IMG/VR virus record: IMGVR_UViG_3300013233_000299
Span: 1-29,390 of that record
Direction: 5' to 3' (one strand)
Source: a virus
Length of the DNA stretch: 29,390 bases
A program made the position numbers and the translations under genes. The stretch's first letter is position 1; every line of letters starts with the position of its first letter. This document shows positions 1 through 29,390 of the stretch, piece after piece. A model generated the notes under the pieces. The model was not told the DNA's origin, did no database searches, and saw only the letters and a list, made by a program, of their open reading frames with translations.

Positions 1-668
1 TTTGCCACATGGGCAGGGCGTTCTGTGGTCCGAATGATTCGTTCACCAGTGCCAACGCCTTGCACTCGTTTCTTGTCGAAGCCTTCGTCTGTTGTTTTGG
101 TGAAGGTCTTGTAGTTTGCGAATAGTATCTCATCGCACCACTCGCAGACCTCAGATGCGGCGTGCTTGTGCAAACCGGGCGTGTAGCGGCTGTATGATTC
201 TGTCTCCGGGTTCTCAAACTTCTCAATTCGAGCGTGCGCGATTAGCAGAACGATCATGCTTTTGTCATCGCGCAGTGCGGTAAGACCGGCGAGCAATTGA
301 CGCCAACGGAGCAAAGCGAATATGTAACCCTTTGCGTACCCGATGTCTTCGATGCTGGTTACATTCTGCTCCTGGCACACATCTTCCCAGATCAGTTTTT
401 CGAGCCAGTCGAGCGAGTCAATTGCAATCGTTTGATATTTGTGGTTGTCGGCGTACAGAGCCGATATGGCCGAGATGGCATCTTCAAACGATGTTGCGAG
501 CGGGAACTTGTCGCATTCGATTTCCCCAAGCCCGTCTTCCGTTTGGATGAAGATCGGCTTGGGTGCCATGGAAGCAAACGTTGACTTGCCGATCCCATGC
601 ACACCGTAGATCAAGACCCGCCTCGGTCCCGGCTTCCTGCCGGATTCGATTTGTTTTAATAGGCTCAT
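1..668 (-). CDS. P-loop ATPase, Sak4/AAA_24-like recombination protein (partial)
   Basis: The start is the ATG at 668, preceded by a good GGAAGGTG ribosome site; the 3' end lies beyond base 1, so only about 222 residues are visible. A Walker A motif (GVHGIGKST, residues 22-30) and a Walker B-like strand ending in Asp84 (TIAIDSLDW) mark a RecA-fold nucleotide-binding protein. Phage proteins of this kind, next to an exonuclease, are usually Sak4-type single-strand recombinases or annealing factors (family knowledge). It lies directly downstream of the RecE-like exonuclease in the leftward early operon, which fits an exonuclease-recombinase pair. The ORF is absent from simple ATG-longest ORF calls because it has no stop in the window. 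The ATPase call is firm; the Sak4 role is inferred. Confidence 0.85.
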   Translation of the reverse strand, partial: MSLLKQIESGRKPGPRRVLIYGVHGIGKSTFASMAPKPIFIQTEDGLGEIECDKFPLATSFEDAISAISALYADNHKYQTIAIDSLDWLEKLIWEDVCQEQNVTSIEDIGYAKGYIFALLRWRQLLAGLTALRDDKSMIVLLIAHARIEKFENPETESYSRYTPGLHKHAASEVCEWCDEILFANYKTFTKTTDEGFDKKRVQGVGTGERIIRTTERPAHVA

Positions 669-694
669 TAGTCACCTTCCTTTGTGTGAAAAAT

Positions 695-750
695 GGAGCG
701 GGTACAGGGAGTCCGGGCCGCCCCACTAAACGGCCACGCCATCCCGCTCC
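695..750 (-). promoter_or_regulatory. Intergenic stem-loop between exonuclease and ATPase
   Basis: Perfect 8-bp arms GGAGCGGG (695-702) and CCCGCTCC (743-750) enclose a second hairpin GGCCG/CGGCC (716-720 with 731-735). On the minus strand the structure is followed by CATTTTTC, so it may act as a weak terminator or attenuator, or as an mRNA stabiliser between the two early genes. It resembles hairpins at 3273-3319 and 27275-27323. Function inferred only. Confidence 0.5.
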
Positions 751-755
751 AAGGG

Positions 756-1598
756 TTAGATCAGGCAATCGAATTGCCGCACCTCTTCATAACCGGTGGG
801 CCAGAGGTTTCGTTCTTTACACTTTGCCCATCGCTCCATTGCCTGCTGGTTTTCTTTTGCAGCTTGTCCGAGCACCTCTTCGGCAAGTCGCCAGACACCG
901 CAGCGGTAGGGTTGTTTTTTTTCGATAGCAACGAGATAGACGGGTGCGTTTTTGCCGGTCGCGGCAGCGAGTACGCTACGATAAAACGCGAGTTGATAAA
1001 CGTAGCCATACAGCCGCACGTCTCGCTCGAAGTAATCTATCGAGTCGCACGTTTTCAGGTCGATGATCCCCTTGTAGGGGTTAAGCCAGTCGATTCGGAT
1101 TTGGCAAGGCTGATGACAGTATGTGGCACGCACCACGCCCTCGGCTACGCCGTTGGCCAATAAGGAAGTGGCTGCGTCGCAAGCCAGGACGGCGGCGTTC
1201 ATTTCCTCGCACTGCTCAGCCTCTTCGACGGTGATGCACGGCCTGCCCTGTTCGGCTTCCCACTCGGCAAACTTTTTTGTTCCGTTGCCGTAGTTTTTCC
1301 CGGTTTTGGGATTGATTGGCCCACCTACGGCATAGCCATCCTCGTACGCTTCTCGCCCTTCGAGGATCAGCGTATGCCCTGCACGGCCCAGCTTGTACGC
1401 TGGCCGATCTTGGTCTTGGATTTGTCCGGTGTGTTTTTTGTACCAAAGCAACGGGCAGCGGCGGAAGTCGCCGAGTTGGTGACTACTCATGTACGTCTTG
1501 GCTTTTGCGTGATATTCGTCTGACGGTTCTTCAATCAAGAATGTTTTGAGGTCAGGCAGGAGCGAATTGTTCTTTGCAAAAGCTAGTAGCGTAGCCAT
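756..1598 (-). CDS. RecE-like PD-(D/E)XK exonuclease
   Basis: 280 residues. The PD-(D/E)XK nuclease core is visible: an N-terminal RCPLLWYKKH / GRAGHTLILEG region (about 47-80), then the catalytic Asp strand and D-x-K motif in QIRIDWLNPYKGIIDLKTC (about residues 167-185), and a trailing Q-rich helix (YGYVYQLAFYRS) typical of RecB/RecE-type nucleases. It resembles exodeoxyribonuclease VIII/DUF3799 phage proteins, which chew 5' ends to expose single strands for annealing. The neighbour downstream is a P-loop ATPase, as expected for a phage recombination pair. ATG start at 1598 with GGGAGG upstream. Confident in fold; the substrate polarity is inferred. Confidence 0.88.
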   Translation of the reverse strand: MATLLAFAKNNSLLPDLKTFLIEEPSDEYHAKAKTYMSSHQLGDFRRCPLLWYKKHTGQIQDQDRPAYKLGRAGHTLILEGREAYEDGYAVGGPINPKTGKNYGNGTKKFAEWEAEQGRPCITVEEAEQCEEMNAAVLACDAATSLLANGVAEGVVRATYCHQPCQIRIDWLNPYKGIIDLKTCDSIDYFERDVRLYGYVYQLAFYRSVLAAATGKNAPVYLVAIEKKQPYRCGVWRLAEEVLGQAAKENQQAMERWAKCKERNLWPTGYEEVRQFDCLI

Positions 1599-1610
1599 CC
1601 GTGGCCTCCC

Positions 1611-1718
1611 CTATTTTGTACGCCCAAGGCAGAGCAAGCAGAATGCCACAACAGCGGCACCTATCAAAACAAGAGCGGACAGGAGCGAACTGCTTGGCCG
1701 CCCCTGCCCGCCGCGCAC
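1611..1718 (-). CDS. Possible 35-residue single-span membrane protein
   Basis: A GTG at 1718 opens a 35-codon frame whose C-terminal half (SLLSALVLIGAAVVAFCLL) is a convincing transmembrane helix with positive charges on both ends. It fills the 130-bp gap between the 80-residue basic protein and the exonuclease. No clear Shine-Dalgarno precedes the GTG. The same frame is open all the way back to a GTG at 2210, so it could instead be the end of an overprinted longer ORF (see findings). Function unknown. Confidence 0.35.
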   Translation of the reverse strand: MRGGQGRPSSSLLSALVLIGAAVVAFCLLCLGRTK

Positions 1719-1729
1719 GCCACAAACAT

Positions 1730-1972
1730 CTATTGCAGCTTCGGAAACATCCTCGCTATCGTTTCGTCCAAGATGCGCTGCCTGATCTTGCCCAACGCTT
1801 CCATTGCCTGATCCCTTTGCTTGCTGTCTGGCCAACGAAGCACAACATTCCCTGCATCCTGCTCCATGCCGGTCGCCCATGTGACGATATACGTCTCGCC
1901 TTTGATCTTCGCCTTGATGCTGTTGGGTTGCGTTGTTGAGTGCTTGCGTTTGCGGCGTTTGCGTTTTCGCAT
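1730..1972 (-). CDS. Small basic protein, unknown function
   Basis: 80 residues with a very basic N-terminus (MRKRKRRKRKHS) followed by a compact domain containing KAKIKGETYIVTW and a helical C-terminus. The basic tail suggests nucleic-acid contact, but no known motif is recognised. It starts 9 bp after the stop of the upstream gene in the same operon, between immunity and recombination genes. Composition and tight spacing favour a real gene over the overlapping low-complexity frame on the same strand. Confidence 0.65.
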   Translation of the reverse strand: MRKRKRRKRKHSTTQPNSIKAKIKGETYIVTWATGMEQDAGNVVLRWPDSKQRDQAMEALGKIRQRILDETIARMFPKLQ

Positions 1973-1981
1973 CCTGCTCTC

Positions 1982-2197
1982 CTATGCGGAGAGCGAGCGG
2001 CTCCCCAGTGCCAAGCGTTGTCGCTCTCTGGTTATCAGTTGCATCTCTTCGTGGATTTCCGCCCAGGTGTTCAGCGGATTGGCCAGCATGAGCAGGGCCA
2101 CCTTGCGACGAGACGGATTCCACGCCTTGGGGAAGCTGGCCGGGTTGCGAAGGTCGAGAACCACCGCTCCCTGCTTGCACGTCCAGTAATCGTTCAT
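1982..2197 (-). CDS. Small early protein, unknown function
   Basis: 71 residues if started at ATG 2197; a TTG at 2248 would give 88. Normal amino-acid mix with several Trp residues (NDYWTCKQGAVVLDL, NPLNTWAEIHEEMQ) supports coding. The start is unsettled: the best Shine-Dalgarno in the area (AAGGAGG at 2217-2223) is 19 bp from this ATG, but 6 bp from an out-of-frame GTG at 2210. No family recognised. Part of the leftward early operon. Confidence 0.6.
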   Translation of the reverse strand: MNDYWTCKQGAVVLDLRNPASFPKAWNPSRRKVALLMLANPLNTWAEIHEEMQLITRERQRLALGSRSLSA

Positions 2198-2294
2198 GCG
2201 CGAGATCCACTGCGATCCTCCTTGATCCAGGTAACGAAAAACGGCCAACCTTTAGGCTGCTAGATTTGAGATTGACCGGCTAAAACTCTAAAGA

Positions 2295-2323
2295 CACCCC
2301 ACCGCCTTCGGACCAGTGGGGTG
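2295..2323. other. Perfect 8-bp stem-loop
   Basis: CACCCCAC (2295-2302) pairs with GTGGGGTG (2316-2323) around a 13-base loop. In the minus direction the stem is followed by TCTTTAGAGTTTT, a poor U-tract, so it could assist termination or stabilise the upstream transcript. It sits in the 260-bp non-coding stretch downstream of the ribbon-helix-helix gene. Confidence 0.5.
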
Positions 2324-2358
2324 AATGCGACGGCCACACACCGCCGCCGTTGACTTTG

Positions 2359-2434
2359 AAAAAAGGGACCACGGCAACAACGAGGCCGATGGCCCGTGCG
2401 CCGCGGCCTCCCGCGATGGGGAAAGCGGTCCCTT
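2359..2434 (-). terminator. Terminator-like structured element after the RHH gene
   Basis: Read on the minus strand, AAGGGACC (2434-2427) pairs perfectly with GGTCCCTT (2370-2363), and the stem runs straight into six U (2364-2359). The 56-base insert holds another hairpin, GAGGCC/GGCCTC (2410-2405 with 2387-2382). This is either a rho-independent terminator with an unusually large, branched head, or a small structured RNA ending in its own terminator. It would attenuate the early operon just after its first gene, 24 bp past the stop of the 2458-2652 gene. Confidence 0.6.
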
Positions 2435-2457
2435 GCTGGTTCCGGTGGTGGTCACGG

Positions 2458-2652
2458 TCAGGCCGCCTCTGGGCTGGATTGGGATTGCTCGGCAAGGGTG
2501 CGCTTGTAAAGATCGTTTGTTGCCAAAAAATGATCGGTGAGCCGAGTTGCAGCTACACCGAGCGTCCAACCCATCACTTCGGAGATTTGATCTATTTTGT
2601 TTCGGGTTGGGATCGGGATCGTGATTGTCTTGAAATCTTTTGGCTCTGACAT
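2458..2652 (-). CDS. Ribbon-helix-helix-type DNA-binding protein
   Basis: 64 residues. A short beta strand (KTITIPIP) followed by two helices (TRNKIDQISEVMG and LGVAATRLTDHFL) is the Arc/MetJ-type ribbon-helix-helix pattern. It is the first gene of the leftward early transcript, divergent from the repressor, which is the position of Cro- or antirepressor-like regulators. ATG 2652 has GGAG eight bases upstream; the promoter at 2685-2713 lies just behind it. Regulatory role inferred from fold pattern and position. Confidence 0.65.
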   Translation of the reverse strand: MSEPKDFKTITIPIPTRNKIDQISEVMGWTLGVAATRLTDHFLATNDLYKRTLAEQSQSSPEAA

Positions 2653-2656
2653 TTTT

Positions 2657-2713
2657 TTGACTCCATGTGAACTTGATGCGATTCATTATGAATCACATGC
2701 GATCCATAGTCAA
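2657..2713. promoter_or_regulatory. Immunity operator with leftward early promoter
   Basis: On the minus strand, TTGACT (2713-2708), a 17-bp spacer and CATAAT (2690-2685) form a near-consensus promoter for the early operon. Its -10 lies inside a perfect 15-bp palindrome, GATTCATTATGAATC (2680-2694). Two copies of ATGCGATYCAT (2676-2686 and 2697-2707) are 21 bp apart, that is, two helical turns. CATGTGA/TCACATG (2664-2670 and 2693-2699) forms an outer inverted repeat. A plus-strand TTGACT (2657-2662) may serve the repressor but lacks a good -10. This is very likely the repressor's operator. Confidence 0.75.
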
Positions 2714-2786
2714 GCAAAAAAGCGGATTTTTATTGGACTTCGATCAAACCTCTTGGACGACAGGGGGTTATGTGTATGGTGCTGAT

Positions 2787-3155
2787 ATGTATTGGACCGA
2801 AAAAGCTGATAAATTGATTGCCGAACGAGGTCTGAGCTATCGATACATTGGTAGCCGGGACAAAGATATAAGCGAAAACTATGTCTCTGGAGCAATTCGG
2901 AATAGGCGAGATATAAGCGTCAGCAAGGGCATCAAGCTTGCTAAAATCCTAAACGTACCCGCCGATTGGCTATTCGACGATGAGCAAGATTGGCCCCCTC
3001 CAACCGTGATCCCAAAAAACGCGATAGACCGCATAGACGCTTTAGAACTCAGCTACGCCCATGGTAAACGAGTTTTGGATTCAGTTTTGCAGGAACTGGA
3101 TAGGCTGCATGAGAGTATGAAGAATAGTGCCGTGCGGACGCCTCAAGCAGGATAA
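2787..3155 (+). CDS. XRE-family lysogeny repressor, short form
   Basis: Started at ATG 2787 (123 residues) with GGTG upstream; a GTG at 2772 behind AGGGGG is an equally plausible start, and the frame is open to 2667. Residues about 5-65 read as an XRE helix-turn-helix domain ending in the typical KLAKILNVPADWLFDDE. After a Pro-rich hinge, residues 75-112 form a likely coiled coil (dimerisation). There is no LexA/S24 peptidase domain, so RecA-triggered self-cleavage is not expected; induction must work otherwise. It faces the leftward early operon across a palindromic operator, which is why I call it the repressor. Confidence 0.8.
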   Translation: MYWTEKADKLIAERGLSYRYIGSRDKDISENYVSGAIRNRRDISVSKGIKLAKILNVPADWLFDDEQDWPPPTVIPKNAIDRIDALELSYAHGKRVLDSVLQELDRLHESMKNSAVRTPQAG

Positions 3156-3460
3156 GGCTATTGTTGTCGTCGATTTTGCGAACTAAGGAAATGATTTCAT
3201 CCTGCAAGGCCTGGACTGAATAGGCTATTCGTTGCGATTGAGGCTGATCCATAATCTGTATCCTACAATACAGCCCCGAGGCCGCGTCCTTGCGGCACGA
3301 GTCCATAGCCACTCGGGGCACCAGCAGGCTGGCAACCGGCCACGGCTTTGGCCGATTCTAGGTGTAGTGTACGGTGTTCGTTAGGGTTTTGTCAAGGGGT
3401 CTGTTTTGGCTTGGGTAGCCCGATAAGTAGGATCACATCAAATCGCTGGGAGGCAGCTCG
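3156..3460. other. Non-coding stretch with two hairpins
   Basis: I see no convincing gene here. GCCCCGAG (3273-3280) pairs with CTCGGGGC (3312-3319), with an inner hairpin GCCGC/GCGGC (3281-3285 with 3292-3296). A second hairpin CGGCC/GGCCG (3337-3341 with 3350-3354) follows. They may end the repressor transcript and insulate the downstream exported-protein gene. Confidence 0.5.
3406..3433 (+). promoter_or_regulatory. Candidate promoter of the exported moron gene
   Basis: TTGGCT (3406-3411), 16-bp spacer, TAGGAT (3428-3433), followed 14 bp later by the GGGAGG ribosome site of the 3461 gene. An overlapping alternative uses TTGTCA (3389-3394) with TGGGTA. An own promoter would let the gene be expressed in the lysogen. 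Weak matches only. Confidence 0.35.
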
Positions 3461-4261
3461 ATAAAAAAAGCTTATGCAGTTTTTCTCTTTGCCACGCTTG
3501 CTTCCTCAGTTTTTGGTGTACCGCGGAGGTCGAAGGCAGAGCAACTAGAGCAATTGAAGCGCGATGCAGAGGCCGAGAGGCTTCAAGATTTCGCGCGAAT
3601 GGTTTCTGCTATCATTGATCAAAGAATAAAACTTGCAAGCATACAAAGATGGCCTATCGACAAAGAAGGCGCGCACTATTCTCGTAACGCATTCGCGTCC
3701 AGAAACGCAAAGGCAAGCGCTTGCCGCAAGCTAAGAAAAGCCATCGAACAAGCTACAGATGACTTGAAATCGGCAGCGAAAAATGATGGTAGCGATGGCA
3801 GGTACGTTCGGCATTTACGCCTGTCTACTGTCGGAGACATTGGGAAGATTTCGACCATATTTCGCGTGCTCCAGGTGATTGACGAAAAAAACACAATCGT
3901 AAAATACGAGGCTTACAACATCCACGGAGAAAGGGATTATGCACGCGATTCATCTTATTGGGTTGATGGCCAGCTTGGTCAATCTTTTGCAGACGGCGAT
4001 AAAGTCCACCTAGACGGAATATGGGAAGTTTCGGGCACAAAAACATACACTACAGCAATTGGCAGCAGCAACACCATCTACGTTCTTTCTCCTGTTGCCA
4101 TAAAGCTGTCAGAAGTAACGATACCACCCCTACCAGGCGTTCGAGTCAAAGAGCTAATCAAACTGAGCAAAAAGAAAATTCGTCCCAAAATGTCCAGCTC
4201 AAAACCGACAAGCCACTCTTCTCGCCCCGGCGCGAGGAGTCGCAAAGGGCACAGGAGATAG
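3461..4261 (+). CDS. Exported protein with coiled coil and beta domain (moron), ATA start
   Basis: 266 residues if started at ATA 3461. GGGAGG (3448-3453) sits 7 bp before this ATA, and translation from it gives a textbook signal peptide (KKAYAVFLFATLASSVFG). No ATG, GTG or TTG in frame keeps that peptide; the first later choice, TTG 3554, removes it. Residues about 23-100 are charged and helical. Residues about 108-215 look like a small beta domain (VGDIGKISTIFRVLQVID ... DGDKVHLDGIWEVSGTKTY) of a style I recall from planctomycete secreted proteins. The Lys/Arg/Ser tail is disordered. It sits alone on the plus strand between repressor and tail genes: a typical lysogenic-conversion position. 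Function unknown. Confidence 0.75.
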   Translation: MKKAYAVFLFATLASSVFGVPRRSKAEQLEQLKRDAEAERLQDFARMVSAIIDQRIKLASIQRWPIDKEGAHYSRNAFASRNAKASACRKLRKAIEQATDDLKSAAKNDGSDGRYVRHLRLSTVGDIGKISTIFRVLQVIDEKNTIVKYEAYNIHGERDYARDSSYWVDGQLGQSFADGDKVHLDGIWEVSGTKTYTTAIGSSNTIYVLSPVAIKLSEVTIPPLPGVRVKELIKLSKKKIRPKMSSSKPTSHSSRPGARSRKGHRR

Positions 4262-4279
4262 AATGCTCCACCGGCTAAC

Positions 4280-4333
4280 CTAACCACTCAACCAGTCCAG
4301 CAGGGCCGCCCGGATCGCCGCCGAGCGGGCCAT
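4280..4333 (-). CDS. Possible 17-residue amphipathic peptide
   Basis: ATG 4333 to TAG 4280 encodes MARSAAIRAALLDWLSG, an amphipathic helix by inspection. It would be the last frame of the late operon, 17 bp after the preceding stop, but the ribosome site is weak and the GC-rich stretch also forms GCCCG/CGGGC pairing that may be a terminator between the convergent genes. Low confidence. Confidence 0.25.
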   Translation of the reverse strand: MARSAAIRAALLDWLSG

Positions 4334-4350
4334 ATTCAGCCACTACAAAG

Positions 4351-4575
4351 CTAATCCAATCCAGCCGCTCGAATCAAAGCGGCCAACGCTTTGCCAACGG
4401 GGGTTTGGTCGTTCGACGTCAGGAAGGCAGCGATGGCCTCCGCATCCGCTTCGGCTTGCAATTCCTCGGGTGTCTTGTCTCGGACCTTGTAGGTCCGCTT
4501 GCCCGCTTCGTCGATTGTTTCGTCGAGCCATTGCGTTGATTCGTCGTGGGCTGGTTTAATGTCAAGTCTTGGCAT
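4351..4575 (-). CDS. Small acidic late protein, unknown
   Basis: 74 residues, helical and Ala/Glu-rich (KTPEELQAEADAEAIAAFL) with a C-terminal VGKALAALIRAAGLD. It begins just after the stop of the adhesion-like protein gene upstream (4577), so it is translationally coupled at the end of the structural operon. Small helical proteins in this position can be tail-fibre chaperones, but there is no motif to prove it. Confidence 0.7.
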   Translation of the reverse strand: MPRLDIKPAHDESTQWLDETIDEAGKRTYKVRDKTPEELQAEADAEAIAAFLTSNDQTPVGKALAALIRAAGLD

Positions 4576-4576
4576 T

Positions 4577-5659
4577 TTATGGCCTCACTAAAACCGCTGG
4601 CTTGTGGGAATTGCTCAAAGAAGGTGAAGAACCAAACGGGTCAGGCATTGGCGTTGCCGAATACGTCACACCTTTAACTACGCCCGTAGATTGCAAACTG
4701 CCTGCTGACGGCGACCCTAATAATCTTTCTCCGCTAGATAGAGCACGAGATGAATTAAAGCTCCCGTCTGCATGAATTGCAAACCAGTATACGCCCGGAG
4801 CAACAATCCAGCTCAAACCCGTTTGGGTTTTGACGCCCGAAGTGCTAACCGAAAGATCGGAAGTAGAATACAACAAGCTGGACGGCATCTTGTCGCTTCC
4901 AGAATTGTAAATGCCTACCCGCGCATTTGTCGCGGTTCCGGTCGATACAACATTAAGGCCCGCCTCAACAAAAGTGACAGGGATCGAAACCAGGACGGGA
5001 TAAGCGTAAACGTTGTCTGCCAATACAGAGACAGAGCCTGACACCAAGCCTTGAGTTCCAGGCCCTCCCGAGTACCACTCGCCAGCCACCCAATCCCATT
5101 GGGGGTGCAAAAACGAATTGACCTGCGACGGATTGAGGGCGTCGATATCTAGACTGCCCGCTCTGCCGATAAGGCTGTCGGCGGATACCGAGATAGGGAT
5201 CGGCGTGTTGTCGCTCTGCGCAGCTAAGACTGTGTAGGCGTCGAAAAGGCTCTGGGCAACGCCTCCCTCCATTGCTGCCGAATCGGACGTAGTGTGCCCG
5301 TACATGGTTGCCGTCACCGCCCTGCCGTCTGCATGTGCTTGCACACGAAGATCGTAAGATGGAGAGTCCAGCTTGACGCAATAAAGGGCAACGTCTTTCG
5401 GCTCAAGCTGTTCCAGCCTTCTTCCGTTTTCGTCGATCCCGATCAAGTTTTCCTTGCCTGGGATGTTGTACCAACCCGCCGAAGCATGGGGGCGGACTTG
5501 CAAACGCACACCGACGATTGTCCCCGTGCTCCCGCTATCGTTGGCCAAAGCAAAAGAAATCGAGTGCGCAGCGTTTGACGTACCGACAGACACCGCCTTG
5601 ATCGTTGTCCAATCAAACGCAACCGAAACGCCGCTGGCTGTGAAGTCGGTCTTGGACAT
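4577..5659 (-). CDS. Putative tail fibre/receptor-binding protein
   Basis: 360 residues, rich in Ser, Thr, Gly and Val with alternating beta pattern and few charges. The middle and C-terminal parts (residues about 180-330) read as jelly-roll or beta-sandwich sequence: repeated 'YPVLVSIPVTFVEAGLNVV' and 'GVYWFAIHADGSF' strands, as in phage adhesion domains. It is near the end of the late operon, after the baseplate-type genes, where host-binding proteins are expected. Its ATG shares one base with the upstream stop (TAATG). No catalytic motif seen. Role inferred from position and composition. Confidence 0.65.
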   Translation of the reverse strand: MSKTDFTASGVSVAFDWTTIKAVSVGTSNAAHSISFALANDSGSTGTIVGVRLQVRPHASAGWYNIPGKENLIGIDENGRRLEQLEPKDVALYCVKLDSPSYDLRVQAHADGRAVTATMYGHTTSDSAAMEGGVAQSLFDAYTVLAAQSDNTPIPISVSADSLIGRAGSLDIDALNPSQVNSFLHPQWDWVAGEWYSGGPGTQGLVSGSVSVLADNVYAYPVLVSIPVTFVEAGLNVVSTGTATNARVGIYNSGSDKMPSSLLYSTSDLSVSTSGVKTQTGLSWIVAPGVYWFAIHADGSFNSSRALSSGERLLGSPSAGSLQSTGVVKGVTYSATPMPDPFGSSPSLSNSHKPAVLVRP

Positions 5660-6504
5660 TACAGTATCGCCACCGATGTAGTAGTTGCAAACTTAGCAGC
5701 TGGACCGTACTTGCTTGCAGTCGTTACGGTGATGTTGTCGGCGCCGTTGTCGAGGTTGATCCGACCGGTGCCATGCACTTCCGCTGCGGTTATCGTTTTG
5801 GCCAGCGGGTCGCCCGAGGCATCAAACTCTCCGGCGTAGACGATCAAAGACGACAGTGTAGCCGTCGTCTCCCAAACACATCGAGCGTTGTCCGAGTGCG
5901 TGGTTGCATTGGTCAGCGTGCCGGTCGCAATCGTTGCGATGCCATTGCCGCGAACATGGAGGTTTGTAGTCGTAGCCGCTCCGCTGTGGCTGTAGTGCCC
6001 AGCGTTGACGTGTGCCGTCGTAACGGTTGCCGTCTCCGCAGAGATCACGGGCATGCCTCGGGCCGTGAAGCTGCCGATTACGGTCGTGAAAGTTCCCGAC
6101 TTCAAAACGCACGGGCCATTCTTGACAGACAATGCCGCAACTCCACCGGCGGCCGAAGTCAATTCGACCAGTTTATTTTTTGAGTTTCGCACGTCGATTT
6201 GATCTTGCGTGAGCGTGGCCGTACTCGACAGATACACGTTACCCCCCGAGTCGATCACCGTCTTGCCGCTGCCGATGATCAGTGGGCTTCCGCTTGTGCC
6301 GACGTTCCCGGTGTACTCCGGACCAATAACCAGGCTGTTGAGGTCCACCAAGTTTTGATCAAGCCCAGCCGTCACGGACTGGCTGCCGGATGTCAAAGAT
6401 ACGTCATCACCGGAAACCGGAACCTGGGCTGGCACAAAGTTGGCAGCCACGCCCCAATCGCCTTCGTTCCCGGCGTCTGTTCCTACCCATTTCAAAGATG
6501 CCAT
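5659..6504 (-). CDS. Beta-helix-like tail/adhesion protein
   Basis: 281 residues. The first 45 residues (MASLKWVGTDAGNEGDWGVA ... QVPVSGDDV) match the pattern 'W.G...GDW..A.NW....P...D.v', common at the start of right-handed beta-helix surface and phage proteins. The rest is a ladder of short Ser/Thr/Val/Ala strands (GTFTTVIGSF, TATVTTAHVNAGH), consistent with a beta helix or repeated beta sandwich. AGGAGG precedes the ATG at 6504. It is likely part of the tail tip or fibre; no enzymatic residues recognised. Confidence 0.65.
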   Translation of the reverse strand: MASLKWVGTDAGNEGDWGVAANFVPAQVPVSGDDVSLTSGSQSVTAGLDQNLVDLNSLVIGPEYTGNVGTSGSPLIIGSGKTVIDSGGNVYLSSTATLTQDQIDVRNSKNKLVELTSAAGGVAALSVKNGPCVLKSGTFTTVIGSFTARGMPVISAETATVTTAHVNAGHYSHSGAATTTNLHVRGNGIATIATGTLTNATTHSDNARCVWETTATLSSLIVYAGEFDASGDPLAKTITAAEVHGTGRINLDNGADNITVTTASKYGPAAKFATTTSVAIL

Positions 6505-6564
6505 TGGTTTGCCTCCTGCTATGTTTTAATGATCAAAACGCAACGCTCTCTTCCGTCTGGCCCT

Positions 6565-6583
6565 GGTTCTCAAAACAAGAACC
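6565..6583. other. Short stem-loop in the 100-bp gap before the beta-helix gene
   Basis: GGTTCT (6565-6570) pairs with AGAACC (6578-6583) around a 7-base loop. There is no U-tract, so it is more likely an intercistronic RNA feature than a terminator. The gap 6505-6604 otherwise only holds the AGGAGG ribosome site. Confidence 0.35.
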
Positions 6584-6604
6584 AACCTCGCACGCGTATA
6601 CCGT

Positions 6605-6883
6605 TTAGGCTATGTCAAAGTTGCCCTCCGGGCACGCCGCTGCGCCGCTCAGGGCAATGTAGCTAATCAAACACGTCCCGCACTTCACGCCTCGACGCTT
6701 GGCCCAGATACTGCAAAACTCACGCTCAGGCAGTCCTGGCGATGGCGGCTCAGAAATCATGTGCTTGCATTGCCTGCAAGCCGAAAGCCTACGCTTGGCA
6801 GCCTCCAAGGCTTCAGTTTGGTCGGTTTTGGGAATCAGTTTGTTTGCTGTGTATTTCTTCGGATCGCCAATGTTCATATCCAA
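6605..6883 (-). CDS. Small Cys-rich (zinc-binding) protein within the tail module
   Basis: 92 residues with six cysteines: C36-x2-C39, C57, C68-x2-C71 and C84. The pattern suggests one or two metal sites. Its start overlaps the end of the 828-residue tail gene by 10 bp, so it is co-translated with it. Cytoplasmic assembly factor or minor structural protein are both possible; no family recognised. Confidence 0.7.
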   Translation of the reverse strand: MDMNIGDPKKYTANKLIPKTDQTEALEAAKRRLSACRQCKHMISEPPSPGLPEREFCSIWAKRRGVKCGTCLISYIALSGAAACPEGNFDIA

Positions 6884-9360
6884 ACATCCATCGAATTGCC
6901 CCGCCCGGTGATCCTGAATCGGTGCCCGAAATCATCCTGTCCGCAGAACATCACCTGTTTAGGCGTGGCCTGCTGCCGGTCCCAAAGACTCATACCCAAG
7001 AGAGTTCCCAGGGCTGAGAAGTTGGCGCCTCGACCCACCTCAAGCGTGCCCATCACATAGGTCGGGCCGGGGAAAGGTCCACCAAGACCCTCGGGCGAGA
7101 TTGGGCGGCTGTCCGACCACCCTGTATAGGCCGTGACAGGGAACAGTGTTTGCAACCACTGGCGAAGCCAATAGCCCTGCTCGCGCAAAAGCACGCTCGC
7201 ATAAAACCCGCGAACTTCGATCGCGCAGCCTGTCGTCTTGACCCGAATCTCTAAGTCTGGTTGAGCGTATAACCAGAACTTTGGCCAGGGCGATCCTGCG
7301 TGCCAAACATCTGGGTCGTCATTCATCAAACAAAGCCCGTTACTCGGATCGTTATCGCAAAGCGACGCCGGAAACGGATTGGGAGTGCCGCAATCCTTGA
7401 CCACATTCGACGGAATTAACACGGGAGACGATCCGCTTGCTTGACCGAGCAAGCGATAGGTGTCGCGAACCCCATTGTTGAATTGGTTGTTTGGATTATC
7501 TCCCCAGCTTGGCGGGGTCCGCAGTGTTCCCGATGCCGTGCGGAGCGTCTCTGCGTCCGTCCTTGAGTACGGGAAATTGCCACCGCTCATAGGTGCGTCC
7601 GTAACCGGACCAGTCTGCCGTGTCCCGAACATCCATTCGCCGGTTGCGTCGTCGAAGCCGGTCACGCCTCCCGGCCCGACACAGCCTAACAGCGGCACGT
7701 CATCCATTGCTGTCGCGTTTATTAACGCCTGTTCATTCCCTTGAAACGGAACGACAATCGTATCGTAAAAGTGCTGCCACTCTTTCCATAAAGCGCAAGC
7801 ATACTGATAGATTGCGCCTCTTCCCCCACCAACCCAGGGCGAATCCACACCCAGCAAATCGAGACCCTTCTGGGCGAGGTCTATGTTCTGCAGATCGCCG
7901 ATGTTGAACAAATCCTCAGCGGTCAACGCATAGTGGAAGTTGTCCTTTATCTCCTCGATCATGCCGTCCATGTTGGAGATGGCCACGCGCCGAAGCACGG
8001 GCGCGCCGTTGACCGTTTTGAAGCACGCTCCCGAATCAACCGCAGGCATTGGGATATTACCCTGGCCGGTGACCTGGATAGACTGTTTCGGTGGATCGAC
8101 AACGCTTGCGCCGATGGTAGCAAAGCTGGACACGCCGGGAAGCAAGTCGCTCTGCGTAAGTGACCACTGCATATCTCGCATGTAGTAAGCGATCATGCCA
8201 CCTAACGAACTGAACGGAGGGGTGGCGTCTCCAGGCGGCGGCGCAGGATCGCCCGGCCCCGGCGCAGGAGGCGGCTTCGGTGCTGGCGGTGGTGGCGGCG
8301 GCTGGAACGCCTCGATGATGTCCGCCTCCGTGATGTTGTTCACATCCCATACGCCGTCAGGATTGGTCGGGTGAGCGCGGGACCACGTTTGCGATATTTG
8401 ATCGGCCAGCAACTGCTCGCGCATATATCGCGGATGCGTCGCGTCGCAACCTGGGTAGGCTTCGTTTCCGGTGATTCCCGTGCCATCCCCGCAGGTTCCT
8501 GCCACGCAGAAGTTGTTGTAGCTCATGTCCATAGACTTGGTTAGTTCAGGCTGTGTGTTCGGGTCCGACAAACAAGCGCAACCCTGGTTCCAAAGTCCAT
8601 CACTCGGCAATGGGGCCGCGCAGGTAGTACCGATCATACTTCCCTGTGGATTGTAAATCGTGCAAGTAAATCCGTTGCCAGTTACAGAAACAACCCACGT
8701 CCAGTCTGACGTTTTTCCGATCCGCAAGACGCCCAACAGGGTGATCGTCAAATCAAGCTGAGTTGGTGTGGTGAGCGTCAATGTCGCGTCCACGTTGCAA
8801 TAGAGCTGCTGCTCGGTCCGAAACGGGATAATCAAGTGCTCGGACTCTTCAAGGCCAACCCAAAGCGGGTGGGCTTGATCGTGCAAAGGCCCCGGCCCGT
8901 TCATCAAGCGATGCGGCATTACCAGCGTCTTGGCTTCGGAGTGGAACCAGACGCCAGATCGCGGTAGCCCCCCGAGCCTCGCCCCTTGCTCGACAAGCGT
9001 GTCGTGAAACGGTCGGGAGGTGTAGAACGGATAATGCACCGGCCCGTCACCAATAGACGCCAAGGCCCAATCGCCTTGGGCAGAGAAGCCGGACGGGTCC
9101 AGCGGTATGTTTTCCGGTACGCCCAATGCCCAACGCATGAAAGCGTTTTGTGTAGCCTCGCCTCCAACTGGGTTGAAGTTTCCCCCGGAAAGGTGGAGCG
9201 ACATCGGCGGATGCAGGATGGCCTGTAAGCCGAAACCCAGGTCTATCGTACGCACCGGCAGGCATGGCAGAGCTACGGCTTGCAATCTTCCGCGAACCCC
9301 CAGCGGCGAACGGAAGAACACACCCAACGGCGACCGGCTCGGATTGTTGCTGATTACCAT
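6874..9360 (-). CDS. Large tail-tip/baseplate-type structural protein with Pro-rich hinge
   Basis: 828 residues. It opens with an odd near-repeat (RSPLGVFFRSPLGVRGR). Residues about 100-330 are Cys-containing beta-rich sequence (WVVSVTGNGFTCTIYNP and similar). Residues about 350-382 are a proline hinge of the PPPPPPAPKPPPAPGPG type. The C-terminal half contains more beta and loop sequence ending in FGHRFRITGRGNSMDVWI. As the longest gene downstream of the tape measure and before the fibres it is probably the tail-tip or central fibre-type protein, but no family can be named from sequence alone. Confidence 0.6.
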   Translation of the reverse strand: MVISNNPSRSPLGVFFRSPLGVRGRLQAVALPCLPVRTIDLGFGLQAILHPPMSLHLSGGNFNPVGGEATQNAFMRWALGVPENIPLDPSGFSAQGDWALASIGDGPVHYPFYTSRPFHDTLVEQGARLGGLPRSGVWFHSEAKTLVMPHRLMNGPGPLHDQAHPLWVGLEESEHLIIPFRTEQQLYCNVDATLTLTTPTQLDLTITLLGVLRIGKTSDWTWVVSVTGNGFTCTIYNPQGSMIGTTCAAPLPSDGLWNQGCACLSDPNTQPELTKSMDMSYNNFCVAGTCGDGTGITGNEAYPGCDATHPRYMREQLLADQISQTWSRAHPTNPDGVWDVNNITEADIIEAFQPPPPPPAPKPPPAPGPGDPAPPPGDATPPFSSLGGMIAYYMRDMQWSLTQSDLLPGVSSFATIGASVVDPPKQSIQVTGQGNIPMPAVDSGACFKTVNGAPVLRRVAISNMDGMIEEIKDNFHYALTAEDLFNIGDLQNIDLAQKGLDLLGVDSPWVGGGRGAIYQYACALWKEWQHFYDTIVVPFQGNEQALINATAMDDVPLLGCVGPGGVTGFDDATGEWMFGTRQTGPVTDAPMSGGNFPYSRTDAETLRTASGTLRTPPSWGDNPNNQFNNGVRDTYRLLGQASGSSPVLIPSNVVKDCGTPNPFPASLCDNDPSNGLCLMNDDPDVWHAGSPWPKFWLYAQPDLEIRVKTTGCAIEVRGFYASVLLREQGYWLRQWLQTLFPVTAYTGWSDSRPISPEGLGGPFPGPTYVMGTLEVGRGANFSALGTLLGMSLWDRQQATPKQVMFCGQDDFGHRFRITGRGNSMDVWI

Positions 9361-9363
9361 TAG

Positions 9364-10029
9364 CTAACCCCGACCCCCGAGCGTGCTCGTAGCAGCCGCT
9401 CCAGGTGTTGGCCTGGATGTGGGCGTAACCTCGCCGCGTGTACTCGGCGCAGTTCCGGGAGGCACGACCGCCCACGCCCTTCCGTCCGTGTTTATGTCGA
9501 GGAGGAATATCTCTTTCCTTGCGGGGTTATTCGCTGGCAAATCAAAAACGCCCGTGCCGTCTGGAACGTCGATCACATCTATCTCATCTCCGACCAGCCA
9601 ATACGGAGTCATTGCCCAATTCTCATCTGTTTCGCCGGTTTTCGACGCCACCAAGTCTTGGCCATCCGGAGGGTTAGCCGCAAACGCAAAGGTCACACCC
9701 GCGCGATTGGCCGCGCCGCCATCCCAAATCGACTGAACAGCAAGGAATGGTTTGGCCACAAGTATGTCCGGCCCGGCATACGCCGGTGGATTCGCCGTAA
9801 CATCCCACTCCCAGCAGACCAGATAATCGGGAGCCACGCTTTGAATCTGCATAATACGAACAACGCTGCCGATTTCGTCTTTTGCTTTCGCTCGCCCAGT
9901 TACCTGCTTCCCGCCAACACTGCGCCGACCAAGCAAGTCGCTCTGCATTTTATTCATGCGCGCCGCACTGAGCGGATCTCCTGGTTTCCATAAAACTACA
10001 TCATTCAAGCTGTCCTGTTTGATGGTCAT
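9364..10029 (-). CDS. Minor tail/tail-tip protein
   Basis: 221 residues. The N-terminus (WKPGDPLSAARMNKMQSDL) has the 'G.p..a..mN.m' pattern common in proteins that dock on tail fibres. The centre contains SVAPDYLVCWEWD and a beta-rich segment, and the tail is Pro/Thr/Gly-rich and disordered. Its ATG overlaps the stop of the upstream gene (ATGA, 10026-10029) and its own stop is 3 bp before the 828-residue gene. Structural role inferred from context. Confidence 0.6.
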   Translation of the reverse strand: MTIKQDSLNDVVLWKPGDPLSAARMNKMQSDLLGRRSVGGKQVTGRAKAKDEIGSVVRIMQIQSVAPDYLVCWEWDVTANPPAYAGPDILVAKPFLAVQSIWDGGAANRAGVTFAFAANPPDGQDLVASKTGETDENWAMTPYWLVGDEIDVIDVPDGTGVFDLPANNPARKEIFLLDINTDGRAWAVVPPGTAPSTRGEVTPTSRPTPGAAATSTLGGRG

Positions 10030-11027
10030 GTCGTTAGCTGCAAGTCTGCGAAGTCAACTTCTCGCTTGATCTTGATCTTGCGCACGCCATGAAGTTCTGT
10101 GTAACCAGCAAGCGTTACGCCTTGAGGAAGCGGGAAAGGGTTGATCGCCAGGTCTTTGGGCGGGTTACCGCTCTCCGGATCAATGTAAGCAATCTCCGTA
10201 TCGAAACCGTCGAGGTTCATCAAGAACTCATACCCAACGCGCCACGCAGGTATACTTGGCAAATACTCGCCAGTGATCTGCACAAGCATTTGAGTTCTTG
10301 CCTCGCCGAAGTTCGTTCTGCTATCGTTTACCGTTCCAACCCACCCGGACAGCCTCGGGATTGGCGACGCCAACTCAAGCCTCGAATAGTTCAGTGAGAG
10401 GATGGATTGATCGTCCTGTATCGTTCCGCCTTGCACACAGGTAACTATTTGTGACTCGTCGATGGCCTTGTGTACAACTTCTCCGCCTCGGTAGATGTCG
10501 CCTAGTTTTAGCTTCTCAAAAGCAGGATTCGCAACCCCTGGCGCAAGCCCTGCCGACAGGTCGAACTTATGCCCAACAAGTATTTGCCTCTCGATGTATG
10601 GCGTACCACTTGGTGGCGGAGGCTGCGGAAAGAACTTCTCGACTTGGGTTTCCACCTGTTGAATGCCGCCGCGCACGGTAAGCGTTACGGGACTGGAGGT
10701 GTTATCGACCGGCGGGGCTTGGTTGGATTCGTTGATCAATCCATAGTCAAGGCCGACACGCCAGATCGAAGCATCATTGCTCTCGGGTCGTGCATCTCTT
10801 GATTGACAAACCAGCAATGGAATAAAAGGATGTGCATCGCCACGCTGCGGAAGCCCGGCTGCATTGAGCGCATTCCATTTCATCTTTGCAACAGCGAGAT
10901 TGTGGTCAGTTTCTCCGTCTGCGGTGACATTGCCTACAATGGCTTCGATGTGGTCCGTGTACCCGTTCGGCGTGTCTTGGATACCAGCACCGTTTGCCAT
11001 GTCGTAACTGATTAGGGTAGCTGCCAT
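10026..11027 (-). CDS. Tail protein following the tape measure (distal-tail position)
   Basis: 333 residues, beta-rich with no signal or membrane segments. It begins with MAATLISYDMANGAG and has a Pro-rich loop (KFFPQPPPPSGTPY, about 131-144). It starts immediately after the tape measure stop, where siphovirus distal-tail (Dit-like) or tail-tip hub proteins usually lie. I do not recognise the family, so the name rests on gene order. Confidence 0.6.
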   Translation of the reverse strand: MAATLISYDMANGAGIQDTPNGYTDHIEAIVGNVTADGETDHNLAVAKMKWNALNAAGLPQRGDAHPFIPLLVCQSRDARPESNDASIWRVGLDYGLINESNQAPPVDNTSSPVTLTVRGGIQQVETQVEKFFPQPPPPSGTPYIERQILVGHKFDLSAGLAPGVANPAFEKLKLGDIYRGGEVVHKAIDESQIVTCVQGGTIQDDQSILSLNYSRLELASPIPRLSGWVGTVNDSRTNFGEARTQMLVQITGEYLPSIPAWRVGYEFLMNLDGFDTEIAYIDPESGNPPKDLAINPFPLPQGVTLAGYTELHGVRKIKIKREVDFADLQLTT

Positions 11028-12416
11028 CTAACTCACAAACAAAAGAGGCATGATCGGCCTCGACGTATTGATCTTGATTTGCTCAAGTATCTCGTTTGAC
11101 TTCTTGATCTCTTTGACGGTTGGATCGCTAGCCACGTTACCGATCCCGCCAACCACAAACCGCTTCCTATCCAACGCCTTAAACATCCCCCGAGCGCTAC
11201 TTTTTTCTGCAACGCTATCCTTTACCGATGTTGATGATGTCGCCGGAATTGCCGTAGTCCTGTCTGCTCCGATTTTCTTAGCCGCTTCGTCTGCCTTCTT
11301 GTTGATGTCGTCAAGCCAATCCTGCATGGCCTTAGCATTACGCCCCTCGGTGAAATCCTTCAAATGTTCACCAGCATCGTCGGCAAAACTCTTGATCGTA
11401 TCCTTGAGTGCACGGTTCATGTTCTCGAAAAACTTGAGCGTGCTCTTGCCAACGTCGAGGCCGAGAATGTCGGCTACCTTCACCAATCCTTTTATGAGCA
11501 GTTCAAGGCTTCCCGTAATTCCTAAGATCGCAAGCGATGCGCCAACCTTCAGCGAATCCCAACCTGCCTGAAACAGAGCCAAAACGTCGAGGGTTTTGCC
11601 GATAAAGATCAAGATGTTTCCAAAGGCTTTCTTGACTCTTGCACCCATGCCTTCTCCGGCTAAGGCCGATTCTGTAAACTTGTCGGCTATTGCCTTGACT
11701 ATTGGTGCAATCTCTATCGCGAGCGTGTTGCCAAGTCCCGCAAATACTTGCTTGACTCGCAAGATTGCGTCGTTTGCTGCTTCTATCTTCGCGCCGCTCA
11801 ATTCGTCAAACGAGATGCCCAGCCTCTTGGCTTCTTTGATGAAATCGTCAAGTCCTTCGCTTCCATTCTTCAAGAAGTTGATCAGCACCTGCCCTTGACG
11901 GCCCATGACTCCGGCAGCAGCGGCTGCCCTCAACGATGGGTCTTTAACGTTAGCAATGCCATCCGCAAACAATCGCAACGCTTCGGATGTAGTCTTGCCT
12001 GCCAAGTCTTGTGCAGAGATGCCAAGCAATTCAAACGCGCGTATCGGTTCCGACAGCCCGAGCTTCACGTCACCAAGCGAGCGCACAAAGCGCCTCAAGC
12101 CCTTGTTTAGCCCTTCCGCGCTGCCGCCCGTCAGTTGAGCGCCGTGCTGAAACGCTGTCAGTTCTTCGGTTGCAATGCCAAGCTCAGAACCGAGCTTCGT
12201 GGTTGAGTCTATCGCCTTGAATGAATTGCGAACCAAAAGCGACAGAGCGCCTGCAGCAACTCCGGCCGCAACAGTCCCGAACTTGGCCAGTTTCTTGGAC
12301 ATGGCCGCAACCGAAGAGCCAAACGTGCGCAGCTTCTTCTTGGCACGGTTCATACCCTTGTTGAACTTCTGGGTCCGTGCCGTAAGGCTGACGGCTAGAT
12401 TTGCAAAAGCTGGCAT
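11028..12416 (-). CDS. Tail tape measure protein
   Basis: 462 residues, mostly helical. N-terminal basic coil (residues 15-45), one clear membrane-type segment (about 45-63: KFGTVAAGVAAGALSLLVR), then the characteristic 'GIATEELTAFQHGAQLTGGS' block and a long alanine-rich middle, a second hydrophobic region at about 265-322, and a charged C-terminus. This order is typical of tape measure proteins, which set tail length and enter the host membrane with the DNA. It follows the G/GT chaperones exactly as expected. At 462 residues it is short, so a short tail is predicted (roughly 70 nm at 1.5 angstrom per residue). Confidence 0.9.
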   Translation of the reverse strand: MPAFANLAVSLTARTQKFNKGMNRAKKKLRTFGSSVAAMSKKLAKFGTVAAGVAAGALSLLVRNSFKAIDSTTKLGSELGIATEELTAFQHGAQLTGGSAEGLNKGLRRFVRSLGDVKLGLSEPIRAFELLGISAQDLAGKTTSEALRLFADGIANVKDPSLRAAAAAGVMGRQGQVLINFLKNGSEGLDDFIKEAKRLGISFDELSGAKIEAANDAILRVKQVFAGLGNTLAIEIAPIVKAIADKFTESALAGEGMGARVKKAFGNILIFIGKTLDVLALFQAGWDSLKVGASLAILGITGSLELLIKGLVKVADILGLDVGKSTLKFFENMNRALKDTIKSFADDAGEHLKDFTEGRNAKAMQDWLDDINKKADEAAKKIGADRTTAIPATSSTSVKDSVAEKSSARGMFKALDRKRFVVGGIGNVASDPTVKEIKKSNEILEQIKINTSRPIMPLLFVS

Positions 12417-12418
12417 GG

Positions 12419-12766
12419 CTATCTCGACCGCTTGAACTTTGCACTATCGGGCATCGACTTCGCCCACCCCACCAACGTTCGATATATTTGGTCGGGCGTT
12501 TTTTGTGTCGTTGTTTTGTCGCCGAACATGAAATCCTCCAGCCTCGGCGATCTTCCACTTCTGCCCTTGAATGCGTTGCTAAACACGAAGGGCATCACTG
12601 CCGCCCTTGCATCTTCAATCTCAGGACCAAACGGACGCATGGCAAAGAACGCAAGCCACTCCATGAAAATCCTGTTCGGCATCTCGTCCAGCATCTTGTC
12701 TACGTTTGGTTGGCCCAACTCCAACGCCAAAATGAACGCGAACTGCCGGAGTTGGTCCTTCTTCAG
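12419..12766 (-). CDS. Tail assembly chaperone T part (read by -1 frameshift from G)
   Basis: This frame has no ATG of its own upstream of its conserved part; it is entered by a -1 slip at 12766-12772 and adds 115 residues to G (GT fusion about 226 residues). Visible content: LGQPNVDKMLDEMPNRIFMEWLAFF, then a stretch ending in PDQIYRTLVGWAKS. GT binds the tape measure during tail assembly (known for lambda G/GT). A TTG at 12730 would allow separate initiation, but the slippery site is far more convincing. It stops 3 bp before the tape measure ATG. Confidence 0.85.
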   Translation of the reverse strand: MKKDQLRQFAFILALELGQPNVDKMLDEMPNRIFMEWLAFFAMRPFGPEIEDARAAVMPFVFSNAFKGRSGRSPRLEDFMFGDKTTTQKTPDQIYRTLVGWAKSMPDSAKFKRSR

Positions 12767-13098
12767 TTTTTTTCAAGCCCTCCATCAGCGTCGCCGTCCG
12801 CAGCGGACAGCTTGATAGCTAACTCGGCAACCCTTTCGACAAGCGACCAAGGCAACCTACGCACCGCCTCCATGTCTTTGTGCGAGTAAAGCTGTTCGCC
12901 GTCGTCGTTTACGACCACAAACGAAAACACCTTCAAACCCGCAGCGATGTTGTCGCTCGCCATGAGCGGCTGAACTTTGGAGACCTCCCCGGCAGACATG
13001 GCGCGAATCTTGACGGTAGCACCTTCGCCAATCTCGGGCGCGGGAACAACAGTCAGATCAGGTTCATACGAATCGAGGTCAACTCTACTTACCGCCAT
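12763..13098 (-). CDS. Tail assembly chaperone G
   Basis: 111 residues from ATG 13098 (MAVSRVDLDSYEPDL); a longer open frame to 13185 overlaps the upstream gene and is less likely. The sequence has the usual chaperone pattern: a beta N-terminal part (VKIRAMSAGEVSKVQ), SDNIAAGLKVFSFVVVNDDGEQLY, and a helical C-terminus ending LSAADGDADGGLEKN at the slippery site. It lies between the tail tube protein and tape measure genes. G and the frameshifted GT product act together to coat the tape measure before tube polymerisation. Confidence 0.85.
   Translation of the reverse strand: MAVSRVDLDSYEPDLTVVPAPEIGEGATVKIRAMSAGEVSKVQPLMASDNIAAGLKVFSFVVVNDDGEQLYSHKDMEAVRRLPWSLVERVAELAIKLSAADGDADGGLEKN
12766..12772 (-). 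promoter_or_regulatory. Programmed -1 frameshift heptamer A AAA AAC
   Basis: In the G frame the last codons are GAA AAA AAC TGA. The heptamer A AAA AAC is a canonical -1 slippery sequence in the right phase, and the G stop follows at once. Slipping back one base enters the T frame, which stays open to 12419. It sits between tube protein and tape measure genes, where nearly all long-tailed phages use such a shift. Confidence 0.9.
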
Positions 13099-13273
13099 TG
13101 GCCACCGCCTTCTTGCTTGACGTCTTGGGCTGCTCTTGAACGTTACGCTCAAGGATGCCGACCATGCCGCAGCCAACCCAACCATTGGCCTGCTCCTCGG
13201 TAATCACAAGCACGTCACCGGCCTTGCCTGTTCCGGGTATGTCGCAAGCTAGCTTAACCTTTGTTGCCATCAT
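13085..13273 (-). CDS. Small Lys/Gly-rich structural-module protein (paralogue of 15625-15834)
   Basis: 62 residues (61 from the second ATG at 13270, which is better spaced from AGGAG). The core KVKLACDIPGTGKAGDVLVI ... A.GWVGCGMVGIL looks like a small beta-barrel, similar in layout to the 69-residue protein upstream of the connector gene. Such short 'G..G..GDV...' proteins are common in planctomycete and actinobacterial phage tail modules; role unknown. Its end overlaps the start of G by 14 bp. Confidence 0.7.
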   Translation of the reverse strand: MMATKVKLACDIPGTGKAGDVLVITEEQANGWVGCGMVGILERNVQEQPKTSSKKAVANGGK

Positions 13274-13280
13274 GTTTCTC

Positions 13281-13709
13281 CTACACGTCAGGCGTGATTG
13301 TCGGCTTGCTGAATACCATGGCCGACGCTGAGAATGTCAACTTCTCATCAATGCCTGCCGACTGAGGATCGAAGGTGGCCAAAGCGCCCGTGAATACCAT
13401 GGTTGCCTTAGACGTTGCACCCGGCGAATTGAATGTGATGGTTACCGTTTCAGATGCAGTTTCCAATGCCGTTTGCACGTTCGTAAAGTCCGTGTTTAGG
13501 TTGCCAGACATCTCAAGATCGCCAAGTTCGATCATCTTCCCAGCAATGGCCGTCCTGTAGTTGTCGGTTGAAATCTGATCAAGGTGCGTTGTGTCCACCT
13601 TCACCCGCTCGAAACCAGGAACTTTGACGTCTGTCAGTTGAGCAGCAAAACCGCTCGTTCCAAACGCAACCGTGATCCCAGTGATTATGTCTGCTGCATT
13701 TGATGCCAT
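13281..13709 (-). CDS. Major tail tube protein
   Basis: 142 residues. It starts MASNAADIITGITVAFGTSGFAAQ and contains the beta-sandwich signature of lambda gpV/HK97-type tube proteins: TDVKVPGFERVKVDTTHLDQ, LGDLEMSGNLNTDF, and EKLTFSASAMVFSKP at the end. Tube proteins stack as hexameric rings around the tape measure. Position between the tail completion protein and the G/GT chaperones agrees. Good ribosome site (AGAGAGGTG) before the ATG. Confidence 0.87.
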   Translation of the reverse strand: MASNAADIITGITVAFGTSGFAAQLTDVKVPGFERVKVDTTHLDQISTDNYRTAIAGKMIELGDLEMSGNLNTDFTNVQTALETASETVTITFNSPGATSKATMVFTGALATFDPQSAGIDEKLTFSASAMVFSKPTITPDV

Positions 13710-13721
13710 GATTGCACCTCT

Positions 13722-14186
13722 CTAAAAGTTTGTGACAGGCTCACGATAGATGAATAAGAAATCCATCCTGTACCTGTTTATCATTCGACCACTGCCATCG
13801 GCAGGCGGAACCTTGTCCTCACCTTGCCCGTCGAGCGTGACGTGACGAACGTCAAGCAAAGATGATCCGCCCGTCGCGTCGCCAAGTTGGCCAGAGAACC
13901 CATTCAGCGCAAGATGAAACGCCCTGCCAATCGCTCTCGCCTTCGCTGCCGTTGTCGCGTAGATGTCAAACTGCACACGCGTCCTGAGTATGCCGGTAGC
14001 GTCTCCGCCAACGTGCCAATCACTGACCTTGCTCACCTCGGAAAACACGACATAGGGCAGAGTCACGTTTTGTGGTGCCTCAACCGAATATGCCCTCGGA
14101 GGTGATCCGATCAACGCCTCGATGGATGCCGTGTCATCGAGAAATCCGTAAATGTGATTCGGAAGATCGTAGGTGATGGCCATCAA
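13722..14186 (-). CDS. Tail completion/terminator protein, DUF3168-like
   Basis: 154 residues. The order 'YGFLDDTASIEALIG...PRAYSVEAPQNVTLPYVVFSEV', then 'RVQFDIYATTAAKARAIGRAFHLALNGF', then 'YRMDFLFIYRE' is the DUF3168/gp17 tail-completion pattern. These proteins cap the tail end that meets the head. The gene overlaps the HK97 gp10-like gene by 4 bp (ATGA) and precedes the tube protein. Confident in family. Confidence 0.87.
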   Translation of the reverse strand: MMAITYDLPNHIYGFLDDTASIEALIGSPPRAYSVEAPQNVTLPYVVFSEVSKVSDWHVGGDATGILRTRVQFDIYATTAAKARAIGRAFHLALNGFSGQLGDATGGSSLLDVRHVTLDGQGEDKVPPADGSGRMINRYRMDFLFIYREPVTNF

Positions 14187-14674
14187 GTCTTTCCTTTCGA
14201 CTTGAGCCGCATGGCCTCCGCTTCGATTCCGTTTTTGATGTCAACTGCTATCTGCCGCAATTCACGATCTGCATTTTCATCAACCGCCGGGCGTATATGA
14301 GGATGGGGTCGTGGTTGCGATTTCCCCGGCCCACCGCCATACTCCAGCGCAGCAGGAAAGTAGTGCTTGTCGTTTGGAGAGATGCCGAGCAAGTCACGCT
14401 CGGGGAATACTAAACTGATTATCGTACGAACACGCGATCGAGACAAAGACCTGATCTTCATGCCAGCCAAGCCTTTGGCGTATCTGCCTGTGCGCGTGTG
14501 AATGCCAGCACTTGACAGCTTGGCTACAACGTCAACCTTAAGCCGCTTGGCCGACTTCCTGAGTGCGCCGCTTATCACCTTCTTTGGTGCAACGCGCATC
14601 AACGCATCCAACTTGCGTCGCAAGTCGGCCTCACCAACAACCTCAAAACTGATACCGTCTCTAGGCATCGGCAT
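14183..14674 (-). CDS. HK97 gp10-like head-tail joining protein
   Basis: 163 residues. The motif run DLRRKLDALMRVAPKKVISGAL, followed by a basic region, RTGRYAKGLAG, then HYFPAALEYGGG and RPHPHIRPAVDENADRE, is the standard HK97 gp10 family layout. The protein helps complete the neck. Start overlaps the head-closure gene by 14 bp. Confidence 0.87.
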   Translation of the reverse strand: MPMPRDGISFEVVGEADLRRKLDALMRVAPKKVISGALRKSAKRLKVDVVAKLSSAGIHTRTGRYAKGLAGMKIRSLSRSRVRTIISLVFPERDLLGISPNDKHYFPAALEYGGGPGKSQPRPHPHIRPAVDENADRELRQIAVDIKNGIEAEAMRLKSKGKT

Positions 14675-14999
14675 CCTCTTTGCACTTCAAAACTGTGATC
14701 ACGTTCGCCGCTTCCGGATTCTCGATAGACACAATCCCCAGTGCCCTAGTCCCCCACAGCAAACGCTTCGCCGTAGTCGGTGTCGTGCTGTACCGAATCG
14801 TAACCGTGTGCGTTATGGTTGAATTGACCGCACCCGCCTGCAAGGATTCGCCGCCCGATTCTGTGCGAATCCTTGCCCATACCGTTTCGTCCGTAGTCCA
14901 GCTTGGCGTATCAAAGCTACCGTCAGCAGTCCGAACCGAACTGTCGGATTGAATTGCAACCTGTTGATCAAGCTCGCCAGCATTTATGACCACGCCCAC
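14661..14999 (-). CDS. Head closure / head-tail adaptor (SPP1 gp16-like)
   Basis: 112 residues from GTG 14999 with GAGGTG ahead. 'GELDQQVAIQSDSSVRTADGSFDTPSWTTDETVWARI...ESL' and 'THTVTIRYSTTPTTAKRLLWGTRALGIVSIENPE' are the hallmark of the phage head-tail adaptor family (beta barrel that plugs the connector). Correctly placed between connector and gp10-like genes. Confidence 0.87.
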   Translation of the reverse strand: MGVVINAGELDQQVAIQSDSSVRTADGSFDTPSWTTDETVWARIRTESGGESLQAGAVNSTITHTVTIRYSTTPTTAKRLLWGTRALGIVSIENPEAANVITVLKCKEDADA

Positions 15000-15007
15000 A
15001 ATTCACC

Positions 15008-15613
15008 TCACGCAATAACCGGCACGGAATTGGCCGACATCAAGGCGTCAACCGCAAACTCGATGCTCTTGCTTGTGACACCAGTAAGCACCGCTTCCCT
15101 GTTTCGATACCAATGGCCGACCAATAGATAAACAGCATGCTTCAGGTCCAAAGGAACACCGGCTGCGGATGATCCATAACCCGCTTTGAAACGAATAACG
15201 ACCGCACCGGGCACAGACTGCGTAGATGGCCAAAACTTACCAAACGCAGGAAGAATCCGACCTGGACGACTATTTACGTCCACATCGTATTGATCGGTGG
15301 CGAGTGTTTGCACAACACCAGCCGCGTCCGTGTATTTGATCGAAGTAATGCTATCCAGCGGCGGCCTTGGCACCTCGATAACATCATCCGGAAAGGAATC
15401 CATTGACCAATCGAACGTCTGATCAACGAACGAAACATTGTAAGCACGCTCAAGCCAAAGCCTCGCTACACCTATCGTATCGGTCAGCCAGGAGTCATCG
15501 GCTGTGCCGTCAATGCGTAGATGCAACTTGGCCTCCGCGATGGTGACCGGCTCGAAACTCGGGCCGGACACCACCACAAGACCGGAAGTATGGATATCTC
15601 GTTGCGATGCCAA
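15008..15613 (-). CDS. Head-tail connector (HK97 gp6-like)
   Basis: 201 residues from TTG 15613, which has GGGGTG 6 bp upstream. The N-terminal 'PVTIAEAKLHLRIDGTADDSWLTDTIGVARLWLERAYN' is the gp6-like connector signature, followed by 'PRPPLDSITSIKYTDAAGVVQTL' and 'VPLDLKHAVYLLVGHWYRNREAV'. These proteins form the ring below the portal. Strong match by family pattern and position after the capsid. Confidence 0.88.
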   Translation of the reverse strand: MASQRDIHTSGLVVVSGPSFEPVTIAEAKLHLRIDGTADDSWLTDTIGVARLWLERAYNVSFVDQTFDWSMDSFPDDVIEVPRPPLDSITSIKYTDAAGVVQTLATDQYDVDVNSRPGRILPAFGKFWPSTQSVPGAVVIRFKAGYGSSAAGVPLDLKHAVYLLVGHWYRNREAVLTGVTSKSIEFAVDALMSANSVPVIA

Positions 15614-15624
15614 TTACAGCACCC

Positions 15625-15834
15625 CTACGTTCGTTTGGCCGCGTTCTCAGCCTTGGCTGCGGCTTTCGACGTAGCCTTTTCCAAGACCGGCGCAGAGGCG
15701 ACGACTTCGCCGCCCCCGCGCTCGAGTAGGTGCTCAGCCATGTCTGCACTGATTGAGATCACTTCGCCGGGCTGCCCTTCGCATCCGGGCATTCGGCAAG
15801 CGTGATTCAGTTTGAAGTTGACCTTCTTGGCCAT
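15625..15834 (-). CDS. Small protein after the capsid gene (paralogue of 13085-13273)
   Basis: 69 residues: MAKKVNFKLNHACRMPGCEGQPGEVISI then HLLERGGGEV and an Ala/Lys-rich disordered tail. Two cysteines near the N-terminus. The 'G..GqPGEVI.I....A..Ll.rG' layout is shared with the 62-residue protein near G. It could be a head decoration or assembly factor; I do not recognise it further. Confidence 0.7.
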   Translation of the reverse strand: MAKKVNFKLNHACRMPGCEGQPGEVISISADMAEHLLERGGGEVVASAPVLEKATSKAAAKAENAAKRT

Positions 15835-15847
15835 GAGTCACCTCCTG

Positions 15848-17251
15848 CTAGACAGCGGCCTGCTGCAAGTATTTAACCGGAGCAGTTCCGGCATCGAGAA
15901 GCCCGCCATCCTGACGGATGAACGCGATGAATCCGACCTGATCGGTGTCGGCGTACCGCTCATCCAGACGCACGAAACGAACGCCGGACACCTGACGGAT
16001 TTTGTACTTGCTGAAATCGCCGAACAGGATCGTTTTGTTATTGACAGCCAAGCTGCTATCCATGTCCTGGTTGATCGTGACGGGGTGGCCGAGCAACACA
16101 TCCGGCGCACCGGTGTTCATCCCGGACTGCCAGAGGTATTGATTGGTGGTGTCCTTCAACTTCCTCAGCGAAGCCAAAACGGAATCGTGCAGCATGAATC
16201 GCGCGTTGGTCCTATACGCCGGATCAACCGAATGGAAGAGATCGAACAGCTCGTCAGGTGCGATTGCCGTACCACTCGCTGCGGTTACGCCAAGGGTAGC
16301 GCCAACTACGACGCCCTCGGGCGTTGAACTTCCGGTCCCAGTAGTGAACTTGGTATTCGAGATTCGGCCAAGCCGCTCGCCCAGCATCTGGCCAATCGTC
16401 GCCGCAATGTCGAATGCGGAGTCTTGCAGCAACTCATGGGGGACAAGCACAAGTTCGGAAGTGAACTTATAAGCACCGTAAGTCTTGCTCGCGAAAGTCG
16501 GATCAACACTTGATCCGATGGTCGTGTTTTCGTTGAGCTGCGCCCCGGTGTTGCCGGTGTCATTCGCGGACGGCCAGGTCAGGTTTTCGCCGCCTGTAGT
16601 GCGGATGATATCCGAAACCTGAAGCATGGCACCAAAGGCCAGCATGTTGATTTCGAGGTTGCTGCCCATCGTAGTGGGCACAGTGAAGCCACCGCTTGAG
16701 CCGGTGCCTGTCGTCAAGTCTCGATGCTCGGCAGTATCCCTCGCCAGCCAACGGGCCTTCGTGGGGTTGTTGTTCCGAAACACCTGGGCCATGGCACGGA
16801 CATACGCAGTGTCGCCGATGCCCATGTCTGCGATCTTGGTATTTGGATTGAGGCCGGTCCGGCGGCAAGCCTCTCGCTGCAAGTCGCTGACAGCCATGTC
16901 TGCGCCACGCTTCAACCACGCTTGCAACGCAAGAGCACGGTGCTCATCTGTGACTTCCGTGTCTGCCTGTCGGTTTTCGTCGCCGATGTTTTCGGGATTA
17001 GACGGACCCGGCTGGCTACGACCAACGAACTCATTGGCGTTTGCCGAGTTCGATTCGTTGGCTTCGGCTTGCTCGACCCGCTCGCCCATGGTGATCTGCC
17101 GGGTCAGCTTGTCGTAGTCTCCGTTGCACTTCACCCAAGCGGCTTCGTCCTCGCCGCTCCAATCGTGCTTGTCATCATTGGCCAGATCACGCATTCGCGC
17201 CATCTCGGCCATTACCTTGGTGCGCTCGTCGCGCAATTCGTTGAGAGTCAT
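15848..17251 (-). CDS. Major capsid protein, HK97 fold with N-terminal scaffold domain
   Basis: 467 residues. Residues 1-65 are a charged coiled coil (MTLNELRDERTKVMAEMARM), residues about 66-100 a loose linker, and the shell domain starts near EHRDLTTGTGSSGGFTVPTTMG (about 157-178). Hallmarks include the LTWPSANDTGNTGAQLNENTTIG E-loop region and 'VLLGHPVTINQDMDSSLAVNNKTILFGDFSKYKIRQV' of the P domain. The coiled N-terminus is the delta/scaffold domain cut by the prohead protease encoded next to it. The start codon is separated by 3 bp from a perfect hairpin (17255-17285) that holds its ribosome site. Very confident. Confidence 0.95.
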   Translation of the reverse strand: MTLNELRDERTKVMAEMARMRDLANDDKHDWSGEDEAAWVKCNGDYDKLTRQITMGERVEQAEANESNSANANEFVGRSQPGPSNPENIGDENRQADTEVTDEHRALALQAWLKRGADMAVSDLQREACRRTGLNPNTKIADMGIGDTAYVRAMAQVFRNNNPTKARWLARDTAEHRDLTTGTGSSGGFTVPTTMGSNLEINMLAFGAMLQVSDIIRTTGGENLTWPSANDTGNTGAQLNENTTIGSSVDPTFASKTYGAYKFTSELVLVPHELLQDSAFDIAATIGQMLGERLGRISNTKFTTGTGSSTPEGVVVGATLGVTAASGTAIAPDELFDLFHSVDPAYRTNARFMLHDSVLASLRKLKDTTNQYLWQSGMNTGAPDVLLGHPVTINQDMDSSLAVNNKTILFGDFSKYKIRQVSGVRFVRLDERYADTDQVGFIAFIRQDGGLLDAGTAPVKYLQQAAV

Positions 17252-17254
17252 CTA

Positions 17255-17285
17255 ACTGCCCCTATGGTTGTGCCACCGGGGCAGT
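17255..17285 (-). promoter_or_regulatory. Hairpin enclosing the capsid ribosome-binding site
   Basis: On the minus strand ACTGCCCC (17285-17278) pairs perfectly with GGGGCAGT (17262-17255), with TGG/CCA pairing in the loop. The only purine-rich ribosome site for the capsid ATG (17251) is the GGGG inside the 3' arm, so folding should hide it. This suggests translation control of capsid synthesis. Confidence 0.6.
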
Positions 17286-17460
17286 CGTTGGAAATGTGCG
17301 CAAAACCGGCGATTCGCCACCGGCAGCGGGTCAAGAAATCAGAACCACTGCCGACAAGGAATCGCCGTATGGACGCCGTTCTCTTTGTCGTCACACTTTC
17401 GCAGCGTTTGCGTATGGACGCATCCGCTACGAAGTGGAGTTATCGGTTGTCTGCTACCTA
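17286..17460. other. Capsid leader region with repeats
   Basis: No gene seen. GTATGGACGC occurs twice about 50 bp apart (starts near 17367 and 17410). GGCGATTCGCC (near 17308-17318) is a palindrome, flanked by CCGG on both sides. CCGGTGGC (minus strand) occurs at 17316-17323 and again at 17272-17279. The region seems to be a 5' leader of the capsid transcript. Confidence 0.5.
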
Positions 17461-17489
17461 TTTATTGCCACGCTGGAGCAAATAGTCAA
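17461..17489 (-). promoter_or_regulatory. Candidate promoter for the capsid gene
   Basis: Minus-strand TTGACT (17489-17484), 17-bp spacer, AATAAA (17466-17461). The -35 overlaps the stop codon of the prohead protease. A separate capsid promoter would explain the 234-bp gap in an otherwise gapless operon and would raise capsid expression. The -10 matches 4 of 6. Confidence 0.45.
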
Positions 17490-18433
17490 GCGTTATTTCT
17501 CAAAGCCTCTTGTAACTTGATTTCTGCCATTCTCAAAGATTTCTCCTTGCCAATGCAAAAAACACATCTCCCAGAATTGCTCCCACTCGAATAGTCACAG
17601 CCATCGCGTTCGGCAGCGGTTCTGAGGCTTGAAAGAGAAACGCCCAAAACCCTGGCGAATCCACTTAAACGATTCAGCGGCGGACAGACAATTGATGCGT
17701 TAAGTATCTCGTTCACTGTTGCAGGCTCAATTCCTGCTCCGCGAGCCATCATAGCAATGATCTCGACTCTCGTTGTGGTGTCGTTGACTTTGCCATCTAT
17801 AATCCTGTTCAACTCGGCTGCCAACGCTCTTCCTCTTGACTCCATGGCCGTATCCTTTCTTGCGTTCCATTCATCGAATAAGTTGCGAGCTTCAACAAAA
17901 CAATCATCGGCAGCACGAATGCCCGTAGTCGTTCCCTCGTAAGCTGGGAAAGTCACAGGGCCGAAGTCGTAACTTCTTACCTCTAAAACCTCGCGGACCT
18001 TGATTGGATTCCCGCTTCTATCGGTAGACTCTCTCAAGTTTTGATCAACTACCTCAAAACTGAATGAGCTGCCGGTTAGGTCACCACGTGCTATTGACGT
18101 TACTACATCGCGTCCCACTTGGGTATCCGCTACATCTATCGAATACCGCAACCCAACAGAATCTTTTTCGAGCCTCATTGTTCCGGCCGTAGTTCTACCA
18201 AGAATCAAGCTCGGGTCGTGATTGAATAGCCCCCGAACATCTTCATTTTTTGACAAAGTGCCATCAAACGCAGTAGGCATAATTCGCTCTACGCATCCTT
18301 CTCGCAAAACAAACTCGCTTCCAGGTGCGTTCTTGTTGTAAAATACTGCTCCATACCCAGTAATAACTTTTCCGCCAGAGCCGTCCCTTACCTCAATTCT
18401 GGCCCGATTATTGGTTATGAATCTTCGTTCCAT
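17486..18433 (-). CDS. Prohead protease (U35) with extra HTH-like C-terminal domain
   Basis: 315 residues. Residues 1-175 are the HK97-type prohead protease: 'GYGAVFY', GLFNHDPSLILGRT with catalytic His72, GDLTGSSFSFEV with Ser122/123, and FGPVTFPAYEGTTTGIR at the end. It trims the capsid scaffold domain after shell assembly. Residues about 190-315 are not part of the protease: ARGAGIEPATVNEILNAS ... RLSGFARVLGVSLSSLR reads like an XRE-type helix-turn-helix, followed by a Cys cluster (C280/C293/C296 area, DGCDYSS, RCVFC). The start overlaps the portal stop by 26 bp, normal for these genes. Confidence 0.88.
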   Translation of the reverse strand: MERRFITNNRARIEVRDGSGGKVITGYGAVFYNKNAPGSEFVLREGCVERIMPTAFDGTLSKNEDVRGLFNHDPSLILGRTTAGTMRLEKDSVGLRYSIDVADTQVGRDVVTSIARGDLTGSSFSFEVVDQNLRESTDRSGNPIKVREVLEVRSYDFGPVTFPAYEGTTTGIRAADDCFVEARNLFDEWNARKDTAMESRGRALAAELNRIIDGKVNDTTTRVEIIAMMARGAGIEPATVNEILNASIVCPPLNRLSGFARVLGVSLSSLRTAAERDGCDYSSGSNSGRCVFCIGKEKSLRMAEIKLQEALRNNA

Positions 18434-20078
18434 TTTTCAATCCTTCATTGTCAATCGACATCTCGATAAACCTATCGGCCAACTGCTCAGGCATATTCGC
18501 CGAAGCGTCACACCACCGAGCAACAGAACCAGAGAGGTCATCGGCTTGCACCTCAGCAGCTTGCAAAAGCGATTCTTTCACTGCGTCAAAATAGGTGCCA
18601 GCAAGTTCTTTCGTCTGGTTTTCGTCGCCCCGCACCGTGGCCACCGCATTGAGGATCGGCGATACGGCACGCTCAAACACTTCGCGATGAGTTTGCAGCT
18701 TGTCTTCGATCCACTCGATGAAGCTGTCCGGCTTGTTCGCTGCTCGTTTGGCCTGAACGCAAATGCGGCTATGCATTCTCGATAAAGCGTCAACCAAGAT
18801 CGCCCTGTGCGTATTCAATAGTTTTGAGTTTTGCTGCAATCCACCGTTGCCAACCGGAGCGATATTCAGCGGCATCATCAACTTATCACCCATCGGGCCA
18901 ACGCTCGGGCGGTTAAGGATTTGCATGGCCTGGTTGATTGTAGCCAAGCCATTGTTTACTTGCATCACCAACGATTCGATCTTCGTTTTGTGATCCAATG
19001 AAATAGCAGCGTCCCTGTTGAACTCGACCACATGGCTGTCCGCCCGCTTCTCCGCCTCAGACAACAACTTATCTCGCAACTCAAGCTCGAAACTCACGAA
19101 GTGAGAATTGAGCGAATCGCTAAGGAACGATTTATTCTCTTGCTCCAGACTGTTGAATGACGTGCGCGCAGGGTGTCCGACCTTGTGCGGAGGGATGCCC
19201 AGCACGTTCGCAATGTCGATCAAGCTAAACTCCCTGGCCTCCTTCATCTGCGCATCTTTAGCCGTAGCGGTCATTACATTAGCTTTCATCCCCTCGCGCA
19301 AAACGGCAACGCGATGGCTACCATCAAGACCCTGGTAGAGAGATTTAAACTCCGCAGCCAACTTCTTCGCGGCTTCGGCACTCAATGCCGCAGGATGCTC
19401 AAGCACAACACCGGGGCCGCCGCCTTGTTTAAAATACACTGCGCCAAACTTCTTCAACGCAATTGACAAGCCCAGTGACTCTTTAGCCACACTGATAACG
19501 TCGTAGCCAACAAGGCCATCGAAGCCAAGGCCGCGCCAATGAATGATGTCCTCGGCAGGCAGCTTACGCTGCTCGAATCCACCGTTCGGCTTGCTTACAT
19601 TCGTCACATACCAAAGTTGCCCATCGACCCGGACCGGGTATGTCTCCATCGGTGACAAGATCAACAATTCGACAGGTACAGCCCCCATGCGAACAATATA
19701 CGCATAGGCATTGCCGTACAGTAGGCGATGACTACACAGGGTTTGCTTGAAGTTGTATGCAGTCATACAACTGTTCGGCTTGTACCGCAGAAGCTGGTAA
19801 GCGGCGTGGTTCGTGTCCTTCTCTTTGCCGCCGCCATCAACACGCTTCCAGATGTTGATCGGAATCTTGCCCACCCAATCACTGAGCAGGTTCACACCCT
19901 TCCACAAGGCGGAATCACCCAACGCCGTGGCCGTGTTCACCCTCACGCCGCTAGAATTGCTGCCTCCCGAAAAGTCGAAGAAGTCATCGCCTATCGCAGA
20001 CAACGGCACAGATGGATTCTCGATACTGCGCTCCAGCGGATGCCCCCGACTCTTATTGTTAAACATTTCGACAAGCAT
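18408..20078 (-). CDS. Portal protein, HK97 family, with C-terminal extension
   Basis: 556 residues. The portal core runs to about residue 425: ALGDSALWKGVNLLSDWVGKIP, SHRLLYGNAYAYIVR, LPAEDIIHWRG, SLIDIANVLGIPPHKVG and NGLATINQAMQILNRPSVG are diagnostic. The portal forms the 12-fold DNA channel at one vertex. The last 130 residues are a helical addition (RMHSRICVQAKRAANKPDSFIEW...) also seen in related phages with fused internal-protein segments; its purpose is unclear. Starts 7 bp after the small membrane protein stop. GGTG precedes the ATG. Confidence 0.93.
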   Translation of the reverse strand: MLVEMFNNKSRGHPLERSIENPSVPLSAIGDDFFDFSGGSNSSGVRVNTATALGDSALWKGVNLLSDWVGKIPINIWKRVDGGGKEKDTNHAAYQLLRYKPNSCMTAYNFKQTLCSHRLLYGNAYAYIVRMGAVPVELLILSPMETYPVRVDGQLWYVTNVSKPNGGFEQRKLPAEDIIHWRGLGFDGLVGYDVISVAKESLGLSIALKKFGAVYFKQGGGPGVVLEHPAALSAEAAKKLAAEFKSLYQGLDGSHRVAVLREGMKANVMTATAKDAQMKEAREFSLIDIANVLGIPPHKVGHPARTSFNSLEQENKSFLSDSLNSHFVSFELELRDKLLSEAEKRADSHVVEFNRDAAISLDHKTKIESLVMQVNNGLATINQAMQILNRPSVGPMGDKLMMPLNIAPVGNGGLQQNSKLLNTHRAILVDALSRMHSRICVQAKRAANKPDSFIEWIEDKLQTHREVFERAVSPILNAVATVRGDENQTKELAGTYFDAVKESLLQAAEVQADDLSGSVARWCDASANMPEQLADRFIEMSIDNEGLKNGTKIHNQ

Positions 20079-20085
20079 GAATCAC

Positions 20086-20232
20086 CTATACCAATATCGC
20101 CGCAACTGATGCGGCTACCAAGATCGAACCAATCACAAGCGGAGGTAGCCACCAGGAAACGCCCGAGCAGCCAATCGCAACGAGTGCCAAGCCAAGCCAC
20201 CACGCCCGCTCTATCGTTTTGTGCTTCCGCAT
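20086..20232 (-). CDS. 48-residue two-span membrane protein between TerL and portal
   Basis: ATG 20232 to TAG 20086. A basic N-terminus (MRKHKTIERAWW) is followed by two hydrophobic helices (LGLALVAIGCSGVSWWL and LVIGSILVAASVAAILV). It fills the whole gap between the large terminase and portal genes and overlaps neither, with the ATG next to the TerL stop. Too short for most gene finders. Function unknown; a membrane protein here is odd for a packaging block. Confidence 0.6.
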   Translation of the reverse strand: MRKHKTIERAWWLGLALVAIGCSGVSWWLPPLVIGSILVAASVAAILV

Positions 20233-20233
20233 G

Positions 20234-21949
20234 TCAGACAAAATCCAGCCCTTCCGTTTCGTACGAACTGACAGCCATTATATTTTCGTTGCTCAGCCCC
20301 AAGGCCATGATCATCGCAACAATTCCGTCAATGTGGTATTTGCGATTCTTTGTAGACTTCACGGGCCGCTTGTTCCCGTTGCGATCCGTAGCGACCACGC
20401 ACTGAGCAGCATGACTCCGCAAGATCGGATTGCCATCATGCCGCAACGTTCCGCCGTCGATTATGTCCTCAAGCTGTTGCGTAGGCTCCGCGTATGTGTG
20501 CCATCCCGCTTGAGCGAACTCCATCACATTCATGCCGTGGTCATCTTGCAGCGACTGGCACATCTCCTTTGTCTTCCACGGATCAAACGCCAACGCAAAA
20601 CCAAAACGTTTATGCAACTCAACAATCTCTTGCTTGATCCACGAACGCTCCACGCTATCGCCCGGCGTCAACGTTATAAAACCCCGATCCGCATAATCCC
20701 GATAAGGCAATCGCTCCTTGCGCGTCTTTTCATCCGCGATTCCGTCAGGCGTCCAAAACCAAACCTTGAACCGATGGCAAGGATCATCGTCCGTCGGCAA
20801 CCAACAAAGAGCCAACGCCGACAAGTCCCACTTGTCACCCAAGTCCAACGCAGCACAACATGGGCGGCCCGCCAGTTCGTCAACGTCGAAGCAATCTTCG
20901 CAAGCCGACCACTTGACCATATCAAGCCAAGGAGTCTTTGCTGCTACCCACTTGTTCAAACGATACCGGCGGAACTTTGATAGCCTTGTCGGGTTCCCAA
21001 GTGCCGCACCATACGACTCCCTCAACTCCGTCTCGTTGATGGTCACACCGAGATTTGGGTTGGCCTTCGCCCAAGTCTTGGGGTCCGCATCGTCGTCATC
21101 TTCTTCGGCCTCCGCGATGTAGGCATAGGTGGTTATGTCCTCGATGTCTCCAGCCATAACAGCCTTGCCATGCTCGTATTCGCTTCTGCCGATCCCGCCT
21201 TCATCCTCTCCGGCTGTCGATGTGACGATAGTCAGCGGCTGTTCTCGTATCGCCCCCGAATATCTCAGCGTCTCAAAACGTTCGGCACCACGAGCATCGA
21301 AGCTGTGCAATTCGTCAACAATCAAGGCACTCGCATCAAGCCCCTCATGTTTTGCAACATCAGCAGACAGCGCCCTGATCCACGACTTCTCCGATGCCTT
21401 GATCATCTTCTTCGACCGAACAACGCTCAGCCTAGACCTGAGTTCGTAAGATGCATCAACCATGTCAGCGGCTGCGCCATAAACAATCCCGGCCTGCTCC
21501 CGGTCGTTAGCCAGACAGTTGACGCGGGCAGATTCTTCGTCGTCACCCAGCAAACTGTAGATCGTCAGCCCCGAAGCTATCGCCGACTTGCCGTTTTTCT
21601 TGGCAACCCATATCTGAATCGTGCGGAATCGACGAAGGCCATTGCTACGAATCCAGCTAAACGCGGGCATGATGATATCATTGGCTTGCCACGGCTCAAG
21701 CACAAACGGCTGACCAGCCCATCGACCAACCGGATGCCTCAAAAATTTCGGAAAGAAATCAACCACCCTTTGGCCAAGAGCCTCGTCAACCCAACACCCA
21801 TCAAGCAAGGCCCGCTCATCGTTCGGGCCACGCAAATACAGCCGCCACGTCTCAGGAAACATCGCCTTGAAATCAGAGACGACCTGCACCAGCCGCTTGG
21901 CCTTTCGTCGCAGTCTCGGATTGGCAACAGGATGTGAGATCGTGACCAC
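20234..21949 (-). CDS. Terminase large subunit
   Basis: 571 residues from GTG 21949. The ATPase half has a Walker A variant (VAKKNGKS, residues 115-122) and Walker B ALIVDE (208-213) followed by the C-motif (TIVTSTAG). The nuclease half has the acidic residues in CAALDLGDKWDLSAL (Asp369) and in KYHIDGIVAMIMAL (Asp541). It cuts concatemers at cos and pumps DNA into the head, with TerS recognising DNA. HK97/Terminase_1 type, normal length. Confidence 0.95.
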   Translation of the reverse strand: MVTISHPVANPRLRRKAKRLVQVVSDFKAMFPETWRLYLRGPNDERALLDGCWVDEALGQRVVDFFPKFLRHPVGRWAGQPFVLEPWQANDIIMPAFSWIRSNGLRRFRTIQIWVAKKNGKSAIASGLTIYSLLGDDEESARVNCLANDREQAGIVYGAAADMVDASYELRSRLSVVRSKKMIKASEKSWIRALSADVAKHEGLDASALIVDELHSFDARGAERFETLRYSGAIREQPLTIVTSTAGEDEGGIGRSEYEHGKAVMAGDIEDITTYAYIAEAEEDDDDADPKTWAKANPNLGVTINETELRESYGAALGNPTRLSKFRRYRLNKWVAAKTPWLDMVKWSACEDCFDVDELAGRPCCAALDLGDKWDLSALALCWLPTDDDPCHRFKVWFWTPDGIADEKTRKERLPYRDYADRGFITLTPGDSVERSWIKQEIVELHKRFGFALAFDPWKTKEMCQSLQDDHGMNVMEFAQAGWHTYAEPTQQLEDIIDGGTLRHDGNPILRSHAAQCVVATDRNGNKRPVKSTKNRKYHIDGIVAMIMALGLSNENIMAVSSYETEGLDFV

Positions 21950-21951
21950 GG

Positions 21952-22080
21952 CTACTCCCGCACTGCAAGATCAACCAACGCCTCAACCGCAGGCGTCCAA
22001 AGCAAAACACTGAACGCAAACATCATCATCTTTCGATTGATCGCCCCGCTAATCCGCCCCTGTTTCTTGCGAGCACTCAT
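21952..22080 (-). CDS. 42-residue protein between TerS and TerL
   Basis: ATG 22080 to TAG 21952. Basic N-terminus (MSARKKQGRISGAINRKMMM) then a short hydrophobic helix (FAFSVLLWTPAVEALVDL). The start overlaps the TerS stop by 4 bp (ATGA) and its stop is 3 bp before the TerL GTG, so translational coupling supports a real gene. No family recognised. Confidence 0.6.
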   Translation of the reverse strand: MSARKKQGRISGAINRKMMMFAFSVLLWTPAVEALVDLAVRE

Positions 22081-22526
22081 GCCTTGGCCACCCTCAACTT
22101 GGGCTTTGGCTTCGACGCGATGAACTCATCCAAAGCGTCGGACGGCCTCGCTTGGTTGTTTGCTATTCTTGCGCGACTTACCGGAGTCAATCCAAACTCT
22201 CCAAGCCAAACAAGCAACTCGCGAGCGATTTCATTCTTCGCACCCAACAACGGATTCTTTCTACTTATGCCACGTTCGCCGCCAGGAATGATCGCTTTCT
22301 TGCCCTTTTTGGATTTGATGATTCCGACGTAATCACCCCACGCCTGACACAAGGCCGCAAACCCCATGAGGTCCAAATCAGTCACGACGCCGCTATACCT
22401 CTCAGCAAAGATCGGCAACAATCTTTTCCATTCCTTTTTCGCCTCCGCCGACATCCACGAAAACGGAGAAAGGTCAAGTTGCTTCAAGATTCTGGCTTGC
22501 TTCAGTTTTGGTTTTCTTCCCTTCAT
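22077..22526 (-). CDS. Terminase small subunit, P27-like
   Basis: 149 residues. The helical layout 'MSAEAKKEWKRLLPIFAERY', 'LTDLDLMGFAALCQAWGDY', 'SRKNPLLGAKNEIARELLVWLGEFGLTPVSRARI' is the P27 small terminase family (the P-hinge and 'GLTP.SR.R' end are diagnostic). It binds the cos/pac region, which lies just upstream, and hands DNA to TerL. The C-terminus is basic. Confidence 0.9.
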   Translation of the reverse strand: MKGRKPKLKQARILKQLDLSPFSWMSAEAKKEWKRLLPIFAERYSGVVTDLDLMGFAALCQAWGDYVGIIKSKKGKKAIIPGGERGISRKNPLLGAKNEIARELLVWLGEFGLTPVSRARIANNQARPSDALDEFIASKPKPKLRVAKA

Positions 22527-22544
22527 GGCAATAACTCACAAAAC

Positions 22545-22626
22545 ACATCAAAAACCCCAAAAAAACGCGCGCCTAGGGCACTCGGTCTCCGGCGGGCAGC
22601 CCTGTAGAAATTGACCCGCCCCCCTG
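22545..22626. other. Putative cos/packaging region
   Basis: The 103-bp gap between HNH and TerS genes holds no ORF. Reading the minus strand, GGGGGGCGGGTCAATTTC is followed by TACAGGGCTGCCCGCCGGAG and a GC-rich palindrome-bearing block, then a run of seven T. This resembles the GC-rich, G-tract plus 'TCAATTTCTACAGGG' sequence found between HNH and terminase genes in many HK97-type phages, where cos cleavage occurs (family knowledge from memory). The exact nick positions cannot be given. Confidence 0.5.
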
Positions 22627-22629
22627 CCA

Positions 22630-22905
22630 TTACAAGCCGCTCGCAGTCTTTGCACTATGGCAAGATTTGCACAGCGGCTGAAGGTTGCTCATGTCATTCG
22701 ATCCGCCTGCGCGTTTCGGAATGATGTGGTCAACGTCTGTAGCAACCACCGTCCAACCTTTCGCCTTGCAACTACGGCACAAAGACTCGTTCGATAGCAC
22801 GATCTTTCGCAATGCTTGCCACTTCCTATCATAGCCACGTTTGCACGCACTCTTTCTGTTGTCGCGTTGCTTTCGCCTTCCAACCTTTGGTGGTGCGATA
22901 GCCAT
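22630..22905 (-). CDS. HNH endonuclease (HK97 gp74-like)
   Basis: 91 residues. Zinc ligands C43-x2-C46 and C79-x2-C82, and the beta-beta-alpha active site with D59-H60, N74 and H83 (DVDHIIPKRAGGSNDMSNLQPLCKSCHSAK, shown in pieces). HNH proteins encoded next to terminase genes stimulate TerL cos cleavage in HK97-like phages. The gene directly precedes the cos-like gap and TerS, which supports this packaging role rather than a homing nuclease. Confidence 0.92.
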   Translation of the reverse strand: MAIAPPKVGRRKQRDNRKSACKRGYDRKWQALRKIVLSNESLCRSCKAKGWTVVATDVDHIIPKRAGGSNDMSNLQPLCKSCHSAKTASGL

Positions 22906-22908
22906 TGA

Positions 22909-23100
22909 TCAACCCTTGATCGCCTCAATGGCCTTGTTGGCCTTGTGGGTAATGGCCACCCCGGTCCAAGTGCCAATCAATGTCATCGCCGTTTGGAATG
23001 CTGGAGATGTTGCATCAACCCAGCCAAGAGAGACGGCAACGCCTGCAACTCCTGCGGCGATCAAGCCGAGATAGGTTTTATTTCCGTCGAGCCACTTCAT
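22909..23100 (-). CDS. Small two-span membrane protein (holin-like)
   Basis: 63 residues: TYLGLIAAGVAGVAVSLGWV and TAMTLIGTWTGVAITHKA are two hydrophobic helices, with a basic C-terminus (HKANKAIEAIKG). Size, topology and location in the small membrane-protein cluster make a holin plausible, but I see no family signature. Overlaps the upstream gene by 4 bp. Confidence 0.6.
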   Translation of the reverse strand: MKWLDGNKTYLGLIAAGVAGVAVSLGWVDATSPAFQTAMTLIGTWTGVAITHKANKAIEAIKG

Positions 23101-23315
23101 GCTTTATCGTCCTTTTGTTTGAGAATGTGTGGGCCTGACTTGAAGTCTCCTTCAATGATATGCCCAGCGATAACCGGCACTAAACAATGATCGAGGTCAA
23201 ACCCTTTCGGTAAATAGACCTCTATCGTTGCTCGAACTATTCCGCCAACTTCATGACCGATAGAGACAGCCGTCACGTTAGCAGGGCGAAAGAAAACAAC
23301 CTTGCCATTGGTCAT
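23097..23315 (-). CDS. Small late protein, unknown
   Basis: 72 residues from ATG 23315 (a longer open frame upstream overlaps another gene and is ignored). Beta-rich: KVVFFRPANVTAVSIGHEVGG then 'RATIEVYLPKGFDLDH'. No membrane segment. The ATG overlaps the previous stop (ATGA). Function unknown. Confidence 0.65.
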   Translation of the reverse strand: MTNGKVVFFRPANVTAVSIGHEVGGIVRATIEVYLPKGFDLDHCLVPVIAGHIIEGDFKSGPHILKQKDDKA

Positions 23316-23536
23316 GGGCTTGCCTCCTTTGGTGGCGGTTCGGGCATGGCAACAGCGATGCCGTCCGCCGCTTGTCCGTCCACCTCGACCACGTTGGCTT
23401 GCGGTGCTTGGTGGACGTGGTATTCGATCAGTGCAAAGTGCTGGCACCCGTGCAAGAACAGAAGACACCCCACCAACGTCATGACCGCCAACACCAGCAG
23501 GATCACGTCTTCTGTGGTTTCAATCCACTTGGCCAT
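23312..23536 (-). CDS. Small membrane-anchored protein (possible spanin-type)
   Basis: 74 residues from ATG 23536. One strong N-terminal helix (VILLVLAVMTLVGCLLFLHGC, about 11-31) and an outside tail ending in MPEPPPKEASP. A lipobox-like LHGC sits at the end of the helix but is not canonical. Its start is nested in the end of the lipoprotein gene upstream. The pair could be inner and outer spanin-like lysis proteins, but the tail lacks a coiled coil, so I only suggest it. Confidence 0.6.
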   Translation of the reverse strand: MAKWIETTEDVILLVLAVMTLVGCLLFLHGCQHFALIEYHVHQAPQANVVEVDGQAADGIAVAMPEPPPKEASP

Positions 23537-23828
23537 CGGAGTTGTCCTCCGTGTTGGGTGCGTCGGTGTTGTAATCGGGTCGCACGCCGGGCGCCGGGTT
23601 GGTAGCCGGGGATCGCAGACGGACGGCAAAGTGCCCGGCGGTGCCCATGCCGAAGGATTGCTTGGCGTAAACGTTGCCGTCCACCGGGCCAGATACCTCG
23701 ACCTCGCCTTGCCAACCTGCGGCATTGATCTCTTGCATCATGTCGCCCGCGAACTTCGCGTTCACGTCCGAGCAGCCGACCACACTAGAGATCAGTGCCA
23801 AAGAGAGGCACACGAACAGAGCACGCAT
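23520..23828 (-). CDS. Lipoprotein of the late small-gene cluster
   Basis: 102 residues with a clear lipoprotein signal peptide: MRALFVCLSLALISSVVGC, Cys19 as lipid attachment site. The mature part begins SDVNAKFAGDMMQEINAAGW and ends in a Pro/Asn/Asp-rich disordered tail. Candidate outer-membrane spanin or envelope protein from its location among membrane proteins next to the lysis-type genes. Implies a host envelope with lipoprotein processing. Confidence 0.7.
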   Translation of the reverse strand: MRALFVCLSLALISSVVGCSDVNAKFAGDMMQEINAAGWQGEVEVSGPVDGNVYAKQSFGMGTAGHFAVRLRSPATNPAPGVRPDYNTDAPNTEDNSDGQVD

Positions 23829-23831
23829 GAT

Positions 23832-23933
23832 TCAACCTCCGAACAGCGAGGCAAAGAACCCGCCGGTAGTGAACACACTGAACAGCGACAGCAGAGCTGT
23901 CAGAAACTCGGTAAAGAAGCTGGTAAAGTCCAT
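23832..23933 (-). CDS. 33-residue hydrophobic peptide
   Basis: ATG 23933 to TGA 23832, with AAAGGA upstream. Sequence is almost entirely hydrophobic and Phe-rich (MDFTSFFTEFLTALLSLFSV, then FTTGGFFASLFGG). It sits snugly between two neighbours. Could be a small holin, antiholin or pore-forming peptide. Missed by size-filtered gene callers. Confidence 0.55.
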   Translation of the reverse strand: MDFTSFFTEFLTALLSLFSVFTTGGFFASLFGG

Positions 23934-23945
23934 GATTGTTTTCCT

Positions 23946-24146
23946 TTACGTTAGTCCTGCGGTTTGCACCGCTTCGAGTACGTCATCCAAAAGCCCGTCG
24001 ATGAATTGGGCCAAGTTTTGCGCGAGGTAGAACAGGGCCAATTGTTTGGCCAAGTCCATGATGTGCGATGCTTCCGGCGTCGGTGGAGCAAACTTCTCGG
24101 CCACCAATTCAGCCGTCCACGTTGATCCTGTTTCGAGATTAGCCAT
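23946..24146 (-). CDS. Small late protein, helical
   Basis: 66 residues. An N-terminal polar part (MANLETGSTWTAELVAEKF) and an amphipathic helical C-terminus (MDLAKQLALFYLAQNLAQFIDGLL...). The hydrophobic stretch is not long enough for a sure membrane span. Second gene of the late operon. Function unknown. Confidence 0.65.
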   Translation of the reverse strand: MANLETGSTWTAELVAEKFAPPTPEASHIMDLAKQLALFYLAQNLAQFIDGLLDDVLEAVQTAGLT

Positions 24147-24154
24147 GGTGCCCC

Positions 24155-24427
24155 CTATGGTGTCAGATTGTTTTCGATGCGATGTATCGCACCATTGATG
24201 GCCTTGATGTCTGTTTTGATTTCAGCGATGTCTTCCTCGACCCGATCCACGCGGGTCGTCAGGACTGGATGCCCTGTCTTGCGTTCGTGGTCGTGCAGTT
24301 CGTTGACCGCAGAGTTGGCCCGGCTCGCCGCGTAACCGAAGATCAAGATCGCCAAGGCGCTAACAACGACGATCAATTGTTTGATGAGTGCCGATGTGCC
24401 GTTGCCGTTTGAATTGATGTTCGCCAT
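24155..24427 (-). CDS. Membrane protein with coiled coil, first gene of the late operon
   Basis: 90 residues from ATG 24427 (GGAGG 9 bp upstream; the longer frame from 24487 covers the hairpin and is rejected). One membrane helix (LIVVVSALAILIFGYAA, about 16-32) is followed by a heptad-rich tail (RVDRVEEDIAEIKTDIKAINGAIHRIENN). This layout is common for phage lysis-associated or holin-type proteins (XhlA-like or spanin-like), but no family is certain. Confidence 0.65.
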   Translation of the reverse strand: MANINSNGNGTSALIKQLIVVVSALAILIFGYAASRANSAVNELHDHERKTGHPVLTTRVDRVEEDIAEIKTDIKAINGAIHRIENNLTP

Positions 24428-24457
24428 CCGTGGCGTCCTCCGACAGAAAACCCTAAA

Positions 24458-24479
24458 CCGGTTTGCCACCGGCCTTTTT
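24458..24479 (+). terminator. Rightward terminator-like hairpin before the att region
   Basis: CCGGT (24458-24462) and ACCGG (24468-24472) form a hairpin followed by CC and five T (24475-24479). It would stop plus-strand transcription from entering att/int. On the minus strand the same dyad lies in the leader of the late operon, so a role there is also possible. Confidence 0.45.
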
Positions 24480-24514
24480 CGTACCATTAACGAGCATGAT
24501 CAGATCGTAGTAAA

Positions 24515-24527
24515 GGGTTCTAGGAAC
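24515..24527. repeat. Palindromic site GGGTTCTAGGAAC left of att
   Basis: GTTC-TAG-GAAC (24517-24527) preceded by GG resembles the palindrome GGGTTCCGGAACCC on the other side of the att core (24692-24705). The pair may be arm-type sites for integrase or excisionase, or a shared regulator site. Confidence 0.4.
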
Positions 24528-24537
24528 GATCTAACAT

Positions 24538-24565
24538 ACTATACACCAAGGATTTAGGGATGCAA
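24538..24565 (-). promoter_or_regulatory. Candidate promoter of the late operon
   Basis: Minus-strand TTGCAT (24565-24560), 16-bp spacer, TATAGT (24543-24538), about 110 bp ahead of the first late gene (24427). The elements lie just left of the att core, so they stay attached to the late genes whatever the integration state. Confidence 0.5.
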
Positions 24566-24572
24566 GACATGG

Positions 24573-24617
<45 letters not shown>

Positions 24618-24666
24618 TTTGTAAACCTTTATATGACAACAAGTTACCGAATGGCCAAGCGGCGGC

Positions 24667-24719
24667 TTGAATCGCTTGTGACAAACGTTTAGGGTTCCGG
24701 AACCCTTTATTCCGGAAAT
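24667..24719 (+). promoter_or_regulatory. Integrase promoter overlapped by a perfect palindrome
   Basis: TTGAAT (24667-24672), 17-bp spacer, TAGGGT (24690-24695). A perfect 14-bp palindrome GGGTTCCGGAACCC (24692-24705) covers the -10 and start, and a second TTCCGGAA (24710-24717) follows. A protein bound there would block int transcription, so this looks like an operator. Confidence 0.55.
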
Positions 24720-24723
24720 CACA

Positions 24724-25794
24724 ATGGCAAGGCTCGCAAAACCACATCGAACCAGCAAAGGCTGTTGGCGATTTCGCTTCAAGGGAAAACAGTATCTTGC
24801 CCCCACTCGGCAGGAGATTTATGCCAAGTTTCATCGGGTGCTGGCCAAAGAGGGCAGGCTACAGGCGGGCGTGCCGGCCAGCTTGGCCGGGGCGGTAGAT
24901 CGCTGGCTCGACGAGTTCGAGACCACCGACAATATCAACCGACTCAAGGATTTTATAAAGTTCGGCGCAAGCCTGCCCTTGGCTGAAATCGACAGCAAGA
25001 CGCTGACCACATACCACCGCCGCCTCGTACGTCGCAAGTTGGCTCGCAAGACGATCATAGATCGCGTCTCGCTTGCCCGTCGCGTACTTGTTTGGGCACA
25101 TGGGCTTGGCTGGATTACCGAGATTCCGCCCATGCCAAAGATGAAGCGGCCCGTGAAAGTTGCTCGCGACATTCATGCGGACGCCCTGGCCAAACTCTTC
25201 GGCGAGATGCCGAAGCGTGCTGGTCGCTTGGCCAGGTTTATTGTGTACACGGGATGCAGGCCATCAGAAGCGTGCGGATTGACCTGGCGAATGATTGATA
25301 ACAATCGCAGAGTCGCCGTACTGAGCAAGCACAAGACTGATGCACGAGGTAAGTCGCGCACGATATACTTGACCGATCCTGCTGTCGAGATTTTGAAAAA
25401 CATCAAGAACAAGACTGGCTATGTATTTGTCAGCAGGCTGGGGAGGCCGTACACGGTTGCAGGGTTGCGATCGATTATGCGGCACGCTTGCGACCGAATA
25501 CGGGCAACAAACAAAACATTCCAAACGTTCACGCCGTACCAGCTACGGCATACGTTCGCACAGCTTGCGAGCGAGCAAATACCGGAGGAAGTGCTTAGCA
25601 AGATCATGGGGCATTCTGATGTTGCCACAACACGCATATATTATCAGATCAAGAATCGTCGGGCATCGGATGCAGCGGCATCCCTAGTCTTGCCGCGACT
25701 GCCTCGTATTCTTGACGCATCTGGTTCTGGTCAACTGGGCGAGAAGCACAAGTGCCGCACACATCTTCATCAAGCCAATCGGCAGGTATCCTGA
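24724..25794 (+). CDS. int: Tyrosine integrase
   Basis: 356 residues. Arm-binding and core-binding parts occupy residues 1-145; the catalytic domain follows. Active-site residues: Arg179 (YTGCRPSEACGL), a Lys near 202-204 (SKHKTDARGK), Arg275 in PYQLRHTFAQ (a Tyr replaces the more common first His), His297 in IMGHSDVATTRIYY and nucleophile Tyr306. It catalyses site-specific recombination between the phage att core and a host tRNA-Pro gene. ATG at 24724 with weak GGAA; the promoter has an overlapping palindrome. The last ~50 residues lie outside the conserved fold and overlap the convergent xis-like gene. Confidence 0.95.
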   Translation: MARLAKPHRTSKGCWRFRFKGKQYLAPTRQEIYAKFHRVLAKEGRLQAGVPASLAGAVDRWLDEFETTDNINRLKDFIKFGASLPLAEIDSKTLTTYHRRLVRRKLARKTIIDRVSLARRVLVWAHGLGWITEIPPMPKMKRPVKVARDIHADALAKLFGEMPKRAGRLARFIVYTGCRPSEACGLTWRMIDNNRRVAVLSKHKTDARGKSRTIYLTDPAVEILKNIKNKTGYVFVSRLGRPYTVAGLRSIMRHACDRIRATNKTFQTFTPYQLRHTFAQLASEQIPEEVLSKIMGHSDVATTRIYYQIKNRRASDAAASLVLPRLPRILDASGSGQLGEKHKCRTHLHQANRQVS

Positions 25795-25909
25795 CCGAGC
25801 CGTGCCACTTAATGGCGCGCAGATGTCCATTAGCAATACGCTTACGTATTGTTTTTGCACTGAGGCTCATGACCTCTGCGACTTGCTTGACTGTGAGGTA
25901 CTTACGCAT
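25649..25909 (-). CDS. Excisionase-like helix-turn-helix protein
   Basis: 86 residues from ATG 25909 (a GTG at 25972 would add 21). Residues 4-45 (YLTVKQVAEVMSLSAKTIRK ... IPADWL) are the AlpA/excisionase-family helix-turn-helix. The tail is of low conservation. It faces int tail-to-tail, with a 146-bp antisense overlap. Directing integrase towards excision is the expected role; a regulator of early genes is the alternative. There is no good Shine-Dalgarno before the ATG; TATAAA lies right in front, so it may be leaderless or start at the GTG. Confidence 0.75.
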   Translation of the reverse strand: MRKYLTVKQVAEVMSLSAKTIRKRIANGHLRAIKWHGSVRIPADWLDEDVCGTCASRPVDQNQMRQEYEAVAARLGMPLHPMPDDS

Positions 25910-26025
25910 TTTATACTTTTTTGTGCTCGCAGAATGCGGCACGAGTCCACCACGCACCCGGACCGGTTGCACACTTAGTCATCTGGTTCATCGCTTTCAC
26001 CCCCAGACTGTCGAGGAAGTCGGAT

Positions 26026-26244
26026 TTATTTGTCCACCCCCAAGCTGTCTAGGAAGTCATTCAATGCTCTTAAAAGCCTAGAATTATCGCGGATTGTCTT
26101 GTACGCCTCATCCCACCCATCAAGCCAAGGTTTTCGGCATTGATCGCAGACAAACGAATCAATCCCCCCCTGGCCGCAGTATCTGCAAGTGCCGAAAACG
26201 TCTTCCTGTGATTCGCATCGAGAATCTTTGCTACAACTCATCAT
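26026..26244 (-). CDS. Zinc-finger small protein
   Basis: 72 residues. C20-x2-C23 and C33-x2-C36 (CRYCGQG ... FVCDQCRKPW) form a zinc ribbon or knuckle; the remainder is an acidic helical tail (DEAYKTIRDNSRLLRALNDFL). Overlaps the preceding Zn-ribbon gene by 4 bp (ATGA). Last gene of the small Cys-rich cluster. Unknown function. Confidence 0.75.
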   Translation of the reverse strand: MMSCSKDSRCESQEDVFGTCRYCGQGGIDSFVCDQCRKPWLDGWDEAYKTIRDNSRLLRALNDFLDSLGVDK

Positions 26245-26444
26245 TCTTCCTCGTTCTCGTTCGGGAACGCAGCTTCAGCGATTTCCCGGACCGTGTAAGG
26301 GTATCCGCATTTGGGACACGGATCGTACACGTGCGGCAATGGGGTCTTGCGTCTAAAGATTGCATGGCATGTGCATACCCTTGAGACGCGATTGATTACT
26401 TTTTGTAGAGCGTCAAGCGGATCAAGCCGTTCAGGATATTTCAT
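26241..26444 (-). CDS. Zinc-ribbon protein, tandem paralogue 3
   Basis: 67 residues from ATG 26444 (the longer frame runs over the upstream gene). MKYPERLDPLDALQKVINR, then C24-x-C26 and C43-x2-C46 in DPCPKCGYPYTVREIAEA. About 60% identical to the 26431-26667 product by eye. Four Cys should bind one zinc. It overlaps its paralogue by 14 bp. No known family. Confidence 0.75.
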   Translation of the reverse strand: MKYPERLDPLDALQKVINRVSRVCTCHAIFRRKTPLPHVYDPCPKCGYPYTVREIAEAAFPNENEEE

Positions 26445-26667
26445 TGCAATCCTCCTCTCCGCAATGCTCGCCCCCACTTTCTTTCGGGCGCACTGCTTCA
26501 GCAATCTCGATAATTGTGTAGGGATACCCACAATGGGGGCACGGGTCTTTTCTTGATGGCGGCGAATCCTTTCCGCCAAAAACTGCACGGCACCAGCACG
26601 AGCTTGAGGCCCGATTGATAGCTTTCTTTATCGCGTCAAGCGGCTCAAGTCGTTCAGGATACTTCAT
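26431..26667 (-). CDS. Zinc-ribbon protein, tandem paralogue 2
   Basis: 78 residues: MKYPERLEPLDAIKKAINR, C24-x-C26, C43-x2-C46 in DPCPHCGYPYTIIEIAEA, and an acidic Cys-bearing tail (GGEHCGEEDCNEIS). Close paralogue of the next gene downstream and more distant from the one at 26899. Its start overlaps the upstream gene by 14 bp. Probably a small DNA- or protein-binding factor; function unknown. Confidence 0.78.
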   Translation of the reverse strand: MKYPERLEPLDAIKKAINRASSSCWCRAVFGGKDSPPSRKDPCPHCGYPYTIIEIAEAVRPKESGGEHCGEEDCNEIS

Positions 26668-26902
26668 CGCTGCCTCCTTCTGGCCCGTCTACATCCTTTC
26701 GCAGCTTGTCAATTGCTCGCAGTATATGCTCCGAGCACTTGTTCTTTATCGCAGCAGAAAGGGCCGCACTAATGGCGCAATTCCACGCTCGCCTGGATTG
26801 GGTTAGAGCCTCAGTCTCAATACGAAATCTGCATTCGTCGCACACGAGTTGGTAGCACCCATGGCATTTCCGCTTCGGGTTGTTGAATCCTGATTCGTTC
26901 AC
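26654..26902 (-). CDS. Cys-rich small protein inside the zinc-ribbon array
   Basis: 82 residues. C13-x2-C16 and C21-x2-C24 (KCHGCYQLVCDECRFR) form a tight zinc-binding knot, followed by a helical part (WNCAISAALSAAIKNKCSEHILRAI). Different from the CGYPY paralogues that flank it. ATGA overlap with the upstream gene. Unknown function. Confidence 0.72.
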   Translation of the reverse strand: MNESGFNNPKRKCHGCYQLVCDECRFRIETEALTQSRRAWNCAISAALSAAIKNKCSEHILRAIDKLRKDVDGPEGGSDEVS

Positions 26903-27144
26903 TCCTCCACTCCTCTAGCCGCCCACGCGATCTCCAGGATGCTGTACGGATACCCGCACCTCCTGCACGGCTTGTCGCGAGGAGGTAGCGGAACATCACC
27001 ACGCCTGAGCAGGCGACCAGAATCGCACGCCTTACAGCGTCCTGCGCAGCGATGTACGATCATATCGACAGCTTCGTTCTCGGTGAGATGCGGCAACTGA
27101 TCGCTCAGTGTTGACCAAAAGAACTCTTTCAGGTCGCTGTGCAT
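26899..27144 (-). CDS. Zinc-ribbon protein, tandem paralogue 1
   Basis: 81 residues from ATG 27144, with GAGGAG upstream; the frame open to 27306 is not the real start. A helical N-terminus (DLKEFFWSTLSDQLPHL) then C33, C37, C40 and C60-x2-C63 in DKPCRRCGYPYSILEIAWA. The CGYPY(T/S)I-EIA box ties it to paralogues 2 and 3. Unknown function. Confidence 0.75.
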   Translation of the reverse strand: MHSDLKEFFWSTLSDQLPHLTENEAVDMIVHRCAGRCKACDSGRLLRRGDVPLPPRDKPCRRCGYPYSILEIAWAARGVEE

Positions 27145-27163
27145 TTCTTCACTCCTCAAGCAT

Positions 27164-27256
27164 TCACTTGCCAAACAAAGCCAAGGCCATAAAGGACAAA
27201 TAGAACAGCAGGAAGATTCCGCTCCACCAGCAAAATCTCTTATCCAATTGATGCAT
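27164..27256 (-). CDS. 30-residue membrane peptide
   Basis: ATG 27256 to TGA 27164, with AGGAG six bases upstream. Sequence: MHQLDKRFCWWSGIFLLFYL then SFMALALFGK, a single membrane helix. It heads the zinc-ribbon cluster and follows a leader hairpin (27275-27323). Strong ribosome site and spacing like the next gene support it. Confidence 0.6.
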   Translation of the reverse strand: MHQLDKRFCWWSGIFLLFYLSFMALALFGK

Positions 27257-27274
27257 TCTTCGCTCCTAAAAGAA

Positions 27275-27323
27275 CCTCCCCCAGCATGGCCCGCGCGGGC
27301 AAGCACGAGCCACGCGGGGAAGG
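27275..27323 (-). promoter_or_regulatory. Leader stem-loop with perfect GCCCGC/GCGGGC core
   Basis: A perfect 12-bp palindrome GCCCGCGCGGGC (27289-27300) is enclosed by arms CCTCCCCC (27275-27282) and GGGGAAGG (27316-27323, one mismatch). On the minus strand it ends in TTCTTTTAGGAG, so it may be a terminator or attenuator directly before the ribosome site of the 27256 gene. Looks like the hairpins at 695-750 and 3273-3319. Confidence 0.5.
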
Positions 27324-27342
27324 TGCGTACCGCTACTCAGCG

Positions 27343-27356
27343 GCACGCCTGCTCAG
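27343..27356. repeat. 14-bp direct repeat, left copy
   Basis: GCACGCCTGCTCAG, identical to 28032-28045. Here it lies just after the stop of the cohesin-like gene and is next to a small hairpin CCGCT/AGCGG (minus strand). Confidence 0.8.
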
Positions 27357-27361
27357 AAAAT

Positions 27362-27994
27362 TCAAGCCAACTTCTCTTCGATGGCCGTAATTCTCAGGTC
27401 TAGGTCTTGCAGGATGCCCTGTATCTCTGTTGACGTGCTGGCCTGTTGCGAACCCTGCTCTGGTGCCACTTTCACAGCGTATTCGCCAAGCATCAGCTTT
27501 AGGGGCCAGAAGCCTACAGCAGCTTTCGTTTCTCCAGGTATGCCCGGCCAATTGGGGAGCGAATCAAGAATCGACAGCTTGGCCACCCCTGGCTTGATAG
27601 CCGAGAACTGAAACACTTCCAGCAAAGTGCCATCTGTAGGCACTGCTCGATTGGTACCGGGTGCATCGTTCCAAGACCACAGGCCTTGGCCGTTCTTTGG
27701 CGGGGCTGGTGCGTTCTCGTTGATTCCTGGTGCGTTGTTTGCCACGTTGCGGAATGGGGCAAACGCTGAAGCGTACTGGTCCCAAGGTGGATCGAGGTTT
27801 CTGTTCGGCGTACCGATGAACTCAAGAACGTCATTATCCCATTCAAAAAGCATCTGCATGATTGTGATATCCGTCCTGGTTGGATCACCGTATGCCCAGA
27901 GTTCAACATCTACACGATCTCCAACCAATACAGCTTCTGGCCCATGCCATTCCAGGCGAATTGATTTATCGCCCACATTGTCCCATCTACCCAT
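27362..27994 (-). CDS. Cohesin-like domain protein
   Basis: 210 residues from ATG 27994 with AAAGGA 9 bp before (TTG 28000 is the alternative). Residues about 12-165 have the cohesin-type beta-sandwich pattern: AVLVGDRVDVELWAYGD, MQMLFEWDNDVLEFIGTP, and a closing strand VFQFSAIKPGVAKLSIL. The C-terminus (about 185-210) is a coiled coil (STEIQGILQDLDLRITAIEEKL), suggesting oligomers. There is no signal peptide, so it is cytoplasmic or virion-borne. Cohesin-like domains are frequent in planctomycete proteins. In an early block this is unusual. The family call is moderate. Confidence 0.6.
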   Translation of the reverse strand: MGRWDNVGDKSIRLEWHGPEAVLVGDRVDVELWAYGDPTRTDITIMQMLFEWDNDVLEFIGTPNRNLDPPWDQYASAFAPFRNVANNAPGINENAPAPPKNGQGLWSWNDAPGTNRAVPTDGTLLEVFQFSAIKPGVAKLSILDSLPNWPGIPGETKAAVGFWPLKLMLGEYAVKVAPEQGSQQASTSTEIQGILQDLDLRITAIEEKLA

Positions 27995-28031
27995 GATCAA
28001 GTCCTTTCTGTTATTGTTTCAGCGCGACGCT

Positions 28032-28045
28032 GCACGCCTGCTCAG
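28032..28045. repeat. 14-bp direct repeat, right copy
   Basis: GCACGCCTGCTCAG again. It includes the stop codon of the PAPS-reductase-like gene and is followed on the minus strand by a hairpin CAGCG/CGCTG. The two copies bracket the cohesin-like gene. Confidence 0.8.
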
Positions 28046-28794
28046 CTTTCTTTGCTAGCTAGTTCGTCCTTTATCGCCAGCAGTTCACAAAAGATTCCAC
28101 ACTCCTCAACGATTGGCGGCTTACTCCGTCCACGAGACGGCTCAAGTTCGTCCAGGAAAACCCCCTTGATGCAAGAATGCCCAACCCGCCTTTCGAGAGC
28201 GGCTCGTGCCTGAAATACCTTGGGGAAATCGATGCGGATTTGATTCCAGTAGGCCATCCCGCCCTTAACGCAGCCAACACAGTTATTGTTTTGATAGCCA
28301 AGGTCATACATAGCTGGCCTCTTGATCCCGCTCGCCCTGAGCAGTTGGTGAGCGTCCTCCTTGTCCATGTTTTCATCGATAAGGGGGAATCGGTGAAGCG
28401 TGTTGCTCATCCCGTCTTCGATCCGTTCTGCTCTATCCAGCTCAGTGCGGTCAAGGCCCCAAACATAGGTCAAGTTACAATCGCGATGATCAAGTTCCCA
28501 TTGCTGGCGGGTTCGCCTTTTTAGAAGTCGAGTGCAGGCTGCGCCTCCAGGGCCGTTGACGTAGCCCTTTCCGCCCGCGGCTAGAATTGCTCGTTCAACA
28601 TTACGATACTTAGGCCTCACTACCTCGATCTTTTTCCCAAACCACTTTTCGCAATCACCCACAAATCGCAACGTGTCCTCGTGCTGGTCGTCGATGTGGA
28701 GGTAGATGATCTTATCCACGTCTTGGATCGCTAACTTGGTGGCTACGGCGCTGGATACTCCAGCACTAAACCAAGACACACATAAAGCATTCAT
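28042..28794 (-). CDS. PAPS reductase-like PP-loop ATP pyrophosphatase
   Basis: 250 residues. The N-terminus has a PP-loop variant (SWFSAGVSSAVATK; SAGVSS at 10-15), then IIYLHIDDQHEDTLRFVGD, typical of the adenine nucleotide alpha hydrolase fold. GGAACTRLLKR (Cys87) and the paired cysteines C172-x2-C175 (NNNCVGCVKGG) with C232/C236 match phage 'phosphoadenosine phosphosulfate reductase family' proteins; a metal or iron-sulfur site is possible. Relatives include DndC-type enzymes, so nucleotide or DNA modification is conceivable, but not shown. Overlaps the upstream gene by 4 bp. Confidence 0.8.
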   Translation of the reverse strand: MNALCVSWFSAGVSSAVATKLAIQDVDKIIYLHIDDQHEDTLRFVGDCEKWFGKKIEVVRPKYRNVERAILAAGGKGYVNGPGGAACTRLLKRRTRQQWELDHRDCNLTYVWGLDRTELDRAERIEDGMSNTLHRFPLIDENMDKEDAHQLLRASGIKRPAMYDLGYQNNNCVGCVKGGMAYWNQIRIDFPKVFQARAALERRVGHSCIKGVFLDELEPSRGRSKPPIVEECGIFCELLAIKDELASKES

Positions 28795-29243
28795 TGTGCC
28801 CCTCCGCTCAGTTCGTTCTCCAGCCTAACTGTCTCGGCTCGCATGGCCTTAGCCGCCAGTTCCTCAGTTCGCCGAACCATGCGAACGATTGCCGTGTGGT
28901 CCACGTTGAGCAGCCCGGCGATGAGCGGGTAGCTGATTGGCGGGTAGTTGCTCTCGCCATCCGGGCGAATGTGGGGAAACGGGAATCGGCAGTTCACCCA
29001 GTAGCCACCCATCTTTGCGTCTTTGTCTTTGATCCACACCTGCTGCACTTTGCGCTCGACAAACACCGTGGCCCGCAACTGAGCCACCAACCAGCGTCGG
29101 GCTGCGGCCACGTTGCGCGGTCTGGCTTTGCCGCCGCTGAGGATCTGGCCGGCGTAGCAATTGAATTGCCGACCAGCGGCAGCGAGGAGTTGGTCAAAAT
29201 ATGCAGCCATCGGCTTGCTGTGGGCTAGCTTGTTTTGGCTCAT
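28791..29243 (-). CDS. DnaA-domain-IV-like DNA-binding protein
   Basis: 150 residues. The helices RPRNVAAARRWLVAQLR and PISYPLIAGLLNVDHTAIVRM (HTH about 104-124) follow the DnaA C-terminal domain pattern (S...IG..fg.dHtTV). There is no AAA+ domain. It may bind DnaA-box-like or own sites and act in replication or early control. ATG 29243 has AGGAG 6 bp upstream. Confidence 0.72.
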   Translation of the reverse strand: MSQNKLAHSKPMAAYFDQLLAAAGRQFNCYAGQILSGGKARPRNVAAARRWLVAQLRATVFVERKVQQVWIKDKDAKMGGYWVNCRFPFPHIRPDGESNYPPISYPLIAGLLNVDHTAIVRMVRRTEELAAKAMRAETVRLENELSGGAQ

Positions 29244-29390
29244 TTTCGGCTCCTGAGCGTTAAAGTTCCCCAGTTCCCAAAGTTCCTACCCTCACACACA
29301 AACGAGATGGAAAACAGAAACAAAATAAAGTGAGGCACGAAAAATCTGAGGGGGTCGGAAGTATAGGAACTGAGAGAGATATATATATAA
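29244..29390. other. Upstream region of the DnaA-like gene with AGTTCC repeats
   Basis: No gene. Three AGTTCC copies occur in about 25 bp (29263-29287). AGTTCCTA (29281-29288) and TAGGAACT (29364-29371) form a perfect 8-bp inverted repeat. The end is an AT-rich GAGAGATATATATATAA. It may be a promoter, a regulatory site or part of an origin; the window ends here. Confidence 0.45.

Follow-up and report, generated by a model that had tools for sequence, protein, structure and literature searches.

Six small genes on the minus strand

The window analyzed here is the whole virus record IMGVR_UViG_3300013233_000299, which has 29,390 bases, is classed as linear, and carries a temperate tailed phage. 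Between positions 26026 and 27256, it contains an array of six small frames, all on the minus strand. In gene order, these are:

27164..27256, minus strand: a 30-amino-acid peptide with one hydrophobic stretch (WSGIFLLFYLSFMALALFG), supported by a ribosome site and by being the best of the six frames
26899..27144, minus strand: copy 1, a CGYPY paralog of 81 amino acids with cysteines at positions 33, 37, 40, 60, and 63 (E = 2.5e-8 from copy 2)
26654..26902, minus strand: an 82-amino-acid cysteine protein with CxxC-x4-CxxC and a GTG start, supported by a ribosome-site check and codon usage
26431..26667, minus strand: copy 2, a CGYPY paralog of 78 amino acids, supported by paralogy, codon usage, and the junction sequence
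26241..26444, minus strand: copy 3, a CGYPY paralog of 67 amino acids, supported by paralogy
26026..26244, minus strand: a 72-amino-acid cysteine protein with CxxCG-x8-CxxC and a helix-like tail, supported by codon usage

A sequence-only reading of this DNA had described six packed, overlapping genes. All six frames are present and packed, and five of them overlap, but the 30-amino-acid gene is separated from copy 1 by a gap of 19 nt. From copy 1 on, the successive overlaps are 4, 14, 14, and 4 nt: the shorter ones join copy 1 to the 82-amino-acid gene and copy 3 to the 72-amino-acid gene, and the longer ones join the 82-amino-acid gene to copy 2 and copy 2 to copy 3. Nearly all of the starts in the array are preceded by a ribosome site that resembles AGGAG or GGAGG. 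Because of these overlaps, and because there is a ribosome site ahead of most starts, the genes are probably translationally coupled.

The six frames are real genes. Under the codon usage of this phage, each is the top-scoring one of the six possible frames, with z scores of 2.2–2.8 relative to shuffles. The weakest of the six is the 30-amino-acid gene. Its product is a putative single-span membrane peptide, with a mean Kyte-Doolittle score of 1.87 across the 19 residues of the hydrophobic stretch.

At both of the 14-nt overlaps, the stop of the upstream gene sits within the duplicated start (ATGAARTATCCTGA / ATGAARTATCCTGAACG). The two upstream genes terminate in DEVS and NEIS, which are the duplicated start ATGAARTATCCTGAACG in another frame. 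Because the start of the copy behind supplies the stop of the upstream gene, these junctions are a direct trace, or scar, of duplication. Also, copy 2 has an extra C-terminal tail that contains cysteine (GEHCGEEDCNEIS), and this tail is encoded by the leader of copy 3 together with its start.

Three of the genes are paralogs, with purifying selection between two of them

The three CGYPY proteins share the box PCxxCGYPY[ST][IV]xEIA[EW]A. In searches inside the 29,390-base record, copy 2 found copy 3 with E = 1.7e-24 and copy 1 with E = 2.5e-8, and none of 1,000 shuffles attained the pair scores of the three copies. These proteins are true paralogs, with a relation far above chance. The E values, the shuffles, and the common start/stop junction all agree with the proposal, made from the sequence alone, that they arose by tandem duplication. 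The box is common to the three copies much as it was first described, but copy 3 has valine where isoleucine was given (PYTVREIA), and the beginning of the box, given as (D)xPC, is DKPC in copy 1 and DPC in copies 2 and 3.

Copies 2 and 3 are 59–60% identical at the amino acid level, which matches the estimate by eye of about 60%. Between these copies, dN is 0.30 and dS is 1.63 (dN/dS of about 0.19), and identity is 45% at third codon positions versus 74% and 77% at positions 1 and 2. Given these values of dS and dN, and because the changes are concentrated at the third codon position, both copies have long been maintained as proteins. Overall, copies 2 and 3 are under purifying selection.

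Identical residues are spread unevenly between copies 2 and 3: 16/23 ahead of the first cysteine, 7/18 between the cysteine pairs, and 14/17 in the box. That the most diverged part lies between the cysteine pairs fits with diverging targets, although there are too few residues for proof.

The 82- and 72-amino-acid cysteine proteins are not further copies of the paralogs, and the 82-amino-acid protein has no significant relation to them. The two proteins have weak similarity to each other (18 of 1,000 shuffles attain their score), so they may be distantly related, which is not enough for a claim.

The cysteine pattern suggests a zinc site

All three copies have CxC or CxxC, then 16–19 residues, and then CxxCG with a short helix-like stretch. 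In a zinc-ribbon test on two cysteine pairs able to hold one zinc, the pattern was present in all three copies, so the CGYPY proteins are probably zinc-binding. The closest sequence echoes of the copies are ribosomal and polymerase zinc knuckles (eL40, L37, and RPB9), and all of these are weak and insignificant.

We ran AlphaFold2 without metal, using the three copies as the alignment. For copy 3, this gave a pLDDT of 61 and helices at residues 9–19 and 52–59; for copy 1, it gave a pLDDT of 55. Because these models are poor, we base the assignment of zinc binding on the cysteine pattern. Comparing the array model to the Protein Data Bank with Foldseek found no useful fold match for models of this quality (pLDDT 55–61). 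The sequence-only reading had taken the box for a zinc ribbon joined to a helix. The four-cysteine pattern and the helix-like stretch are kept in all of the copies, and the two beta hairpins that a ribbon fold would place around the metal would have to be read from models with just the pLDDT values above.

We also considered a helix-turn-helix reading of TIREIAEA. Copies 1 and 3 stop no more than about 10 residues after the box, which leaves too little sequence for the rest of a helix-turn-helix, so we dismissed it.

The array has no relatives among the sequences searched

The array genes are best seen as a small family of orphans whose kind, small phage accessory proteins, is familiar. The sequence-only reading knew of no named family for them, and scans of the six proteins against Pfam, PHROG, NCBIfam, and PADLOC, with the Pfam and PHROG scans taken down to E ≤ 5, found no meaningful match either. 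Among the papers that we found on phages of planctomycetes, small genes in tandem, and zinc ribbons of phages, the relevant ones dealt only with TraR and with accessory genes.

We did not find the array in other phages, whether in the viral contigs, the phage records, or the plasmids that we searched. Viral contigs yielded no relative in single-protein or profile scans. Using tblastn, copies 1–3 and both of the other cysteine proteins had no relative in 50,697 phage records, and copy 2 had none in plasmids. Since single-protein scans reach close relatives only, they may miss arrays of moderate divergence in phages outside the sample. The array was also missing from 50 whole records searched by profile, of which nearly all carry related terminases, and it is absent from the phages that have the PAPS-reductase gene (see below) in common. 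The exact box pattern was absent from the genome contigs searched, and exact and relaxed patterns, searched as degenerate DNA, found nothing beyond isolated CxxCGYPY knuckles. As none of these searches gave a relative, the position of the array is known from this record alone.

One of the pattern searches had 22 matches, mostly to an HNH/recombination-type protein (PCVRCGYPYSQAAH) or to chance frames, which we rejected. Matches in two other loci (L126 and L127) were unrelated double zinc ribbons.

A relaxed box pattern had a single match, a 131-amino-acid phage protein with two cysteine sites (CPHCGKPFDLKEIA; L115 P0007). It matches phrog_8538, a PHROG of unknown function, at 1.1e-35. Proteins of this type include PANG_00059 from Paenibacillus phage PG1 and gp33 from Pseudomonas phage PAJU2. 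Their box (CPHCGKPFDLKEIA) resembles that of the array (CPKCGYPYTVREIA), and their N-terminal half has CxC-x15-CxxCG, as in copies 2 and 3, but they are larger (131–151 amino acids) and single-copy. Also, phrog_8538 was not listed in the PHROG scan of the six array proteins at E ≤ 5. The array profile aligned to the 131-amino-acid protein across 18 columns with 67% probability, but because this protein was found by searching for the box itself, its likeness was selected. Members of the phrog_8538/1621 group occur in both Paenibacillus and Pseudomonas phages, and PAJU2 gp33 (L117:1956-2759), a 151-amino-acid double zinc ribbon, adjoins a small gene and an integrase.

A second echo is gp55 of Pseudomonas phage KLEP17-4, a Lar-like phage protein. 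The array profile aligned to it across 28 columns over the box (32% identity, 51% probability), but the similar box of gp55 is joined to a longer C-terminal part. As a control, we scored 938 four-cysteine frames from all of the fetched loci with the array profile. Several unrelated knuckles reached 14–19 bits (up to 19.1), compared to 13.3–13.6 bits for the two echoes. Since unrelated knuckles outscore both, the echoes are evidence of a common knuckle-plus-helix style and not of descent.

The array lies beside the integrase of a temperate phage

Using Pfam and PHROG, we identified genes for an HNH endonuclease, the small and large terminase subunits, the portal, and the major head protein, as well as integrase, excisionase-like HTH_17, exonuclease VIII-like, and Sak4-like genes. 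Near the array are:

24724..25794, plus strand: tyrosine integrase (Pfam Phage_integrase, E = 2.3e-24; phrog_1, E = 2e-51)
25649..25909, minus strand: excisionase-like HTH_17 protein, directly downstream of the array, with the helix-turn-helix at 25769-25900 (Pfam HTH_17, E = 2.1e-8)
28042..28794, minus strand: PAPS-reductase-like gene, upstream of the array (phrog_424, E = 6.9e-45)

In minus-strand order, the right end of the record has a 150-amino-acid gene, the PAPS-reductase-like gene, a 212-amino-acid orphan, the array, the HTH_17 gene, and the convergent integrase. The late genes begin just past the integrase. At the left end, exonuclease and Sak4-like genes lie opposite a gene that looks by eye like a repressor, and run off the contig.

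Several of the neighboring genes have features of their own. The HTH_17 gene and the integrase overlap by about 146 bases at their 3' ends, so that each runs antisense to the other's end. The PAPS-reductase-like gene has a weak PADLOC match to SspD of phosphorothioation (E = 1.3e-10), and the nearest phage relative of its product is 52% identical and comes from an unannotated human faecal phage (MT835516). The 212-amino-acid orphan directly upstream of the array (27362-28000, minus strand) had no match in NCBIfam, PHROG, Pfam, or tblastn against phages; by eye, it looks like a cohesin-type beta domain and then a coiled tail. The 150-amino-acid orphan (28791-29243, minus strand) had no match in Pfam or PHROG, and its end (YPLIAGLLNVDHTAIVRMVRR) looks by eye like the signature of DnaA domain IV.

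Should the contig be a circle that was broken, its gene order would seem to be that of a lambda-like left arm, running from the recombination genes through small accessory genes to xis and int. Because the contig has no overlap between its ends, and the Sak4 frame is truncated, the order across the gap is inferential. From gene order, we also infer that the array is expressed early.

Among the matches listed, the best identity for the terminase was 39% in IMG/VR; in GenBank phages it was 37% (to Heliusvirales-type gut phages), and no relative exceeded 39%. A scan of genome contigs with the integrase gave no match, and its matches in plasmids did not indicate a host. None of the evidence that we tested favors one host phylum, and the planctomycete host that was assumed from the sequence alone is a tentative one.

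Possible roles of the array

We tentatively propose that the array's copies are host-directed accessory zinc miniproteins, likeliest to act at the transcription machinery, in the manner of TraR and lambda Orf73 but without membership in their family. We favor this proposal while giving it less than an even chance. Orf73 is a 73-amino-acid protein of the TraR family, with an N-terminal helix, a C4 zinc site, and a C-terminal helix; like TraR, it binds RNA polymerase, represses ribosomal promoters, and increases phage yield (PMC9239242).

The copies are similar in size to Orf73 and P2 Orf82 (67–81 versus 73–74 amino acids), and their predicted order of N-terminal helix, C4 site, and C-terminal helix is that of the TraR family. 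The spacing between the cysteine pairs is 16–19 residues in the copies versus 17 in TraR-type proteins. In lambda, the order is exo, small genes, xis, and int, with Orf73 in the interval between exo and xis, and the array has a similar place if the ends of the contig are joined across the gap. However, the CG knuckle is at the second cysteine pair in the copies and at the first pair in the TraR family, and the array has its protein in three copies.

We rejected membership in the TraR/DksA family on three grounds. First, none of the six array proteins matched zf-dskA_traR (PF01258) at E ≤ 5, while the positive controls Orf73 and P2 Orf82 matched at 1.6e-8 and 3e-11. Second, profile comparison (hhalign) of the array to Orf73 and P2 Orf82 gave a probability of 0.8%. 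Third, the DxxDxA motif at the tip of TraR's N-terminal helix (as defined in PMC9239242) is absent from the three copies, which have TENEAVD (copy 1), EPLDAIKK (copy 2), or DPLDALQK (copy 3) instead; DPLDAL in copy 3 and EPLDAI in copy 2 come nearest to it. The failure of membership leaves a TraR-like mode of action standing, as a minority possibility. RNA polymerase is our guess for the likeliest single target, drawn from the similarities in size, in order of elements, and in position.

Under this proposal, the array would be an accessory cassette of a temperate tailed phage, and its coupled genes would lie close to the distal end of an operon that is early and of the left-arm type. The CGYPY proteins would each consist of an N-terminal helix, a four-cysteine zinc site, and a short helix at the C terminus, and would bind host proteins during lytic growth, so that the host is diverted to phage production. 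Two duplications would have given three copies in which the flanks stay constant and the stretch between the cysteine pairs diverges, which would allow different targets for each copy. The host takeover that was suggested from the sequence alone is a reasonable guess, not a result. A stronger version of the proposal would be a new zinc-miniprotein family, with constant helices and CGYPY knuckle and a varied inter-cysteine stretch, whose coupled array delivers inhibitors of different host proteins at a fixed ratio. We think this version is quite unlikely.

It is also conceivable, though doubtful, that these zinc proteins switch on late or modification genes by binding to nucleic acid or to RNA polymerase. 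P2 Ogr acts in late transcription, and Mu Com acts in the translation of mom. Both are zinc proteins about as small as the copies (72 and 62 amino acids), and Mu is, like this phage, temperate, with Com having CxxC. P2 Ogr and P4 Delta are small zinc proteins near int, and in Delta the unit is used in tandem. More specifically, P2 ogr adjoins attP and int, much as the array adjoins the xis-like gene and int, and this phage's late genes begin just past int. But the cysteine pattern of Ogr and Delta differs. Neither Ogr_Delta (PF04606) nor Zn_ribbon_Com (PF10122) matched any of the six array proteins, while real Ogr and Com proteins matched at 1.1e-21 and 2.7e-9. The hhalign probabilities for the array profile were 0.4% for Ogr and 3.8% for Com, and three copies of one regulator would be unusual.

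Alternatively, each copy might inhibit a different host defence (restriction or other), like Lar-type alleviation, with duplication following an arms race. Accessory genes of variable phage regions have been found to block defences and so render bacteria sensitive (PMC12373910). In the KLEP17-4 protein, the similar box (CPECGAAHTLADVAKAM) precedes a weak Lar-like PHROG stretch (E = 0.0015), but its likeness to the array, at 13.3 bits, is below the 19.1 bits that unrelated zinc-knuckle frames reached with the same scoring. PADLOC found no match among the array proteins, and neither did Lar_restr_allev (PF14354) at E ≤ 5, in a run without a Lar positive control. Also, the low overall dN/dS speaks against an arms race. 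We consider counter-defence unlikely.

Another idea is that these are accessory recombination or replication factors, with small zinc ribbons that assist the Sak4/exonuclease system or a part of the replisome, similar to NinG of the lambda nin region. The exonuclease VIII-like and Sak4-like genes are in the same presumed operon, but the gap in the contig separates them from the array, and the named recombination accessory families had no sequence match, which makes this idea improbable. Finally, it is very unlikely that the duplicates are kept by drift or dosage, with no copy-specific role and with an unconstrained linker as the middle stretch: the low conservation between the cysteine pairs and the lack of an overall excess of amino-acid over silent change would be compatible with this, but a dS of 1.63 indicates that both copies have long been held as proteins.

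For now, the array is an orphan in sequence, though its kind is familiar, and orthologous arrays or a defined host target for one copy would add to its interest. Small zinc proteins from phage early operons can strike central host machinery, as TraR and Orf73 do at RNA polymerase. Three paralogs in one genome would allow us to ask how such a fold gets retargeted.
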